A DNA stretch of 64,000 bases from positions 806,001-870,000 of the forward strand of contig NZ_CP090959.1 in the NCBI RefSeq assembly GCF_024138675.1, in the 5' to 3' direction. Each line of letters opens with the position of its first letter. Positions within the stretch are counted from its first letter, which is position 1. Source of the DNA: Simiduia sp. 21SJ11W-1 (GTDB lineage: Bacteria; Pseudomonadota; Gammaproteobacteria; Pseudomonadales; Cellvibrionaceae). The translations under genes and the position numbers were made by a program. Below, one piece after another: positions 1 to 64,000 of the stretch. Below the pieces are notes generated by a model that searched no databases, was not told where the DNA came from, and saw only the letters and a program-made list of their open reading frames with translations.

Positions 1-1028
1 TCCACGTGAAAACCGAATTCAAGTGGCTCCGGCTCAATGGCCCTCAAGGCTGCACGGCGCTCCGGGTCGTAGGCGCGCAGTGCCGGTTCGTCGTCTACCT
101 CCTCCATGGCGGTAAACAGCGGCTCGTGGCGCTCTTCTTCATCATCGGCAAATTGGAACATGGGCCGCTTTTCTTGAGCCACGGGTTCGTCGTGATCGTA
201 GGGGGCGCTGTCGAAGCTGGCTTCATCCAGTGCGGCCTGTTCGCCGGTAATATTGAAGTTGTCTTCCAGTGCCGCCTCTAGATCGGCATCGGTGACGGCG
301 CTGAAGGTACCGGTGGTGGCGCGGGAGTAGTCGCTTTTTGCCTTGGCTTCTTCTTTTTTGGCTGATTGGCGGGTTTCGTCTTCCACCTCTTCGAGAATGC
401 TCAGCGCCCAGGATTCATCGGCCCGTTCTGTGTCTTCATCGTCTTCAACGGGCTTGATCTCCCGGTCGAAGATGGATTTTTCGGGTTGGCTGGCCTTGCG
501 TGGCTCGTAGATGTCGAAAAAACTGTCAGACAGCTCGCCGGTGCGATCTTTGGAATCTTCTTCGTCGAAGAGGTCATCGTGAATGAGTTGATCGTCGTCC
601 CACTCGGCCTCGTCGTCGATGGCTTGTTGGTTAAACTGCAGGCCTTTTTGCGCGGGTGCGCTGCTTGCAGCCTTTGCCGCTGCCGGTTTGGCGGCAGGTG
701 TAGCCGCTTTGGGCGCGGCTTTAGCGGGTGCGGCCTTGGCGGCCTGCTTGGGGGCAGGGCTTGCTGCGGCAGGTTTCTCTGCTGCAGGCTGCTGGGCCGG
801 GGTTTGTTTGGCAGCCTGAGCTTTAACGGCCTGCGGTTTGGCGGCTTGAGGCTTCGCGGCCTGTGGTTTTGGGGCCTGTGGCTTGGCGTCGCTGATCAGG
901 TGGTCTGCCGCGCGAAATATTTGCAGGCAGGAGCCGCAGCGTACCGCACCCTTGGCGCGGTCCATTTGCGCCTGAGTGATGCGAAATGACGTGCTGCACT
1001 TGGGGCAGCGGGTCACGAATTGGGTCAT
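1..1028 (-). CDS. Zinc-ribbon (MJ0042 type) DUF3426-family protein, 3' part outside window
   Basis: The gene starts at 1028 and runs off the left edge, so the C-terminus is missing. The first 45 residues carry two CxxC pairs (CPKC, CGSC) in the MJ0042-type zinc finger seen at the N-terminus of DUF3426 proteins. Next comes a long Ala/Pro/Lys-rich linker (positions about 620-900), then a very acidic stretch rich in Asp and Glu. The missing part would be expected to hold a membrane segment and the DUF3426 domain. The role is unknown. In many gammaproteobacteria this gene sits just after prmA and before dusB-fis, and the same order starts here. Confidence 0.8.
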   Translation of the reverse strand, partial: MTQFVTRCPKCSTSFRITQAQMDRAKGAVRCGSCLQIFRAADHLISDAKPQAPKPQAAKPQAAKPQAVKAQAAKQTPAQQPAAEKPAAASPAPKQAAKAAPAKAAPKAATPAAKPAAAKAASSAPAQKGLQFNQQAIDDEAEWDDDQLIHDDLFDEEDSKDRTGELSDSFFDIYEPRKASQPEKSIFDREIKPVEDDEDTERADESWALSILEEVEDETRQSAKKEEAKAKSDYSRATTGTFSAVTDADLEAALEDNFNITGEQAALDEASFDSAPYDHDEPVAQEKRPMFQFADDEEERHEPLFTAMEEVDDEPALRAYDPERRAALRAIEPEPLEFGFHV

Positions 1029-1238
1029 GAGCAACGTAATCCTTACGGCTTCTTGGCCAGCGGGGCTGGCAGTTGTGATCTGGCGGCGGGGTGTATAACC
1101 CCCTGGGCGTAAATGCCTTTCGCGTGCAGAGTTTAGTCTTTGTCGGTAATAAGGTAAATCGCGCCAGCGCGCACCCGGGTGTTGTTGCACGCTTTAGGCG
1201 GGCTTTTCCGGGGCCATGGCCGCAAAAAGCGCGCCATT

Positions 1239-2117
1239 TTACCGAACTTTGGTGCCCGTCAATCTGACCCATTCCTCTTTTTGCGCAACCGGGTCGAAGT
1301 CAAAGGCCGGGTAGGCGGCCATTACGGTATCTGCCTGAGTGGCCAAAATACCCGAAAGGCACAACTTGCCGCCCGGGCTCACTTGCGCACTGAGCGTATC
1401 TGCAAGTTCCACCAGCGGGCCTGCCAAAATGTTGGCCAAGACAATATCAGCCACCGGCGCCGGCGCGTCGGCGGGCAGGTACACGGGCATGGCATCGGCG
1501 GGCATGCCGTTGCGGCTGGCGTTCTCGCGGGTAGCCAGCAGGGCCTGTGGGTCTATGTCTACCCCGATCACCTGCTTGGCGCCCAGCAGCAGCGCGGCAA
1601 TGCCCAATATGCCGGAGCCGCAGCCGAAGTCCACCAGGTGGCGGCCCGCTAGGGGCTGTTGATCTAACCACTGCAGGCATAAAAAGGTGGTGGGGTGGGT
1701 GCCGGTGCCAAAGGCCAGGCCCGGGTCTAGCATCAGGTTTACCGCGTCCGCTTGTGGTGGCGCCTGCCAGCTCGGGCAGATCCACAGGCGTTCGCCGCAG
1801 CAGATGGGCTTGAAGCTTGCCATCCACTCGCGCTCCCAGTCTTTGTCTTCCAGCTGCTCCCACTTCATTTGGGTGGGCGGCTCGGCCAGCAGGGCCAACA
1901 ACTCAAGGCTTACCGTTGATGTGTCGATATCTGCCTCAAATAGCCCGGTGATGCGCGTTGCATCCCACAGGGGTGTTTCGCCCAGGGCCGGTTCAAGAAT
2001 GGGCTGGTCGGCGTCGTCTTGCAGGGTTACCGAAACCGCGCCCACTTCCAGCAGCGCATCGTCGATGGCTTCGGCCTGGCGGCGGTTTGTGTGAATAATC
2101 AATTGAAGCCAGGGCAT
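1239..2117 (-). CDS. prmA: Ribosomal protein L11 methyltransferase
   Basis: PrmA uses S-adenosylmethionine to trimethylate several residues of ribosomal protein L11 in the cytoplasm. The 292-residue product matches the usual 293. The start is set at the Met of [11 protein letters not shown], because an upstream in-frame Met would add 29 residues without homology. The SAM-binding motif [19 protein letters not shown] lies in the middle, followed by the [10 protein letters not shown] methyltransferase motif. It is the first gene of a minus-strand pair with the zinc-ribbon gene. The usual accBC neighbour is absent; a LacI regulator is divergent instead. Confidence 0.95.
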
Positions 2118-2321
2118 GGTGCTACTCGTTTGCTTGGGCTGTTGGATAAGGGCGGCATTATAGCCCGACACTTGGCAGAAGGGGCTGCTTTCTATAACCT
2201 GCATGAAGGCCGCGCAGACGGCCGCTATGTGTCCATGCCCGCCGCAGTTTGATTGCGGAAATTGTGTTCAGGGATGCCGACGCTGCATACACATAACAAA
2301 ACTTACGAGCAAATATTACCC

Positions 2322-3353
2322 ATGAAAGATAGCCGGCCAACGTCACTGGATATCGCCTATCGGGCGGGTGTGTCGCAATCCACGGTGTCCCGTGCGCTGC
2401 GCGATAGCCCCCTCGTCAGCCTGGAAACCCGGGAGAAAATCAAAGCCATTGCGCGCGAACTCAATTACAAGGTGGACAAAGCCGCCAGTAATCTGCGGGC
2501 GAAATCCAGCCGCACGCTGGCGCTGTTGATTCGCGAAGACCCAACCACCGATGAATCGCACATCAACCCGTTTTTTCTTTCGATGCTGGGTTCAATCACC
2601 CGTGCCACGGCCGCCAAGGGTTACGATTTGCTGGTGAGCTTTCAACAGCAAAGTGAAGATTGGCACCGCGATTTTGAAGATTCCCACCGGGCAGACGGTT
2701 TGATTTTGTTGGGCTACGGCGCCTACGATTCCTACGTAGAGCGGCTGCGCCACCTGCTTAATGCCGGCGCCCATTTTATTTGCTGGGGGGCGGTACACCC
2801 GGATCAACCCGGCTGCTCGATTGGTTGCGATAACGAAGAGGGCGGCTATCTGGCCGGTAAACATTTGGTGAGCATCGGCCGTACGCGCATTGCGTTTTTA
2901 GGCGATACCTCGGCCAACAGCCCTGAATTTAGTGCCCGCTATCGCGGTTTTTGCAAGGCGCTGGCCGAGACCGGCATCAACCATGCACCCGAACTGCTGG
3001 TGGCGGCAGAAACCATTGAAACCCTGGGCTATGAGGCCGTGCAAAACTTGCAGGCAGCTGGCGTGGCGTTTGACGCCGTATTTGCCGCCAGCGATCTCAT
3101 AGCCATAGGGGCGCTGCGCGCGCTGCAAAAAGCCGGTAAAACCGTGGGCCGCGACGTATCGGTTGTGGGCTTTGATGATATTCAATCGGCGGCCTACATC
3201 ACACCTTCGCTCACCACCATCCGCCAGGATACGAACCTTGCCGGCACAATGCTTGTGGATAATTTGTTGCGCATTGTGGCAGGCGAAGCGGTGGCTTCTA
3301 CCTTAATGCCACCAAAATTAATTGTGCGGGAATCCTGTGGGGCGGGCGGTTAA
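2322..3353 (+). CDS. LacI family transcriptional regulator
   Basis: This is a 343-residue sugar-responsive repressor. Residues 7-55 form the LacI helix-turn-helix (TSLDIAYRAGVSQSTVSRAL) with a hinge helix ending near KAASNLRAKSSRT. The rest is a periplasmic-binding-protein-like sensor ending in the usual SVVGFDDIQSAAYITPSLTTI segment. The start is the ATG at 2322; earlier in-frame Mets would add a tail with no family match. No transport or catabolic gene is next to it, so its target sugar cannot be deduced. The prmA gene is divergent. Confidence 0.9.
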   Translation: MKDSRPTSLDIAYRAGVSQSTVSRALRDSPLVSLETREKIKAIARELNYKVDKAASNLRAKSSRTLALLIREDPTTDESHINPFFLSMLGSITRATAAKGYDLLVSFQQQSEDWHRDFEDSHRADGLILLGYGAYDSYVERLRHLLNAGAHFICWGAVHPDQPGCSIGCDNEEGGYLAGKHLVSIGRTRIAFLGDTSANSPEFSARYRGFCKALAETGINHAPELLVAAETIETLGYEAVQNLQAAGVAFDAVFAASDLIAIGALRALQKAGKTVGRDVSVVGFDDIQSAAYITPSLTTIRQDTNLAGTMLVDNLLRIVAGEAVASTLMPPKLIVRESCGAGG

Positions 3354-3381
3354 TTGCGTGTTGATTTCATGGGTCTGATGC

Positions 3382-3561
3382 TTAAAACCAAAGGTAGTAA
3401 TAAGCAGTCAGAATGCCAGCCGTAACTAGAAAGCCCGTAGTGTATTCCGCCAATGGGCGATGGATGTGAGTGTTTGGATGGGCTTTGGAAACACCAACCA
3501 ACAACACAGGCACAAGTAGCAGGCTGGCAAAAATTTTTCCCGCAAGGATGAGCCACTCCAT
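3382..3561 (-). CDS. Small two-helix membrane protein (59 aa) after the lipase gene
   Basis: This 59-residue frame starts with MEWLILAGKIF and holds two hydrophobic segments (about residues 3-24 and 40-58) separated by a His-rich loop (HPNTHIHRP). The ATG follows the lipase stop by two bases, and AAGGAAAA inside the lipase end can serve as ribosome binding site, so translation is probably coupled. I do not recognise the family. Its position after a lipase suggests an inner-membrane immunity or accessory protein, which is inference only. Confidence 0.65.
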   Translation of the reverse strand: MEWLILAGKIFASLLLVPVLLVGVSKAHPNTHIHRPLAEYTTGFLVTAGILTAYYYLWF

Positions 3562-3563
3562 AA

Positions 3564-4721
3564 TCAGTTGTTTTTCCTTAAGGCGTTGCGGGCCTCACGA
3601 TGTGCCTTTTCCATGATTTTTTGCAGCACTTGTCTCATGAGCCGCTGGGTAAGGGCCTTTTTGCCGCTGGCCACCTGCATGCCCAAGGCCTGCATCATCT
3701 TGCGCATTAGGTGCTCCACCCAGTCGCTGATGTGCTCAGACAAATCAATTCCTTTCGCAAGTATCCAGGCAATTTTATCTGCCAGGGTGAGCCCACCCAT
3801 GAATGTTGCCTGCAGTGACAGTGCGAGACCCATGGCAATTTTCTTGAGTACGTAAATAACCGCACTCTCGAGCCAGCGCCAAAAACTCGCGCTGTGAGGA
3901 TCTACTGGTGATTTGGATCTCAACCACTGCTCCACGAATACCTGAACTGTGTAGGGCTCTTCAGGCGTCTCGTTGAGCTGTGCCCAGGATTTTCCTTCTA
4001 CGGATTTTCTATAGTTCAGCATCCTGTGAGCGTCACCTGAAGTGAGAGGCTGGGCCGAAGGAATATAGTGGCCTTGTCGTTGGACTGGCGCGTGCATAAA
4101 AGGGTATAGCGCCACCATAGGTACGGGATCGGTTTTGTGATAGGTGCGGTGTATGTTGCTCTGGCCCAGGGTGCTGCTGGTGCTGGTGGCAAACCATTCA
4201 GTGCCCACCCGGGGCGCACCAAACGTATAGAGCTTGACGGGGTGTGCTGTATTGCGTTTTACCCAGTCGGCGGCCAGTGATGCAACGGCGCCGCCCAGGC
4301 TGTGGCCGATGCAATGAACTTGCCCCATGATTTTGTTGCTTGACAGAAATTGCTTGATGTCCGGCAGCATACTGTTGAAGGCATGGTTAAAGCCGATGTG
4401 CACTGGAAGCCCGGCCTTTGATAGCGTGATGCCAATACGGGCATCAGTAACAAAATCGGCTTTGTTATTGGCGGTTGTCGTACCGCGGAATACAAGAAAC
4501 GCATCGCCCTCATGTTCACCACCGCCCACGGCGCAGACGCCAAACGCGTCTTTGCATGACCGAAATATGCGCCCTCCAATTTCAGCTGTTAATTTTGTAG
4601 GCGCTTGAGCGCTTGAAAATGGCTTTCGCTTTAGAAAAGCGCGAAGTTCGATATTGTTGCCGGAGTTAACGCTATATACACCAGAGGCGAGCTTTGCGGC
4701 TATCGTAGGTTCCAATTCCAT
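3564..4721 (-). CDS. Class 3 (alpha/beta hydrolase) lipase, possible type VI effector
   Basis: The 385-residue protein has the class 3 lipase nucleophile elbow GHSLGG at 139-144 (Ser141). It also has the Asp of HKTDPVPMV (Asp198) and a His in DAHRMLNY (His232), which complete a Ser-Asp-His triad. The oxyanion-side motif VFRGTT is at 77-82. No signal peptide is visible. The C-terminal 120 residues are amphipathic and basic (residues 280-385), unlike simple lipases, and may bind or insert in membranes. It is flanked in one operon by a lipoprotein gene upstream (26 bp gap) and a small membrane protein downstream. That layout recalls type VI phospholipase effectors with immunity proteins, but no VgrG or PAAR gene is in the window. 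Confidence 0.8.
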   Translation of the reverse strand: MELEPTIAAKLASGVYSVNSGNNIELRAFLKRKPFSSAQAPTKLTAEIGGRIFRSCKDAFGVCAVGGGEHEGDAFLVFRGTTTANNKADFVTDARIGITLSKAGLPVHIGFNHAFNSMLPDIKQFLSSNKIMGQVHCIGHSLGGAVASLAADWVKRNTAHPVKLYTFGAPRVGTEWFATSTSSTLGQSNIHRTYHKTDPVPMVALYPFMHAPVQRQGHYIPSAQPLTSGDAHRMLNYRKSVEGKSWAQLNETPEEPYTVQVFVEQWLRSKSPVDPHSASFWRWLESAVIYVLKKIAMGLALSLQATFMGGLTLADKIAWILAKGIDLSEHISDWVEHLMRKMMQALGMQVASGKKALTQRLMRQVLQKIMEKAHREARNALRKNN

Positions 4722-4747
4722 TTGATTTTCTCCAAAAAGTTAATTGA

Positions 4748-5308
4748 TCAATCCCAGTCTGTTGGCATATTTACCCAGCGACATATTGTTAGAACCCGAG
4801 AAAAACCGAGATCCAGTGCTACCTCCTCGCTCTTCAGATCACAAACCACTCTCTCTAAAGGCTCGCCGCCAAACTCCTTGTTTTCCTCTGCCTCCAGCTT
4901 GCTGTTGTACCACAGGGTGTGTTTTTCGCCGCCTATATGAGCTTCTATGTGCACATTGGCGGCAAATTGTGCCAATGGGCTGATGGCAAGTTCACGTACA
5001 ATGGCCGGAAAGCTGAATAGTCCGTTGGCATCCGTTGTGGCGTGTTGTACGTCTTTTGGATCGTCGCCGTTCCAGCTTACTGTACGGCTGACGTTGACGC
5101 CTGACAGCGGCCCATTATTCTCGGTGAGAGTTGCGGTAAAGGCCGAGGCCAAGTAGTAATCTTCTTTTTTGGCTTTAAAAAACATAGTGGATTCCGCCGT
5201 GCTCCCTGGCTGTTTCGAATTGGCATCGCATCCGCTTACTGAGGTAAGCATCAGTATTGCGCTGATAAAGGTGAGGTAATTTGTGGTTGTGTTAGATTTC
5301 AAATTCAC
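4748..5308 (-). CDS. Lipoprotein with carboxypeptidase-regulatory/transthyretin-like domain
   Basis: The 186-residue product begins with a lipoprotein signal peptide whose lipobox VSGC puts the lipidated Cys at 27. The body (about 55-115) has the GVNVSRTVSW / TTDANGLFSF pattern of carboxypeptidase-regulatory-like beta sandwiches. A related family, DUF6795 as I recall it, is found near secretion-system genes. The gene is first in the operon with the lipase. A periplasm-facing lipoprotein would fit an immunity protein against a periplasmic lipase. No exact family assignment can be made from reading alone. Confidence 0.7.
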   Translation of the reverse strand: MNLKSNTTTNYLTFISAILMLTSVSGCDANSKQPGSTAESTMFFKAKKEDYYLASAFTATLTENNGPLSGVNVSRTVSWNGDDPKDVQHATTDANGLFSFPAIVRELAISPLAQFAANVHIEAHIGGEKHTLWYNSKLEAEENKEFGGEPLERVVCDLKSEEVALDLGFSRVLTICRWVNMPTDWD

Positions 5309-5536
5309 AGCGCCTGAGGTCTTGTCGGTTTTGTCTGTGTGTATTCACGGATTCTAGCGCTCGGCAAATAGATTCAGCAAGCGACTAGCCTGCAATTGCA
5401 AACTGTTGGTACCATGGTTTTGGCTAGGGTTCTGGCTTTGGATGCTAGGGCTCTGCCCCGGGGTACTTTACGGTCGCAGTACAAGTTCCGGCATGCTGTT
5501 GCAGTAAGGGCTTTTCAATCAATTTTGGGATTACTC

Positions 5537-5983
5537 ATGAAAACAACTGAGGAAATATTGGGTTTGTTGCAACAACGCTTTCCCGGCGCGCCGCTCACCT
5601 TCCCGCCTCAGTGCTTTGTGACCATGGGCGGTGAGTTTTTGGAATTCGATGAACGCGCCAAGCGCTTGCGGGTGCGGTTTCCCGTGAAGGCCGAGTTTCA
5701 AAATCCCATGGGCTACATGCAGGGAGGGTTGATCGTGGGTGCTATTGATAACACCGTGGGCCCGCTGACCTTTCTGGTGGCGCCGCCGTCTGTTACCACG
5801 CAAATGAACACCAGCTACATTCGGCCCATTACGCCTGAGCTTTCGCATTTTGAGGTAGAGGCAGTGGTGACCGAGCAAACCCGGCGGCAGATATTTGTGG
5901 ATGCAGTGGTTTATAGCGGTGACAAGCAGCTGGCGCAGGCGCGCGCCAGCTGCACGGTAATGGAGGCCTTTATTGAGGCCTGA
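5537..5983 (+). CDS. PaaI-family hotdog-fold thioesterase
   Basis: This is a 148-residue single hotdog domain. The active-site region MGYMQGGLIVGAIDNTVGP matches the PaaI/YbgC-like helix with the Gly-Gly turn and an acidic residue. It is followed by TTQMNTSYIRPI, typical of acyl-CoA thioesterases of this family. The substrate is unknown. The start is the ATG at 5537; longer in-frame versions reach back into non-coding DNA. Its 3' end overlaps the convergent anti-sigma gene by 14 bp. Confidence 0.85.
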   Translation: MKTTEEILGLLQQRFPGAPLTFPPQCFVTMGGEFLEFDERAKRLRVRFPVKAEFQNPMGYMQGGLIVGAIDNTVGPLTFLVAPPSVTTQMNTSYIRPITPELSHFEVEAVVTEQTRRQIFVDAVVYSGDKQLAQARASCTVMEAFIEA

Positions 5984-6617
5984 AGCTTAAAAACGGGTTC
6001 AGCAAACGCGTGAGTGGGCCGGTCATGCGTACCGGCGCCGCCACCACAGAAAGGCAAATGCAAGGTGCATCCCGGCTGGCTAAAGGCCTGTGTACTTCAC
6101 CGGCTTCACGCACCAGAAAATCGCCTTCGTTATAGATGCCGTTTTCATCGGAAAAGCTGCCGTCGAGCACCAGGGTGATCTCTGTGCCGCGGTGGTCGTG
6201 CTTGGCTACGCTGCCGCCGGCTTTAATACGGTGCAGCGCCACTTCAAACTCTTTTTGGCCGGTGCGCAGGCGCGCCATGTCGAGTGAGGGGGTAAGAAAC
6301 TCCCACTTTGCCTTGCCGTAATTGGCAATCAGCTTATCAATCACCCGCGGCATTTTGCCAACCGGGCGGGCTGCTTGGGGTGCAACTTCCGCGGTGGCGT
6401 CTAGCTTATCCATAACCTGGGAAAGTAAATCATCACTTACCGGCACAGCGTCTGCTTCTTGCATCAAGGTGCCGCCCACTTGGGTGAGGCGATCGACGCG
6501 CTGTTGGCAGTGGCGGCAAAAATGTAAATGCGACGACACCGCAATACTTTGCGCAAAGGCCAAAGTGCCGGCGCTGAATTCAATGAGCAGATTGTCGTCT
6601 GGGTGGTGCTTGATCAT
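5970..6617 (-). CDS. chrR: ChrR-type zinc anti-sigma factor with cupin domain
   Basis: ChrR-type anti-sigma factors hold an ECF sigma factor inactive until singlet oxygen or related stress releases it. The 215-residue protein has the anti-sigma zinc site (HLHFCRHCQQR, about residues 31-41, with an earlier His). It also has a C-terminal cupin (KHDHRGTEITLVLDGSF, then HRPLAS), which is where the stress signal acts in the Rhodobacter protein. The start is the Met of MIKHHPDDNLL. The gene follows the sigma factor by 28 bp. Confidence 0.88.
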   Translation of the reverse strand: MIKHHPDDNLLIEFSAGTLAFAQSIAVSSHLHFCRHCQQRVDRLTQVGGTLMQEADAVPVSDDLLSQVMDKLDATAEVAPQAARPVGKMPRVIDKLIANYGKAKWEFLTPSLDMARLRTGQKEFEVALHRIKAGGSVAKHDHRGTEITLVLDGSFSDENGIYNEGDFLVREAGEVHRPLASRDAPCICLSVVAAPVRMTGPLTRLLNPFLSFRPQ

Positions 6618-6645
6618 AGTGTTACCTTGCATTGGCATGCCTGCA

Positions 6646-7224
6646 TCACGCGATGGCTTCACGGCCAACCACGTCTTGTAGTTTCTTAAGGGCCAAACGC
6701 ACGCGCGATTTGACCGTACCCAGTGGCAGTCCTAGCTCGTTAGATACCTCTGAGTGAGATTTGGATTCCATGTAAACTTTTTTCAGTACCAGCGCCTGCT
6801 CTTCGGGCAGGGTGGCCAGTGCGCTGGCAACGGTTTGTTGGTCGCGCGCATGCTGCAGTTGGGTGAAGGGGGTTTCGCCTGCTTCATCTTCGTACAGATC
6901 ATCGGCAATCAGCTCTTCGGTTTCGGCATTGGCCTGGCGGCGCAACCAATCGATGCGGCTGTTTCTGGCAATGGTGTAAAGCCAGGTGGTGGCCGACGAC
7001 TTGGTACTGTCAAATTGCCTGGCGCGGTTCCACACTTTAATCATCACCTCTTGCACCAGCTCTTCAGCCTGGGCGCCATTGAGGCGCGAGCCCTTCATCA
7101 AAAAACCTTTCAGCAGCGGTGAAAAGTGCTGGAAGAAGGTGGCAAAGCTCTGGCGGCAGCGCTGTTCGGCAATTCGGGTGAGCGCAAGGCTCCACTGGTC
7201 ATCCCGCTGGGGGGCGTCATTCAC
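6646..7224 (-). CDS. rpoE: ECF sigma factor of the RpoE-ChrR (ECF11) type
   Basis: This sigma-70-family regulator recruits RNA polymerase to stress promoters. Region 2 is seen as AEELVQEVMIKVWNRARQF and WLYTIARNSRIDWLR, and region 4 as LPEEQALVLKKVYMESKSHSEV with LPLGTVKSRVRLALKKL. I chose a GTG start at 7224 (VNDAPQRDDQW) because a GGAGA lies six bases upstream and homologues begin about there. An ATG at 7299 in the same frame would add 25 basic residues and is the main alternative. The gene is autoregulated if the promoter at 7375-7404 is real. Confidence 0.88.
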   Translation of the reverse strand: MNDAPQRDDQWSLALTRIAEQRCRQSFATFFQHFSPLLKGFLMKGSRLNGAQAEELVQEVMIKVWNRARQFDSTKSSATTWLYTIARNSRIDWLRRQANAETEELIADDLYEDEAGETPFTQLQHARDQQTVASALATLPEEQALVLKKVYMESKSHSEVSNELGLPLGTVKSRVRLALKKLQDVVGREAIA

Positions 7225-7374
7225 AGGCGATCTCCGGTGCGCAGTGCGAGGGTCTGGGCCCTCTTTGGGGCGCATGGTTCTGGGCTTAGTGGCCATCATA
7301 GTCTGGCTATTCCTCAGATGCTACTTGTGCGCTGGGCGCGGATTGGGCTCGCCTGTGCTATGCCCGTTTGTACA

Positions 7375-7404
7375 CTGTTACGGCCAGCAGCCTCGGCCGG
7401 ATCA
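7375..7404 (-). promoter_or_regulatory. Predicted ECF11 promoter of the sigma/anti-sigma operon
   Basis: On the minus strand TGATCC (-35, 7404-7399) is followed after exactly 18 bases by TAACAG (-10, 7380-7375). The known RpoE-ChrR promoter form is TGATCC-N18-TAAGA, so five of six -35 to -10 determinants agree. It would make the sigma operon autoregulated. Confidence 0.65.
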
Positions 7405-7519
7405 CAGGCAGATTCATTCTGGCTACAAGAATTGTGGCTTGGGTGGTCTATATATAAAAGAAGCAGTGAAAGCGCGGGTAGATTTCCCGGGTTACAGCTA
7501 ATGGCCGGCTATTTGCAGG

Positions 7520-7549
7520 TGATCCAGCGCAGCCACCGGCTCGTAATTC
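7520..7549 (+). promoter_or_regulatory. Predicted ECF11 promoter of the SnoaL-SDR-CFA operon
   Basis: TGATCC at 7520-7525 is followed after 18 bases by TAATTC at 7544-7549, giving an expected start about 50 bp before the first gene. It mirrors the divergent promoter at 7375-7404 with the same spacing, which supports one shared ECF regulon. The 7300-7606 interval holds no gene that I can support. Confidence 0.65.
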
Positions 7550-7606
7550 AGGCCAACGCGCGGCAAGATCCATGCATTACCCGTCATCGGGTTAAGGAGA
7601 TTGAAG

Positions 7607-8059
7607 TTGGACGATTTAATCAAAAAATTCAAGGCGTGCTATAGCCAGTTTTCGCTCACCAGCGTGGGCATGCTGCCTGCGATCTACGCGCCCGAGGCCG
7701 AGTTCATAGACCCGGTGCACAAGGTACAGGGCCTGAATGCCATTGAAGCCTACTTCACCGACATGTGCCAAGGCCTCAATCGTTGCGAGTTCCAGTTTGA
7801 ATCCATTGTAAAAGACGGCGATCAGGTGTGTATCCGCTGGTGCATGACCTTCGAGCACCCGAGGTTGCAAGGTGGCGCCCCGGTGAGTGTGCCGGGTGTG
7901 AGCTGGCTTTGGGTAGCCAATGGCCGCGTGGTGCGCCATGAAGACCATTACGATATGGGTGCAATGCTGTATGAGCAGCTTCCTCTGCTTGGGCGAGTGA
8001 TTCGCTATTTGCGCAAGCGCCTGGCCGTCACCCAGAAACCCGAGGCGCAATTGGCATGA
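7607..8059 (+). CDS. SnoaL-like/NTF2-fold protein
   Basis: This is a 150-residue cone-fold protein of the SnoaL/NTF2 superfamily. It shows the usual LPAIYAPEAEFIDPVHKVQGLNAI entry, WCMTFEHP strand and HEDHYDMG ending. Such proteins act on small hydrophobic substrates or as subunits, and the role in this operon is unknown. The start is a TTG. AAGGAG lies seven bases before the TTG at 7607, while the in-frame TTG at 7601 touches the ribosome site. It is the first gene of the ECF-controlled operon and its stop overlaps the next start (ATGA). Confidence 0.8.
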   Translation: MDDLIKKFKACYSQFSLTSVGMLPAIYAPEAEFIDPVHKVQGLNAIEAYFTDMCQGLNRCEFQFESIVKDGDQVCIRWCMTFEHPRLQGGAPVSVPGVSWLWVANGRVVRHEDHYDMGAMLYEQLPLLGRVIRYLRKRLAVTQKPEAQLA

Positions 8060-8823
8060 TTAGCGGCAAAACCGTGTGGGTAACCGGCGCTTCGGCGGGC
8101 ATTGGCAAGGCCATCAGCGAGCAGTTGCTGCAGTGGGGCAACCATGTGATTGCCAGTGGCCGCAACCGCGAGGCCTTGCAGGCATTGCAAGGGGCGCGCC
8201 CGGGCCAGCTGTCTATCTTGCCCTTTGATGTTAGCGATACGGCGGCGCTTTCTGCGGTGCAACAGCAAATGGCGGCCATCACGGATTTTATCGACATTGC
8301 CATATTTAATGCCGGCACCTGCGAATACGTGGATTTACCCAAGCTTGAGCCCGCCATGTTCGAGCGGGTGTTTGCCACTAATGTGCAGGGCGTTGTGAAT
8401 AGCCTGCACCTGGCCTTGCCCTTGTTGCGCCGTGCCCGCGCCGGGCAGGTGGTAGCGGTTTCAAGCCTTTCATCATTGCTGCCCTTCCCCCGTGCCGAGG
8501 CCTACGGCGCCAGCAAAGCGGCGCTGGATTACCTGATGAGCACGCTGCGCATTGATCTGTTGCCCTTCAAGGTTGCGGTGACCGTGGTGCAGCCGGGTTT
8601 TGTGGCAACTCCGCTGACCGACAAAAACGATTTTCCCATGCCCGGCTTAATGAGCGCCCAGGCGGCAGCCGATGAAATTTTGTGGGCGGTAAGTAAGCGC
8701 AAGCGGGTGCATCGCTTTCCCAAGCGGCTTGCTTGGCCCTTGCGATTTTTTCAGGCATTGCGGCCTGTGTGGGATAAATTCATCGCCCCGGGCATGCAGC
8801 GCAAACCGAAAACCTTGTACTGA
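8056..8823 (+). CDS. Short-chain dehydrogenase/reductase
   Basis: The 255-residue SDR has the NAD(P) motif TGASAGIG (10-17), the NAG motif at 85-87, and the catalytic Ser138 / Tyr150 / Lys154 (YGASK). An Arg after the first strand (ASGRNRE) suggests NADPH preference. The basic C-terminal tail with RFPKRLAWPLRFF could contact membrane. Members of this subgroup occur in ECF11-controlled lipid-modification operons. The precise substrate is unknown. Confidence 0.88.
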   Translation: MISGKTVWVTGASAGIGKAISEQLLQWGNHVIASGRNREALQALQGARPGQLSILPFDVSDTAALSAVQQQMAAITDFIDIAIFNAGTCEYVDLPKLEPAMFERVFATNVQGVVNSLHLALPLLRRARAGQVVAVSSLSSLLPFPRAEAYGASKAALDYLMSTLRIDLLPFKVAVTVVQPGFVATPLTDKNDFPMPGLMSAQAAADEILWAVSKRKRVHRFPKRLAWPLRFFQALRPVWDKFIAPGMQRKPKTLY

Positions 8824-8906
8824 TTATTTTTGGGAACTTCTATTTTTCTTGTATTCAATGTATTCGCTGTTGCAGGCGCTAATGCCCTACAGCTTAAGGA
8901 GCGTGT

Positions 8907-10169
8907 GTGAACATAGCCATTATCGGCAGCGGCATTTCCAGCTTAACGGCGGCCTACTTGCTGGCGCGCAAACACAATGTAACGGTGTTTGAATCAGATA
9001 CCCGCATAGGCGGCCACACCGCCACCAAAACCGTGACACTGGGAGATGAAACCCACAATATTGATACAGGTTTTATTGTGTTTAACGATTGGACCTACCC
9101 CAACTTTATCCGCTTGATGAAAGAGCTGGGGGTGGCCTCGCGCCCCACCGAAATGAGCTACAGCGTGACCGATGATACCTCGGGCATGGAGTACAGCGGC
9201 ACAAATTTAAATACCTTGTTTGCCCAGCGCTCGAATTTGGTGAGCCCGCGTTTTTGGGGCATGCTGCAAGATATTATGCGGTTTAATCGCGAATCCGTTG
9301 ACGATTGGCAAAATGCGCGCATTGAACCCAACATGAGCCTGCGCGATTATCTAGCGGCCAACCGCTATGGCGAGAAATTTATTCACCACTATTTAGTGCC
9401 TATGGGGGCTGCTATCTGGTCTTCCGGCGACGAGGTAATGCTGGATTTCCCCGCGGTATTTTTTATTCGCTTTTTCCACAATCACGGTTTGTTGAGCGTG
9501 ACTAATCGCCCGCAATGGCATACGTTAATTGGCGGTTCTAAAGCCTACCTTGAACCGCTTACCGCACCCTTCAGGCAAAACATCCACACCGGCACCAAAA
9601 TTACCGGCATTACCCGCGCCAAAGACAATGTGACCCTCACCTTTGCCGACCACAGCACCCAGGTGTTTGATCAGGTGGTGATTGGTACCCACTCCAACCA
9701 GGCACTTGCGCTATTGGCAGATGCAAGTGCGGCAGAGCAACACATACTGGGCGCCATTCCCTATCAGCCCAACGAGGTGGTATTGCACACAGATACCCGC
9801 CAGCTGCCGAGCCGCAAACTGGCCTGGGCCAGCTGGAATACCCGCCTGATAGCCACCCGCATGGGTGAACCGCACGCCAAACCGGTGCTGACTTACAACA
9901 TGAATATTTTGCAGGGGCTCGAGTCTGATCATACCTTTTGCGTTACGTTAAACCGCACCCACGCCATAGCGCCCGAAAAAATCCTGGGCATATACCATTA
10001 CGACCATCCGGTGTTTACAGCAGCAGGCACACAGGCGCAAGGCCAATGGCAAGACATCAATGGTGTGCAGCGTACCTGGTTTTGCGGCGCTTACTGGGCC
10101 AATGGTTTTCATGAAGATGGCGTGGTGAGTGGTATGCGGGTGGCAGAAGCGCTGGGGTGTGGCTGGTAA
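8907..10169 (+). CDS. FAD-dependent amine-oxidase-like oxidoreductase
   Basis: The 420-residue flavoprotein begins with the Rossmann FAD motif AIIGSGISSLTAAYLLA and a following FESDTRIGGHTAT, as in the NAD(P)-binding flavin-containing amine oxidase family. The C-terminal FAD segment is FCGAYWANGFHEDGVVSGMRVAEAL. The start is GTG at 8907, six bases after AAGGA. Genes of this type are fixed neighbours of DUF1365 and cyclopropane-synthase-like genes. A desaturation or oxidation step on a fatty acyl chain is plausible but unproved. The stop overlaps the next start as TAATG. Confidence 0.88.
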   Translation: MNIAIIGSGISSLTAAYLLARKHNVTVFESDTRIGGHTATKTVTLGDETHNIDTGFIVFNDWTYPNFIRLMKELGVASRPTEMSYSVTDDTSGMEYSGTNLNTLFAQRSNLVSPRFWGMLQDIMRFNRESVDDWQNARIEPNMSLRDYLAANRYGEKFIHHYLVPMGAAIWSSGDEVMLDFPAVFFIRFFHNHGLLSVTNRPQWHTLIGGSKAYLEPLTAPFRQNIHTGTKITGITRAKDNVTLTFADHSTQVFDQVVIGTHSNQALALLADASAAEQHILGAIPYQPNEVVLHTDTRQLPSRKLAWASWNTRLIATRMGEPHAKPVLTYNMNILQGLESDHTFCVTLNRTHAIAPEKILGIYHYDHPVFTAAGTQAQGQWQDINGVQRTWFCGAYWANGFHEDGVVSGMRVAEALGCGW

Positions 10170-11038
10170 TGGCCAACCCCCTTTCGCAACTGGCCAGTGG
10201 CATCTACAGCGGGCGGCTCATGCATGCGCGCTGGGCGCCTAAGGCCCACCAGTTTCAATACAAAGTGTTCATGGCGTATCTGGACCTTGATGAACTGGAT
10301 GCACTGTGCGCGCGCTCACCCTTTTGGTCTTGCACTCGGGCCGCATTATTTTGGATTCGTCGCCAGGATTACTTCGGCGACCCGGCTATCTCCCTAAAAC
10401 AGGCTGTGCATAACAAAGTGCACGCGGCGCTCGGGTTTCGCCCAATGGGCCCCGTGCGCATGCTCACCAACCCCCGCTGCTTTGGTGTGCGCATGAATCC
10501 CATTACTGTGTTTTACGTTTTCGATAAAAAGGGTGAACAGCTTGAGGCGGTGCTTGCAGAGGTTACCAACACGCCGTGGGATAAACGCCATGTGTATGTG
10601 CTCGATTACCGCGCAGCTGCTGTGAATCAATGGGTAACCTTTGGCAAAGAGCTGCATGTGTCACCCTTTATGCCACTCAGCCAATATTATCGTTGGAAGA
10701 CACATCTGCCCGGTGATGATGTGCGTATCTTATTGCAGAATTTTGCAGTGGGCGAGGCGCAGCCTGAGGAGGTTGCACGCACCCGCAAAGTGTTTGAAGC
10801 GCAGCTTGCGCTGGTGCGTGAGCCGGCCACAAGCCGGGTGCTTAACAGTTTGGTGCTACGCTTTCCCTGGATGACATTGAAAGTTGCGGCAGCCATCTAT
10901 TGGCAGGCACTCAAGTTGTGGTTAAAAGGGGCAAAGTTTTACAGCTACCAAGAGCCCGATGCCCCTGCGCAAAAGGCAAGCACGCCGCCCACTGTGCCGG
11001 TGACAACGAATAATACGAACAACTTACCAAATAACTAG
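10169..11038 (+). CDS. DUF1365 family protein
   Basis: This 289-residue protein starts at an ATG that shares its A with the stop of the flavin oxidase gene. Family features are HARWAPKAHQFQYKVFM near the N-terminus, NPRCFGVRMNPITVFYVFD in the middle and HVSPFMPLSQYYRWK later. DUF1365 has no settled biochemical role but is almost always linked to cyclopropane-type methyltransferases and flavin oxidases in photo-oxidative stress operons. A near-C-terminal hydrophobic segment (PWMTLKVAAAIYWQALKLW) may attach it to the membrane. Confidence 0.88.
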   Translation: MANPLSQLASGIYSGRLMHARWAPKAHQFQYKVFMAYLDLDELDALCARSPFWSCTRAALFWIRRQDYFGDPAISLKQAVHNKVHAALGFRPMGPVRMLTNPRCFGVRMNPITVFYVFDKKGEQLEAVLAEVTNTPWDKRHVYVLDYRAAAVNQWVTFGKELHVSPFMPLSQYYRWKTHLPGDDVRILLQNFAVGEAQPEEVARTRKVFEAQLALVREPATSRVLNSLVLRFPWMTLKVAAAIYWQALKLWLKGAKFYSYQEPDAPAQKASTPPTVPVTTNNTNNLPNN

Positions 11039-11049
11039 CAGGAGGCTTC

Positions 11050-12375
11050 ATGGCTTCAGTAAACAAGGCGACCAGTACGCGTGCGGATCTCGTGGCACAC
11101 CAAGCGGTTTCAAACAAACCCCGTGCCGCCAGATCATTGAGTACTACGCAGCGCCTGAGTAAACGCCTGGTGCTGAAGGCACTTGCGCAATTAAACCAAG
11201 GGCACCTGGTAATAGAAGACCGTGGCGAGCGCCAGTGCTTCGGTGATTCCCGGTCGAATCTGCACGGCGTGGTGCATGTGCACGACCCGGAGTTCTATGT
11301 GGCGCTGCTCACCTCAGGCACCGTGGGTGCGGGCGAGGCCTATATGCAGGGCCACTGGAGCAGCCCAGATTTGGTAGGCGTGGTGCGCGTGATGAGCGCC
11401 AACCTCGATACCACCAATGGCCTTGATAGCGGTTGGACAAATATCAAAAGCCTGGCACTTAAAGGCTTTCACTGGCTGCGGGAAAATTCGCGCAAGGGTT
11501 CGCGTAAAAATATTGCCGCACATTACGATCTCGGCAACGATTTTTTCAAGTTGTTTTTGGATTCTTCCATGATGTATTCGGCGGCGGTGTTCGAATCGCC
11601 CGAGGCAACCCTCGAGCAAGCGGCCTTCGCCAAGCTCGATCGCATCTGCCAGCGTTTGCAGCTCAAAGCCAACGATCACCTGCTGGAAATCGGCACCGGT
11701 TGGGGCGGTATGGCCATTCACGCGGCCAAGCACTATGGCTGTAGGGTTACCACCACCACCATTTCCAAAGAGCAATACGAATACGCCCGCGCTTGGGTTG
11801 CCCGTGAAGGTTTGCAAGATCGCATAACCTTGCTGCTGGAAGATTACCGCGACCTCAAGGGCCAATACGACAAGCTGGTATCCATTGAGATGATAGAGGC
11901 GGTGGGGCACAAGTATTACCCCACCTATTTTGCCGCCTGTTCACGGCTGTTAAAACCCGAGGGCCTGATGCTTATCCAGGCCATTACCATTGCCGATCAA
12001 CGCTTTGATTTTGCCAATCGCAATGTGGATTTTATTCAGCGTTATATTTTCCCGGGCGGCGCGCTACCCTCGGTTAGCGTTATCGCTGATTGCCTGCGCA
12101 ACCACACCGACATGCAGTTGGTGGGCATGGAGGAAATAGGCCTGCACTACGCCGAAACCCTGGCCCACTGGCGCACCCGGTTTTGGGCCGCCATCGACAA
12201 GGTGCGCGCCTGCGGGTTTGATGAGGTGTTTGTGCGCATGTGGGATTTCTATTTAGGTTATTGTGAGGGAGGCTTCCGCGAGCGCGCCATTGGCACGGGC
12301 CAATTACTCATGGCCAAGCCTGCAGCCCGCAATTTGCCAGGCCTGCTGCCTTTGCCTGAATCACGTGCACGATAA
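11050..12375 (+). CDS. Cyclopropane-fatty-acyl-phospholipid synthase-like methyltransferase
   Basis: The enzyme family transfers a methyl or methylene from SAM to the double bond of membrane phospholipid acyl chains. The 441-residue protein has an N-terminal lipid-binding part and a SAM core with LEIGTGWGGMAIHAA near residue 215. It also carries the IEMIEAVGHKYYPTYF motif and a QRYIFPGGALPS loop. RBS AGGAGG precedes the ATG by six bases. The operon context (ECF11 sigma, DUF1365, flavin oxidase) suggests a CfaA/Ufa-like role in making modified, possibly furan-type, fatty acids under singlet oxygen. That product is inference. Confidence 0.9.
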   Translation: MASVNKATSTRADLVAHQAVSNKPRAARSLSTTQRLSKRLVLKALAQLNQGHLVIEDRGERQCFGDSRSNLHGVVHVHDPEFYVALLTSGTVGAGEAYMQGHWSSPDLVGVVRVMSANLDTTNGLDSGWTNIKSLALKGFHWLRENSRKGSRKNIAAHYDLGNDFFKLFLDSSMMYSAAVFESPEATLEQAAFAKLDRICQRLQLKANDHLLEIGTGWGGMAIHAAKHYGCRVTTTTISKEQYEYARAWVAREGLQDRITLLLEDYRDLKGQYDKLVSIEMIEAVGHKYYPTYFAACSRLLKPEGLMLIQAITIADQRFDFANRNVDFIQRYIFPGGALPSVSVIADCLRNHTDMQLVGMEEIGLHYAETLAHWRTRFWAAIDKVRACGFDEVFVRMWDFYLGYCEGGFRERAIGTGQLLMAKPAARNLPGLLPLPESRAR

Positions 12376-12889
12376 AAGGCCCGCACAGCGCACACGCCTG
12401 ATTGCCAATGCGCTGCTGTTTCAGCTGGGGTGGTGGGCCATTGTGCTCACCCACAACCTCTATTCATTATTCATTATTGCAATTTATCTGGCGGTGCATT
12501 TTTGGCTCTTGGCCGAGCACCGCGTGCGTGAGGCTGTGTTTATTGCACTGGCAACCTGCTTGGGCGCGCTGGTTGATTTATTGTGGTTCAAGCTCGGCAT
12601 ATTACAGGCAGAGGGCGGCTACCCCCTTTGGCTGTTAGCCCTTTGGCCCTTGTTTTTATCAACCCTTTACCACAGCCTGGCGTGGCTTGGCGGGCAATGG
12701 TTGTGGGCCGCCTTGCTGGGCGCGGTATTTGCGCCTTTGTCTTACTGGGGGGGCGTGGCCTTTACACCGGTAAGCTTTGCTGACCCCTGGCTTTCAACCC
12801 TTGCGCTGGGTGCATTCTGGTTGGTTTATCTGCCTGCGTGCTTTAAGTTTAAGCAGTATCTGAGTGCCTCCACCGCGTTCAGGTTTTAG
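12365..12889 (+). CDS. DUF2878 family membrane protein
   Basis: This roughly 174-residue protein starts at GTG 12365 (VHDKRPAQRTRLIANALLF) and overlaps the methyltransferase gene by 11 bp. That overlap suggests coupled translation. It has about five hydrophobic helices and the LVDLLWFKLGIL motif typical of DUF2878, a family usually found at the end of this lipid operon. No function is established. The earlier in-frame ATG would lie deep inside the preceding gene. Confidence 0.8.
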   Translation: MHDKRPAQRTRLIANALLFQLGWWAIVLTHNLYSLFIIAIYLAVHFWLLAEHRVREAVFIALATCLGALVDLLWFKLGILQAEGGYPLWLLALWPLFLSTLYHSLAWLGGQWLWAALLGAVFAPLSYWGGVAFTPVSFADPWLSTLALGAFWLVYLPACFKFKQYLSASTAFRF

Positions 12890-12963
12890 GCAGTGGCGGG
12901 TATTTGCTATTGTGCTTAAGTGAGCGCCACCCGTCTTGTGGCTGAATACTTAAGAGAACCTTC

Positions 12964-13671
12964 ATGGAAAACCTGATTCGGCGTGCATTCTTGCAGGGTA
13001 TGTACGATTGCAGCCCGTTCATTTTGGTTATTGCCCCTTTTGGCCTGCTGTTTGGTGTAGTGGCTGCAGAGGCGGGGTTAAACCTGCTTGAAACCCTGGG
13101 CATGACAGTGTTGGTAATCGCCGGCGCCTCGCAATTTACGGCGCTTGCACTGCTCACAGAGCAGGCACCCACCTTCATTGTGATTGCCGCAGCCTTGGCT
13201 GTGAACCTGCGCATGGCGATGTATTCGGCCGCACTGGTACCGCACCTCGGCGCTGCCTCGCTTAAAATGCGCGCGCTGGCGGCCTACTTCATGGTGGATC
13301 AATCCTTTGCGGTGGCCATAAAAAAATATGAAGCAGAGCAGGGCTTTTCTCTTTCACAAAAGCTTGCCTATTACTTTGGCTGCGCTGCAATAATTTGCCC
13401 TTTCTGGTATGGCTGCTCGGCACTCGGCGCTCTGGTGGGGCAGGCCATTCCCAAATCCTATTCGCTGGATTTTGCCATTCCCATTTGTTTTATTGCGCTG
13501 GTTGCCCCCATGCTCAGAAGCCTGCCGCATTTAATTGCCGCACTTGTATCTGTGTTGTGCGCGCTGTTGCTCGCGTGGATGCCCTATAACCTTTGGCTGC
13601 TGGTGGCGGCCATTATTGCCATGGCCGCCGGTGCGCAATCAGAGCGCTGGCTGGAGGTGCGCCGTGGCTAA
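12964..13671 (+). CDS. azlC: AzlC family branched-chain amino acid exporter, large subunit
   Basis: AzlC with AzlD exports branched-chain amino acids or their analogues across the inner membrane. The 235-residue protein has the family N-terminus PFGLLFGVVAAEAGL, then IAGASQFTALAL and NLRMAMYSAALVPHL, and multiple membrane segments. It overlaps azlD by 8 bp. It is separated from the DUF2878 gene by 74 bp, so it may be a separate unit. Confidence 0.93.
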   Translation: MENLIRRAFLQGMYDCSPFILVIAPFGLLFGVVAAEAGLNLLETLGMTVLVIAGASQFTALALLTEQAPTFIVIAAALAVNLRMAMYSAALVPHLGAASLKMRALAAYFMVDQSFAVAIKKYEAEQGFSLSQKLAYYFGCAAIICPFWYGCSALGALVGQAIPKSYSLDFAIPICFIALVAPMLRSLPHLIAALVSVLCALLLAWMPYNLWLLVAAIIAMAAGAQSERWLEVRRG

Positions 13672-13996
13672 TGTAGATACTGGCACCTTGTGGTTGGTTA
13701 TTGTTGCCTTGGGTGTGGGTACTTATTTAATTCGGTTTTCTTTCTTGGGCATTGTGGGCAATCGCCCGATACCTGAGTGGGTGCAGCGCCATTTGCGCTA
13801 TGTGGCCGTGGCGGTTTTGCCTGCGCTGATTACGCCACTGGTTATTTGGCCGCCGGCCACCGGCGGCGAAACAGATCCGGCAAGGCTTGTTGCGGCGCTG
13901 GCAGCCTTTGCTGTGGGTATGCGGTTTAATTCGGTAATGGGCGCCGTGGGCCTGGGAATGGCCACGCTGTATGGCATGCAATATTTGCTGGGATGA
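13664..13996 (+). CDS. azlD: AzlD family branched-chain amino acid exporter, small subunit
   Basis: The 110-residue partner of AzlC starts at GTG 13664 (VANVDTGTLWLV) inside the end of azlC. It shows three to four hydrophobic segments, the TYLIRFSFLGIVGNRP motif near the N-terminus and AVLPALITPLVIWPP in the middle, all usual in the family. Longer in-frame versions would run through azlC and are unlikely. Confidence 0.9.
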   Translation: MANVDTGTLWLVIVALGVGTYLIRFSFLGIVGNRPIPEWVQRHLRYVAVAVLPALITPLVIWPPATGGETDPARLVAALAAFAVGMRFNSVMGAVGLGMATLYGMQYLLG

Positions 13997-14121
13997 TGAG
14001 TGATGCCCGGCCAGTATATTTTCAATAAAAAAACCGGCTGACTAACACACTGACTGCTTTAGGGGAAACCCAAAACCTATCAATATGCCAGCGCCGGCAA
14101 GGTGCAAAAAATGTTGGCCGT

Positions 14122-15420
14122 TTAAATAAGGCCGAGCAATCCAGGTAGCCATTCGCTGAGTTGAGGCACCAGGGTTACCAGTGCTAATCCAACCAGCATG
14201 GCAAGGTAGAGGGGGATAATCGGTTTGATAATGTCGGCAATACTGACTTTCCCAATACTGCATCCTACAAACAGCACGCTGCCAACCGGAGGCGTACATA
14301 GCCCGATGGACAAATTTAAGATCATCATAATGCCGAAGTGCAATGGCGACATGCCCAGTGTTTCAGCTACCGGTAGCAGTATGGGCGTGAATATTAATAC
14401 CGCCGGTGTCATATCCATGAATGTACCGATTACCAGCAACAGGCAATTGATAATTAACAGAATAACGGCTTCATTTTCGGTAAGTGCCAGCAGCCCCGCG
14501 CTAATAAACTGAGGGATAGTCGCAAAAGAGAGCAACCAAGACATAGCCGCAGATGCGCCAATGAGCAACATGACAATAGCGGTGGTAACTACCGACTTCG
14601 CTAAAATTGCCGGCAGGTCTTGCCAGCTGATTTCACGGTATATGCCTACCGACAGTGCAAGTGCATAAAGTACTGCAATTGCACCTGCCTCTGTGGGTGT
14701 GAACCAGCCTAAAATAATGCCGCCAATTACCAGAAATATGAGAGCAAGGCTCGGTAGGGCGCCCAGTAATCCTTTGCGCACTGAAACCAGCACCAGGCTT
14801 GCCCGCGGCTGTATACCGCTGCGCTTTACGTAGATCAAAGCGGCCGCCATTAACAGCCCGGCGATTAACAGCCCGGGTAGATAGCCCGCAATAAACAAGG
14901 CTGCAATAGATACCCCACCGCTGGCCAACGAATACACAATAAGAATGTTGCTGGGTGGAATCAGCATGCCTGTGGTTGAGGCGGTAACCGTAACGGCTGT
15001 GCTGAATGCCTTGGGGTAGCCTTCGCGGTTCATTGCCGGAATCATGAAGCCGCCAATGGCAGATGTTGCAGCCACAGCCGAGCCGGAAATAGAGCCAAAC
15101 AGGGCACAGGCAATGATATTTACAAAAGCAAGGCCGCCCGGTAAGCGCCCCACAATTGACAGGGCAAAATCAATGAGGCGGCGTGCTATACCGCCTTGCC
15201 CCATCAGGTAGCCCGATAAAATAAAAAATGGAATAGCCAAAAGCGCAAAGCTATCTATACCTGCACTGAGCCTTTGGGCGATGGTTGTCACCGCTGGCAG
15301 TGGGTCTATGGTAACCAGCAGTGATGCCAGCGTCGCCAGACCAATAGCAATGGCAATGGGCACATTGATGGCCAGTAAGATAAAAAAGCACAGTATTAAA
15401 ACCAGGGTTGTCAGTGCCAT
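14122..15420 (-). CDS. dctM: TRAP transporter large permease (DctM type)
   Basis: This is a 432-residue, roughly twelve-helix inner-membrane channel subunit of a tripartite ATP-independent periplasmic transporter. It shows GSISGSAVAATSAIGGFMIPAMNREGYP (written here as two adjoining family blocks) and MLIPPSNILIVY, both typical of DctM. The start is the ATG at 15420, one base after the dctQ stop region. It is last in the kdgK-dctP-dctQ-dctM operon, which implies uptake of an acidic sugar such as a uronate. Confidence 0.93.
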   Translation of the reverse strand: MALTTLVLILCFFILLAINVPIAIAIGLATLASLLVTIDPLPAVTTIAQRLSAGIDSFALLAIPFFILSGYLMGQGGIARRLIDFALSIVGRLPGGLAFVNIIACALFGSISGSAVAATSAIGGFMIPAMNREGYPKAFSTAVTVTASTTGMLIPPSNILIVYSLASGGVSIAALFIAGYLPGLLIAGLLMAAALIYVKRSGIQPRASLVLVSVRKGLLGALPSLALIFLVIGGIILGWFTPTEAGAIAVLYALALSVGIYREISWQDLPAILAKSVVTTAIVMLLIGASAAMSWLLSFATIPQFISAGLLALTENEAVILLIINCLLLVIGTFMDMTPAVLIFTPILLPVAETLGMSPLHFGIMMILNLSIGLCTPPVGSVLFVGCSIGKVSIADIIKPIIPLYLAMLVGLALVTLVPQLSEWLPGLLGLI

Positions 15421-15421
15421 G

Positions 15422-15913
15422 TTATTCGGCTCCAGTAGGCGTGCTTGGGTGCAACATGGCCTCTGCACTGTAGAGGCACATTAACAATCCGCTTAAGGGT
15501 AAAACTGCATAGATTGCCGCCATGGGAAGCCCGAGTGACGGAGAAATCTGGCCTAGATCCCAAGTCAGTAGCATGAGGTTTCCGCCACCAATGATAAAAA
15601 TACTCACGGCAAATACCGCGCAAAGTGCATGCACCAGAATGTGCAGTCGCTGCTGTGCCTGGGCGCTTGTTTTTTGGGTGAGCAGGTCGATCCCCAAGTG
15701 CATTTTTTGGCGATAGGCGTGCACTGCGCCCAGTAAACCAATCCAAATCAATAGAAAGCGCGCCAGCTCTTCTGTTACCGAGCTGGGTACGCTGAGTGCA
15801 TAACGGGTGAGTACTTGCCAGCTTACCGTAAGCACCAGTAGGGCTAGCAGTGCACTCAAAAAGTGCGACAGGTATTGATCTATGGGCCGACACAAAGCAG
15901 CGAGGCTAGTCAT
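15422..15913 (-). CDS. dctQ: TRAP transporter small permease (DctQ type)
   Basis: The 163-residue four-helix subunit carries TRYALSVPSSVTEELARFLLIW, the family motif around the second helix, and LGIDLLTQK. The start is the ATG at 15913, which overlaps the dctP stop by eight bases. Together with DctM and DctP it would import a carboxylated sugar using the sodium gradient. Confidence 0.9.
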   Translation of the reverse strand: MTSLAALCRPIDQYLSHFLSALLALLVLTVSWQVLTRYALSVPSSVTEELARFLLIWIGLLGAVHAYRQKMHLGIDLLTQKTSAQAQQRLHILVHALCAVFAVSIFIIGGGNLMLLTWDLGQISPSLGLPMAAIYAVLPLSGLLMCLYSAEAMLHPSTPTGAE

Positions 15914-16931
15914 GTTTATGCTCCTCCAGAGGACGGGTGGCCAATGCATTGATTCTTGAAATAAGGTGAGCCAATTCTGTTTGCTCTGCCAAATAATCTG
16001 CAACACTCAATTTAAATGTGGATTTATCGGGGTAAATAACTTCAACGCCTGCAGCGGTTACCGCAGCGAGTGCCTCCTGGGTGGCTTCGGCCCAAAGGGT
16101 ACGTTGATACTCGCTTGATGACTGCATCGCTTGTTGCAGCCAGGTTTGCTGCTGTGGGTTCAATTGCTCCCAGGCATGGGTGCCGATCACAATCACATCC
16201 GGAATCGTTGTGTGTTCATCCAAGGTGTAAAATTTTGAAACTTCATAGTGTTTAGAAAGGTAGAAGCTTGGGGGGTTGTTCTCTGCGCCATCTACAACAC
16301 CCTGTTGTAGGGCCGTATAGAGCTCGCCCCAGGAAACCGGCGTGGCAGAGCCACCCATGGCGCGCACCATATTTACCGCACTCTGGCTATTCATTACGCG
16401 TATTTTTAAACCCGCTAAATCTTTAGGGCTGTGAATGGGCGCATGGGTGGCGTAAAAACTGCGGCTGCCTGCATCATAGTAGCCCAGTCCGCGAATGCGA
16501 TAGGGTGTGCCGGCGGCAAGTAATTCCTGGCCAAGGGGTGACTCCAGCGTGTGCCAGAAGTGGCGGTTATCCTGAAACAAATAGGGCAGGCTAAAAAGCT
16601 TCATTTGCGGTACGAAGGCCTCAAGTGAGCTGGCCGAAACTTTGGTCATCGCAAGGCTACCGATCTGTAGCAGTTCAATCACTTCGCGTTCGCTGCCTAG
16701 CTGGCCTGAGGAATATATCTGCAGTTGCATTTGCCCATTCGAGCGCTGCTGCAGATCTTTATTCATGTATTCAAGCGCCAGGTGTACGGGGTGCCTGTTA
16801 TCTAATCCATGGGCGACAGTGAGTGAAACAGTAGTTTGCTTGTCGCCACATCCAACAAGTAACAGTGCAGCCATTGCCAGAGAAATTTGCCTGAAAACAA
16901 CGCAGAGATGGTGCAAGGGTTGGCTAGTCAT
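15906..16931 (-). CDS. dctP: TRAP transporter solute-binding lipoprotein (DctP type)
   Basis: The 341-residue periplasmic binding protein begins with a signal peptide ending in the lipobox LLVGC, so it is probably tethered. Family marks are YSSGQLGSEREVIELLQIG, LKIRVMNSQSAVNMVRAMGG (with the ligand-binding Arg) and ALQQGVVDGAENNP. These are close to uronate/keto-uronate-binding DctP proteins. The start is the ATG at 16931, overlapping the kdgK stop by eight bases in the same ATGACTAG arrangement as the next junction. Confidence 0.92.
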   Translation of the reverse strand: MTSQPLHHLCVVFRQISLAMAALLLVGCGDKQTTVSLTVAHGLDNRHPVHLALEYMNKDLQQRSNGQMQLQIYSSGQLGSEREVIELLQIGSLAMTKVSASSLEAFVPQMKLFSLPYLFQDNRHFWHTLESPLGQELLAAGTPYRIRGLGYYDAGSRSFYATHAPIHSPKDLAGLKIRVMNSQSAVNMVRAMGGSATPVSWGELYTALQQGVVDGAENNPPSFYLSKHYEVSKFYTLDEHTTIPDVIVIGTHAWEQLNPQQQTWLQQAMQSSSEYQRTLWAEATQEALAAVTAAGVEVIYPDKSTFKLSVADYLAEQTELAHLISRINALATRPLEEHKHD

Positions 16932-17841
16932 GGGCGAGCGCTCCTTGAAAGATAGCTTTGGGCACAATGGCGCCGGGGTGTTGAATGACCAAAGCCGCGC
17001 AACAGGCGCCCTGCAGCACGGCCTCTTCCGGCGATTCGTTTACCAGGCGCGCAGCAAGATAACCCCCATTAAAGGAGTCGCCTGCAGCGGTGGTGTCTAG
17101 CGGTTTTACGCGGGTTGGCACCGGCAAGGTACGGTGTACTTCCGGCGTGTATAAGCGGCTGCCCTCCACCCCTTGTTTCACGACTATTTCGTTGCAGCCG
17201 TGGGCACGGTAGCGACTGATGCATTGATCGGCCGTTTGCGGCCCCCAAAGCAACACTTCGTCGTCCAGGCTTGGCAGTGCTATGTCGGTTAAATCCAGCA
17301 TGGCGCCAATCACTGCCTGCGCCTGTTGTGCATTGGGCCAATTGCGTGGGCGGTAGTTGATGTCGAATGCCACCCGGCCGCCTTGGGCACGAAATTGCGC
17401 CAGCGCCTTAAATAGCAGTGATCGCGCCTTGTCTGAGTAGAGCGACAAGCTGATACCACTAAGGTAAATGATGTCGTAATCGCTAAAGGAGCGAAGTAGC
17501 TCGGGCGCCAGATCAAACAGGTCCCTGGCGGGCGAGTTTTCACGCCAGTAGTGAAATTGCCGTTCACCCTCTGCATCGGTTTCAATGAGGTAGAGCCCCG
17601 GTGTGCGCCCGGGCATCTGCAATACATGCCGGGTGCCAATGCCTTCTTGCTGCCACTGGCTGATCATTGCATTTGAGAAACGGTCGGTGCCAAGTGCTGT
17701 GAGGTAATCTACCTCGGCGCCAAAACGCGCAAGGTAAACGGCAGTGTTTAGCGTATCGCCTGCGTACCCAAGGGCGAAACTGTCGGAATTATTAGGCGCA
17801 AGCTCAATCATGCATTCGCCCAATGCGGCTATTTTCGGCAT
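16924..17841 (-). CDS. kdgK: 2-keto-3-deoxygluconate kinase (PfkB family)
   Basis: KdgK phosphorylates 2-keto-3-deoxygluconate, the common product of glucuronate and unsaturated-uronate breakdown, feeding the Entner-Doudoroff aldolase. The 305-residue PfkB protein has GECMIEL near the N-terminus, substrate-side YWRENSPARDLF, and the C-terminal ATP/anion-hole motif DTTAAGDSFNGG with catalytic Asp255. It is first in the operon with the TRAP transporter and is divergent from the FCD regulator, across a predicted operator. Confidence 0.93.
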   Translation of the reverse strand: MPKIAALGECMIELAPNNSDSFALGYAGDTLNTAVYLARFGAEVDYLTALGTDRFSNAMISQWQQEGIGTRHVLQMPGRTPGLYLIETDAEGERQFHYWRENSPARDLFDLAPELLRSFSDYDIIYLSGISLSLYSDKARSLLFKALAQFRAQGGRVAFDINYRPRNWPNAQQAQAVIGAMLDLTDIALPSLDDEVLLWGPQTADQCISRYRAHGCNEIVVKQGVEGSRLYTPEVHRTLPVPTRVKPLDTTAAGDSFNGGYLAARLVNESPEEAVLQGACCAALVIQHPGAIVPKAIFQGALAHD

Positions 17842-17913
17842 ATCTATGGCTTCGAGTTATTGTTTGTTTGCCAACCCGGTAATCTTGGCTCAGAGGGTGG
17901 CAATCATCATTAA

Positions 17914-17933
17914 TTGGTCATGCCACTTGACCA
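17914..17933. promoter_or_regulatory. Operator-like palindrome between kdgK and the FCD regulator
   Basis: TTGGTCA and TGACCA form inverted arms around TGCCACT. This is the most symmetric copy of a motif found again at 23256, 25885, 28056 and 34526, always near uronate genes. The shared core is TTGGTnnnRCCACTTG. The best candidate binder is the FCD regulator encoded next to it. Confidence 0.6.
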
Positions 17934-18130
17934 TAGTAATGGGAAACCGGGGCCCAAATCAACCCGATGCTTCTATATTCTGCTGTAATTGGCTAGTATG
18001 TCGCCTGCAGGGGGACTGATGGTCAGATAGATTTTAGAAGGGGTTTCTGGCCCTCTAAAGAGCAGATCCCAATGATTATTATCCGGGTGGCGTGCCGTTG
18101 CCGTGAGCCAGTTGCAGTGGCTTGCGGTTG

Positions 18131-18883
18131 ATGAGAACTAACCAGTTGCCGTTTCCCATTGATCGGAGCACTAATGCAGTGGAATTGCAAACAGTAAAAG
18201 CCGAGCGTTTGTATTTAAAAGTGGCAGAACAATTATCAGGCTTAATTGCCGACGGCTCTATCAAGCCCGGTGATCGCCTTCCCTCTGAGCGGGTATTGGC
18301 CGATAAGCTAGGTGTAAGCCGCCCGACGATTCGCGAGGCTATGATTGCCCTGGAAATTTCAGGGGTGATTGAAATTCGTACAGGCTCTGGTATTTACGCA
18401 ACCAAGAAACAGGCGCAGCAGCCACAGCTGGAGCTGGGTGACAAAGGCGTAGGTCCGTTCGAGATATTGGAAATTCGATTTATCGTAGAGTCGGAAGCCT
18501 GTGCGCTGGCCGCTGCGCGTATTACGCCCGAACAAGTGGCCGCATTGAAAGTGGCGCTGGCTGAAATGGAAGAGGAAGAGAAACGGCCCGATGCCTCAGA
18601 GCAGGCAGATTGGAAATTCCACCGCATCATTGCCGAAGCTACGCAAAATAGCGCCGTAATCAGTATTGTGAACTGGTTGTGGGAGTTACGTAATAAATCT
18701 GAACTGAGCACTGCCTTTATGGAGCGCTTGCGCGGTGGTGGCGTGCACCCTTCAATTGAAGATCACAAGAAAATTATTTTGGCGCTGGAGCAACGCAACC
18801 CAGAAAAGGCCCGTGCTGCAATGCGCAACCATATTGATAACGCCACTACAGCAGCGGCGACCTACTTTGGTAAAACAGAATAG
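18131..18883 (+). CDS. GntR family regulator with FCD ligand-binding domain (uronate regulator)
   Basis: The roughly 250-residue protein has a winged helix-turn-helix at about 28-95 (PSERVLADKLGVSRPTIRE, then SGVIEIRTGSGIYA) and an all-helical FCD effector domain. That domain shows EIRFIVESEACALAAARI, FHRIIAEATQNS and a metal-site His in HPSIEDHKKII. This resembles the ExuR/UxuR/KdgR-like FCD repressors that respond to uronates or KDG phosphate. The start is uncertain: ATG at 18131 is used here, but GTG at 18179 with GGAG ten bases upstream is also possible. It sits inside its likely regulon. Confidence 0.88.
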   Translation: MRTNQLPFPIDRSTNAVELQTVKAERLYLKVAEQLSGLIADGSIKPGDRLPSERVLADKLGVSRPTIREAMIALEISGVIEIRTGSGIYATKKQAQQPQLELGDKGVGPFEILEIRFIVESEACALAAARITPEQVAALKVALAEMEEEEKRPDASEQADWKFHRIIAEATQNSAVISIVNWLWELRNKSELSTAFMERLRGGGVHPSIEDHKKIILALEQRNPEKARAAMRNHIDNATTAAATYFGKTE

Positions 18884-18977
18884 GGCAATTGATTCTGTGG
18901 CGGCTTGCTGCCCAAAACTGCCTGTTTATCAGGGGCTCTGGAAAAAAGTAAAACAAGTATTATTGATCTAACGAAAC

Positions 18978-19002
18978 GGCGCCTGAATTGGCGCCTTTTT
19001 AT
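18978..19002. terminator. Intrinsic terminator between FCD regulator and uxuB
   Basis: A GGCGCC stem with a six-base TGAATT loop is followed by TTTTT. It lies between the convergent regulator and uxuB genes and could serve both. Confidence 0.8.
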
Positions 19003-19008
19003 TGTTTG

Positions 19009-20520
19009 CTATTTACATTCGATAGATTGAAGCACAGCCACGGTTTGCTCGTGTAAAAAACGTGTAAAGGCGTGGTGTACCGCGCTAGTAAATTGGGCGT
19101 CGTTTAACAGCAGGCTGGGCACAATGCCCGAGTGCGTTAGGAGGGCGATGCTTTGCTCTGTAGTGGGAAAGGCTTTGTTGTCACACTGCTTTGCAATCAT
19201 ATCCAACAGCGCTCTACAGCCCGGATCGTTGACATCATAGCTATCCGATTGCAACCGGCTCTTGGTTAAAAAGGCAAGCCATGCACCTACCAGGGTGGCG
19301 ATTTGGTGAGTGGGTTTGCCCAATTTTAGAAGCTCGGTGGCAGGCTCGAGTGCGCGTTGCGGTAATTTCTGTGAACCATCGGAGGCCACTTGAGCGCACC
19401 GGTAGGGAACCTTTGCATTGGCGAAACGGGCAATCAGTGTTTGGCAGTACTCATCAAGATCCACCCCTTTCAGGCTCGGCAGCGTTGGCCGCATGGCGCT
19501 TTGCATCAACTGTTTTACAAAGCCGCGAATGGCCGGGTCGTTTACTGCTTCATGGATGTAGGTATAGCCGGCCAGGTGTCCGAGGTACGCCAAGGCCGAG
19601 TGGCTGCCATTAAGTAGTCGCAGTTTCATTTTTTCGTAAGGCGCCACATCGTCCACCACCAGTGCGCCAGCGCTCTGCCAATCCGGTGTGGGTGCCACGA
19701 AATTATCTTCAATAATCCACTGCCGAAAGGTTTCGCAGATCAGTGATCCCTCATCTTTGAGACCGGTTTGTTGCTCTATGGCTGCTTGGTGTTCGGCAGT
19801 TGTGGCAGGCACTATGCGGTCTACCATGGTATTGCAAAACCCGAGATTGGTTTGAATCCACTCAGCCAAAGCGGAATCTACTAAGCGCGCAGCGCACAAC
19901 AGTGCGTCGCGTAGCAGCTGGGCATTGTTGGGGAGATTATCGCAGCTCAATACGTTAAAGCCCGCGATCTGATTTTGCATTCGATTGCGAGCGGCCGCCA
20001 ATAAAAAGCCTATTACTGTGCGCGGGTGTGTAGGGTGTGTGATGTCGTGTTGAATGTCCGGCAGGCTAAGGTCGAGTGATCGGCTGCCGGGTTTCAGGCA
20101 ATAGCCTTTTTCAGTTACCGTTAGGGTGACATTTGTGGTGGTTTCAGCACTCAGAACATCAATTACCGCCTGCGGATCCTCAGGTGCTACGAGCACTCGC
20201 GCTATTGCGCCAATTACCCGCAGGGATTCTGAGTTTTGATCCATCTCCTTTAGCGTATACAGATATTGCTGGGGCGCCATTTTGTCGCGCATTGTGGGGC
20301 TGCGCATGCTAACCCCGATGATGCGCCAGGGCCCGCTGCTCCTGGCTAAAATATCGTCGATGTAAACCGCTTGGTGAGCGCGGTGAAAGTTGCCGACGCC
20401 CAGGTGCACAATGCCCGCAGTATTGGTTGCGGGGTTGTATGCAGGCACTGAGAGTTTGCCACTGGCGGATGCCTTTGGCGTTGGGCAATCAGATAGAGAT
20501 TCTAGATTTAACTGGCGCAT
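19009..20520 (-). CDS. uxuB: Fructuronate reductase (mannitol dehydrogenase family)
   Basis: UxuB reduces D-fructuronate to D-mannonate with NADH. The 503-residue protein shows the long-chain mannitol dehydrogenase start IVHLGVGNFHRAHQAVYIDDIL, a central CDNLPNN, and the substrate/catalytic motif KMKLRLLNGSHSALAYLGHL containing the conserved Lys, Asn and His. The neighbour uxuA favours the fructuronate (UxuB) over the tagaturonate (UxaB) reaction. The gene is last in the uxuA-uxaC-uxuB operon, five bases after uxaC. Confidence 0.88.
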   Translation of the reverse strand: MRQLNLESLSDCPTPKASASGKLSVPAYNPATNTAGIVHLGVGNFHRAHQAVYIDDILARSSGPWRIIGVSMRSPTMRDKMAPQQYLYTLKEMDQNSESLRVIGAIARVLVAPEDPQAVIDVLSAETTTNVTLTVTEKGYCLKPGSRSLDLSLPDIQHDITHPTHPRTVIGFLLAAARNRMQNQIAGFNVLSCDNLPNNAQLLRDALLCAARLVDSALAEWIQTNLGFCNTMVDRIVPATTAEHQAAIEQQTGLKDEGSLICETFRQWIIEDNFVAPTPDWQSAGALVVDDVAPYEKMKLRLLNGSHSALAYLGHLAGYTYIHEAVNDPAIRGFVKQLMQSAMRPTLPSLKGVDLDEYCQTLIARFANAKVPYRCAQVASDGSQKLPQRALEPATELLKLGKPTHQIATLVGAWLAFLTKSRLQSDSYDVNDPGCRALLDMIAKQCDNKAFPTTEQSIALLTHSGIVPSLLLNDAQFTSAVHHAFTRFLHEQTVAVLQSIECK

Positions 20521-20525
20521 AAGAT

Positions 20526-21914
20526 TCAGAGCTTGTAAGCACTTTTTGCAAGTGAGTAGGTAAGGGCCTGGGCCAGCTCGCAGGCTTCGCTGTCACTGAG
20601 CCTGTGTTCTGCAACCAGTTGCGCGAGGAAGGCGCAATCCATGCGGCGAGCCAGATCGTGCCGCGCCGGGATTGACAGGAATGCACGCGTGTCGTCGTTA
20701 AAACCTGCGGTGTTGTAAAAGCCTGCAGTTTCCGTTACCTGCTCCCGATAGCGTCGCATGCCCTCGGGGCTATCGTGAAACCACCAGGCCGGCCCGACTT
20801 TCAAGGCGGGATAGTGGCCCGCCAAAGGTGCCAGTTCACGGCTGTAACTGGTTTCGTCCAGCGTAAATACGATCATGGAAAACTTGGGGTCATTGCCGTA
20901 CTTATTCAGCAGTGGGCGCAAAGCATGAACATATTCCGTTTGCAGCGGAATGTCGGCGCCTTTATCGCGGCCGTGGCTCATAAATAGTGGATTGTTATGG
21001 TTTCTATAGCAGCCAGGGTGTAGCTGCATCACTAGGCCATCATCAAGGCTCATTGCGGCCATTTCCGTTAGCATCTGGCCGCGAAACAGGTCTGCCTCTT
21101 GTGCGCTTAATGCATTTTTCTGGGCGCGCTGAAACAGGGATTCACACTCGCGCGCAGATAAATCCGCGGTGGTGGCCGTGGCATGGCCATGGTCTGTGGC
21201 CGTGGCGCCATGGGCAATAAAGTGTTGTCTGCGCTGGCGCAGCGCTTGAAGATAGCCCTGATATTGGGTGGTATCTTCGCCGGTTAGCTGGCCTAGGGCA
21301 TGCAAATTGTCAACAAACGCAGGTTGTTCTGGGTCTAGCAAATCGTCTGGCCTGAAGGTGGTGATTACCCGCCCTTGCCAGTCGCTATCGATTATTTTTT
21401 TGTGATGCGTTAAAGGGTCAAGTGTGCCTTCGGTAGTGGCCAGTACTTCAATGTTAAAGCGCTCAAACAGTGCTCGTGGCCTGAATGCCTCTGTGGTTAG
21501 CTGGTCTTGAATTTTCTGGTAGTAGCGCGAAGCTGATTGATCGCTTAAGGGTTCATCTATTTCAAAGACGTGCTGAAAAACATAGTCGAGCCAAAGCCGC
21601 GAAGGGGTGCCGCGAAAAAGATGATAGTGGTGCGCGAAAATCTTCCACACAGCTTCCGGATCGGCGCTGGCGCCAATGCCGAGTGACTTGAGTGGCACAC
21701 CCTGGCTATATAGCATGCGAAACACATAGTGATCCGGCTGAATCAGGAGTTCTGCAGGGTTGGTAAAGTGTTCATTGTCGGCAAACCAGCGCGGATCCGT
21801 ATGGCCATGGGGGCTGATAATGGGCAGTGCTTTTACTTGCTGGTATAGCTCGCGGGCTATGGTGCGGGTAGTTGAATCTGCGGGAAACAGCCTGTCTTCA
21901 TGCAATAGGGCCAC
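20526..21914 (-). CDS. uxaC: Glucuronate/galacturonate isomerase
   Basis: UxaC interconverts D-glucuronate and D-fructuronate (and galacturonate and tagaturonate). The 462-residue amidohydrolase-fold protein shows ISPHGHTDPRWFA with the metal His residues near the N-terminus, WLDYVFQHVF, and LHPGCYRNHNNPLF. The length fits the E. coli enzyme (470). It is the middle gene of the operon. A palindrome at 21953-21982 separates it from uxuA. Confidence 0.95.
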   Translation of the reverse strand: MALLHEDRLFPADSTTRTIARELYQQVKALPIISPHGHTDPRWFADNEHFTNPAELLIQPDHYVFRMLYSQGVPLKSLGIGASADPEAVWKIFAHHYHLFRGTPSRLWLDYVFQHVFEIDEPLSDQSASRYYQKIQDQLTTEAFRPRALFERFNIEVLATTEGTLDPLTHHKKIIDSDWQGRVITTFRPDDLLDPEQPAFVDNLHALGQLTGEDTTQYQGYLQALRQRRQHFIAHGATATDHGHATATTADLSARECESLFQRAQKNALSAQEADLFRGQMLTEMAAMSLDDGLVMQLHPGCYRNHNNPLFMSHGRDKGADIPLQTEYVHALRPLLNKYGNDPKFSMIVFTLDETSYSRELAPLAGHYPALKVGPAWWFHDSPEGMRRYREQVTETAGFYNTAGFNDDTRAFLSIPARHDLARRMDCAFLAQLVAEHRLSDSEACELAQALTYSLAKSAYKL

Positions 21915-21952
21915 GAAATCGCCTCTGCTTTTACGGTTGGATTAATGCCAAG

Positions 21953-21982
21953 AACCCAATGCCTAAGCGTAGGCTTTGGGTT
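21953..21982. other. Intercistronic hairpin between uxuA and uxaC
   Basis: AACCCAA and TTGGGTT with inner GCCTA/TAGGC form a long stem within the 114 bp gap. No T-run follows in the direction of transcription, so it is more likely an mRNA-stabilising or processing hairpin than a terminator. Confidence 0.55.
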
Positions 21983-22028
21983 ACTTGTATTTATTAGTCG
22001 GCGTGCGCAAAGCCTGTGTTCAGGCAAG

Positions 22029-23216
22029 TTAGCGCTCGCGCAGTTGGTATGCGAGGGTGTGAATCACGCCACGCAACTCTGCCAGCCCCTTTAGCCTACC
22101 AAGATAAGAGTAGCCGGGCCTTACGCCGGGCACACCAATCTCGTCTGCCAGTGTGTGGCCATGATCCGGGCGCATAGGAATGCGCGATTCGGGCTCATTG
22201 GCTGCATGGCGTCGTTGTTCTTCGGTGAGCAGCGCATTAATCAGGCCCACCATGTCATTATCGCCGGTAAGATGGTCAGATTCATAAAATGAACCGTCTG
22301 CCTCCCGCACTACGTTGCGCAGGTGCACAAAATAAATGCGCGGGCCAAATTCCTTGGCCATGGCCACCAGGTCATTATCGCATCTCGCGCCGTAGGAGCC
22401 TGCGCATAATGTAATGCCGTTGGCGGGGCTAGGCACTGCGTTCAAGATAGCGCGTACATCCTCCGCGGTGGATACCACCCTGGGGAGCCCAAACAGCGAA
22501 AATGGCGGGTCATCCGGGTGGATGCACATCTTAACGCCCACCGATTCAGCCACCGGGATAATACGTTCTAAAAAGGCAAACAGGTTCGCTCTGAATCCTT
22601 CGTTGCCTAGGTCTATAAACTGTTGCAGCGTTTGCTGGATGCCGGCGCGATCGTGTGAGCCTTCGCCGCCAGGCAGCCCCGCGATAATATTGCGCTCGAG
22701 CAGTGCGATTTCCTCGCGACCCATGCCTTGCAGTCGCGCCTTGGCCTTGGCCAGCACTTGTTCATCGTAACTTTTTGCGGCGTTCGGGCGCTCCAGTACG
22801 TAGACATCGTAAGCGGCGAAGTCTGTCATTTCAAAGCGCAATGCTTGGCTCTTGTTCGGTAGGGTGTAGGTCAGGTTGGTGCGGGTCCAATCCACTACTG
22901 GCATGAAGTTGTAGCAAACAGTGGTGACGCCAGCTGCCGCAGCGTTGCGAATCGACTGGCAGTAGTTGTCGATCATCCGCTCAAAATCGCCGGTGCGGGC
23001 CTTGATATTGTTGTGCACCGGGATTGACTCGATGACAGACCATTCAAGCCCTTCTGCTTCTATTAATGCGCGCCGCGCTTCAATGGCGGCTTGTGGCCAA
23101 ACTTCCCCTGCGGGTATTTCGTGAAGTGCACTGACAATTCCCGTGGCGCCGGCTTGGGCAATGTGCCGCAGCGAAATGCCATCCTCAGGACCAAACCAGC
23201 GCCATGTCTCTTGCAT
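22029..23216 (-). CDS. uxuA: Mannonate dehydratase
   Basis: UxuA dehydrates D-mannonate to 2-keto-3-deoxygluconate. The 395-residue protein begins MQETWRWFGPEDGISL, the family start, and contains LCAGSYGARCDNDLVAMAKEF, IYFVHLRNV and RPDHGH, which carry the metal-binding Cys and His residues. Upstream in-frame extension to 23417 would run over the regulatory region and is rejected. It leads the minus-strand operon, and its product feeds KdgK. Confidence 0.95.
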   Translation of the reverse strand: MQETWRWFGPEDGISLRHIAQAGATGIVSALHEIPAGEVWPQAAIEARRALIEAEGLEWSVIESIPVHNNIKARTGDFERMIDNYCQSIRNAAAAGVTTVCYNFMPVVDWTRTNLTYTLPNKSQALRFEMTDFAAYDVYVLERPNAAKSYDEQVLAKAKARLQGMGREEIALLERNIIAGLPGGEGSHDRAGIQQTLQQFIDLGNEGFRANLFAFLERIIPVAESVGVKMCIHPDDPPFSLFGLPRVVSTAEDVRAILNAVPSPANGITLCAGSYGARCDNDLVAMAKEFGPRIYFVHLRNVVREADGSFYESDHLTGDNDMVGLINALLTEEQRRHAANEPESRIPMRPDHGHTLADEIGVPGVRPGYSYLGRLKGLAELRGVIHTLAYQLRER

Positions 23217-23255
23217 TTCGGAGTCTCTCTCAGGGTTAGAAATAGGTTGCCTTAC

Positions 23256-23280
23256 AATTGGTAAGACCACTTGTCCAATT
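23256..23280. promoter_or_regulatory. Operator-like motif upstream of uxuA and the beta-helix lyase
   Basis: AATTGGT, then RCCACTTG and CCAATT, lie forty bases before uxuA, with outer arms AATTGG and CCAATT. The 23217-23601 interval is the divergent control region for the uxuA operon and the secreted lyase, and I see no gene in it. Confidence 0.6.
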
Positions 23281-23601
23281 AAACCCAAACTGCCTGGGAA
23301 TGGCAAGTAAATAGGCCAACTTTTCCAGAGATTTTTTCCATTTAGCCTGAATTTTGTGCAAATCCCATAGGATTGAGTGGTTAGTAATTGCTTTTTTGCT
23401 AAAAAGGTAGGTGGCAAGGTTGTAAGGCCAGTTTGCTTGGTCTAGCTTCGATGGGTCGATAGCGGGCCCTTTACTCGCATTGACCAGCCGGCGGAGCGCA
23501 TTCTTTGAACCGAATCGCCGTCAAAGTGGAACGGAATATGGGCAGCAGTAACACGGAGTGTCACCGGCTGTAATCCTTTTACTTTTACAGGAATGATAAT
23601 A

Positions 23602-25644
23602 ATGAAAAAGCACGAATTTTCCCGCGCAGGCAGGACTGCAATGATAACCACACTGGCAATGGGTGTTGCGATTGCCAACGCACAGGCGGCACCCGGCTAT
23701 AACGACGGCCAGAGTTTACCTCAAAGCTATGCGCAGGTAATCCAGGCAGCTAACCACGGTGTAATTGCCAATGATGGTCTGGATGATGCGCATGCTATTC
23801 AGGCCATCATCGATAATCAAATCAGCGCAAGCAACAGTGCAACTAATCTGATAGCAATTCAATTGCCAGCCGGTGAGCTGCACATTGATGATGAAATTCA
23901 TGTGGATAAATCCGGCGTGGTGATTGTAGGCGCAGGCACTAGCCCCCAATCCGGTACGCGATTGGTGGTTCGCAGCTGGCAACCCTATGGGGAGGCCAGC
24001 GACGGCGCGCCAGATTTCGACAAAAAGTACTGGCCAGGATTTGGCGCATTTCGTGTAGAAACCCGTGCCAAGCACCCCAACGAGCAGGCTTATGAAGGTT
24101 CCATTAATTTTCATTGGAAGCACAGTATGGAAATTGTGCAGCCTGCCAACATTGGCGACACCGTATTAACACTTGAGAGCGGCAAGGCAGGTAACTTTTC
24201 TGTTGGTGATCTCATTTATGTTGGCGCGGCGAACGATACGGCGTTTCTGGATTTGGGCGAGGTTCCCACCAGTAAACGATCCAAAAGCCATATAACTACA
24301 GGCCACATGCGCACCCAAATTTTTGATGTGGCGGCGGTCAATACAGGGGCAAATCAGGTGACGCTCAGTGCGCCTTTGGAGTTTGACATAGAGCCTGCCA
24401 ATAGCAGTGGCTACAAGAGCAGGGTGATGCCTGTGACGGCAGTAGCAGGCGTGGGCTTTCGAGATTTTTACCTGACGATGTCTACCCAGGGTACTGCGTG
24501 TGCAGGCTTCAATGGTGGTGATTTTTCACCACAAAACCCCAACGGGGTTGGGCATAAATACTTGAATCTCTGCCCGAAAGACGCGCTGCATGGCATTATT
24601 TTCAAATGGGCAGTTAACGGCTGGGTGGAAAACGTACAGATGGAAATGGTGGGCTCTCACCCGCTGGTTACCGAGTTCGCTCGCAATATGACCTTTAAAA
24701 ACAACGTACTTTCCGGATCCTGGAATAAGGGCGCGGGGGGCAATGGCTATTTTCGTGGCTCAAAAATTTACGATAGTCTGATTCAGGGCAATACGCTTAA
24801 TCGTTTGCGCCACTTGACCTTGCAGTGGTCTGCTACCGGCAACATTGTTGAGCAAAACACCTTAGACTGCGATATCAATCTGCACGGCGGCTGGGAGCGA
24901 AATAATCTGATTCGAAACAATCAGGTGAGTGTACCCTTTGAACACCGGAGTTGGAGTAACGGCCAGCCGGGTACGGGTACATGGCAGCCGGTCTGGTATG
25001 GCTCTGGCGATCATGCCAGTAATTGGGCTGGCCCTACTGGCCCGAATAATGTGTTCGTTGACAATCAGTTTTCTAAAGCCCTCTCAGAAGGCGCCCCTAT
25101 TCAGCCTTGGGGGCTGTTTGATACGCCCGGCGTTTCTTACGCATTCGCGTGGGATGGCGCGGCATTTAAACATCTGAATATTTCGGGAACGCCGGTAGAC
25201 ACCTGGACCCAGACCCATGCAGAAGATGTTGCGGCCGAAATGCCTTTGTCTGGCGTGCTGGCTTCAGGCTCGCCTACACCAACGCCTACACCAACACCAA
25301 CGCCTACACCAACACCAACGCCAACGCCAACACCAACACCAACATCAACGCCAACACCTGGTTGTAGCCAAGTGGTTGATGTGCCCTGGGATAGTCGCAC
25401 GGAGGTGACTTTGTCTCAGGGAAGTTGTGTAAGGTTCGATCGGGATTTGTCTGGTGAGACAGTTCAAGTGTGGGACAGCAATGCCAATCCCAGCTGCGAC
25501 TTCCGTGGCTCAGTGACCTCGGTAGATGGCGGTGGGTCGCTCAATGTTACCGGCAATTACCATGCGGCCAATAACTTTAGCGGTACAACGCTCGCGTTCA
25601 GCAGTAGCAATAGCTGCCCCTATGTGAAAGTGCGCGCCTATTGA
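23602..25644 (+). CDS. Secreted right-handed beta-helix polysaccharide lyase-like protein with linker and C-terminal module
   Basis: This 680-residue protein starts with a Sec signal peptide ending near ANAQA. The start is ATG 23602, eight bases after AGGA. Residues 25-560 look like a single-strand right-handed beta-helix of the pectate-lyase superfamily: DDAHAIQAIID and LPAGELHIDDEIHV entries, then ladder repeats such as NGYFRGSKIYDSLIQGNTLN. The catalytic residues cannot be assigned by reading. A Thr-Pro linker follows, then a 93-residue module (588-680) with four Cys, probably carbohydrate binding. The neighbours suggest a glucuronate-containing substrate. It is divergent from uxuA. Confidence 0.75.
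   Translation: MKKHEFSRAGRTAMITTLAMGVAIANAQAAPGYNDGQSLPQSYAQVIQAANHGVIANDGLDDAHAIQAIIDNQISASNSATNLIAIQLPAGELHIDDEIHVDKSGVVIVGAGTSPQSGTRLVVRSWQPYGEASDGAPDFDKKYWPGFGAFRVETRAKHPNEQAYEGSINFHWKHSMEIVQPANIGDTVLTLESGKAGNFSVGDLIYVGAANDTAFLDLGEVPTSKRSKSHITTGHMRTQIFDVAAVNTGANQVTLSAPLEFDIEPANSSGYKSRVMPVTAVAGVGFRDFYLTMSTQGTACAGFNGGDFSPQNPNGVGHKYLNLCPKDALHGIIFKWAVNGWVENVQMEMVGSHPLVTEFARNMTFKNNVLSGSWNKGAGGNGYFRGSKIYDSLIQGNTLNRLRHLTLQWSATGNIVEQNTLDCDINLHGGWERNNLIRNNQVSVPFEHRSWSNGQPGTGTWQPVWYGSGDHASNWAGPTGPNNVFVDNQFSKALSEGAPIQPWGLFDTPGVSYAFAWDGAAFKHLNISGTPVDTWTQTHAEDVAAEMPLSGVLASGSPTPTPTPTPTPTPTPTPTPTPTPTSTPTPGCSQVVDVPWDSRTEVTLSQGSCVRFDRDLSGETVQVWDSNANPSCDFRGSVTSVDGGGSLNVTGNYHAANNFSGTTLAFSSSNSCPYVKVRAY
25273..25359 (+). 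repeat. Thr-Pro linker-coding tandem repeat
   Basis: Repeats of the hexamer ACACCA/ACGCCT encode about 28 alternating Pro and Thr residues between the beta-helix and the C-terminal module. Such linkers are common in secreted carbohydrate-active enzymes of this group. Slippage here could vary linker length. Confidence 0.85.
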
Positions 25645-25662
25645 TCACGATTGTTTGAAGGT

Positions 25663-25716
25663 CTGCGCCCTGGTAGGGCGCAGTTTAAAAAAGGGGCTTC
25701 TAAGCCTCTTTTTTTT
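25663..25716 (+). terminator. Terminator of the beta-helix lyase gene
   Basis: Two stems follow the stop codon: CTGCGCCC with GGGCGCAG, then AGGGGCTT with AAGCCTCT, ended by eight T. The second is a good intrinsic terminator in the plus direction. Confidence 0.8.
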
Positions 25717-25721
25717 GCGCG

Positions 25722-25744
25722 AAAAAAAGCCCCGCGAGCGGGGC
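25722..25744 (-). terminator. Terminator reading leftward, 180 bp after kduI
   Basis: GCCCCGC and GCGGGGC form a stem followed, on the minus strand, by seven T. It would end transcripts from the kduI operon, or from a promoter at the orphan operator near 25885. Confidence 0.75.
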
Positions 25745-25880
25745 ATGAGGGCGAGAGATAATACCGTTTACATCGAGCGCGCTGACATTGATTTGGCGCT
25801 CACGCTTTCGCGCATGCGGGAAGCCTGCTTGGGAGTTTTGCCCACAGCGAGTTTACTCTGGCTGCATCTTGGCATGGCTC

Positions 25881-25916
25881 TAATTATTGGACAAGTGGTA
25901 AGGCCAAATAATTGCG
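25881..25916. promoter_or_regulatory. Orphan copy of the uronate operator downstream of kduI
   Basis: Read on the minus strand it gives TTTGGCCTTACCACTTG then TCCAATAATTA, nearly the same as the site before uxuA. It is after the kduI stop and far from any recognised start codon. On the minus strand it would drive a transcript of about 150 bases ending at the 25722-25744 terminator. A 35-codon minus-strand frame at 25768-25875 lies in that span but lacks a ribosome site. Nothing else is seen in 25745-25880. Confidence 0.5.
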
Positions 25917-25922
25917 ATTGTA

Positions 25923-26753
25923 TTATCCAATATCGGCCATTGTCAGGTGGTCCATATCGTCGAATTCCTGGTTTTCACCGCCCATCGCCCAAATAAAGCT
26001 ATAGCTGCAGCTGCCGGCGCCGGAATGAATAGACCAGCTGGGCGAGGCGATGGCCGTGCCTGCAGCCAGAGGCAGCGCCCGTGTCTCCTGTGGGCTGCCC
26101 ATAAAATGAAACACGCGCTCTGTTTCGGGCAAATCGAAATACATGTACACCTCAGTGCGGCGGCGGTGGGTGTGTGGCGGTTTGGTGTTCCAAACGCTGC
26201 CGTCGCTTAATTGTGTAATTCCCATAACCAGTTGGCAGCTGTCTACAATACCCGGGCAAATGGATTGGTAGATAACCCGCTTGTTGCTGCTATTGGTATC
26301 GCCCAGGGCTATCTGGTTGGCCTTTTCCTGCGGTACATGGCAGTGCTGTGTTTGGCGATGTGCAGGATAACTGACGAAATAAAATTGCGCGGGTAATGCT
26401 GAATTGGTGCTTTCAAACTCAACGCTTTTTGCACCTCTTGCCACGTAGAGGCTGTCTAGCTTACTCATGGTGAAGCGCTCGCCATCAACGATCACGGTGC
26501 CATCGCCACCTATATTAATAATGCCCAGCTCGCGCCGCTGGCAAAAATATTCGCTGGCCAGCTCTTTGTGGGTGGGCAGAGCTAATGTGTTAGCGGTGGG
26601 CACTGCAGAGCCTACAACCGCGCGATCCACATCGGTATAGGTAAGCTGGAGCTCGCCTGATTTAAACAGTTGATCTATAACAAACGCGTCTTTGAGTTCC
26701 GCATTGGTCATGCGTTGGTAGCGAACCTGATCTGCTGTATGTAAAAAATTCAT
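25923..26753 (-). CDS. kduI: 5-dehydro-4-deoxy-D-glucuronate isomerase
   Basis: KduI converts 4-deoxy-5-keto-uronate, formed spontaneously after lyase and GH105 action, to 2,5-diketo-3-deoxygluconate. The 276-residue cupin protein has the zinc-site block PPHTHRRRTEVYMYFD (two His and a Glu) and a later His in SPSWSIHSGAGSCSYSFIWAM, plus the ASEYFCQRRELG entry. It follows the DUF4861 gene by 18 bp in one operon. The next step is KduD, encoded on the other side of the divergent promoter. Confidence 0.96.
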   Translation of the reverse strand: MNFLHTADQVRYQRMTNAELKDAFVIDQLFKSGELQLTYTDVDRAVVGSAVPTANTLALPTHKELASEYFCQRRELGIINIGGDGTVIVDGERFTMSKLDSLYVARGAKSVEFESTNSALPAQFYFVSYPAHRQTQHCHVPQEKANQIALGDTNSSNKRVIYQSICPGIVDSCQLVMGITQLSDGSVWNTKPPHTHRRRTEVYMYFDLPETERVFHFMGSPQETRALPLAAGTAIASPSWSIHSGAGSCSYSFIWAMGGENQEFDDMDHLTMADIG

Positions 26754-26771
26754 AGTTTCATCCGGTTGATA

Positions 26772-28010
26772 TTACTTGCGGTTGATGATTTTTGTAGTAA
26801 TCGGGTGGTTAAGTTCTTGCTGTTGACGCTTGAGCCAGCGCACAAAACTGCGCTTGTCTGTTACTTCCTCGTCTCGCCAGCTTGCACCAAAATAGTATTG
26901 TGTGTTCGGGCCACCTTTGAGTATGGCAAGGTGATTTGTCTCGTTTTGTTGTAGATCACTGAGTGCTTGAACAGGAAAAAACACTGCCATGCCCAGGTTG
27001 TCATCCGCCAGGCTTTGCTTGCCCCAGGTTGCCAGGTAGCCCCAGCCCGTTATTGGGCGCGCGTGAAGTTCTTCTACTTTATGGTTAACAATGCCAGTGG
27101 CCCAATGGGGCAGCGCTGCATCGGTGCGGGTAGTGACGCGGGTTAAGGCCTGTTCGGGCAGTATCCAGTATTGCACTTGCAAGTTAGTGCTAGGCCCGGC
27201 AGATTGCCATTGGTTGTAGTCAACCAAGGCGCCTGAGCCTAAAGGGCTGTTAAATATTTCAGCGTGCGCGCCTGCGAATTGATTGACACCGTGTAGGCCA
27301 TATTGCTTGTGCCAGCTGGCGGGCCCGCCAATGCCGAGTGAGCTGCCAACTTTCAAAACGTCCATGCCCCAATCTGCCAGGGTGTGATAGTCGGTACCGT
27401 CTTGCCCAACACCCGGCAACACCAGTGCAGGGGTTTGTTTGCCAAAAATATCGATGGTGGCGCGGTGATCAAAATACAGGCGGTAGCCAATTTTGGACGA
27501 TTCCCAACCGATGCCCTCATACTTGAGCAGGCGGTCGCCCACGGTATGGTTAGCGGGCAGTGTCAGTTTGGTTGTGGGCACATAGCTGCCCCCTTGCAAG
27601 CGACCCTCTGCATCCGTAATGGCATTTACACGCAGCGCAAGTTCCGCAAGCGTGTGGGTATTTTCAGTTTTTGCAGGTTGCGCGTTTGCATGCCAGGTGA
27701 GATTAAATTGCTTTGTTTCATTGCTTTTGAAATCAGCAAGAAATGCCGCATCAGTGAAATTGAGGTCAGCGCCGCAATTAAACGGTGTAAGGCTATAGTG
27801 GCGATTGCCGTCGGTAACAAAGGCTTGGGTGGCGGCCTGCGGTAATTGTGCTGCATCAATGCATACCAGCGCTTGCACTCGCTCTCGATCAAGCGGGTTG
27901 TGCGCCTCAAGAGTCACTGAATCGGGCGCGGCAATTGCCTGGTGTGCAAGCGCAAACACTGCGCCAGCTGTAAGTATTTTTAAACGTAAAAAAGCGCTCA
28001 TTCGCTGCAT
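26772..28010 (-). CDS. DUF4861-like periplasmic protein
   Basis: The roughly 412-residue protein starts with a Sec signal peptide (MQRMSAFLRLKILTAG, cleavage near AIAA). The body has an YEGIGWESSKIGYRLYFDHR block, VGSSLGIGGPASW and a C-terminal WRDEEVTDKRSFVRWL. These resemble DUF4861 proteins found in polysaccharide loci next to GH105 genes. A carbohydrate-active role, perhaps a lyase or esterase, is likely from context only. ATG 28010 is chosen because AGG lies eight bases before it; 28001 is the alternative. Confidence 0.72.
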   Translation of the reverse strand: MQRMSAFLRLKILTAGAVFALAHQAIAAPDSVTLEAHNPLDRERVQALVCIDAAQLPQAATQAFVTDGNRHYSLTPFNCGADLNFTDAAFLADFKSNETKQFNLTWHANAQPAKTENTHTLAELALRVNAITDAEGRLQGGSYVPTTKLTLPANHTVGDRLLKYEGIGWESSKIGYRLYFDHRATIDIFGKQTPALVLPGVGQDGTDYHTLADWGMDVLKVGSSLGIGGPASWHKQYGLHGVNQFAGAHAEIFNSPLGSGALVDYNQWQSAGPSTNLQVQYWILPEQALTRVTTRTDAALPHWATGIVNHKVEELHARPITGWGYLATWGKQSLADDNLGMAVFFPVQALSDLQQNETNHLAILKGGPNTQYYFGASWRDEEVTDKRSFVRWLKRQQQELNHPITTKIINRK

Positions 28011-28030
28011 GCTCTTGCCTGTAGACATGG

Positions 28031-28080
28031 TGGTCAGGCCAATATACACTACAAAAATTGGTATTACCACATTACCAGTT
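28031..28080. promoter_or_regulatory. Double operator-like site between DUF4861-kduI and GH105 operons
   Basis: TGGTCAGGCCA (28031-28041) and AATTGGTATTACCA followed by ATTACCAG (28056-28076) lie in the divergent promoter of the two operons. They share the TGGTnnnRCCA core with the sites at 17914, 23256 and 34526. Confidence 0.58.
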
Positions 28081-28143
28081 TGGAGGGTTGGCCTCTCGGC
28101 TGTGCACCCCTTACCCATAATGGATAATCAGGAAGGTATAAAA

Positions 28144-29460
28144 ATGACAATGCATTCGAAGGCGGCCATCGGTTGCCTGTTAACAGGTTTGCTGGTTGGT
28201 CTTGGTGGCTGTGGCGGTTCAGATTCGGCACCGGTGGCAAAAGCTGCACCCGAGCAAGCTGTGTCGGCTAAGGCGAATAGGGCGCTGGCAGTAAATCCGT
28301 TGTGGCCGGTGGTTGTACCCTATCAAAAGCCCGGCACAGAGGCGGCAGATTTTAATGATGCATTGACCAAAGGCGCCATCACCCAAGTGGCCAACCAGGT
28401 GGCCGATTGGCAGCTGGCCCAATACGATTTACGCAGTAATAAAATGCGAGCGGAGGGGCGGCCAAGCGGTATTCCCCAAGGTTGGATGTATGCCACATGG
28501 CAAATTGGATTGCTGGCGTGGGCAGATGCCAGTGAGCAGGTTGCCTATGAGCAGGCAGTAATCAATGCATCGGCTGTTAATCAATGGCTGCTGGGGCCGC
28601 GTATCTATCATGCCGACGACCACGCCATGGGCGCTGTGTATCTGAGTTTGTATGAGCGCCGTGCTGCGCCCGAGCGCGTGGCTCATGTAAAACAAACTCT
28701 CGATCAAGTGTTGGCCGCCCCCTTATCCATCGATCTCACCTTCAATGACGACGATAAAGTCACCCACACTCTGGCCAAGCGCGATTTTATTGATCCCGCC
28801 TGCACTGATCGCTGGTGCTGGGCCGATGCCATTTTTATGGCTCCGCCCGTATGGGCGCAATATGCCCGCATTAGTGGCGATAATCGCTACCTGGAATTTA
28901 TGGATAGAGAGTTTTGGGCAACCACCGATTTTCTCTATCGCGCGGATGAAAAGCTGTACTTGCGCGATAGCCGATATTTTGAGCGCAAAGATTCCAAAGG
29001 CCGTTTGATTTACTGGGGGCGCGGTAATGGCTGGGTTTTGGCCGGCATCGCCCGAGTGCTAAAAGAATTGCCTGAAGATTTTGCGGGACGCGAAAAATAT
29101 TTAAAGCTGTATCGCGAAATGTCTGAGCGCCTGGTAGACCTGCAGCAAGCCGATGGTTCATGGCCGTCCTCTCTGTTGGAAATTGAACAGCAGTCACCAC
29201 CGGAATCATCGGGCACGGGCCTGTTGGTGTATGGCCTGGCCTGGGGTGTGAATCAGGGGCTATTGAAGGACGAGAAATACCAGCAGGCAGTCACCAAAGG
29301 TTGGCAGTCGCTAGTGGCCAGTGTGCACGGCGATGGCAAGCTTGGTTGGGTTCAGCAGGTGGCGTTTGCCCCGGGCTCTGCAACAGAAAACGATACGCAG
29401 CTCTACGGCACGGGCGCACTGCTACTGGCTGCCTCTGAAGTTATCAAGCAGGCTGAGTAA
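28144..29460 (+). CDS. GH105 unsaturated uronyl hydrolase, lipoprotein
   Basis: GH105 enzymes release the 4,5-unsaturated uronic acid from the end of lyase products by hydration. The 438-residue protein has a lipoprotein signal ending in LGGC and an alpha/alpha-barrel body. Family marks include RIYHADDHAMGAVYLSLYE with the catalytic Asp region, CTDRWCWADAIFMAPPVWAQ, and GRGNGWVLAGIARVL. RBS AGGAAGG precedes the ATG by seven bases. The first gene of the GH105-kduD-PL-GH2 set, its product becomes the KduI substrate. Lipidation suggests it faces the periplasm. Confidence 0.9.
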   Translation: MTMHSKAAIGCLLTGLLVGLGGCGGSDSAPVAKAAPEQAVSAKANRALAVNPLWPVVVPYQKPGTEAADFNDALTKGAITQVANQVADWQLAQYDLRSNKMRAEGRPSGIPQGWMYATWQIGLLAWADASEQVAYEQAVINASAVNQWLLGPRIYHADDHAMGAVYLSLYERRAAPERVAHVKQTLDQVLAAPLSIDLTFNDDDKVTHTLAKRDFIDPACTDRWCWADAIFMAPPVWAQYARISGDNRYLEFMDREFWATTDFLYRADEKLYLRDSRYFERKDSKGRLIYWGRGNGWVLAGIARVLKELPEDFAGREKYLKLYREMSERLVDLQQADGSWPSSLLEIEQQSPPESSGTGLLVYGLAWGVNQGLLKDEKYQQAVTKGWQSLVASVHGDGKLGWVQQVAFAPGSATENDTQLYGTGALLLAASEVIKQAE

Positions 29461-29483
29461 TTCCGAAATTAAGAGGCACGATC

Positions 29484-30257
29484 ATGCAAGACTATTTAGC
29501 TCGTCAATTTGGCCTTGCCAACAAGGTTGCACTGGTTACGGGTGCAAGCCGTGGCCTGGGCCAGGCAATGGCCTTTGCCCTGGGGCGTGCGGGTGCACAG
29601 GTAATCGCCGTGGGCTCGTCAATCCAAAGCGTTGAAAATACAGTTAGCCAAATGAATGCCGAGGGTTTGTCGGCACTGGGTATGGGGTGTGATCAGTCTA
29701 AGCCTCAGGAGATTGTGGCGCTATTTGACAGGCTGCGTAAAGAAATCGGGCGCCTGGATATATTGGTAAACAATGCCGGCACCATCCGGCGCGCGCCGGC
29801 GGCGGAATTTTCCGATGAAGATTGGCAGGCCGTGATGGAAACCAATATCAACGGTGTGTTTCGCATGTGCCGCGCTGCAGGCCAGATGATGTTGACCCAA
29901 GGGCAGGGCAAGATAATTAACATTGCATCGCTGCTGAGTTTTTCCGGTGGCATTACCGTGCCGGCCTATGCCGCCAGCAAAGGCGCAGTGGCCCAGCTCA
30001 CCAAGGCGCTGGCCAACGAATGGGCGCACAACAACCTGCAAGTTAATGCCATTGCGCCGGGATACTTCGCCACCGATAACACCGAAAATCTGCGCAAAGA
30101 TCCGGAGCGTAACGCCAGTATCAGCGCCCGCATTCCTGCCGGTCGCTGGGGTGAGCCAGAAGATCTTGCGGGCGCCGCTGTGTTTTTGGCGTCCCGTGCG
30201 TCTGATTACATGAATGGCCATATCATGCTTGTTGATGGCGGCTGGATGGCGCGCTGA
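29484..30257 (+). CDS. kduD: 2-dehydro-3-deoxy-D-gluconate 5-dehydrogenase (KduD)
   Basis: KduD reduces 2,5-diketo-3-deoxygluconate to 2-keto-3-deoxygluconate, which KdgK then phosphorylates. The 257-residue SDR has TGASRGLG, the KduD-type NNAGTIRRAPAAEFSDEDW segment, catalytic Tyr/Lys in YAASKGAV, and the ending GHIMLVDGGWMAR. The last base of its stop is the first base of the next start, so the two genes are coupled. Confidence 0.93.
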   Translation: MQDYLARQFGLANKVALVTGASRGLGQAMAFALGRAGAQVIAVGSSIQSVENTVSQMNAEGLSALGMGCDQSKPQEIVALFDRLRKEIGRLDILVNNAGTIRRAPAAEFSDEDWQAVMETNINGVFRMCRAAGQMMLTQGQGKIINIASLLSFSGGITVPAYAASKGAVAQLTKALANEWAHNNLQVNAIAPGYFATDNTENLRKDPERNASISARIPAGRWGEPEDLAGAAVFLASRASDYMNGHIMLVDGGWMAR

Positions 30258-31555
30258 TGAACTTCCCCCAAAAACTACTGGCAAGCCTTGCGCTTGGCTG
30301 TATGGCTTTTGGTAGTGCACAGGCTACGGAGCTGGTTGCAGCTGACAGCAAGCAATTGGCTCTGCAGCCGTCGCACGCATTACCTGAGGCCCCCTTGCGG
30401 TTGCACGCCCGTGATTTGGCATCCATCAAGGCTGCGTGGCAAGCGCGCCATCAACCACACGCCGCTGCGGTAGATCAACTGCTTGATGAGGCTGAGAAAT
30501 TGCTCGCCGAGCTGCCGCCCAGTGTTGTGGGTAGTGACCCGGGTGTCGATAAAGAAAGCCCGAACGATTACGTAAGTTTGGCGCCCTATTGGTGGCCAAA
30601 CCCCGATACAGCAGACGGCCTGCCGTGGGTAAAACACGACGGCAGGCGCAACCCATGGGTGGATGATCCACGCTCGTCGAAAGCTGCATGGAATCGCTTT
30701 GCCAATAGCGTTGAAGTGTTGGCGCTGGCAGGTTACTACACCGATGATGCCCGCTTTGGTAACAAGGCGGTGGATTATATGCGCACCTGGATGATTGCAC
30801 CGGCCACCCGTATGAATCCGCATCTGAAATTTGCGCAGTCGGTACCCGGGGTGGCCAAAGGGCGGAGTTTTGGCATTATCGACTTTGTGTTGTTGCCGCG
30901 CGTGCTGGATGCGCTGCGGTTGGTGTCTGCCCAGGGCCTGTTGGATACCAATGCCCGCGCACAGGCTGATTTGTGGCTGGCCGAATTGCTGGATTGGCTG
31001 CAACAGAGCCCGCTCGGCATAACTGAACGGGATGCGCATAATAACCACGGCACCTTTTACGATGTGCAGGTGCTGGCGTTGCAATTGCATTTGGGGCGTA
31101 TGCAGGAGGCCAGGGCAACCTATAAACGGAGCCAGGCGCGGCTATTGAATCATATAGCAGCAGACGGCGGCCAACCCCATGAACTGCATCGCACCCGTCC
31201 ATTTGGATATTCCGTTTACAACTTGCGCGCGTTTTTTACCATTGCAGATCTCGCTCGCCATTTGCAGGCAGATTTTTGGCAGTGGCCGGACGACAACGCA
31301 GCTTTGGCCCGAGCATTGAATTATATCGTTGCGCGTGCAGAGCGCGATAACTGGGGCGGTGATGAAGAACCACTACTGAAACGCTATCGCCTGACATCGC
31401 TTCTGTTAATGGCTTATCGCGAGGATCAGCCGGTATTGGCCGCCGGGGCTAAGCTGAGTTCAGCGCTTGCGTTAAGCTGCCTTGCCAGATTCCCAGCACC
31501 TGCAGCGGAAGTTAACCCGGCCAACTGGGACGCTGCGGCAGGCTGCTTTTATTAG
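30257..31555 (+). CDS. Alginate-lyase-fold (PF05426) polysaccharide lyase, PL38-like
   Basis: This is a 432-residue secreted protein with a signal peptide ending near AQA (about residue 23). The alpha/alpha-toroid family marks are YVSLAPYWWPNP (106-117), the NNHG motif (262-265) supplying Asn and His, and a C-terminal RTRPFGYSVYNL holding the Arg and catalytic Tyr (318 or 321). PF05426 members cleave alginate or glucuronan; PL38 is the closest family by layout. With UxuA, UxaC and UxuB nearby, glucuronan or another beta-glucuronate polymer is the more likely substrate. This is inference. Confidence 0.78.
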   Translation: MNFPQKLLASLALGCMAFGSAQATELVAADSKQLALQPSHALPEAPLRLHARDLASIKAAWQARHQPHAAAVDQLLDEAEKLLAELPPSVVGSDPGVDKESPNDYVSLAPYWWPNPDTADGLPWVKHDGRRNPWVDDPRSSKAAWNRFANSVEVLALAGYYTDDARFGNKAVDYMRTWMIAPATRMNPHLKFAQSVPGVAKGRSFGIIDFVLLPRVLDALRLVSAQGLLDTNARAQADLWLAELLDWLQQSPLGITERDAHNNHGTFYDVQVLALQLHLGRMQEARATYKRSQARLLNHIAADGGQPHELHRTRPFGYSVYNLRAFFTIADLARHLQADFWQWPDDNAALARALNYIVARAERDNWGGDEEPLLKRYRLTSLLLMAYREDQPVLAAGAKLSSALALSCLARFPAPAAEVNPANWDAAAGCFY

Positions 31556-31632
31556 CGACCAAAGTTCATGCAGGGTTGCCCTGCAGAAAACAGAGCGCTG
31601 AATGCTAGGTTGACCAATTTTTAGGAAGTTCT

Positions 31633-34176
31633 ATGAAAGGCAAAATGCACCACTTGCGCAATCGTCTGGCGAGTTTGCTGGTAAAGGTGATTGATTTCTG
31701 CAGCCCGCGCCTAACCCGTTGCGTGGTTGTTGTTGGATTGATCAGCCTGTGTGCCTGCTTGGCGGAGCCCACAGTTGGCCGCAACCACGCATCCGCTGGC
31801 ACCGGCCCGGTTGAAATTTCAGTGGCTTGGGGCGAGCGCACAAATTTCAATGATCACTGGCGCTATGCCCATGCCAATGCCCCCTCGCCCAATGCAAAAG
31901 CGCTGGCCACTGTTACACAGTGGCAGCCAGTGACCTTGCCGCACACATGGAATGCCACAGATACCGTGGATCCCACTCCCGGGTATCGAAGGGCTACTGG
32001 CTGGTATCAAAAAACTTTCACGGTATCGGAAGCGGGGCATTATCGCCTGCATTTCGAAGCGGCAAACATGGAAACCCAGATCTACCTTAACGGGCACATG
32101 ATAGGCGAGCATGTGGGCGGTTATGTGGGGTTTAAGCAATCTTTGAACAAGCACCTAAAAGTAGGCGAGCCCAATACGCTACTGGTGAGTGTAAGCAACC
32201 GCTATAACCCCGATGTGATCCCATCGCAAAAGGCAGATTTTTTTATTCATGGCGGCCTTACCCGCGATGTCTGGTTGGAGCGCCTGCCCGATTATTTTAT
32301 TGAACGCGCCCTAATCACAACACCTGTGGTTAGCAAAGCCGAAGCACACACCCATGTGGCTGTGCAGCTTGCGGGCAAAGTACAGCCGGCAGACCTGCTG
32401 GTAACACTGAAAAACGCTGAAGGCGAAGCCCTGGTGAGTGAGCAGGTTTTGCTGCCGGCGGGCGGGCGTGAGGCCAATATTCAACTGCCTGTTATTGAAT
32501 CGCCACAGCTCTGGTCTCCAGCTTCCCCGTATCTATACACGCTGTCTGTCACCCTGTTGGATGCAGACGGTGTTGCAGTGCACTCGCAAAGTCACCCTGT
32601 GGGTTTTCGTTGGTTCGAGATGCGCGATGGTGAGGGTTTTTTCCTGAATGGCGAGCGACTGCTGTTGCGCGGCACCCATCGGCATGAGGAACATGCCGGC
32701 GTGGGTGCGGCTATGAGCAACGCACAACACCGCGCCGATATGGCCCAAATGAAAGCGCTGGGTGTTAACTTTGTAAGGTTGGCACACTACCCGCAAGATC
32801 CGGAGGTGTATCGCGCAGCCGATGAATTGGGCCTGATTTTATGGGATGAATTACCCTGGTGCCGGGGTGGTAAAGGTGGTGCTTTATGGGAGCAAAATAC
32901 CGAGCGCTTACTTGAGGCGCAAATACTGCAAAACTATAACCACCCAAGCATTATGTTTTGGTCTCTTGGGAATGAAATCTACTGGGAAAGTGATTTTCCC
33001 GGTGGTGGTGAAGACAGCATTATTCTCCCGTACCTGGAAAAACTTCACAGCAAAGCCAAAAAGTTAGACCCGCACAGGTACACGGCGATTCGCAAATACT
33101 ACCCGGGCGCACAAACTGTGGATGTGTTTTCGCCATCCATTTGGGCTGGTTGGTATGGCGGAGCTTATGGCCAGTACCAAGCGGCCATTAGCAAGGCGAT
33201 GAAAGACTACCCGCGGTTCTTACATATGGAGTACGGCGCTTCAAGTCACCGCGGGCGGCATACAGAGCAGCCCTACACTGAAGCCGGAATGCCAAATGAA
33301 CAACTTTCTGTAGCGGAGGCCATGAATCAGGCTGGCGTCACTAGCATTGCACGCGACAGTGACTGGAACGAAACCTATGCGGCCAATTTATTTGACTGGC
33401 ACTTGAGTGTAAGTGAATCCCAGCAAGGTTTCGGCGGTAATGCGCAGTGGGCATTCAAGGATTTTGGCACCCCATTGCGGCCTGAAAATCCGCTGCCCTA
33501 CGTCAACCAAAAGGGCTTGGTAGACAGGCAAGGGCGGCCGAAAGATGCCTACTATGTATTTGCAAGCTATTGGTCGGAGTCGCCGTTTTGTTACATTGCG
33601 TCGCACACCTGGCCGGTGCGATACGGTCCGCCCGAGGGGCGAGAAGTTAAGGTTTATTGTAATACCCACAGCGCAGAGCTGACGCTGAATGGTAAAACCC
33701 TGGGTAAAAAGCAGCGTACCTATGGCCAGTACCCAGCGCATGGGCTGGTGTGGCAAGTGCCTTTCAATGAAGGCGAAAATCAATTGCAGGTTGCAGGGTT
33801 TAGTCGCGAAGGTGAGAGGCTTGCTGCCGATAGCTTGCAGGTTAAGTACCATATTGGCGTGCCGGGCAAGCTGGAACGGGTTGTTCTTACTGCACTGGAT
33901 TTGGGCGAGGGCAATTGGCAAATAGACGCCGAAGCGCTGGATGAAAAGGGCAGGCGTGTAGTGACCTTCAGCGACCGCGCCTACTTTTCAGTTCTCAATG
34001 GCGACGCCACTTTGTGGGCAGATCAGGGCACTTATGATGGCGCGTCCATCATTGAAATGGCAAATGGTGTAGCCAGCATAAAAGTTCGTGCGGGCCGGTT
34101 GCCTTCAACTATTGAGTTGCGCACACAGGATGTGAAAGGTGTGTTCGTCCAATTGCCGCCGCAGGCCGCCCGGTAA
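31633..34176 (+). CDS. GH2 family glycoside hydrolase (beta-glucuronidase/galactosidase type)
   Basis: The 847-residue GH2 enzyme has an N-terminal hydrophobic segment (about 30-43, possible lipobox ending at Cys42). A sugar-binding domain (TLPHTWNATD, TGWYQKTF, MIGEHVGGYVGF) and an immunoglobulin-like domain follow. The TIM barrel has acid/base Glu448 in SLGNEIYW and nucleophile Glu533 in HMEYGASS. A C-terminal Ig-like region follows. Whether it cuts beta-glucuronides, beta-galacturonides or beta-galactosides cannot be read. It could trim side chains or the saturated ends of the oligosaccharides in the periplasm. RBS AGGAAG is four bases before the ATG. Confidence 0.88.
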   Translation: MKGKMHHLRNRLASLLVKVIDFCSPRLTRCVVVVGLISLCACLAEPTVGRNHASAGTGPVEISVAWGERTNFNDHWRYAHANAPSPNAKALATVTQWQPVTLPHTWNATDTVDPTPGYRRATGWYQKTFTVSEAGHYRLHFEAANMETQIYLNGHMIGEHVGGYVGFKQSLNKHLKVGEPNTLLVSVSNRYNPDVIPSQKADFFIHGGLTRDVWLERLPDYFIERALITTPVVSKAEAHTHVAVQLAGKVQPADLLVTLKNAEGEALVSEQVLLPAGGREANIQLPVIESPQLWSPASPYLYTLSVTLLDADGVAVHSQSHPVGFRWFEMRDGEGFFLNGERLLLRGTHRHEEHAGVGAAMSNAQHRADMAQMKALGVNFVRLAHYPQDPEVYRAADELGLILWDELPWCRGGKGGALWEQNTERLLEAQILQNYNHPSIMFWSLGNEIYWESDFPGGGEDSIILPYLEKLHSKAKKLDPHRYTAIRKYYPGAQTVDVFSPSIWAGWYGGAYGQYQAAISKAMKDYPRFLHMEYGASSHRGRHTEQPYTEAGMPNEQLSVAEAMNQAGVTSIARDSDWNETYAANLFDWHLSVSESQQGFGGNAQWAFKDFGTPLRPENPLPYVNQKGLVDRQGRPKDAYYVFASYWSESPFCYIASHTWPVRYGPPEGREVKVYCNTHSAELTLNGKTLGKKQRTYGQYPAHGLVWQVPFNEGENQLQVAGFSREGERLAADSLQVKYHIGVPGKLERVVLTALDLGEGNWQIDAEALDEKGRRVVTFSDRAYFSVLNGDATLWADQGTYDGASIIEMANGVASIKVRAGRLPSTIELRTQDVKGVFVQLPPQAAR

Positions 34177-34202
34177 TATAGCCGCCTTAGTGATTACCCA
34201 AC

Positions 34203-34222
34203 CGGGCCCCTTCTGGGGCCCG
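34203..34222 (+). terminator. Hairpin after the GH2 gene
   Basis: CGGGCCCC and GGGGCCCG pair around TTCT just after the GH2 stop. The T-run is weak (ATTTGC). The rest of 34177-34658 is the control region of the TonB receptor. Confidence 0.6.
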
Positions 34223-34525
34223 ATTTGCATGTGCAGCGCCAGATATCGCGTTTGCCTGCGGCTCGCCATTGCGCTCATGGCATTGGGTTAGGATGATTCC
34301 TCAATCCGTGAATGCATGGTCAGGTGGCTTGCTAGTTGACCGTTTTTAAAACGAATTACCAGTGGCATAATGCATTGACCACAGGCGGCCGCAGGCGCTG
34401 CTTGGCCCTAGGGGTTTTATTCTAAGTTACTGATAATAAACAGATAAAAACTATTTTTTAAACCTGCTTGCAGCCTAAATGCACGTGACCAACTAAAATA
34501 ATGCAGTCATAAATAGCGCCATTTA

Positions 34526-34549
34526 AATTGGTAAGGCCACTTGACAGTA
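34526..34549 (+). promoter_or_regulatory. Operator-like motif upstream of the TonB receptor
   Basis: AATTGGTAAGGCCACTTG followed by ACAG lies about 110 bp before the receptor start. It repeats the TTGGTnnnRCCACTTG core of the sites near kdgK and uxuA, although its right arm is weaker. Confidence 0.55.
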
Positions 34550-34658
34550 AGTCATTTCTGCAGGAGTATGGGTCTATCTCATCTGGTGACTGATGAGTCC
34601 TGACAGCTGTTGCGTCAGAGAAATAATGAATAACAATGAATCCCAAGGGGACCTGAGC

Positions 34659-37625
34659 ATGACAATTCAACGGACAACAACCGGCCAACCCGTCTTTAGA
34701 AAAACACTGCTAAGTGCAGTGATTGCCCTGGCGGCCACACCTGCCATCGCCCAAGAAAGCGATGCCAACGCAGCGCTAGAAGAGGTGGTTGTTACCGCAC
34801 AATTTCAGCGCAACCTGGATAACGCGCTTGATGTAAAGCGAAACTCTTCCACCATTGTTGATGGTATCTCAGCCGATGACATCGGCTCGCTGCCGGCACT
34901 CGATATGGGTGAAGCATTGCAGGCTGTGGTAGGTGTTCAGCTGAACCGTGAAGGCGAGCGTCGCGAATCCAGTATCAACTTGCGCGGCATGCCCTCAGGC
35001 TTTGTGTTAACCACCGCGAACGGTCAAACCTTTGCTAGCCCCTCGCGCAGCGATAAGGCATTTGGCGCACCCAACCCCTTCGGTGCATACGACCCTGCGA
35101 TTTTTAACGGTACTGATGTTATCAAAACCCAAACTGCAGAAATGCAAGAGGGTGGTATTGCCGGTACTGTAGATCTCAAACTGGCGCGCGCACTGGATAA
35201 GCCGGATAACAAATTGAGCCTGGCAGTGGCCGGGCGCAGTGAGCAGTTGGCTGATACCGTTGATACAGAGTTTGTGTTGTCTGGCTCTAAACATTTGATC
35301 GAAGACACCCTGGCCCTGACCGCCACTATTGCAACCTCAGAGCAAACCTTCCGTCGCGATACCATCAAAATTAACCGTTACGACAACATCCCCACTAACG
35401 GTAATTTTGTGGGCGCCAACGGGGAAGACTACGCCACTTGGGCGGCCGCCAATAACCTGCCCGATAACGCAGTGGTAAAGATGCCTGGCGAGTTGCGCCA
35501 GGGTTCAGAGCTTAACGAAGGTCAGCGCACCTCATTCAGCGGTAACCTCGAGTATCAAGCCAATGACGCGCTGCGTTTGGGTGTAAGCCTGTTCTACACC
35601 GAGCGCGATATGGATGAGAACGGCCAGCAAGAAATTGATATGCGTACCCGTAGTGGCGGTACAAAAATTACGCCCAATTCTTCGCCATTTGCCACAGGTA
35701 AGTTAGATAAAGACGGCAACCCCATCTACAGCGTGGCCGACATCATGTTTGATGATGTTGATTACCGTTACACCTCGCGCATTTGGGATACCTACGAACA
35801 GTCGCAAGCTGCAATTTTCGATGCGCAATGGCAAAACGAACAGTGGACCATTGACGGCCTGATCTCGATCTCCAGTGCGGAGAATAACTGGAGCGAATTG
35901 TTCTATACGCCTATTCACAAAGCTGGCAGCAGTGGTATTTCTGGCCGCTTGTACACAGGCGAAGGCGATGTGGAGGATTTCCTGGTAGACATCCAAAACT
36001 TCGACAACCTGGATCTGGATGCCAACTGGCAAGTTAAAGACACCCTAAGTAGCTCGGGTGTTGTAAACAGCCTGGATAACAACCAGATTCAAATGCTGGT
36101 TACCGGTACCTACGAAACACTTGAGCGCGATAACAACTCGTTCGAATTTAATGTAGAGCGCGAGCTGGATTTACCGGTGTTGTCGAACGTGAAGTTTGGT
36201 TACCGCTATTCTACCGATGAGCAAAGCTCCGATCGTCTGCGCAGCTCTCCCACAGGCATTGATCTTACCGGCATCATCACCAATGCCGCGCGCGGCAATC
36301 CGGCTTACAGCTCACAGGGCAGCTTCTTTGGTGGCAATGTTGATGGTTTTGCTGGTGCAGGTGAAGGCTGGTACGCACTGGATGTGGATGCCGTAAATGC
36401 ATTGGCAGCCGCCACCATCGGTACCGTCAACCCGGATCCTGCCACCGGCGAAATGCCAGTGCGCGTTCCCTCTACAGGCTTGATTGCCCGTGGTGGCCAG
36501 CAGAGCGCGGGCCTCATTTACGATGTAACACTTGATACCTCCGCTGCCTATTTAATGTCGGATTTGGATTTCATGATTGCAGACCGCCCGGTGATGGGTA
36601 ACATTGGTGTGCGCTATGTATCCTCCGAGCAAGATGCGTCAGCGCCGTTTTTTGCCTTTGGTGCAACGGATATCAATAACCCCGAAGATCGCCATGTGAA
36701 AAACAGCTACAGCTATGTGCTGCCCAGCATGAACCTGGCGATGGATATCACCGAAGATGTGAAGCTGCGGGTTGCTTATAGCGAATCCATGGCACGCCCG
36801 AATGTACGCGCAGCCACGCCCTCTGCCACTGTAAGAACCACACCGGGTGAAGCCACCGTAGGCTTGCCAGGTGCAGATGTAGATCCGTTTACCGCGCAGT
36901 CATACGATGTATCGCTTGAGTGGTATAACCGTGAAGGCAGCGCCATTACCTTTGCGGCCTTCCACAAAGATATCGATAACTTCTTCACCTCTGTTGGCAC
37001 CTGTGATCAGGATCTGCTGGCAAGCTATGGGTTGAATGTGGGTAACCTCACTGAGGTGGGCGGCAATTGTATTACCGACGGTGCCGACGACTATGATGCC
37101 ATCGATTCTGATTACATCATGGCCGGTGATGCCGTAAGCGCAAGCCAGGTGCAGAACATTGATTCACGCATTAAGGTGCAGGGCTACGAGTTGTCAATCC
37201 AGCAAAATCTCAGCTTCTTGCCTTACCCCTGGAACGGCTTTGGCGGCATCATCAACTACTCCAAAACCAAGCAGGATGCGCCTCTTGAAGCCCAGATTCC
37301 CGGCATTTCAGATGATACCTACAACATTATTGGTTACTACGAGCAAGGCCCCTTTGGTATTCGCCTGGCGTACAACTACCGCAGTGAATACGAGCTGGAA
37401 AGCGTAGGCACCTTTAACGGCGAAGGTAATAAAGATGTGAAAGCCGCAGGCCGCGTAGATTTGTCTGCCTACTACAACATTACCGACCAGCTGAGTGTTT
37501 CGCTAAAAGGCTACAACCTTACCGAAACATTGTATGAAGAGTATCAGGATACCGAGTATCAGCCGCGTGCTACCCACTATGATGGCCGCACGTTCGTGAT
37601 GCAGGCCAAGTACAAGTTCTTCTAA
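34659..37625 (+). CDS. TonB-dependent outer-membrane receptor for the uronate oligosaccharide
   Basis: The 988-residue receptor imports a ligand across the outer membrane using TonB energy. It has a signal peptide (cut after IAQ), a TonB box region (LEEVVVTAQ), a plug (SLPALDMGEALQAVVGVQLNRE, then INLRGMPSGFVLTTANG) and a beta-barrel ending with the aromatic residue after KYKF. ATG 34659 is chosen because AAGGGG lies eight bases upstream; 34626 is a possible earlier start. Its end position in the uronate locus and the upstream operator suggest that it takes up lyase oligosaccharides. Confidence 0.93.
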   Translation: MTIQRTTTGQPVFRKTLLSAVIALAATPAIAQESDANAALEEVVVTAQFQRNLDNALDVKRNSSTIVDGISADDIGSLPALDMGEALQAVVGVQLNREGERRESSINLRGMPSGFVLTTANGQTFASPSRSDKAFGAPNPFGAYDPAIFNGTDVIKTQTAEMQEGGIAGTVDLKLARALDKPDNKLSLAVAGRSEQLADTVDTEFVLSGSKHLIEDTLALTATIATSEQTFRRDTIKINRYDNIPTNGNFVGANGEDYATWAAANNLPDNAVVKMPGELRQGSELNEGQRTSFSGNLEYQANDALRLGVSLFYTERDMDENGQQEIDMRTRSGGTKITPNSSPFATGKLDKDGNPIYSVADIMFDDVDYRYTSRIWDTYEQSQAAIFDAQWQNEQWTIDGLISISSAENNWSELFYTPIHKAGSSGISGRLYTGEGDVEDFLVDIQNFDNLDLDANWQVKDTLSSSGVVNSLDNNQIQMLVTGTYETLERDNNSFEFNVERELDLPVLSNVKFGYRYSTDEQSSDRLRSSPTGIDLTGIITNAARGNPAYSSQGSFFGGNVDGFAGAGEGWYALDVDAVNALAAATIGTVNPDPATGEMPVRVPSTGLIARGGQQSAGLIYDVTLDTSAAYLMSDLDFMIADRPVMGNIGVRYVSSEQDASAPFFAFGATDINNPEDRHVKNSYSYVLPSMNLAMDITEDVKLRVAYSESMARPNVRAATPSATVRTTPGEATVGLPGADVDPFTAQSYDVSLEWYNREGSAITFAAFHKDIDNFFTSVGTCDQDLLASYGLNVGNLTEVGGNCITDGADDYDAIDSDYIMAGDAVSASQVQNIDSRIKVQGYELSIQQNLSFLPYPWNGFGGIINYSKTKQDAPLEAQIPGISDDTYNIIGYYEQGPFGIRLAYNYRSEYELESVGTFNGEGNKDVKAAGRVDLSAYYNITDQLSVSLKGYNLTETLYEEYQDTEYQPRATHYDGRTFVMQAKYKFF

Positions 37626-37647
37626 CCAATAACTGGTTGCCCAACCG

Positions 37648-37678
37648 GGGTCGCGATGAAAGTCGCGACCCTTTTTTT
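37648..37678 (+). terminator. Terminator of the TonB receptor gene
   Basis: GGGTCGCGA and TCGCGACCC form a strong stem followed by TTTTTTT. The 37680-37900 stretch after it holds no gene that I can support. Confidence 0.9.
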
Positions 37679-37929
37679 ATACCTGAAAATTCATTCAGCT
37701 ATATACGCACTTTTTAACGGCAAGCCTTGCCATCGGTTTAACGCGTTGTGGGTGCGCGGTAGCTTTGGGGTAACTGTTCTTGCGTTAGCTGCGCCTTGAA
37801 TTGGTTAGCGGTATGGAAGGAGTGCAGGGCGTTTTGACTATTGAGTTTGATATGGTCTGCTGAGGTGAAGTGAGTTGGCTGCTTTAACAACTATGTTGCA
37901 TAAATTATAATCATTCTTATTGTTTGATT

Positions 37930-38174
37930 TGTTCATTTTCTTTTTGTACGAAAAGAAAACGAACCAAAAGAAAGGCCACCCCGGCTGCGCTAAATCCATT
38001 CAAAGCACTAAAGCTTGGGGTCGCGTTGACAGGCGCACCGTCGAGCGGCACCGAGGTCCTGCCTTGCAACGCTCAAATGGGCGTCCTGCGGATGGCCGCC
38101 CCGCCCATTTGACCCCAACCTTCAGCACTTTGAATGGCCGCTACGCAAGGGGCCCCAAAGGCGCGGCGCTGTAG
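37930..38174 (+). repeat. Structured repeat, form A copy 1
   Basis: The element begins with a TTTTTGTACGAAAA palindrome and AACCAAAAG, runs through CCCCGGCTGCGCTAAATCC, and has a central hairpin with arms CAAATGGGCG and CGCCCATTTG. It ends with CGCAAGGGGCCCC and GCTGTAG. Five A copies occur in the window. The same end sequences appear, reversed, in the B copies. Confidence 0.85.
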
Positions 38175-38248
38175 TTGGTTTTAAACTACATCAAAGTCTT
38201 GTGGTCTTTTCCTTCCCTATAGCTGCATTGCTCGATGTGGCACCACTT

Positions 38249-38455
38249 CCCCTTGCGCAGCGGTGAACGGAAGCTAAATCGAACTGGCTAAATGGCCATG
38301 GACCTCGGTGCCGCTTGACGGTATGGCCATTTAAGCGGCGTTCGCCAGGGACGGCGATTGCCACGGCCTGTTGGATTTGGCTGGAGTGCACGGACTCGAA
38401 GGGCGCACAGCCGGGGCGGCTTTTTTGGTTGCTTTTTGGCCGCGCAAAAAGTGAC
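38249..38455 (-). repeat. Structured repeat, form B copy 1 (reverse)
   Basis: Read on the minus strand it starts with AAAAAGTAACCAAAAAGGCC-like sequence and CCCCGGCTGCGC. It has the central hairpin AAATGGCCAT/ATGGCCATTT with a large loop and ends in CGCTGCGCAAGGGG. The loop contains the reverse of a segment found in A1 (ACCGTC, GCGGCACCGAGGTCC), showing that A and B are related. Confidence 0.83.
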
Positions 38456-38530
38456 AAAGAATTCGTTCGAAGTGAGTTGGTCGATTTCACCAGCATGTTG
38501 CCTAACTTATATTCATTCTTATTGTTAGAT

Positions 38531-38740
38531 TTGTTCATTTTCTTTTTATACGAAAAGAAAACGAACCAAAAGAAACGTACCCCGGCTGCGCTAAATCCAT
38601 TCAAAGCACTAAAGCTTGGGGTCGCGCTGACAGGCGTCCTGCCTTGCAACGCTCAAATGGCCTTCCATGGCCATTTGCCCCCAACCTTCAGCACTTTGAA
38701 TGGCCGCTACGCAAGGGGCCCCAAAGGCGGCACGCTGTAG
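38531..38740 (+). repeat. Structured repeat, form A copy 2
   Basis: Same borders as copy 1. The central hairpin is shorter, with arms CAAATGGCC and GGCCATTTG, both arms differing from copy 1 in a way that keeps pairing. Confidence 0.85.
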
Positions 38741-38817
38741 TCGGATTTTAAGCGTGCAAGCGAGCGTTCTATTTTTCTTTTGCTCAACTACGTGCATCAC
38801 TTGATGCTGGCACTACT

Positions 38818-39040
38818 TCCCCTTGCGCAGCGGTGAACGGAAGCCTAATACAGCAGGTTAAACGGCGGGGCGGCCATCCGCCAAGGATGGCCATCTAAGC
38901 GGCGTTCGCCAGGGACGGCGATTGCCGCGGCCTGTTGGATTTGGGTGGAGTAAACGAACCCGAAGGGGGATCGGCAGGACAGCCGATCAGTCCACCCGGG
39001 GCGGCCTTTTTGGTTACTTTTTGGCCGCGCAAAAAGTGAC
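38818..39040 (-). repeat. Structured repeat, form B copy 2 (reverse)
   Basis: Read leftward it has the shared AAGTAACCAAAAAGGCCGCC start and the CGCTGCGCAAGGGG end. The central stem is altered (GGCCATCC and GGATGGCC) and an insertion lies near 38965-38990. Confidence 0.83.
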
Positions 39041-39117
39041 GAAGGAATCGTTCTGAGTGGGGTACTTGGTTCAGCACGTTCAATGCCGACCTAATAGCTA
39101 TCTCAATTTATTTGGGT

Positions 39118-39377
39118 TGTTACTTTTCTTTGTGTGGCCAAAGCAAAGTAACCAAAAGAAAGGCCACCCCGGCTGCGCTAAATCCATTCAAAGCACTAAA
39201 GCTTGGGGTCGCGCTGACAGGCGCACCGTCGAGCGGCACCCAGGCACTGCCTGGCAAAGCTCAAATGGGCGTCCTGCGGACGGCCGCCCCGCGGATGGCC
39301 GCTCCGCCCATGTGACCGCAACCTTCAGTGCTTTGAAGGGCCGTTACACAAGGGGCCCCAACGGCGCGGTGCTGTAG
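39118..39377 (+). repeat. Structured repeat, form A copy 3
   Basis: This copy begins with GTTACTTTTCTTTG and AAGCAAAGTAACC in place of the GTACG palindrome. Its hairpin region is the longest, with an extra GC-rich stem (CGGACGGCCGCC). It ends in CACAAGGGGCCCC and GCTGTAG. It is the last copy before the accessory genes. Confidence 0.85.
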
Positions 39378-39439
39378 TGGGGTTATTAATGCGTTAAGGC
39401 GAATGATGAGGAGATCCTGAGGTATGTGGCTGATCAAAA

Positions 39440-39467
39440 ACCAAAAAAGGCAGCGCCGGCTGCCTTT
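39440..39467 (-). terminator. Terminator of the effector-immunity operon
   Basis: AAGGCAGC and GCTGCCTT pair around GCCG; on the minus strand a run of six T follows. It lies 54 bp after the immunity gene stop. Confidence 0.8.
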
Positions 39468-39520
39468 ATCCTAACTAAACGAAGTAAGTGAGCCGTATTG
39501 TTTACGACACTTGAATGGCG

Positions 39521-39895
39521 CTAATCAAATAGCCCCATTGAGTTGGCAGCAATAAATATCAACATTAGCGCAACTGAAATGGTATAGGTATACCAGAAAA
39601 TTTTAGCCAAACCCCGGTCAAAAGTGCTGGTATGCTTTTCTAACAGATCTCTATCTGCATAGAGACCGCTTAGCGGACTTTGAGCCAATTTGTCTGTTAT
39701 ATACCTGGGCAAGGCCAAAGCTTGTGCTGCGTTCAAAATATCCCAGCCGCTGGCAAACTCACACCCTAACGCATTTTTGGTTTCTTCTGTTTTTCGAAGC
39801 CTTCGAACTGTTATTTGGCCAAAAAGAACAAATAAGATTAAAGCGATTAGCATCAAAAGTACTGAAAAGGCTAAGAGTTTTGAAAATAAAGTCAT
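39521..39895 (-). CDS. Two-helix membrane protein, probable immunity protein
   Basis: The 124-residue protein has hydrophobic helices at about 5-27 and 98-118, with a 70-residue soluble loop between them. It starts inside the stop of the upstream gene (ATGA overlap), so the two are coupled. I do not recognise a named family. A small polytopic protein coupled to a gene with a glycine-rich membrane-inserting end is the usual layout of pore-forming toxin immunity (for example the Tse4/Tsi4 pair in Pseudomonas). Confidence 0.65.
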   Translation of the reverse strand: MTLFSKLLAFSVLLMLIALILFVLFGQITVRRLRKTEETKNALGCEFASGWDILNAAQALALPRYITDKLAQSPLSGLYADRDLLEKHTSTFDRGLAKIFWYTYTISVALMLIFIAANSMGLFD

Positions 39896-40869
39896 TTCGA
39901 ACCTATTGCGCCCATAATTCCGTCATACCAACTACCGCTGTTATCTTTTATCGTATTGTTTACAGCAATGGAAGCTGTTGCTGCAGCACCTGCCACAGCT
40001 AAACCACCTACAATAAGACCTACCCATCCAATCGGTGTGGCTACCATTAGAAGCCCTAGTGCTGCAGTTCCAGCATGCACAGTAAGTATGCCCGCACCTG
40101 CACTTGCAGCGAAACTAGTGGACTCAATGAACAATTCCCGCTCCCATTCGCCGCCAGCTTTGTATTCATTATGAATATTGCCGATGCGGCTTGTAAAATC
40201 GATTACTGCAAGCCCGTTGCCCAGTACTTTGGCATGTTGGGTGAATTTTACCAAGTTATGGGCTTGTGCCTGTGATGTTACATTCAGCGAGGTGATATTT
40301 CTGCTGCTTTGGGCGATATTGGTAGCGCGCGTAGCGCTGGTGAGCGGCGTGCCCCGGCGTGAACGGATGCCCGCTGTTACGGCGTCGAGCTCGTGCCTGA
40401 ACCTTACCTGCAATTTCTGGAAAGCATTAAACGCACGCTCCCTTGCTGCAGCCTTGAGGGCGGCGTTTGATTTGGCGGCGTGGCGATAGGCCATCAGGGC
40501 ATCTTGGTATTCTTTAACGGCACCTGCAAAGCCACCCAGCCGGTTCGCATACATGCTGGTTGATGCCCCCATAAGGCCCACGTTGTACTCCTGCAGCTGT
40601 TTGGTCAGCTCGGCCAGCGCTAGGGTGTTATCCCCACCAAAGGTTAACGATAAATCCGTAAGGTTTTTGGCCGTGGTAGGGGCAGACAGGGTGGCCAGTA
40701 TCTGTGATTCGCGCGGCCCCATGCTTTGCCCAAGCAGGTAGGGTGTGTAAGCGGCAATAGCCGACGGATTAGTGCATTGCCTACCGTGTAGCTGATTGGT
40801 ATCGATACCGCAGGATTTACTTAGAAAATCTGCCTTCAATGGCTGATTGCACAACAATATCTCACTCAT
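39892..40869 (-). CDS. Probable pore-forming effector with glycine-zipper C-terminus
   Basis: The 325-residue protein has no signal peptide and a soluble, largely helical N-terminal part with an Ala-rich helix at 130-165. Its C-terminal region holds two Gly/Ala-rich hydrophobic segments (about 252-278 and 279-303; SFAASAGAGILTV, then GWVGLIVGGLAVAGAAA). This pattern fits type VI-type ion-selective pore formers. RBS AAGGAG precedes the ATG. No VgrG, Hcp, PAAR or adaptor gene is in the window, so delivery is unknown. The function is inferred from topology and context, not from recognised homology. Confidence 0.6.
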   Translation of the reverse strand: MSEILLCNQPLKADFLSKSCGIDTNQLHGRQCTNPSAIAAYTPYLLGQSMGPRESQILATLSAPTTAKNLTDLSLTFGGDNTLALAELTKQLQEYNVGLMGASTSMYANRLGGFAGAVKEYQDALMAYRHAAKSNAALKAAARERAFNAFQKLQVRFRHELDAVTAGIRSRRGTPLTSATRATNIAQSSRNITSLNVTSQAQAHNLVKFTQHAKVLGNGLAVIDFTSRIGNIHNEYKAGGEWERELFIESTSFAASAGAGILTVHAGTAALGLLMVATPIGWVGLIVGGLAVAGAAATASIAVNNTIKDNSGSWYDGIMGAIGSK

Positions 40870-41285
40870 GCTGATCTCCTTGTGAGTGATTATGACAACT
40901 GATATGGCTGCTCGTTGGATAGACGTAGGTGTGCCAGCGTGGCAATGTGCAAGGCTTCCTTTCCATTGGTTTAACGCTCAGAGTCCATTCTTCCATTTGC
41001 ATTTACACACCTGATATGTGCGTTTTTAAACCCCGTTTCTGGTGGTAATTGGGTGCGCTGCCAGGGCGGCATACGCTAACACAATAACGAAACAGCGAGA
41101 ATTAAATTCATGAATTTTGGCACCTAGATTGACGGCCAAAAGAATAATTTAGTGCTGGCGTGCCAAATGAGTTTTATTCTATTTTCTCTGCTGGGTTGGA
41201 CTTGGTGGAATGCCAATTGGTGGGTGCTATTGGGGTTGGTCAGGATTGAACCGAGTTGGTGCTAGCTCGTTTGTTTTGGTCTGGT
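40870..41285. other. Non-coding stretch upstream of the effector gene
   Basis: About 415 bp without a credible gene. It holds the ribosome site and presumably the promoter of the effector operon. I see no repeat, attC or RNA signal in it. Confidence 0.5.
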
Positions 41286-41322
41286 AGTGAAATGATTCGC
41301 ATTTGTCACCGACCCCTTTTCT
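41286..41322 (+). repeat. 37 bp direct repeat, copy 1
   Basis: It is identical over 37 bp to 41613-41649, containing ATTTGTCACCGACCCC. The two copies bracket a small secreted-protein gene. The GGGGTCGGTGACAAAT core (minus strand) recalls ends of REP-associated transposase elements, which I cannot confirm. Confidence 0.85.
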
Positions 41323-41323
41323 A

Positions 41324-41488
41324 TTAGACGTGCGACAATGAAATATCGGGCCATTCAATTGACCTAGTAAGCTGATAAGGGATGCGCTTTGTAACTAGGG
41401 TGGGCTCGGTTTCGCAAAGACTTGGGAAATCCGCTCGGCTAATTGCCGATAGCAAGGCCAGTATTGTTAAGCTAACCCACCTGTACAT
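41324..41488 (-). CDS. Small secreted protein (54 aa)
   Basis: The product begins MYRWVSLTILALLSAISRA, a good Sec signal peptide with cleavage expected after SRA. This leaves a mature peptide of about 35 residues with one Cys. A strong AGGAG lies five bases before the ATG at 41488. The stop is two bases inside the edge of the 37 bp direct repeat. I do not recognise the family. It sits downstream of the integron cassette genes in the same direction. Confidence 0.55.
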   Translation of the reverse strand: MYRWVSLTILALLSAISRADFPSLCETEPTLVTKRIPYQLTRSIEWPDISLSHV

Positions 41489-41612
41489 AACTACTCCTAA
41501 ACAACTGTTAACCCGACTGATCGACAGCATGGCGGCGATTGAAAGCGGGTGTTGGATTGCGCGCCAAAATTCTTATCTGATCCCGATTTTCATCTTTTTT
41601 GATTGGTCGTGA

Positions 41613-41649
41613 AGTGAAATGATTCGCATTTGTCACCGACCCCTTTTCT
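41613..41649 (+). repeat. 37 bp direct repeat, copy 2
   Basis: An exact second copy of 41286-41322, ending six bases before the attC site. The unit between the copies is about 290 bp. Confidence 0.85.
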
Positions 41650-41654
41650 CCTTT

Positions 41655-41726
41655 GCCTAACGTTGAAGCTGTGCGGTGCAAACGAAGCGCTGCGTAGCTT
41701 GCATACGAACGAGCGCCTTGTTAGCT
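41655..41726 (-). repeat. Integron attC recombination site of the KAP cassette
   Basis: On the minus strand AGCTAAC (R'' type) opens the site and GTTAGGC (R' type, matching GTTRRRY) closes it. About 58 bases lie between, with imperfect inverted arms (TGCAAGC and GCTTCGTTTGCA). It begins four bases after the KAP gene stop, the normal place for attC in a gene cassette. Confidence 0.75.
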
Positions 41727-41729
41727 CTT

Positions 41730-43085
41730 TTAGTTCCACTGTGATATCTGTTGTATTTTTTCATGAATGTCGGCAAAACGTCCCGAGCCAGAATGCCCCC
41801 ATCCGTAACTCCACTGGTCTAAGTCACCTCTAATGGCCATTTCTCCATCTTCGTCAACAAAACCCGATCTTATTAAGATGTCTTTTTTGTTCTCTCCTTC
41901 GTCCATATGTATACCCCCGCCAGTAAGGAAAAGCAGGAACCACCACTCTATTTTTTCCCGATTCATTAACTGCTCTAAATAAGCAATTGCTTCATCAGAA
42001 TGAAGATTTTGCGAGCCCAAAAGATTAAATATTTTAGGGTTGCCAACTTTAAATGCAGCCATGGCTAAAGATCCGGCGCCTAGGCACCAGTACAGCCGTC
42101 CTCTATTCTCTTCTGTTGTAGATAATATATGCCCAAGAATTCGAAATACTTCTTGTATTTGTCTTGGAGTAAGTTTTAATGCTCCTATGAGCTCGGAAAT
42201 ATTATCCACCAGATAGTGGTCTAACTTCATAAAACAGTGTCGTTCATTCTCGCGCTCTAGAAAGAGGGGTGCATAGGTAGAAGCCAGCCTCTTGTAACCT
42301 GCCTCAGTAATCTTAGGCAGCGTTATCTCACGATGGATAAACTTCCTATAATACTCTTCGAAATCGAGGTCTTGCCCAAACGCAGTTCTTGCTGAGTTTT
42401 CTAGCTGATGCCGATCGGCGGCAAGCAAGAAAACAGCGCCTTTTATATCGAAAATATGCTTAATTGTTTCTAAGTAAGTAATCGCATAATCAGGTCTGCA
42501 CCTGTCTAATTCATCAACTAAAAACAATACTCTTTGCTCTGATTCAGCAACAATTTTCTCTATCTCTTCCTTAAGTCTCTTCATTGCATTCTTTCTGTCT
42601 AGATACAATGAAAACGAATCAGGGATTACTTGGTTAGTTTCTTCTCGTTCTCCCTTTTTCTTTTCAGCAAGATCTCCAGCAGCAACTGCATCGATACCCG
42701 TGAATTTATTAACCAATTGACTACCAATGGCAGTTGCAAACCATCCAAAGTCCTTCGCAGCATCAACTAAAGACCCTACACTCTTTCCATCAGTCTCTAA
42801 GCGTTCTATCAGCCCTGAAATAATTGCAAAAAGGGGATCGCCATAATAATCACTTTCCCAGGCATTTAACGAAATCACTAACTTCTTTTCAGTTTTTTCG
42901 GCTGCACCATTAAGAGACGATTTCCACATCTCAAGAAATGTCGTTTTTCCAGTTCCATATTTAGATGTTAGGGCTATTACAAGACCACCGTCGACATAAT
43001 TGATCTCTGTTTCTATAAACTTTTCAAGCCTGTGAGCAAACGTTTCTAGCTCTAGCAAATCATTGCTGAATGTAGATATTTTCAT
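41730..43085 (-). CDS. KAP family P-loop NTPase, integron cassette gene
   Basis: The 451-residue protein has Walker A YGTGKTT near residue 43 and Walker B VLFLVDELDRCRPDYA, with the KAP signature DELDRC followed by the long helical TYLETIKHIFDIKGAVFLLAAD. The membrane segment common between the Walker motifs of KAP proteins is only weak here (FATAIGSQLV). KAP NTPases occur in phage-defence and membrane-linked systems, and no partner effector is evident. The start is the ATG at 43085. AT-rich codon use compared with the core genes indicates horizontal transfer. Confidence 0.85.
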   Translation of the reverse strand: MKISTFSNDLLELETFAHRLEKFIETEINYVDGGLVIALTSKYGTGKTTFLEMWKSSLNGAAEKTEKKLVISLNAWESDYYGDPLFAIISGLIERLETDGKSVGSLVDAAKDFGWFATAIGSQLVNKFTGIDAVAAGDLAEKKKGEREETNQVIPDSFSLYLDRKNAMKRLKEEIEKIVAESEQRVLFLVDELDRCRPDYAITYLETIKHIFDIKGAVFLLAADRHQLENSARTAFGQDLDFEEYYRKFIHREITLPKITEAGYKRLASTYAPLFLERENERHCFMKLDHYLVDNISELIGALKLTPRQIQEVFRILGHILSTTEENRGRLYWCLGAGSLAMAAFKVGNPKIFNLLGSQNLHSDEAIAYLEQLMNREKIEWWFLLFLTGGGIHMDEGENKKDILIRSGFVDEDGEMAIRGDLDQWSYGWGHSGSGRFADIHEKIQQISQWN

Positions 43086-43097
43086 TTTTTCCCTTAA

Positions 43098-43229
43098 ATT
43101 TAACGCCGTGCTCAACGGCAGTTTGTAAGTTGTGATTTTGTGGATTACTTTTTCGAATAAAAACCACATAAATACGACTTGCAAGCTGTCCAGCGCACGT
43201 AGTGCGCGGCTTGCGGTAATTTGTTAGGC
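43098..43229 (-). repeat. Integron attC recombination site of the 130-residue cassette
   Basis: On the minus strand the site starts GCCTAAC, which contains the stop codon of the upstream gene, and ends GTTAAAT (fits GTTRRRY). The 132 bp fold back on themselves: GACAGCTTGCAAGTCGT and ATTTATGTGG pair imperfectly with CCACAAAATCACAACTT and ACAAACTGCC. The size is like Vibrio VCR-type attC. Confidence 0.75.
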
Positions 43230-43616
43230 CATTTTATTTTCTTCAAGTACTTTCCGAAGCCCATTCAAAACCTCAGATTGAGTAATTTGTGAAAAACCAA
43301 ATGCAAAATTACCCTGACTTTTTAATAAGTCTGGAAGCCATGGTTGTTCATTGAGCTTTGGCATTGGATCAAATAGCTGCCCGAATCCTCCGCTTAATCT
43401 ATGAGTAAAATCTGGTTTTTCTGAAGGAGTGTATTTGTGAAATTTGAACACTGCCCTCAAATAATACTCTCTAGGACTGCCTTCACCTGCAATTAGCCAA
43501 ATCCAATCCCCTTCTGTTGCTGCAACCGATTTATTTGTATAAATAGATAGGTTGTCTACATCCAAGGCGGGGTAACCCATTTTTTCCTTTTTGTGGTACT
43601 GAACAAAATGCTTCAA
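43224..43616 (-). CDS. Unknown protein (130 aa), integron cassette gene
   Basis: The product starts at TTG 43616 (KHFVQYHKKEKMGYPALD). The N-terminal pattern HKKEKMGY, IYTNKSVAATEGDWIWLIAGEGSPREYYLR resembles small PUA/EVE-like or nuclease-linked cassette proteins, but I cannot name a family. No signal peptide or membrane segment is present. A following attC and AT-rich codons mark it as a mobile cassette. A GTTAGAG core-like sequence lies 43625-43631, just before the start. Confidence 0.6.
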   Translation of the reverse strand: MKHFVQYHKKEKMGYPALDVDNLSIYTNKSVAATEGDWIWLIAGEGSPREYYLRAVFKFHKYTPSEKPDFTHRLSGGFGQLFDPMPKLNEQPWLPDLLKSQGNFAFGFSQITQSEVLNGLRKVLEENKMA

Positions 43617-43631
43617 AAAATATCCTCTAAC

Positions 43632-43936
43632 CGATAACTCTCGTTGTCTTATTGCCTAATAGCTGATTTATCTGCGAGTCTAAATTTGGTGGTCCAAAAT
43701 TATATCCATTGGAGAACCAAAGTTAAGACTTGTTATCAGTAATGTCTGAGTAAATCTCGCGGGGCGGGCATTCAGACAACCTTTTCCTATTCAATGATGG
43801 CGCGTCACATGTCGCCTAAATAATCATTTTTATTTTTTATCCTAATTTTTTGTGACAAAGATCCTACCACAGGTTTTTTTTAACGTGCATACCCATTTTT
43901 TGGTGTGAAGTACAAAGGATTGGCCGTGGCACCCAT
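43632..43936. other. Non-coding, AT-rich stretch between the cassettes and repeat B3
   Basis: About 300 bp with no credible gene. An integron integrase gene, expected on this side of a complete integron, is not present. Confidence 0.5.
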
Positions 43937-44122
43937 CCCCTTGCGCAGCGGTGAACGGAAGCCTAATTCAACAGGTTAAATGGCCATGGATGGCCATTTA
44001 AGCGGCGTTCGCCAGGGACGGCGATTGCCGCGGCCTGTTGGATTTGGCTGGAGTGCACGGACCCGAAGGGCGCGCAGCCGGGGCGGCCTTTTTGGTTACT
44101 TTTTGGCCGCGCAAAAAGTGAC
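43937..44122 (-). repeat. Structured repeat, form B copy 3 (reverse)
   Basis: This shortest B copy has the central stem AAATGGCCAT/ATGGCCATTT with almost no loop. It restarts the alternating array on the far side of the accessory genes in the expected orientation. Confidence 0.84.
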
Positions 44123-44198
44123 GAAGGAGTCGATCGGAGTGGGGGGCTTGATTCAGCACGTTCGGTGCCAACTTGGTAATTAGCTGATTTTTTTGGGT

Positions 44199-44407
44199 TG
44201 TTACTTTTCTTTGTTTGGCCAAAGCAAAGTAACCAAAAGAAAGGCCACCCCGGCTGCGCTAAATCCATTCAAAGCACTAAAGCTTGGGGTCGCGTTGACA
44301 GGCCTCCTGCCTTGCAACGCTCAAATGGGCGTCCTGCCCATATGCCCCCAACCTTTAGCACTTTGAATGGCCGCTCCGCAAGGGGCCCCAACGGCGCGGC
44401 GCTGTAG
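44199..44407 (+). repeat. Structured repeat, form A copy 4
   Basis: It begins like copy A3 (GTTACTTTTCTTTG, then AAGCAAAGTAACC) and has a short central hairpin, CAAATGGGC with GCCCATATG. It ends in CGCAAGGGGCCCC and GCTGTAG. Confidence 0.85.
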
Positions 44408-44480
44408 CCGGTTTTAAACTACATCAACGCCAGTGGTCTTTTCCTTGTCTATCGCTGCATTGCTCGATGTGGCACAACTC

Positions 44481-44687
44481 CCCCTTGCGCAGCGGTGCAC
44501 GGAAGCTGAAGCCAATAGGTTAAATGGCCATGGACCTCGGTGCCGCTTGACGGTATGGCCATTTAAGCGGCGTTCGCCAGGGATGGCGATTGCCGCGGCC
44601 TGTTGGATTTGGTTGGAGTGCACGGACCCGAAGGGCGCACAGCCGGGGCGGCCTTTTTGGTTACTTTTTGGCCGCGCAAAAAGTGAC
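44481..44687 (-). repeat. Structured repeat, form B copy 4 (reverse)
   Basis: Almost the same as B1, including the large loop with the GGACCTCGGTGCCGC segment. B1 and B4 both sit next to A copies that have the GTACG-type start. Confidence 0.84.
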
Positions 44688-44770
44688 ATAAGATTCCTAC
44701 GAAGTGAGCTGGCCGATTGAGCAACTATGGTGCCTAACTTATATTCATTCTTATTGTTAGATTTGTTCAT

Positions 44771-44972
44771 TTTCTTTTTGTACGAAAAGAAAACGAACCA
44801 AAAGAAACGTACCCCGGCTGCGCTAAATCCATTCAAAGCACTAAAGCTTGGGGTCGCGTTGACAGGCCTCCTGCCTTGCAACGCTCATATGGCCATCCGT
44901 GGCCATATGCCCCCAACCTTAAGTACTTTGAATGGCCGCTCCGCAAGGGGCCCCAATGGTGCGGCGCTGTAG
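44771..44972 (+). repeat. Structured repeat, form A copy 5
   Basis: The hairpin arms are CATATGGCCA and TGGCCATATG: the A-to-T change on the left arm is matched by the T-to-A change on the right. The borders are as in A2. Confidence 0.85.
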
Positions 44973-44996
44973 TTGGTTCTGCGTGATATCAAAGCC

Positions 44997-45086
44997 TTGG
45001 TTACTTTTTGGCCGCGCAAAAAGTGACAAAGAAAAATGTACGAAAGGTGAATTTCGCAAGGGGCCCCAAAGGCGGCACGCTGTAGT
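44997..45086. repeat. Fused remnants of B and A repeats
   Basis: The first half (TTGGTTACTTTTTGGCCGCG, then AAAAAGTGAC) is the end of a B element. The second half (CGCAAGGGGCCCC to GCTGTAG, 45056-45086) is the end of an A element. Their inner parts are deleted, leaving a decayed end of the array. Confidence 0.75.
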
Positions 45087-45147
45087 TGGCCTGATTTACG
45101 CCAAGGCAAAAAACCAATAACTTCTGAATTTTTAATGATAAATAAAC

Positions 45148-45172
45148 AAAAAAGGCAGCTATCGCTGCCTTC
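45148..45172 (-). terminator. Terminator of the panB operon
   Basis: AAGGCAGC and GCTGCCTT pair, followed on the minus strand by six T. It lies 28 bp after panB, so the pcnB-folK-panB unit ends here and panC is not cotranscribed. Confidence 0.82.
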
Positions 45173-45199
45173 ATCAAACCCTAAAATAAAAAACAAAAC

Positions 45200-46027
45200 C
45201 TAATCAAAACAATGCTCACTGGCGGGGAACACGCCATTTTTCACATCATCGGCGTACTTGAGCATCGAGCCTGGAATATCGCCTGCTTCCAATAAAAAGT
45301 TTTTGGAAAACTTGGGCGGGTGTTCGGTGAGGCCTAGGATGTCGTTGATTACCAGCACTTGGGCATCGGTATCTTTACCCGCGCCAATGCCAATGGTGGG
45401 CATGGAGACTGCCTCGGTAATTTCCTGGGCGAGTGCCGAGGGCACGCACTCCAGCACCAGCAGATCGGCGCCGGCTTCGTCGAGCAATTTGGCATCGCGC
45501 AGCATCACTTTTGCCGCGGCTGCCTCGCGCCCCTGTACGCGGTAGCCGCCGAGCTTGTTAACCGACTGTGGCGTAAGGCCCAGGTGGCCGCACACGGGAA
45601 TACCGCGCTCGGTGAGCTTGTGTACGGTATCTGCCACCCATTCGCCGCCTTCGAGTTTCACCATGTGGGCGCCGGCTTGCATGATGCGTGTGGCGTTGGT
45701 GAAGGCAAGCTCGGTGGTGGCGTAACTCATAAACGGCATGTCGCCCATGATCAGTGATTTGCTGTTGCCCCGGCGCACGGCCTCTACGTGGTAGATCATT
45801 TGCTCCATGGTCACCGGAATGGTGGAGTCGTAACCCAGTACCGTCATGCCGAGGGAGTCGCCCACCAGCAATACCTGTACGCCGCAGCGCTGGGCCATGG
45901 CGGCCATGGGGGCGTCGTAAAGGGCGACGGTGACAAACTTCTCACCCATGGCCTTCATTTTGCGCAAGGTGGTTACCGTGATGGGTTTCGACAGGGCCGA
46001 TTCTTGGGTGGGTTTTCCGTAGGGCAT
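45200..46027 (-). CDS. panB: Ketopantoate hydroxymethyltransferase
   Basis: PanB makes ketopantoate from 2-ketoisovalerate and methylene-tetrahydrofolate in pantothenate synthesis. The 275-residue protein has VALYDAPMAAMAQRCGVQVLLVGDS (two adjoining blocks), the metal Asp in MGDMPFMSY, GHLGLTPQSV and the catalytic Glu in LECVPSALA. In relatives panC follows directly. Here an accessory region follows instead. Confidence 0.96.
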   Translation of the reverse strand: MPYGKPTQESALSKPITVTTLRKMKAMGEKFVTVALYDAPMAAMAQRCGVQVLLVGDSLGMTVLGYDSTIPVTMEQMIYHVEAVRRGNSKSLIMGDMPFMSYATTELAFTNATRIMQAGAHMVKLEGGEWVADTVHKLTERGIPVCGHLGLTPQSVNKLGGYRVQGREAAAAKVMLRDAKLLDEAGADLLVLECVPSALAQEITEAVSMPTIGIGAGKDTDAQVLVINDILGLTEHPPKFSKNFLLEAGDIPGSMLKYADDVKNGVFPASEHCFD

Positions 46028-46039
46028 GGTTGGCTCCCG

Positions 46040-46720
46040 TTACAGCTTGGGTGTGGGGTTGTAGTAGTGGCGGCCTGATTTAATGTTTAGCAGGTAATCC
46101 ACCAGTTGCGCATAGTGATCGGCGTTGGAAACCAAGTCTAGATCGGTGGCGTTCACGATCAACAAGGGGGCGGCATCGTAAAAGTGGAAAAAGCGCATGT
46201 AGGCATCGTTGAGCCGGTTTAAATAATCGTGGCTGATCAGTTGCTCTACGGCGTTGCCGCGCTCGCGGATGCGCTGCATGAGCACATCGGTTGGGGCCTG
46301 CAGGTAAATCACAAGCTCGGGCTTGGGGCTGTTGAAGGTGAGCTTTTCATACACCTGCTGGTAGAGCGCAAATTCATCGTCGTCGAGCGTTACTTGGGCA
46401 AAGAGCTGGTCGCGCTCCATCAAAAAGTCTGCCACGCGCACAGGTTCAAATAAATCGTCTTGTTTTAACTCTTGCAGTTGTTGGGCCCGCTGAAACAAGA
46501 AAAACAGCTGGGTGGGCAGGGCGCTGTGCTTCGGGTCTTTATAGAAGCGTTCCAAAAACGGGTTTTCGCGGGTGTGCTCGAGCAGGGTGTCATAGTTAAA
46601 GGTGCGCGCCAGGTGCTTGGCCAACGTGGTTTTGCCAGCGCCAATGGGGCCTTCTACCGAAATAAAACGCGGTAATTTACAGTGGGTCAGATCCAATTGC
46701 AGGTCAAAAAAATCGGTCAC
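46040..46720 (-). CDS. Deoxynucleoside kinase
   Basis: The 226-residue protein is of the dCK/dGK family. It has a P-loop VEGPIGAGKTTLAKHL at 23-38, the LLEHTRENPFLERFY substrate segment, and the lid with RIRERGNAVE. It would phosphorylate deoxynucleosides for salvage. Genes of this family are common between folK and panB in gammaproteobacteria, and it lies 12 bp before panB. Confidence 0.9.
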   Translation of the reverse strand: MTDFFDLQLDLTHCKLPRFISVEGPIGAGKTTLAKHLARTFNYDTLLEHTRENPFLERFYKDPKHSALPTQLFFLFQRAQQLQELKQDDLFEPVRVADFLMERDQLFAQVTLDDDEFALYQQVYEKLTFNSPKPELVIYLQAPTDVLMQRIRERGNAVEQLISHDYLNRLNDAYMRFFHFYDAAPLLIVNATDLDLVSNADHYAQLVDYLLNIKSGRHYYNPTPKL

Positions 46721-46738
46721 TGCGTGCTCCTGGTAAGG

Positions 46739-47236
46739 TCAGCTGTCGGGCGCATCCGTTTCCAGCCGCGACAGGCCTTTCATCGTACATTGCTCCAAAA
46801 GGGATGCAAGTGTTCGGCCGTCTGGCAGGCAGGCTTGTGGGTAGATTTCATGCAGCGGGTAGAGCACAAAGTTGCGCTCGCACAGGTAGGCGTGCGGCAC
46901 AGTCAGGCGCGGCAGGTCTATGCGTTGGTTGCCGTATAAGAGCAGGTCTAAATCCAGTGTGCGCGGCCCCCAGTGGGTCAGCCGCTCGCGTTTGTGGGCC
47001 TGCTCTATGGCTTGCAGTTGGTCTAGCAATGCCAAAGGCTCAAGGCTTGTGTGCAGCAGGGCGCAGGCGTTCAGGTAGTCGGGTTGGGTGGGACCTACGG
47101 CCACACTTTGGTAGAGCGACGAGCGCGCCACCAAACGGGTACCGGGCAATGCGCTTAAGCCCTCAAAGGCGCGCGCCAGTTGCGCGCGCGGATCGCCCAG
47201 ATTGCTGCCCAGGCCAATGGCACAGGTTACCGGCAT
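46739..47236 (-). CDS. folK: 2-amino-4-hydroxy-6-hydroxymethyldihydropteridine pyrophosphokinase
   Basis: FolK transfers pyrophosphate from ATP to hydroxymethyl-dihydropterin in folate synthesis. The 165-residue product has IGLGSNLGDP at the start, VGPTQPDYLNACALL, and GPRTLDLDLLLYG with the two metal-binding Asp residues, then PHAYLCERNFVLYPL. The ATG overlaps the pcnB stop by one base (TGATG). Confidence 0.96.
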   Translation of the reverse strand: MPVTCAIGLGSNLGDPRAQLARAFEGLSALPGTRLVARSSLYQSVAVGPTQPDYLNACALLHTSLEPLALLDQLQAIEQAHKRERLTHWGPRTLDLDLLLYGNQRIDLPRLTVPHAYLCERNFVLYPLHEIYPQACLPDGRTLASLLEQCTMKGLSRLETDAPDS

Positions 47237-48597
47237 CAGGCTTGGGGTTTGGGCGTGTTCTTGCGGTGCCGACGGCGCTTGGTGCGCGGGCCCTGGCTGC
47301 CAAGGTCTTTAACCATTTGTTCCTGGCCTTGCTCGTCTGTGGCTTGAAAATCTGTCCACCACTGGCCCAGGCCATCGAAGTTTTCGCCGGCGCTTTCCCT
47401 AAGCAGCAGGAAGTCGTAGGCGGCGCGAAAACGGGGGTGGCTGGCCACGGCAAAGGCACGCTTGCCATTGCGATTGGGCAGGCGCAGCTGTAAATCCCAG
47501 ATTTCGCGCATGGGAATCAAGAATCGTTTGGGCACGGCAATGGCGGCCAGTTGTTGGCTCACCACGGCGCCCGCTGCCTGGTTTAGCGCCATGGGCGCGC
47601 TCAGTTTTTGCTCAACCACCAGTTCGCGCAGCAGTTTGGCAACGGCAGGCCACAGGAGTGCGGCATAGATGAACGCGGGTGTTACCCGTTGTTCATTGCG
47701 AATGCGTTTATCGGTGTTGATCAGGGCGTTTTCAATGAGCCGCTCGGCCTGGGCATCGCCTGCGTGCAAAACGGCGTGGGTTTGGGCAAACAGGTGCGGC
47801 AGCAGCTGGTACTCGCGCAGCAAGCCAAAGGTGGCGGTGGCAGAGCCTGCCATGAACAGTTTCAGGCTTTCATCAAACAGGCGCGAAGACGATACCTGGC
47901 CCAGTAATTCTGCATTTTTGGCGATGGGGGCGGCGGTGTTGGGCTCTATGCTGAAGCCGAGTTTGGCGGCAAAGCGCACCGCGCGTAGCATGCGCACCGG
48001 GTCTTCTTTGTAGCGGGTTTCCGGGTCGCCAATCATGCGAATCTGGCGTTTTGCCAGGTCTTCCAGGCCGCCTTCGTAATCGTGAATGGTGAAATCTTTG
48101 GAGGTGTAGTAGAGCGCGTTGATGGTGAAATCGCGCCGGGCCGAGTCTGTTTCCAGGGTGCCGAAGACGTTATCGCGCAGCAGCATGCCGGAATCTGCCT
48201 GCTGGGAGTCGCGCTTGGATTCGGCCTCTGTGTGGCTGTCGCGGAAGGTGGTGACCTCCAGCAGCTCGCGGCCCATGCGCACGTGCACAATCTTGAAGCG
48301 GCGGCCAATGATGCGGGCACCGCGAAACAGTTGCCGCACCTGCTCGGGGGTGGCATCGGTGGCCAGGTCGAAATCTTTCGGGTTGCCGTCTAGCAACAGG
48401 TCTCTTACGCCACCGCCCACCAGATAGGCCTCAAAGCCTTCGGCATGCAGGCGCTTCATGGCCGACAGGGCACCGCGGCTGATATTGGCGCGCGAGATGC
48501 TGTGCTGGTCGCGGGGTACAACCCGCTTGGTCTGCTTGTGTGGGGCTGCAGCGCTCCCAGAGCGGGAGGGGAAGAGTGAGAAGAGTCGCTTCAACAT
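47236..48597 (-). CDS. pcnB: Poly(A) polymerase I
   Basis: PcnB adds poly(A) tails that promote RNA decay. The 453-residue protein has the nucleotidyltransferase motif VGGGVRDLLLDGNPKDFDLA (around 59-78) and the second motif RRDFTINALYY. It also has the RNA-binding GGLEDLAKRQIRMIGDPETR region (split here in two), and a basic C-terminus (GPRTKRRRHRKNT). It follows the crcZ region, as in Pseudomonas. Confidence 0.96.
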   Translation of the reverse strand: MLKRLFSLFPSRSGSAAAPHKQTKRVVPRDQHSISRANISRGALSAMKRLHAEGFEAYLVGGGVRDLLLDGNPKDFDLATDATPEQVRQLFRGARIIGRRFKIVHVRMGRELLEVTTFRDSHTEAESKRDSQQADSGMLLRDNVFGTLETDSARRDFTINALYYTSKDFTIHDYEGGLEDLAKRQIRMIGDPETRYKEDPVRMLRAVRFAAKLGFSIEPNTAAPIAKNAELLGQVSSSRLFDESLKLFMAGSATATFGLLREYQLLPHLFAQTHAVLHAGDAQAERLIENALINTDKRIRNEQRVTPAFIYAALLWPAVAKLLRELVVEQKLSAPMALNQAAGAVVSQQLAAIAVPKRFLIPMREIWDLQLRLPNRNGKRAFAVASHPRFRAAYDFLLLRESAGENFDGLGQWWTDFQATDEQGQEQMVKDLGSQGPRTKRRRHRKNTPKPQA

Positions 48598-48702
48598 AGG
48601 GGGATAGTCGGGCCCGGTTTCAAAGAAGGCGCGAGTTTACCACGGCTCGGGCAATTCGCTCACATTCTGATGCAGTGGGTGGTGGCAAGGTGGGTAACGG
48701 CC

Positions 48703-48736
48703 AGAAAGCAAAACGGGAAAGCCTTGGCTTTCCCGT
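48703..48736 (-). terminator. Terminator of the CrcZ-like RNA
   Basis: ACGGGAAAGCC and GGCTTTCCCGT pair almost without a loop. On the minus strand TTTTGCTTTC follows. Confidence 0.78.
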
Positions 48737-48997
48737 CAAATTCTGTGTTACGTCCACATTGTTATGCTTATTAGGTGGTGCTTCCATGCCCGGGTTGGCA
48801 ATTTGCTTACTGGCAAACCCTCTCCTAGTTTCGTAGTCAGTTAAATCGCTATCTTATTATTATTTGTTGTTTTTATTAGTTATTTGTACGTTTCTTATTA
48901 TTTGTTGTTGTTATTAGAGTTTTCGTTTTTTCTTATTATTTGTTGTTTTTATTATGGGTCTTTAATTGTTTTTATTATCTATTGTTCTTATTCTGTT
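48703..48997 (-). ncRNA. crcZ: CrcZ-like Hfq/Crc-titrating small RNA
   Basis: Between cbrB and pcnB, on the minus strand, lies an A-rich stretch with five clusters of the CA motif AAnAAnAA. Examples are AATAAGAACAA, AAAAACAACAAATAATAA (three similar clusters) and AACAACAACAAATAATAA. In pseudomonads CrcZ at this exact locus binds Hfq-Crc through such motifs and relieves catabolite repression. A sigma-54-type promoter at 49007-49022 and an intrinsic terminator at 48703-48736 define a transcript of about 295 bases. The identification rests on position and motifs, not on covariance search. Confidence 0.78.
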
Positions 48998-49006
48998 GCA
49001 CTCTAA

Positions 49007-49022
49007 TACATTTAGCGTGCCA
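49007..49022 (-). promoter_or_regulatory. Sigma-54 promoter of the CrcZ-like RNA
   Basis: Read on the minus strand it is TGGCACGCTAAATGTA. The -24 TGGCACG matches the consensus, and the -12 part (ATGT for TTGC) keeps the G at the right spacing with one T for C change. The start would be about twelve bases later, just before the first CA motif. Confidence 0.62.
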
Positions 49023-49119
49023 ACTTTATAAAACCCATATAAAACAACAAGTTATAAAGTTTGGAATAACGGGGCCATCAGTCGATAACCGTTGATTCGT
49101 TACCGTTACGCTCGTTCAC

Positions 49120-49153
49120 TGTTACATTTCCATGACAAGGTAACACTTGTTAC
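49120..49153. promoter_or_regulatory. CbrB-like upstream activator site
   Basis: TGTTAC, 14 bases, GTAACA (49120-49145), then another TGTTAC at 49148-49153. It resembles the TGTTAC/GTAACA inverted repeat reported for CbrB. It lies about 100-140 bp upstream of the sigma-54 promoter, the usual enhancer distance. The remaining 49154-49587 stretch holds no gene I can support. Confidence 0.55.
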
Positions 49154-49587
49154 GACCAGTGGATTTGCGCATTTTTTGATCTTGGTCTACTTGCCCCTGG
49201 CATTCCCACGGTGTTGCCCCATGCTGGTGCCTGCTCTCGGCATTTGGGCGTGTTTGGTGCTAGTGCTGCTGGTGCGGTGATCGGCTTGTGCTGTTGCGCA
49301 GAAAGGCTTGTGCCGGCAAGGGGTTGCGCAAAATGCAGTAAAAATTCGCTGGCTAAAAATGCGCTGGCTAATTAAGACGCAAGCAGTAGCCTGGCACACA
49401 GGGCAATGGGGCCTGCACAGTGGGGGCTTGTGGCGCTTTAATGCCAAAGCGTGGTCGGGGTGCGGGCGGCTTGCAGCCAAACGCTTTGGTTTTTTTGGGG
49501 GGCAGGTAAGATTGGTAAGGCCTACAAATGAAAGCCCTTGGATAAACGGGCCTTGCGGCGAGGGTGGGGCGGCAGCGCCGGCCCCGG

Positions 49588-50985
49588 TTACCTGGCGGTG
49601 GCTTTCTTGCGGGGGATACCCAGGCGCTGGCGGCGCTCCCACAGGCACTTGCGGCTAACGCCAAGCTTTTTGGCCAGCTCCGTTTCGCTCATGGTGTCTT
49701 GGTGTTCGAGTACAAAGCGCTGGAAGTAGTCTTCCAGCGACAGATCTTCCGCCGGGTCTTCTTTTTTGGTTTTCGAGAGCAGCTTGCGCGGTTGCAGGTC
49801 GTCTTCGTGCAGGTCGTCGTCTTCTACGTCTACTTCCACGAGGTCGAGGTCTATCTCCAGCAGCTTGTGGCTGATTTCTTTATCATCGTTGCAGAGAATA
49901 ATGGCGCGCTGAATGGCGTTTTCCATTTCGCGCACGTTGCCTGGCCATATGTAGGTGGTAATGGCCTGAATGGCCTCCGGCGAGAGCGACAGCGGTTGCT
50001 TGCCGAACTGGGCGCAAAAGCGGGTGAGCATGTGCTCGGCCAGCAGCAGGATATCGCGCCCGCGCTCGCGCAGCGGCGGCAGTGTGAGCTGCACGACATT
50101 GATGCGGTAGTACAAATCTTCCCGAAACTTGCCTTCCTGGGCCAGTTTGCGCAGGTCGCGGTGGGTAGCGGCCACCAGGCGCACATCCACCTTGTGGGAT
50201 TCCACCGAGCCAATGGGCCGCACTTCACCTTCTTGCAGTACCCGCAGCAGGCGGGCCTGGGCCTCCAGGGGCAGCTCGCCGATTTCATCGAGAAACAGGG
50301 TGCCACCGTCGGCGGCGGCCACCAGGCCTTCGCGCTGGCTGGCGGCACCGGTAAAGGCGCCTTTTTCGTGGCCAAACAGTTCCGATTCAATGAGTGTTTC
50401 GGGAATGGCGGCGCAGTTAACGGAAATCAGCGGTTTCTCGGCGCGGGGGCTTTCTGCGTGAATGGCCTTGGCTACCAGCTCTTTACCGGTGCCGGTTTCG
50501 CCGTGCACCAGCACCGTGGCGCCGGTGGGGGCTACTTTGTGGATCTTGGCGTACAGGGCCTTCATGACGTTGGAATTGCCAATCATGCTGGCCACGCCCG
50601 CCTGGTTTTCCTCGGGCGCCTGGCGCGCCGCGCGGTTGGCTTTGCCGATTACCCGCTTCACGGCCGCTAGCATTTCATCGTGGTCGAAGGGCTTGGCGAT
50701 GTAATCCACCGCGCCCATGCGCATGGAGTCTACCGCTGAGCGCAGGCTGGCGTAGCTGGTCATGATCAGCACGGGCACCTCGCCCGACAGGGTGATCAAA
50801 TCGGTGCCGGGCGCGCCGGGCAGGCGCAGATCGCTGATGATCAGGTCGAAACTGGTGAGGTTGTGCTTGGTGGTAGCTTCTTTGACCGAGCCGGCCTCGC
50901 TCACCACGTATTTGTTGCGCTCGAGCAGCTTGCGCAGGGCCATGCGGATGATGGGTTCGTCTTCAACGATCAGGATATGGCTCAT
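49588..50985 (-). CDS. cbrB: Two-component response regulator CbrB (NtrC family)
   Basis: CbrB activates sigma-54 promoters for carbon and nitrogen source use, crcZ being its main target. The 465-residue protein has a receiver domain with Asp52 and an AAA+ domain with Walker A GETGTGKE (162-169), sigma-54 loop GAFTGA (209-214) and Walker B GGTLFLDE. The C-terminal Fis-type helix-turn-helix shows ETELAKKLGVSRKCLWERRQ. It is 52 bp after cbrA, and the predicted target RNA lies next to it. Confidence 0.94.
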   Translation of the reverse strand: MSHILIVEDEPIIRMALRKLLERNKYVVSEAGSVKEATTKHNLTSFDLIISDLRLPGAPGTDLITLSGEVPVLIMTSYASLRSAVDSMRMGAVDYIAKPFDHDEMLAAVKRVIGKANRAARQAPEENQAGVASMIGNSNVMKALYAKIHKVAPTGATVLVHGETGTGKELVAKAIHAESPRAEKPLISVNCAAIPETLIESELFGHEKGAFTGAASQREGLVAAADGGTLFLDEIGELPLEAQARLLRVLQEGEVRPIGSVESHKVDVRLVAATHRDLRKLAQEGKFREDLYYRINVVQLTLPPLRERGRDILLLAEHMLTRFCAQFGKQPLSLSPEAIQAITTYIWPGNVREMENAIQRAIILCNDDKEISHKLLEIDLDLVEVDVEDDDLHEDDLQPRKLLSKTKKEDPAEDLSLEDYFQRFVLEHQDTMSETELAKKLGVSRKCLWERRQRLGIPRKKATAR

Positions 50986-51037
50986 GGTGTTTCTTTTCGC
51001 TACACGTTAACGGGCTAGTGTTACCAACCCGGCGGCG

Positions 51038-53989
51038 TTATGCAAGGGGTAGGCGGATATCAAACCGCGTTCCCCGGCCGGCCTCGGTATCCACGGGGCT
51101 TGTGACGCTCAGGCTGCCCTTGTGGTCTTCAACAATGGAGTACACCATGGCGAGCCCCAGGCCCGTGCCTTGGCCCGGTTCTTTGGTGGTAAAGAACGGC
51201 TCCATAATGCGATCCATCAGTTCCGGCGGAATGCCCGAACCCTCGTCTTCTACGCTCACCACCACATGCTCTTCGGCCTCGTCGCTCCACAGGCACACCT
51301 CGGCGCCCTCGGGGCTGGCATCGCGGGCGTTAGAGAGCAGGTTCACAAATACCTGGATCATGCGCTGGCTGTCGCCCAACAGGCTGATGTCGGGTTCTAT
51401 GTGGTTGGTGAATATCACTTGTTGCTTGTCTTTTTGCAGCGAAATCAAAGCGATGGCTTCCTGCGCGCAGGTGTGGATGTTCATGGGCTCCACCAGCCGT
51501 TCCTCGCCGCCGCCCGAGTGGGAGAAGCTCACCAGCGAGTGCACAATGCGCGATACGCGGTCTGTTTGGCTCAGAATCTGGTCTGCGGTGGCGTGCACTT
51601 CCGGTTCTTGGGAGTCGTAGTGCAGGTTTTGCGCAAGGCAGGCAATGCCGGTGATGGGGTTGCCAATCTCGTGGGCCACACCCGCCGCCAGCCGCCCCAC
51701 GGAGGCCAGGCGCTCACTGTGCACCAGCTCCTGTTCAAGCAGCTGGGTTTCGGTAACGTCTTCCAGCAGGATCACCTGGCCGTCGAACAGGCCGTCTTCC
51801 ACTTCTGTTTGTTCAAGCAGTGCCTTGTGCAGGCTGATCCAGTGGGTGCGGTGGTTGATTTCCACGCTTTGCTTGTAGCGGTGGTTGTCTTCACTGTGGG
51901 CAAAGCTGCGAATCAGGCTGCCCCATGGGTCTGCCAGGTCTTCCAGGCTTGAGCCGGTAACGGCCTCGGCATCAATACCGGTGAGCCGGCTCATGGCGTC
52001 GTTCCACATCATGATCTCGCCGTCCTGGCCCAGAGAGCAGGCGGCCATGGGCAATAGTTGCAGGGTTTGGCGGTGGTACAGGCGCAGTTTGTTGAGTTCT
52101 GCCGCCATGCCGGTGAGGTGCGATTGCAGTTGCCCTAAGCGGCTTTCCATCAGGTTGATGTCGGCGGTGTGGCGCTGTTCACTCACAGCGTAGGGGATGC
52201 AGCGGTCGAGAATATCGTTGGCGATGCCGATGCCCATCAAGCCCGAGAGGTTGGCCTCAATCTGATCGCGCAGGCGGCGCAGGGCGTAGGGGCGGCGTTC
52301 ATCAATGGTGAGCGAGAGCTGCCCTAGCGCCCGGGCCACTTCATCGCGCGCCGATTGTGGCCCCAGCACTTCGGCCAGGCGGGCGCGAAATTCCCGGGCC
52401 GAGCGCAGCTCAAGCGACAGCCGCAGGGGTTGGGATAGCTCGTCATCGGCGCAGATATCGGCACTGAAGCGCTCGTCTTCGCCCTGGCTTGTAAGCAGCG
52501 ACAGCAGCACAAATACCAGGGTGTTGGCGCCCAGCGAAATGAGCGTGATTTCGCTCCAATAATTGATGCCCACGGGCAGTGCCAGGCCCAGGCTTGGCAG
52601 CTGGTAGAGGGATATATCCAGTACCGAGGGCATGAACAGCCCCATAAACCAGAGGCTCGCGCCCAGTGCCAGGCCACAGGTGGCGCCCAGGCGATTACCC
52701 TTGGGCCAGTAGGCCACCGCCGAGATGCTGGGCAAAAACTGCAGGGTGCCAATAAACGCCATCAGCGCCAATTGTGCCAGCGAGAAGTTGCTGTCGAACC
52801 ACAGGTACAGCCCGAAGCCCGATAAAAACACCACGCAAATCAGCACCCGGCGCAACCACATCAGGCGCGCGTAGATGTCGGTTTGGTAGCTCAGCTGCAG
52901 AACCGGCAGCAGCCAGTGGTTGAGCAGCATGGTGGCCATGGCCAGCGCAATCACCACCATGGCGCCGGTGGCCGCCGAGAGGCCGCCAATAAAGGCGATG
53001 AGCGTGAGGGTAGGGGCCTCGCCGTAAATGGGCACACCCAAGGTGAAATACTGGGCAGGCAGGGGCACACCCAGCTCGAAACCGGCCCACAGAATGGGGA
53101 ACACCGGCAGTGCCATGAGCAACAAAAACAGCGGGAACGCCCAGCTCACCGTTTGGGTGGTGTGCTTCATGGGGTTTTCCACCACGCTCATGTGAAAGAT
53201 GTGCGGCATGGCCACGGCGGTGGCAAAAAATACCAGCATCAGGGTGGAGCTGGCGGAATCTTTCATGGGGTTGTGCAGCAGGGCGATGTTTTCCGGGTGA
53301 TCCAGCAGCCATTGGTCGAGCCCGGCCACGCCATCGAATACATTGAATACCGCAAACAGGCCCACCGCGCAGATGGCGCACACCTTTAACAGCGATTCAA
53401 AGGCCATGGCGGTAATCATGCCCCGGTGTTGCTCGCGGTTAGAGCCGAACATGCTAGTGAAGGTGGCCAGCAGGGCGCAGTACATAAAGGCCAGCACCTG
53501 TTTTAGGGTCACGCCGCTTTCGCCCAGGCCCCAGGCGGGAAGGCTGTCTACGGTGATGATGCGCAGGGTGTCTGATACCGCCTGAATCTGCAGAGCCAGC
53601 AGCGGCAATACGCCCAAAAACATGCACAGGGTGCCGAGCGCGCCCAAGAGGTTTGAGTGGTAGCGAAACACCAGCAAATCGGCCAGCGAGTGAATCTGGT
53701 AGCGGCGCGCCAGATCTGCCAGCGGGCGAATGGCCACCGGGGCAAACAAAAACAGGGCGCCGGTGCCCAGGTAATAGGCCAGTGCGCCGTAGCCATACTG
53801 GAAGGCCAGATCCACCACCCCATAGAAAGACCAGGCGCTGGCGAAGATTCCCAGCGACAAAATGTAGGTAAGCGGGTGGCGAATGACGCGGTCGGGAATC
53901 CAGCCGTTTTCGGTAATCCAGGCGATGCCGAAAATGAGCAGCAAATAGCCCACACACAGCAATGAAATTTCAATCAGGCTAAAGGTCAT
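51038..53989 (-). CDS. cbrA: Sensor histidine kinase CbrA with transporter-like N-terminus
   Basis: The 983-residue kinase joins an SLC5-like (sodium/solute symporter fold) 12-13 helix region (residues 1-480), a linker, a PAS domain (around 640-740) and a HisKA/HATPase kinase core. The phospho-acceptor His is in GVAHEIGNP (about 773) and the N-box in VFVNLLSNARDA. The kinase links carbon/nitrogen status to CbrB. The start is ATG 53989, which overlaps the small upstream gene by 11 bp; an ATG at 54028 is less likely. Confidence 0.94.
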   Translation of the reverse strand: MTFSLIEISLLCVGYLLLIFGIAWITENGWIPDRVIRHPLTYILSLGIFASAWSFYGVVDLAFQYGYGALAYYLGTGALFLFAPVAIRPLADLARRYQIHSLADLLVFRYHSNLLGALGTLCMFLGVLPLLALQIQAVSDTLRIITVDSLPAWGLGESGVTLKQVLAFMYCALLATFTSMFGSNREQHRGMITAMAFESLLKVCAICAVGLFAVFNVFDGVAGLDQWLLDHPENIALLHNPMKDSASSTLMLVFFATAVAMPHIFHMSVVENPMKHTTQTVSWAFPLFLLLMALPVFPILWAGFELGVPLPAQYFTLGVPIYGEAPTLTLIAFIGGLSAATGAMVVIALAMATMLLNHWLLPVLQLSYQTDIYARLMWLRRVLICVVFLSGFGLYLWFDSNFSLAQLALMAFIGTLQFLPSISAVAYWPKGNRLGATCGLALGASLWFMGLFMPSVLDISLYQLPSLGLALPVGINYWSEITLISLGANTLVFVLLSLLTSQGEDERFSADICADDELSQPLRLSLELRSAREFRARLAEVLGPQSARDEVARALGQLSLTIDERRPYALRRLRDQIEANLSGLMGIGIANDILDRCIPYAVSEQRHTADINLMESRLGQLQSHLTGMAAELNKLRLYHRQTLQLLPMAACSLGQDGEIMMWNDAMSRLTGIDAEAVTGSSLEDLADPWGSLIRSFAHSEDNHRYKQSVEINHRTHWISLHKALLEQTEVEDGLFDGQVILLEDVTETQLLEQELVHSERLASVGRLAAGVAHEIGNPITGIACLAQNLHYDSQEPEVHATADQILSQTDRVSRIVHSLVSFSHSGGGEERLVEPMNIHTCAQEAIALISLQKDKQQVIFTNHIEPDISLLGDSQRMIQVFVNLLSNARDASPEGAEVCLWSDEAEEHVVVSVEDEGSGIPPELMDRIMEPFFTTKEPGQGTGLGLAMVYSIVEDHKGSLSVTSPVDTEAGRGTRFDIRLPLA

Positions 53990-54161
53990 TGCGCTTCGAC
54001 TTGCCGGCGGCTTGAATGAAGTAAGCAATTACTATCACTAAAACCCAGATAATAAATGGCCGGTACCAGGAACCCTCTTCATTGATCACCCAGCCAAACA
54101 GCGTGGGAGAGAAGATATAGGCCACCAGTAACAGGAGGATGATCAGGCGTGAATTGGGCAT
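53979..54161 (-). CDS. cbrX: CbrX-like small membrane protein upstream of cbrA
   Basis: The 60-residue product (MPNSRLIILLLLVAYIFSPT start) has two membrane helices, the second FIIWVLVIVIAYFIQAAG, and a basic end. Its stop overlaps the cbrA start by 11 bp, so cbrA translation is probably coupled to it, as reported for CbrX in Pseudomonas putida. ATG 54161 is preferred to an upstream start that would add 17 unlike residues. Confidence 0.82.
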   Translation of the reverse strand: MPNSRLIILLLLVAYIFSPTLFGWVINEEGSWYRPFIIWVLVIVIAYFIQAAGKSKRNDL

Positions 54162-54242
54162 GAATTCCGGTCGTTGTGCGCAAGCGGCCCATGGTAAGTG
54201 GCGGCCCTGCACTTGGCAACGAGAGCGCGCACAAAATCCGCC

Positions 54243-55139
54243 TCAGTGGCTAAACAGCGGGTCTGTGCAGTTGGGCTGGCGCGGCACCCGGGCTGCCTGC
54301 CAGTGCGCGGCACCCCAGGTAAGCAGCGCACCCGGTGATTGGCTTTCAAGGGCTTGGGGCGGCTGTTGGCCGAGCAGGCGCAGGGCGTGGTAGAGGTTGA
54401 AACCCGGGCGCGTAAGGTCCAGCGCCGGGGCGTGATTTTGCTTGCTGAGCTTTTGGCCTTGCAGGTTGTTGATGACGGGGATGTGTGCCCACCGGGGCGG
54501 TGTGGCACCCAGAATTTCGAACAGCAACTGTTGGCGCGCACTTACATCCAGCAAATCGGCCCCGCGCACCACGTGGCTAATGCCCTGGTGTATGTCGTCT
54601 ACCACCACCGCCAGTTGGTAGGCATGCAGGCCGTCTTTGCGCTTTAGAATGGTATCGCCAAAGTCCTGCGCGGGCACCTGCCGCTGGGGCCCTTGAATGG
54701 CATCTTCAAAGTACACGGGGCGCTCGGGTGCGGGCAGGTGCAGCCGCAGCGCGGTGGCCTCAGCGGGCGCGGGTGGTTGGCGCAGGCAATGGCCGTCGTA
54801 CACCCGCCCAAGGCTGTTTAGCCGTTGGCGGTTACAACTGCAGGGGTAGAGGAACCCGTGGTTTGCAAGCCAATCGAGTTGTGCGTCATAGGCGCTCAGG
54901 CGGCGGCTTTGAAACAGTACCGGCTCATCGGATTCCAGACCGTGTACGGCCAGTGCTTCAATAATGTGTTGGGCGGCGCCGGCCACTTCGCGGGGTGGGT
55001 CTAGATCTTCCATGCGCACAAGCCAGGTGCCCTGGTGGGCGCGGGCGTCCAGCCAGCTGGCCAGTGCGGCCATCAGGCTGCCAAAGTGCAGGGGGCCTGT
55101 GGGCGAGGGGGCAAATCTGCCGCGGTAGGGGCGGTTCAT
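54243..55139 (-). CDS. gluQ: Glutamyl-queuosine tRNA(Asp) synthetase
   Basis: GluQRS attaches glutamate to queuosine in tRNA-Asp. The 298-residue protein is a truncated glutamyl-tRNA synthetase with GRFAPSPTGPLHFGSL (HIGH region) and NLQGQKLSKQN (KMSKS region), and a CxC zinc motif YPCSCNRQ. It lacks the anticodon-binding domain. The start is the Met of MNRPYRGRF. It follows dksA by about 60 bp, as in many gammaproteobacteria. Confidence 0.95.
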   Translation of the reverse strand: MNRPYRGRFAPSPTGPLHFGSLMAALASWLDARAHQGTWLVRMEDLDPPREVAGAAQHIIEALAVHGLESDEPVLFQSRRLSAYDAQLDWLANHGFLYPCSCNRQRLNSLGRVYDGHCLRQPPAPAEATALRLHLPAPERPVYFEDAIQGPQRQVPAQDFGDTILKRKDGLHAYQLAVVVDDIHQGISHVVRGADLLDVSARQQLLFEILGATPPRWAHIPVINNLQGQKLSKQNHAPALDLTRPGFNLYHALRLLGQQPPQALESQSPGALLTWGAAHWQAARVPRQPNCTDPLFSH

Positions 55140-55160
55140 GGGCGCGGTGCCTAAAAACAA

Positions 55161-55184
55161 CAAAGGGCGATAAATCGCCCTTTG
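55161..55184 (-). terminator. Hairpin between dksA and gluQ
   Basis: CAAAGGGCGAT and ATCGCCCTTTG pair around TAA, followed on the minus strand by TTGTTTTT. It probably ends or attenuates dksA transcripts before gluQ. Confidence 0.72.
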
Positions 55185-55199
55185 AATCGGTACTGGCGT

Positions 55200-55646
55200 T
55201 TAGCCGCCAATCTGTTTTTCTTTGATTTCCGCCAGGGTTTTGCAATCTACACACAAGGTGGCTGTAGGGCGCGCTTCCAGGCGACGGATACCAATTTCAA
55301 CGCCACAGGTTTCGCAGTACCCGTAATCGTCTTGCTCAATCAGCTCAATGGTTTTATCGATCTTCTTGATCAGCTTGCGCTCGCGGTCGCGGGTGCGCAA
55401 TTCCAAACTGAACTCTTCTTCCTGACTGGCACGGTCGGCCGGATCGGGGAAGTTGGCAGCCTCATCTTTCATGTGGCTCATGGTGCGATCCACTTCTTCC
55501 ATGAGTTCACGCTTCCAGTTCAGAAGGATGCTCTTGAAATGATCGCGCTGCTTTTCATTCATGTACTCCTCACCCTTCTTTTCTTTGTAGGGTGTGAAGT
55601 TTGTTGAGCCATCCATTACTGACTCTTTGGCTGCATTTTTGGGCAT
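55200..55646 (-). CDS. dksA: RNA polymerase-binding transcription factor DksA
   Basis: DksA works with ppGpp in the RNA polymerase secondary channel to control rRNA and amino-acid promoters. The 148-residue product has a coiled coil tipped by DPADRAS and the four-Cys zinc finger CETCGVEIG, then CVDCKTLAE. The tail KEKQIGG is typical. It is the first gene of the dksA-gluQ-cbrX-cbrA-cbrB series. Confidence 0.97.
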
Positions 55647-55859
55647 GTTGACGCCTCTTCTAAAACTTCCGGGTTGTGCAGAATGGGGGTGGCCGCGTGA
55701 ATTTCAAGCCCCCCCTGTTGCGAACGGAGCAAACTACCAGATTCCGGGGCGGCCCGCCACTGTTTTGCCGTCGGTTTGGGCGCCGCTTGGGTGTTACACT
55801 GCGCGCAGTTTTACCGGGATTTTGGCTAAAAAATAACCGCCACCAAGAGGGCACACGCA

Positions 55860-56570
55860 ATGCAATTTGATCCGCCGTTAATTGAGGGCAAGCTCATCAA
55901 ACGCTACAAGCGATTTCTGGCGGATGTGATCAGCCCCGAGGGTGAGCAGATTACCATTCACTGCCCCAATACCGGCTCTATGCGTGCCTGCCTGAGTGAG
56001 GGCGCGCCCTGCTGGTACTCGCTATCAGACAGTAAAACCCGCAAATACCCGCACACCTGGGAGCTTGCCACCACGCCCGATGGCTTTTTGGCAGGCATTA
56101 ATACCCATCGCGCCAATGCGTTGGTGGAGGAGCTTTTGCGCGCGGGCCGGGTGCGTGAACTTGCCGGTTACAGCGAGCTCAAGCGCGAGGTGAAGTACGG
56201 TGAAGAAAAATCCCGCATCGATTTTTTACTGACGCAACCCGGGCGCCCAGATTGCTACGTGGAAGTTAAAAACGTCACCCTGCACGAGGGCGATGGCCTG
56301 GGCCAGTTTCCCGATGCGGTGAGCACGCGCGGTGCCAAACACCTGCGCGAATTGGCGGCCATGGTGGCAGCGGGCCAGCGCGCGGTGCTGCTGTTTTGCG
56401 TGCAGCACACGGGTGTTACCCGGGTGGCACCGGCCGATGCCATTGACCCGGAATACGGGCGTTTGTTGCGTGAAGTGGTGGCCGCTGGGGTGGAGGTACT
56501 GGCCTGGCGGGCGCGTATGTCGGCCGCGGAAGTGGTGCTGGATACACCGTTGCCGGTAGTGCTGGATTAG
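55860..56570 (+). CDS. sfsA: DNA/RNA nuclease SfsA
   Basis: The 236-residue SfsA protein has KRYKRFLADVISPEGEQITIH, HCPNTGSMRACLSEGA, and the nuclease-like block SRIDFLLTQPGRPDCYVEVKNVTL (in two adjacent parts) with Asp and Glu-x-Lys of the PD-(D/E)xK fold. It was named for sugar fermentation stimulation in E. coli. It is divergent from dksA, where the 55647-55859 gap is the shared promoter region. Confidence 0.95.
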   Translation: MQFDPPLIEGKLIKRYKRFLADVISPEGEQITIHCPNTGSMRACLSEGAPCWYSLSDSKTRKYPHTWELATTPDGFLAGINTHRANALVEELLRAGRVRELAGYSELKREVKYGEEKSRIDFLLTQPGRPDCYVEVKNVTLHEGDGLGQFPDAVSTRGAKHLRELAAMVAAGQRAVLLFCVQHTGVTRVAPADAIDPEYGRLLREVVAAGVEVLAWRARMSAAEVVLDTPLPVVLD

Positions 56571-56642
56571 GGGTTGCCGAACGAAGCGTTCATGCCTTGG
56601 TGGCCGGTTCCGGCCGCGCAGATGCTGCAAACTGAAGTGCTG

Positions 56643-56999
56643 TTACGGCACTTTGATAAGCAGTTGGCCTGCGTCAGTTTTTATGGGCAGTGGGCGCAGT
56701 GATTGCCCGCGGCAGGGGCCGGCGATGCACTCGCCGTCTTCAATCAGAAACAGCGCGCCATGGGTACTGCACTGAATGAACTCGCCTTCGGCATCCAGAA
56801 ACCGGTCTGGCTGCCACTGCAATTCAATGCCCAGGTGCGGGCAGCGGTTTTCAAAGGCGAAATAGCAACCGCCCTGATTGACTACAAACAGGGCGGTGCC
56901 GTTGATTGAAAACTGTTTGCTCTGCCCGGTGCCGATGGCATCGGCGGGGCAGAGCGGGTACCACTGCGGCGTGGTGGCCTGGCCTTCGGGCAGGGTCAC
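56643..56999 (-). CDS. Rieske 2Fe-2S domain protein
   Basis: The 118-residue single-domain protein has the Rieske ligands CPHLGIEL and CSTHGALF in the usual spacing. It is probably a ferredoxin-like electron carrier. The start is GTG 56999, directly after the htpX stop, with AGGGTG upstream, so the two genes are coupled. Confidence 0.9.
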   Translation of the reverse strand: MTLPEGQATTPQWYPLCPADAIGTGQSKQFSINGTALFVVNQGGCYFAFENRCPHLGIELQWQPDRFLDAEGEFIQCSTHGALFLIEDGECIAGPCRGQSLRPLPIKTDAGQLLIKVP

Positions 57000-57890
57000 T
57001 TAAGCACCCTGTTGCAAGGCCCGAATGCGGTCTTCCAGGCGCGGGTGGCTGGCAAACAGGTCGCCCAGCTTCGAGCGCAGGTTGCCGTTAATGCCAAAGG
57101 CATAAAGGCTGTCTGGCATGCTGGATTCGAGCGCGCGTTTTTGTTCCAACTGCAAACCTTGCAGCGCGCGGATCATGCCCTGGCGGCTGGCCAGTGTGGC
57201 GCCTGCGTGGTCGGCGCGAAATTCCCGCCAGCGTGAAAACTTCATCACAATAATTGAGGCCAAAATACCCAGCACCAGTTCGGCAATAATGGTGGTGATA
57301 AAAAAGCCCAGGCCGTGCCCGTTTTCGTTTTTGAATACCACCCGGTCTACGGTGCTGCCGATAATGCGGGCGAAAAACATCACAAAGGTATTTACCACGC
57401 CTTGAATGAGCGACAGGGTCACCATGTCGCCGTTGGCCACGTGGCCAATTTCGTGGGCCAGCACGGCTTCAACCTGCTCTTGATCCATGCGGTCGAGCAA
57501 CCCTTGGGAGACGGCTACCAGGGCATCGTTTTTGTTCCAGCCAGTGGCAAAGGCGTTGGACTCCTGGGCGGGGAAAATACCCACCTCAGGCATGGCAATG
57601 CCGGCTTTTTTGCTCAGGCGCTCAACGGTTACCAACAGCCATTGCTCCTGGTTATTGCGTGGCTGGGTGATAATACGCGTGCCGGTGCCGCGCTTGGCCA
57701 TCCATTTAGAGATAAAAAGAGACACCATGCTGCCTGCCATGCCGAATACGGCACAGAACACCAGCAGCGCACCCAGATCCAGGCCCGAACCCGAGGCTGC
57801 GAAGTAGGAGTTAACGCCCAGCAGGCTGAGCACAATACTCGCCACCAGCACCACGGCCAGGTTGGTTAACAGAAATAAGCCAATTCGCAT
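57000..57890 (-). CDS. htpX: Membrane protease HtpX
   Basis: HtpX is a zinc metalloprotease of the inner membrane that degrades misfolded membrane proteins. The 296-residue protein starts [18 protein letters not shown]. It has two N-terminal helices, the zinc motif HEIGH (in [13 protein letters not shown]), two further helices and the third ligand Glu in [11 protein letters not shown]. An in-frame GTG and an ATG at 57908 add six residues. It leads a two-gene operon with the Rieske gene. Confidence 0.95.
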
Positions 57891-58045
57891 CACAATAAAC
57901 ACCCTCACATCATTAATAGGCGCATACGGCCTTCACGGAGAGTTAGATGGTGGCGAGTGTGAAAAATTCAATATGGGCGCACTCACACGCCGGGACTTTC
58001 ACGCCAGAGGTGGGGCAGTAGGTCGCAGGCCGCCTGTTGTTGAGC

Positions 58046-58129
58046 GGCCCGTTGCGGACGGCCAGTTGTGAACGACCAGTTGCGGACGGCCAGTTGTGAA
58101 CGGCCAGTTGTGAACGACCGAGTTGCGGC
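58046..58129. repeat. 14 bp tandem repeat (six units) between cNMP gene and htpX
   Basis: Six units of GGCCAGTTGTGAAC or its variant GACCAGTTGCGGAC lie head to tail. Two unit types are mixed, so the array arose by duplication and slippage. It adjoins the 3' end of the cNMP gene. Confidence 0.85.
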
Positions 58130-58131
58130 GC

Positions 58132-58908
58132 TTAGCTACCTGCAGCCACTTGCTGGTTGAGCTGATTGATTTTGGCTGCCATCTCCTCAATGAGGCTGAT
58201 GCAAATGTGCGGCTGGTGCTCTACCAGGTCTATGAAGTCTTCCTTGCGCACGGCCATTACCGAGCAGTCGGTTTTGGCAATCACACTGGCATTGCGGGGC
58301 TGGCGGGTAAACACTGCCAAGGCGCCAAAAATCTCATCAGTGTGGATGTCGCCCACTTTCACGCCATCGCGCACGGCCTCGGCACTGCCCTCCAGCAAGG
58401 TGTACACGCAGTTGGCGGTGTCGCCCTGGTTGATAATGGCCTCGCCTGCAGAGAACGACATAAAGCCCGTGTTGGGCTGAAAGGTGCCGCGGTTTTCCAT
58501 GGCGAAACACTCGCGAAAAAACGTGGCCATGCAAATCAGGTAGTGGGCCCAGTGCTTTTGTAATTCGGCACTGCTGTTAACATGTCCAATCAAGGCATCG
58601 CGGTTGATCACCAAGCAGCGCGCCTGGTTGCCGATGAGCTTGCCCTCTGGCAGTTGCAGCATGCGCGACAAGCCCAGCAGGTCGCCGGCTTCGTATTCCA
58701 GCAGTAGCTTGCCCTTGCGTTCCAGATTAACGCTGCCCTCGGTGATGAGCAGCAGTTGGTTGGCGGGCAGCTCGGCGAAGATGTCGGGGCTCTGCGCAAA
58801 ATACATAGACTCGCCGGCCGGCACGCCTTGGGTGAGCAGCTCGGTCAGGCCGCGCAGCTTCTGCGTTAACTCACTTAAGTGTTCAGATTGTGTTTCGGGT
58901 AGGTGCAT
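58132..58908 (-). CDS. Cyclic nucleotide-binding domain protein
   Basis: The 258-residue protein has two cNMP-type beta-barrel regions: the first about 30-110 (QLLLITEGSVNLERKGK) and the second about 150-240 (GEAIINQGDTANCVYTLLEGSAEA, then DIHTDEIFGALAVFTRQPRNASVIA). The phosphate-binding cassette GEIFGEIALL-type sequence is replaced by DEIFGALAV, so nucleotide binding may be changed. There is no DNA-binding or kinase domain. The regulatory partner is unknown. Confidence 0.82.
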   Translation of the reverse strand: MHLPETQSEHLSELTQKLRGLTELLTQGVPAGESMYFAQSPDIFAELPANQLLLITEGSVNLERKGKLLLEYEAGDLLGLSRMLQLPEGKLIGNQARCLVINRDALIGHVNSSAELQKHWAHYLICMATFFRECFAMENRGTFQPNTGFMSFSAGEAIINQGDTANCVYTLLEGSAEAVRDGVKVGDIHTDEIFGALAVFTRQPRNASVIAKTDCSVMAVRKEDFIDLVEHQPHICISLIEEMAAKINQLNQQVAAGS

Positions 58909-58942
58909 AAGTGCGCTCGCTGTGCTGGCAAAGGGCGATGCG

Positions 58943-59224
58943 CTAGCTCGGTTCGGCTGCGCTCTCGCGTTCGGCTTCTTCCACTAATTTGGCTTTCAGA
59001 TCGGGCGCCAAATCGTTCCAATGGGTGTCGGTTAAAGCGCCCTGCAAAGCATATAACATTACCTTGGAGACATTAATACCGCGCGCCTTGATGCGGCGGT
59101 AAGCGGCAACTGGCCCCACAGCTTTCAAATCATCGTAGCTGTTGATGCCAATAGCACGCAATATATTGACCGAAGCTGCGCCGAGGTTCTTTAAATCCTG
59201 TAAATCGCCCTGACTAGACGTCAT
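58943..59224 (-). CDS. TfoX C-terminal domain-like protein
   Basis: The 93-residue protein has the TfoX/Sxy C-terminal pattern LKNLGAASVNILRAIGINSYDDL followed by GPVAAYRRIK and LYALQGALTDTHWNDL. It is a helix-hairpin-helix-like fold that stands alone without the TfoX N-terminal domain. It occurs 34 bp before the cNMP gene. Its role is unknown. Confidence 0.85.
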   Translation of the reverse strand: MTSSQGDLQDLKNLGAASVNILRAIGINSYDDLKAVGPVAAYRRIKARGINVSKVMLYALQGALTDTHWNDLAPDLKAKLVEEAERESAAEPS

Positions 59225-59337
59225 AGTGTCTTGCTCCTGCAGTTGCTTTTATTATGGTTTGACCCGCATGCGGGGCAGGCATGTCGCTTTTATGTCGAAA
59301 CGCTATAATACCCCTTGATTTGATAAGCGCAATCTCA

Positions 59338-60006
59338 ATGATTTCAAAATTCGCTCCGGCCAACCCGTTGATTTATGGCATAGCCCCGCCACCGCTGGTG
59401 TCGTGCCTGGGTGGGCAGGTGCAACCGGCGCTGGTACCGGCGCTCGAAAGCCTGGCCCAGGCCGCCCAAGACGCGGGATTTGCCCCCGCCATTGCCAGTG
59501 GTTATCGGGATTTTTCGCGCCAGCTGGCTATTTTCAACGCCAAGGCGCGCGGTGAACGGGCTTTGCTCGATAGTCTCGGCGCGCCCTTGGTGGCCAAAGT
59601 GCTCGCACCCGATGCCTTGCTGGCGGCTATATTGCGCTGGTCGGCACTGCCGGGCGCCTCGCGCCACCACTGGGGTACGGATTTCGACATCTACGATACC
59701 AGCGTGTGCACGGCCGGCTACCGGTTGGCGCTTACCGTGGCCGAATGCGAGGGGGTTATGGCGCCCTTTCATGCATGGTTGAATGAATACCTTAGCTCCC
59801 AATCCGCCTTTGCCCGCCCCTATGAGCAAGACCAGGGTGGCGTGGCGCCAGAGCCCTGGCATTTAAGCTACACACCTCTGGCCGAGCCCTATAGCCAGCA
59901 ATTTAATTGCGCCGAGCTACACGCGGTGCTGGCGCAGGCAGATATCGCCTTAAAAGATGAGGTGCTGGCGGCGCTGCCCGGGTTGGTGGCGCGCTATGTC
60001 GTTTAA
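59338..60006 (+). CDS. VanY-like D-alanyl-D-alanine carboxypeptidase
   Basis: The 222-residue peptidase of the LAS/VanY group has SGYRDFSRQ, the zinc motif SRHHWGTDFDIY and the third ligand in EPWHLSY. These together form the active site of peptidoglycan D-Ala carboxypeptidases. No signal peptide is evident with the ATG at 59338, which is unusual for a periplasmic enzyme. The upstream in-frame ATG adds 19 residues with some hydrophobic character and might supply one. It overlaps the HAD gene by 11 bp. Confidence 0.85.
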   Translation: MISKFAPANPLIYGIAPPPLVSCLGGQVQPALVPALESLAQAAQDAGFAPAIASGYRDFSRQLAIFNAKARGERALLDSLGAPLVAKVLAPDALLAAILRWSALPGASRHHWGTDFDIYDTSVCTAGYRLALTVAECEGVMAPFHAWLNEYLSSQSAFARPYEQDQGGVAPEPWHLSYTPLAEPYSQQFNCAELHAVLAQADIALKDEVLAALPGLVARYVV

Positions 60007-60655
60007 GCCGCTGGTGATTTTCGATTGTGACGGCGTGCTGGTGGATAGCGAGCCTGTGGCCAACCGGGTGTTGGCCCAGCACCTGCGCGCTGCCGGCATT
60101 AATATGACCGATGCCGAGGTGCAGGCCCGCTTTAAGGGCAACAGCGCCCGCCAGTGCCAGGCTATTATCGGCCAATGGCTGGGCGCGCCTGGCACCGATG
60201 AATTGTGGCGGGTGATGCAGGCACAAACGCTGGTGCAGCTTGCCGGTGTGCAGCCGGTGCCAGGCGTCACACAGGTATTGGCCGAGCTACAGCAGGCGGG
60301 CCTGCCCTTTTGCGTGGCCTCGGCGGGCGATTACGAAAAAATGGCCATCACCCTCGGCAATACGGGCTTAAAGGCACGCTTTGGGCTGAGTTGTTTCAGC
60401 GCGGTGGATGTGCCCAAGAGCAAGCCCGCGCCCGATCTGTTTTTATGGGCGGCCGCCGAAATGGGGGTTGCGCCCGAACACTGCCTGGTGGTGGAAGACA
60501 GCGTGCAGGGCGTGCAGGCGGCGCAGGCGGCGGGCATGGCCGTGTGTTGGTATCAGCCCGATGCGCCGCAACCGGCAACGCCCGATGTGTGGGTATTTAG
60601 CGATATGGCGCAGTTACCTGCCCATATTCTCACCTGGCAGGAGCAGTTTTTATGA
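59996..60655 (+). CDS. HAD family phosphatase (HAD-IA)
   Basis: The 219-residue HAD hydrolase starts MSFKPLVIFDCDGVLVDSEP with the nucleophile Asp10 and Asp12. The second motif CVASAGDYEK, the Lys of SKPAPDLF and the acidic pair VVEDSVQG follow. It resembles beta-phosphoglucomutase / sugar phosphatase types. Its natural substrate is not known. It is coupled on both sides to the VanY-like gene and cysE. Confidence 0.9.
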   Translation: MSFKPLVIFDCDGVLVDSEPVANRVLAQHLRAAGINMTDAEVQARFKGNSARQCQAIIGQWLGAPGTDELWRVMQAQTLVQLAGVQPVPGVTQVLAELQQAGLPFCVASAGDYEKMAITLGNTGLKARFGLSCFSAVDVPKSKPAPDLFLWAAAEMGVAPEHCLVVEDSVQGVQAAQAAGMAVCWYQPDAPQPATPDVWVFSDMAQLPAHILTWQEQFL

Positions 60656-61437
60656 TGGCGGTGGCCAACTTGTGGCAAATCATGCGCGATGAAGCCCGCA
60701 CCTTCAGTAAAGATGAGCCGGCACTGGCAAGTTTTTACCACGGTGCGGTGCTCAATCACCCCACCTTGTGCTCGGCATTGAGCTACACCCTGGCGCTCAA
60801 GCTCGACAGCGCCAACTTGCCCGCCATCTTGTTGCGGCAGGTAATTGATGAGGCGCTGGCCGCCGAGCCCGCCATTGTGCAGGCGGTAACCCGCGATGTG
60901 CAGGCCTGCCTGGAGCGCGACCCGGCCTGCCACTATGCGGTGATGCCGCTGCTCTTTTTTAAAGGCTTTCAGGCCCTGCAGGGCTACCGCATTGCCCATT
61001 GGTTGTGGCGCCACGAACGGCGCGCACTGGCCATGTATTTTCAAAACCAGATTGCCGAGACCTTCAGCGTAGACATTCACCCGGCAGCCAAATTGGGCGC
61101 GGGTATCATGATGGATCACGCCACCGGTATTGTGATCGGTGAAACCGCCGTGGTGGCAGACAATGTGTCTATGTTGCACGGTGTTACCCTGGGCGGCAGC
61201 GGCTACGTGAAAGGCGATCGTCACCCGAAGGTGGGTAAGGGCGTGCTGATTAGCGCCGGGGCAAAATTGCTGGGTAATATCGCCATTGGTGCGGGTGCCA
61301 AAATTGCCGCCGGCAGTGTGGTATTAAGCTCGGTGCCGGCGGGCAATACGGTGGCCGGAGTGCCTGCAAAAATTGTGGGCGCTCCGAAATCGCCAAATCC
61401 GGCAAGCCAGATGAATCACAACTTGCCAGAGGAATAG
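60652..61437 (+). CDS. cysE: Serine O-acetyltransferase
   Basis: CysE acetylates L-serine with acetyl-CoA, the first step of cysteine synthesis. The 261-residue protein has an N-terminal helical half and the left-handed beta-helix of hexapeptide repeats, including the catalytic His of MMDHATGIVIGE and HGVTLGGSG. The C-terminus lacks the terminal Ile-type tail that binds CysK in some species (ends NHNLPEE). The ATG overlaps the HAD stop. Confidence 0.95.
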   Translation: MMAVANLWQIMRDEARTFSKDEPALASFYHGAVLNHPTLCSALSYTLALKLDSANLPAILLRQVIDEALAAEPAIVQAVTRDVQACLERDPACHYAVMPLLFFKGFQALQGYRIAHWLWRHERRALAMYFQNQIAETFSVDIHPAAKLGAGIMMDHATGIVIGETAVVADNVSMLHGVTLGGSGYVKGDRHPKVGKGVLISAGAKLLGNIAIGAGAKIAAGSVVLSSVPAGNTVAGVPAKIVGAPKSPNPASQMNHNLPEE

Positions 61438-61455
61438 GGCAGCGCGTGGGCTGCG

Positions 61456-62406
61456 CTATAACCCGAAAGCCTGCTGGGAAAACGCCACGCGTTGCTCTAC
61501 GTTTTGTGGCCCTTGCTCGCACTGGGTATCAATCACTTTCAAACGATTTAACAAACCCGTTTGGTTGGCCACCTGAATGGATAGGCCGGGGCGTGCGTTC
61601 AATTCAAGAATGAGTGGGCCGTAGAGTTTATCGAGCACGATATCTGCACCCAGGTAGCCCAGGCCCGTCATCTCATGGGCGCCGCAGGCGAGCATTAATA
61701 TGGCGTGCCAGCTGGGTACTTCCAAATCGTCGAAGGCGTGATTTGTATCGGGGTGTTTGTTTACCAGGCTCCCGTTTTGCACCGCGCAAATAGCGCGTCC
61801 GTTGGCGAGGTTCAGGCCCACGCCCACTGCGCCCTGGTGCAAATTGGCCTTGCCGTCTGAGCTGTGTGTGGCGCAGCGAATCATGGCCATTACCGGGTAG
61901 CCGCGATACACCACCACGCGCACATCGGGCACGCCTTCATAGCTGTATTGCGCAAGCGCCTCATCAAAATTTATCAGCGCCTCAATCATGGCCTGATCGG
62001 TGCGCCCGCCAAGGCTGAACAGGCCAGATAAAATATTGGAGGCGTGGCGGGCAATGTAATCCACACTGACGCGTTGGCCAGAGGGTTTGATGAAGTCGTT
62101 ACCATCGCGGCCCACAATCACCAAAATGCCTTTGCCGCCGCTGCCCTGTACGGGTTTGATAACGAACTGGGTGCGCTCGCCAATTAGGTTGAGCAGGGTT
62201 TTTATTTGAAACTGGTGTTCAATCACGCCTACCAATTCCGGCACCGCCACGCCCGCCGCTTGCGCTGCGAGTTTGGTTTTTAATTTGTTGTCTACCAGTG
62301 GGTAGAGGCTGCGCTTGTTGTAGCGCAAAATGCACTGCACGTTGCGGCGGTTCATGCCCAGCACGCCCGCCTCACGCAACTTGCCGGGGCTTGCAAACCA
62401 GCCCAT
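61456..62406 (-). CDS. Alpha-L-glutamate ligase-like ATP-grasp protein
   Basis: The 316-residue ATP-grasp protein of the RimK-related group shows FVIKPVQGSGGKGILVI, the DVRVVVYRGYPVMAMIR strand pair and LELNARPGLSIQVAN with the metal-binding Glu and Asn. It starts immediately after the stop of the transglutaminase-7TM gene, so the pair is coupled. Pairs of this kind, often with a zinc-protease gene, are a known but poorly understood conserved set. The substrate to which glutamate is added is unknown. Confidence 0.9.
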   Translation of the reverse strand: MGWFASPGKLREAGVLGMNRRNVQCILRYNKRSLYPLVDNKLKTKLAAQAAGVAVPELVGVIEHQFQIKTLLNLIGERTQFVIKPVQGSGGKGILVIVGRDGNDFIKPSGQRVSVDYIARHASNILSGLFSLGGRTDQAMIEALINFDEALAQYSYEGVPDVRVVVYRGYPVMAMIRCATHSSDGKANLHQGAVGVGLNLANGRAICAVQNGSLVNKHPDTNHAFDDLEVPSWHAILMLACGAHEMTGLGYLGADIVLDKLYGPLILELNARPGLSIQVANQTGLLNRLKVIDTQCEQGPQNVEQRVAFSQQAFGL

Positions 62407-62407
62407 G

Positions 62408-63970
62408 TTATTGGCCCGCCTGTTGGCTTTTAGCCGCCTGCTTTTGCGCGGCAATCATATGGCGGAAGCGATACAGCTCGCTTAAGCGGTAGCCGCTGTA
62501 CTGGCCAATCATCAAGATCAGCGCCAACAGCACCAGCGATAACTCGGGGAAGTTAAAGGTGAGGTGCTTGGCAATGCTATTGGTCATCAAGCCGTAGGCG
62601 ATGATGGCCACAATCAAACTGCCGCCCCCTTGTTTTACCACATCGCGCGGGCCCTCTTCTTCCCACAGGGTAGACATGCGTTCGATGGTCCAGGCCAGAA
62701 TAATGGTGGGGAAGAAGGTCACGCTCATGGCTGAATCGATGCCGAGCTTGTAGCTGGCAATGCTGAAAAATGCCATTAGCCCGAGCACCACAATAATCAC
62801 CGCCGAAACCCGTGCCACCAGCAGCAGGTTTAAATGGCTCAGGTAGTAGCGAATCCAGAGGCCCACACCTACCACCAGCAAAAACATGGGCAGGCCCGCC
62901 AGCAAGCCGGTTTCAATGAATGCCAGGGCAATCAGAATGGGCATAAAGGTGCCTGAAGTGGGCAGCCCTACAATGATGCGCAAAAACACCACCACCAGCG
63001 CGCCGATGGGAATTAACAGCAGTGTTTTGAATACACCTTGCTGTTCTACGGGCAGCGAGTAAATGCTGAAGTCGATCAATGCCGCCTGGCTGGATAAATC
63101 TTGCATCATGGCCACGGTGCGAGCCGGCACTGTGTTCACTACCATGGAAAATTCCACGTTGGAATTCACACCACCGATGACATCCAGCAGTGAAATGCCG
63201 CCGCGCTGCCACACCAAAAAGTTATCGGGCAAACCGCGTTCGCCGGTTTCCGGGTTGAACTGTATCCACTCGCCCTGGGAGTAGATTTCCAGCAATTGTG
63301 CGTAGTTGGCCCGGCGCCGGCCATCTTGCAGGTACACGCCCTTTACTGTTTGAAAGTGGATGCCACGGTAGGCCAGAAGCTTGGCGGCAACGGCCATGGC
63401 ATCATCGTTGTTGGCCGACAGCAAAAAAGATACGTCCTGGGATTTTTCCCGGGCGTTGAGCTTGCTCAGCATCAGCTGGGTAAAGCTTGCATCAGTGCCG
63501 GATACTTCATTCAGGTGTTCGAAAAAGATGCGCAGCGATTCTCGCTCGCTCGGGTAGGTGCGTGGTTTGGCCACTTCGCCTTCGGGGGCGGCGGGTTCAC
63601 TTAAAATTTTGTTGTCGTGCACCACTTGCATTTTGTAGTGCAGGGTAATGGCCGATTTATTGTTGGCATCGCGCCGGCTCCAGCGCGCGTAGCGGCGCTC
63701 GCGCTCTTCATTGATTAAAAAGCCAAAGCCCGAAGACGAAAAGTTTTCATCAATAATAATGCCGTTGCCGTGCTTTTCAGGCAGCGCCAGGGTGACCTCA
63801 ATGGGGTCGCCCGTGGGTTCAAAGGATATTTTTGATTGCAGCGTCCAGACGTTGCGCGATTCGCCGGGCCACAGCGGGAAATCGAGCGCGAGGTTTTTGT
63901 ACAATGCGCCGGAGGTGCCGATAACGGCAAGTAGGGCGGCCACAATAAATAGCTGAATGCGTGCTTTCAT
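62408..63970 (-). CDS. Inactive transglutaminase with seven-transmembrane domain
   Basis: The 520-residue protein has a signal-anchor (first 25 residues), a periplasmic transglutaminase-like domain (about 165-260, LLAYRGIHFQTVKGVYLQDGRR) without a visible catalytic Cys, and seven C-terminal helices (about 300-500, beginning FKTLLLIPIGALVVVFLRIIVG, in two parts). This is the UUP1-type fusion. It is cotranscribed with the RimK-like ligase, so the two are likely to act in one envelope process. Confidence 0.88.
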   Translation of the reverse strand: MKARIQLFIVAALLAVIGTSGALYKNLALDFPLWPGESRNVWTLQSKISFEPTGDPIEVTLALPEKHGNGIIIDENFSSSGFGFLINEERERRYARWSRRDANNKSAITLHYKMQVVHDNKILSEPAAPEGEVAKPRTYPSERESLRIFFEHLNEVSGTDASFTQLMLSKLNAREKSQDVSFLLSANNDDAMAVAAKLLAYRGIHFQTVKGVYLQDGRRRANYAQLLEIYSQGEWIQFNPETGERGLPDNFLVWQRGGISLLDVIGGVNSNVEFSMVVNTVPARTVAMMQDLSSQAALIDFSIYSLPVEQQGVFKTLLLIPIGALVVVFLRIIVGLPTSGTFMPILIALAFIETGLLAGLPMFLLVVGVGLWIRYYLSHLNLLLVARVSAVIIVVLGLMAFFSIASYKLGIDSAMSVTFFPTIILAWTIERMSTLWEEEGPRDVVKQGGGSLIVAIIAYGLMTNSIAKHLTFNFPELSLVLLALILMIGQYSGYRLSELYRFRHMIAAQKQAAKSQQAGQ

Positions 63971-64000
63971 AGTTGACCTTGAGCAGGGGGCTGAAAAATC

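Follow-up and report, generated by a model that had tools for sequence, protein, structure and literature searches.

A predicted CrcZ-type decoy RNA under putative CbrB/sigma-54 control between cbrB and pcnB in Simiduia and across Cellvibrionaceae

The window, by which we mean the whole 64,000-nt stretch of Simiduia sp. 21SJ11W-1 DNA that was analysed, carries on its minus strand the gene order dksA-gluQRS-cbrX-cbrA-cbrB-(RNA)-pcnB-folK, in which folK was named by eye from its translation. A crcZ-like element on the same strand separates cbrB from pcnB. The cbrB-pcnB gap is 990 nt long and contains, in order along the minus strand, a CbrB site, the promoter TGGCACGCTAAATGTA, an A-rich tract and a terminator, as the sequence-only reading had described for the strand and succession of these parts. 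The features of the locus are as follows:

53979..54161, minus strand, cbrX-like small ORF that overlaps the cbrA start, assigned by position only
51038..53989, minus strand, cbrA, transporter-histidine kinase, likely ATG start at 53989 (54028 in the ORF table)
49588..50985, minus strand, cbrB, response regulator with a sigma-54 activator domain
49098..49145, minus strand, predicted tripartite CbrB site TGTTAC-N14-GTAACA-N16-GTAACG, compared with the published consensus
49145-49140, 49125-49120 and 49103-49098, minus strand, its half-sites F1 (TGTTAC), R1 (GTAACA) and R2 (GTAACG)
49007..49022, minus strand, sigma-54 type promoter TGGCACGCTAAATGTA, with the -24 box starting at 49022, 123 nt past the F1 start
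48703..48996, minus strand, predicted CrcZ-type small RNA of ~294 nt, both ends being predictions
48933..48947, minus strand, composite CA repeat 1, AACAACAAATAATAA
48895..48909, minus strand, composite CA repeat 2, AACAACAAATAATAA
48857..48871, minus strand, composite CA repeat 3, AACAACAAATAATAA
48819..48842, minus strand, RNA core AACTGACT...GGAGAGG, also in Pseudomonas CrcZ (GGAGAGG counted, the AACTGA part judged by eye)
48712..48737, minus strand, intrinsic terminator hairpin with an 11-bp stem
47236..48597, minus strand, pcnB, poly(A) polymerase, downstream border of the unit

The RNA start was set 26 nt past the first base of the -24 box. The pcnB side of crcZ and the order of the remaining neighbours beyond crcZ and cbrAB are familiar from Pseudomonas. 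The Pseudomonas gene order for crcZ and cbrAB is given in passages of PMC8871633. CbrA, CbrB and CbrX had been proposed to lie nearby; cbrA and cbrB are confirmed by their domains, a transporter part fused to a histidine kinase in the former and receiver and sigma-54 activator domains in the latter, and the cbrX-like ORF agrees by position. Residues 14-620 of CbrA match chain 10ed (E 7e-166), which is listed just as 'histidine kinase' and which we take to be Pseudomonas CbrA. At the C-terminus of CbrB, 42 of 51 residues are identical to those of Pseudomonas fildesensis.

The inverted repeat TGTTAC-N14-GTAACA, noticed earlier from the sequence, was found at 49145-49120 on the minus strand. The 3.96-Mb genome contains one exact copy of this palindrome and three further copies with one mismatch; none of these three has a sigma-54 site, by the pattern used, within ~1.5 kb. 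The CbrB consensus reads TGTTAC-N12-14-GTAACA-N15-19-GTAACA (PMC8871633), and the third half-site of P. putida crcZ is likewise GTAACG (PMC6296734). Since a third half-site is present here and agrees with the published CbrB site, the site is more complete than the first description of it. A second GTAACG is present at N10, and position 49153, with which that description ended, belongs to an additional GTAACA copy.

Against the sigma-54 consensus, the -24 box TGGCACG is canonical and the -12 half is ATGTA, not TGC(A/T). The TGGCACG element named earlier is indeed present at 49022; the non-canonical -12 half had gone unmentioned. The -12 box is ATGTA or GTGTA (TGTA) in all four genomes of the window's genus. 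With a search pattern that admitted only TGC or TGT at -12, TGC was seen in 94 of the 97 pattern-matched gaps with pcnB adjacent, the other three being those of the window's genus; locus L187 (group f7), which the pattern excluded, has TGTA at its best site too.

Spacing was compared for 98 F1/R1-promoter pairs from 93 loci, allowing up to two mismatches and a searched distance of 100-159 nt. The distance from F1 to the -24 box was 121-124 nt in 79 pairs, and the remaining 19 fell at 101-104 (6), 113, 118, 120, 125 (2), 132-134 (5) and 143-145 nt (3); many of these off-class distances are roughly one or two helix turns away from the main class. R2 (at most one mismatch, N15-19) accompanied 84 of the 98 pairs vs. 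16 of 84 on the other side of F1 (N8-23). The near-fixed F1 distance and the conservation of R2 point to an activator acting from a fixed face of the DNA, and as comparative support for such an arrangement they are strong. Near-consensus IHF sites (at most one mismatch) between activator site and promoter were counted in 80 of 98 pairs, a raw count without a control that is not used as evidence.

Downstream of the promoter, nine AAYAAYAA motifs lie on the sense strand (48947-48854) and one on the other strand of the whole gap. Dinucleotide shuffles of the gap gave a mean of 0.3 such motifs and at most three in 100 shuffles, which speaks against a random match, the outcome that had been named as damaging to the proposal. 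A genome sample of 1.258 Mb (60 stretches and the window, ~32% of the genome) holds 213 AAYAAYAA on both strands; no other 200-nt stretch of it has four or more, and one has three. Six (ARN)n runs with n of at least 4 were counted in the RNA region. The A-rich clusters of the sequence-only reading are real in that the motifs stand far above shuffles; their number, given there as five, depends on how they are counted (nine AAYAAYAA or six (ARN)n runs).

The A-rich part is built on a 15-nt family repeat unit, AACAAnAAAnAATAA, which amounts to two CA motifs shifted in phase by one base. At least one copy of this composite repeat was detected in 50 of 55 family gaps, in none of 7 Pseudomonadaceae gaps and in 2 of 40 others; neighbouring copies are mostly 31-44 nt apart, and the four genomes of the window's genus have two to four copies. 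Following the A-rich part, GGAGAGG was present in 23 of 53 family gaps (30 of 53 lack it) and in 4 of 7 Pseudomonadaceae gaps, vs. 4 of 53 and 2 of 7 on the reverse strand, and in 2 of 38 gaps of other families, outside groups f1 and f20. We equate f20 with Pseudomonadaceae because of its strong RF01675 matches and its likeness to a named Pseudomonas record. AACTGA(C/T)T precedes GGAGAGG, as judged by eye. Occurrence of the core in both groups argues for common descent of the Cellvibrionaceae RNA and Pseudomonas CrcZ. The same AACTGACT...GGAGAGG stretch (48842-48819, minus strand) resembles a ribosome site.

The terminator proposed earlier corresponds to the 11-bp hairpin at 48737-48712; the terminator scan taken alone is not above chance (three found vs. 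2.0 ± 1.7 in shuffles). Predicted folding of the 297-nt RNA is better than that of all 200 shuffles (z -3.7), chiefly through its 3′ half, while the A-rich half is predicted to be largely open. A search of the whole genome with sequence model R1 for a second, CrcY-like copy returned this locus only, with two adjacent matches; the next best had an E-value of 0.745.

To place the unit among related bacteria, DNA downstream of cbrB was compared at 119 loci, 100 of which have pcnB next to it on the same strand. These 100 gaps include two identical pairs (the same genome twice), and the loci outside the family were picked by hand among the matches listed, mostly one or two per genus. A further 19 loci without pcnB found downstream were excluded from the counts; in nine of them the stretch read shows at most one CA motif and no match to the sigma-54 pattern. 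A sigma-54 type site that fits the search pattern was found in 97 of the 100 gaps, followed by at least one CA motif in 96 and at least three in 85. Over all 100 gaps CA motifs numbered 897 in sense and 14 in antisense orientation. The related-loci search gave 80 loci, nine of them (L037-L045) close enough to use and seven of these with pcnB next; pcnB likewise lies beside the cbrB gap at L039, and L040 and L041 have no CA motif in the stretch read.

An RNA sequence model of 141 positions, based on sequence only and built from 34 family members, matches 139 of 143 family genomes. The unit, presented earlier as an isolated case outside Pseudomonas, is hence a regular feature of the family and occurs in other families as well. 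The best match lies at most 1.5 kb downstream of cbrB on the same strand in 131 of the 136 genomes with both features listed, and in 97 of 102 genomes outside model training. Among the five exceptions, the match is 2.4-2.6 kb from cbrB in G008 and G011 and on another contig in G010, G033 and G137; in these five the RNA turns up where the surroundings of cbrB are broken up or were not assembled in one piece. At least one gap with a sigma-54 site and then at least two CA motifs occurs in 21 of 24 family groups (Halomonas maura and Litchfieldella anticariensis are in positive groups; the 'Halomonadaceae' group consists of two records and may coincide with a numbered group), and groups f9, f7 and f2 did not pass this two-CA test. 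Five of the 100 gaps (L158, L159 and L201 in f47, L164 in f29, L184 in f37) hold two sigma-54 sites, each with CA motifs within 120 nt, as if CrcZ had been duplicated in tandem.

The check by a CrcZ covariance model suggested earlier was run with Rfam RF01675 and gave no match in the window or the genome at the gathering score. Under stricter filters RF01675 matches 59 of 293 genomes of the order, 14 of them over the cut-off, and none of the 59 belongs to Cellvibrionaceae. Several matches lie directly after cbrB by coordinate comparison, in groups f2, f34 and f19 besides the Pseudomonas group. As there is no match, the RNA is not filed under RF01675; as the model matches no genome of the family, the miss is not taken as absence of a CrcZ-type RNA. 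The family-specific composite repeat may explain why the model passes it over.

We interpret 48703-49145 as the promoter and gene of a CbrB/sigma-54-driven, CrcZ-type decoy RNA of ~294 nt that would titrate Hfq/Crc, and consider this very probably correct. The parts stand in this order and spacing and are conserved, and cbrAB, crc and hfq are present in the genome. The control unit of CbrB, sigma-54 and CrcZ with Hfq/Crc, proposed at the outset, is well backed by gene order, the tripartite site, the near-constant promoter distance, family conservation, a Crc-type gene and a suitable Hfq. These features point with high confidence to a CrcZ-type decoy RNA under presumed CbrB/sigma-54 control; in the decoy mechanism, for which Pseudomonas is the guide, our confidence is moderate. 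On the Pseudomonas model of CbrB activation, RNA production, Hfq/Crc binding and relief of repression, CbrA would sense the nutritional state and activate CbrB, which would bind the three half-sites, whose starts lie ~80 to 123 nt before the -24 box, and switch on the sigma-54 promoter. The A-rich (ARN) tracts of the ~294-nt RNA would then be bound by Hfq at its distal face, probably with Crc taking part. In this way the RNA would pull Hfq/Crc off mRNAs that serve less preferred carbon sources, freeing their start regions for translation. An RpoN-box pattern did not find rpoN in the sampled 32% of the genome, a search that is uninformative; presence of rpoN is therefore assumed.

The predicted RNA resembles Pseudomonas CrcZ in its place between cbrB and pcnB, its tripartite CbrB site, sigma-54 -24 box and terminator, and in the AACTGA..GGAGAGG core. 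It differs in having no RF01675 match, in carrying its A-rich runs in a 15-nt composite repeat and, in the window's genus, in the TGT at -12. CsrB/RsmZ decoys work through CsrA and GGA motifs; here Hfq and ARN repeats would take their place. Both kinds would be multi-site RNAs titrating a translational regulator (PMC4063720). PAO1 CrcZ also has six (ARN) runs with n of at least 4, and at 407 nt it is longer than the ~294 nt predicted here (PMC4063720). CrcY and CrcX are A-rich decoys of the Pseudomonas CbrAB system too (PMC6296734, PMC8871633). Unlike in Pseudomonas, a single locus was found in the window's genome, and no second locus of the CrcY/CrcX kind.

The sequence-only reading had asked for crc elsewhere in the genome and allowed that it, or an Hfq with the needed surface, might be lacking. 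Both were found. The crc gene lies between rph and pyrE (these two named by eye), the same neighbourhood as in Pseudomonas. Its best solved match is Catabolite repression control protein 4jg3 (E 3e-70), with identity at 117 of 253 aligned residues; the genome has a separate exonuclease-III-type gene as well. Hfq is like that of Pseudomonas and retains the distal-face residues Y25, Q33, Q52 and K56 (residues named in PMC6422490 and PMC4063720). Crc was detected in 141 of 144 family genomes, and, at the cut-off applied, in 287 of 381 genomes of the order, among which weaker matches may be exonuclease III relatives. Ten family genomes (G011-G013, G035-G037, G118, G119, G121, G122) have a second Crc-like match; those listed are 37-44% identical to the window Crc.

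Cryo-EM work places the RNA-contact patch of Crc at K77/K135/R138/K139/R140/R141 (PMC6422490, PMC9890229), and the window Crc retains all six. Among 29 family proteins K77, K135, K139, R140 and R141 are kept in 29 and R138 in 27; among 18 from other groups positions 77, 135, 139, 140 and 141 are kept in 17, 17, 18, 18 and 18, and 138 in 8 (L321, L332, L344, L356 and L212 are left out of the residue counts). At the Crc-Crc contacts E193, R230 and R233 of P. aeruginosa, the window protein instead has K, N and E. With one Pseudomonas sequence as reference, position 233 is E in all 29 family proteins, 193 is K/R in 16 and neutral in 13, and 230 is K/R in 10; in the 18 others 233 is E in 12 and 193 is E in 6. 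Since E at 233 is common in other groups too, the contact difference is not special to Cellvibrionaceae. In P. aeruginosa, R230E undoes the damage of E193R (PMC6422490, PMC9890229), which makes a swapped Crc-Crc contact in Cellvibrionaceae plausible.

These charges bear on a different view of the RNA, that it is a decoy for Hfq alone and that Crc takes no part or assembles differently. E at 233 throughout the 29 family proteins, with 193 never E, departs from the R233 and E193 of P. aeruginosa and speaks for this view. Group f28 (e.g. L174, f28/g84) fits it as well: it has CbrB, its cbrB-pcnB gap is A-rich and contains a sigma-54 site, and among the matches listed it has a Crc only in G170, G207 and G238 being listed without one; its unit is perhaps an Hfq-only decoy. 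Against it, nearly all family genomes have Crc, and the five RNA-contact residues other than R138 are invariant in the 29 family proteins compared. We hold this view to be unlikely.

A second alternative would make the A-rich stretch the leader of a long pcnB (or cbrB-pcnB) transcript, with Hfq controlling pcnB in cis. The stretch does lie upstream of pcnB on the same strand, and Hfq acts on A-rich stretches at mRNA ribosome sites (PMC4063720). Here, however, the 11-bp terminator hairpin separates it from pcnB, its last CA motif ends away from the pcnB ribosome site, 257 nt ahead of the start, and it has its own conserved promoter and activator site, all of which makes the leader very unlikely. 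Also very unlikely is that the unit has decayed in the window's genus, TGT at -12 having lost sigma-54 function and the RNA being no longer made: the ATGTA or GTGTA box is shared by all four genomes of the genus, yet the same four keep the activator site, its distance (121-123 nt), the composite repeats and the GGAGAGG core, which drift alone would hardly leave.

The circuit of a CbrB-driven decoy for Hfq/Crc seems to extend through a large bacterial order. Passages of a 2022 review (PMC8871633) and of PMC6296734 describe CbrAB and CrcZ, with the order of these genes, as found in Pseudomonadaceae alone. In the open-licence literature we found no report of CrcZ in Marinobacter or of CbrB in Cellvibrio; the passages retrieved for CrcZ and Halomonas treat CrcZ only in Pseudomonas or Stutzerimonas, and those of PMC5715377, PMC13022988 and other open-licence papers yielded no report of CbrA or CrcZ in these families. 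Transcripts of cbrAB have been recorded in ocean samples, with no organism given in the passage (PMC5073097). The main surprise is the apparent breadth of the spread, together with a repeat unit unlike that of Pseudomonas.

A broader reading, which we offer tentatively as a possibility somewhat short of an even chance, is that CbrAB-CrcZ-Hfq/Crc control is ancestral to GTDB Pseudomonadales. The Cellvibrionaceae decoy would be distinct in its evenly spaced (mostly 31-44 nt apart), two-phase 15-nt repeats, each about as large as one Hfq distal face. Outside Pseudomonas, Crc would keep the RNA contact with other Crc-Crc charges (E at 233; in Cellvibrionaceae K, R or neutral at 193), so that the architecture of decoy and repressor assemblies would depart from the structures solved for P. 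aeruginosa. In the polymer degraders of Cellvibrionaceae, the circuit would set an order of use between polysaccharides and preferred acids. The unit, including its activator-site spacing, extends across Cellvibrionaceae and related families, among them marine polysaccharide degraders, and is a concrete candidate, open to testing, for a master switch of carbon use in these bacteria. For structural biology it offers a set of natural Crc variants that share one RNA contact and differ at the Crc-Crc contact positions.

Possible targets were sought among starts called by a simple script. AAYAAYAA occurs at about -37..+10 in 11 of 519 sampled starts with a clear ribosome site, compared with 2 and 0 at control offsets, and has the highest count among 28 arrangements of these letters (0 to 10 for the rest, with 10 for the next three); this hints weakly at a genome-wide target enrichment. 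By eye, several of the 11 motif-bearing starts look like those of exported proteins.

It had also been suggested that the CrcZ unit could set the hierarchy of use of the uronate locus, a link that the motifs found there make a weak one. One CA motif lies 23 nt before the start of a PfkB-type (kdgK-like) kinase (17864, minus strand); of 30 kdgK-like loci compared, the remaining 29, including one from the same genus, lack it. That comparison covers 30 of 53 matches, which come from 40 of 61 genomes, at identities of 43-69%, with paralogs likely and about half of the starts approximate. Another CA motif lies 30 nt before the chosen start of a TonB receptor (34629, plus strand). By Pfam, the uronate/polysaccharide locus (15906-37625) encodes a DctP solute-binding protein, a PfkB kinase, a dehydrogenase of mannitol dehydrogenase type, UxaC and GH88, and further a short-chain dehydrogenase, an alginate lyase, GH2 and the TonB receptor.
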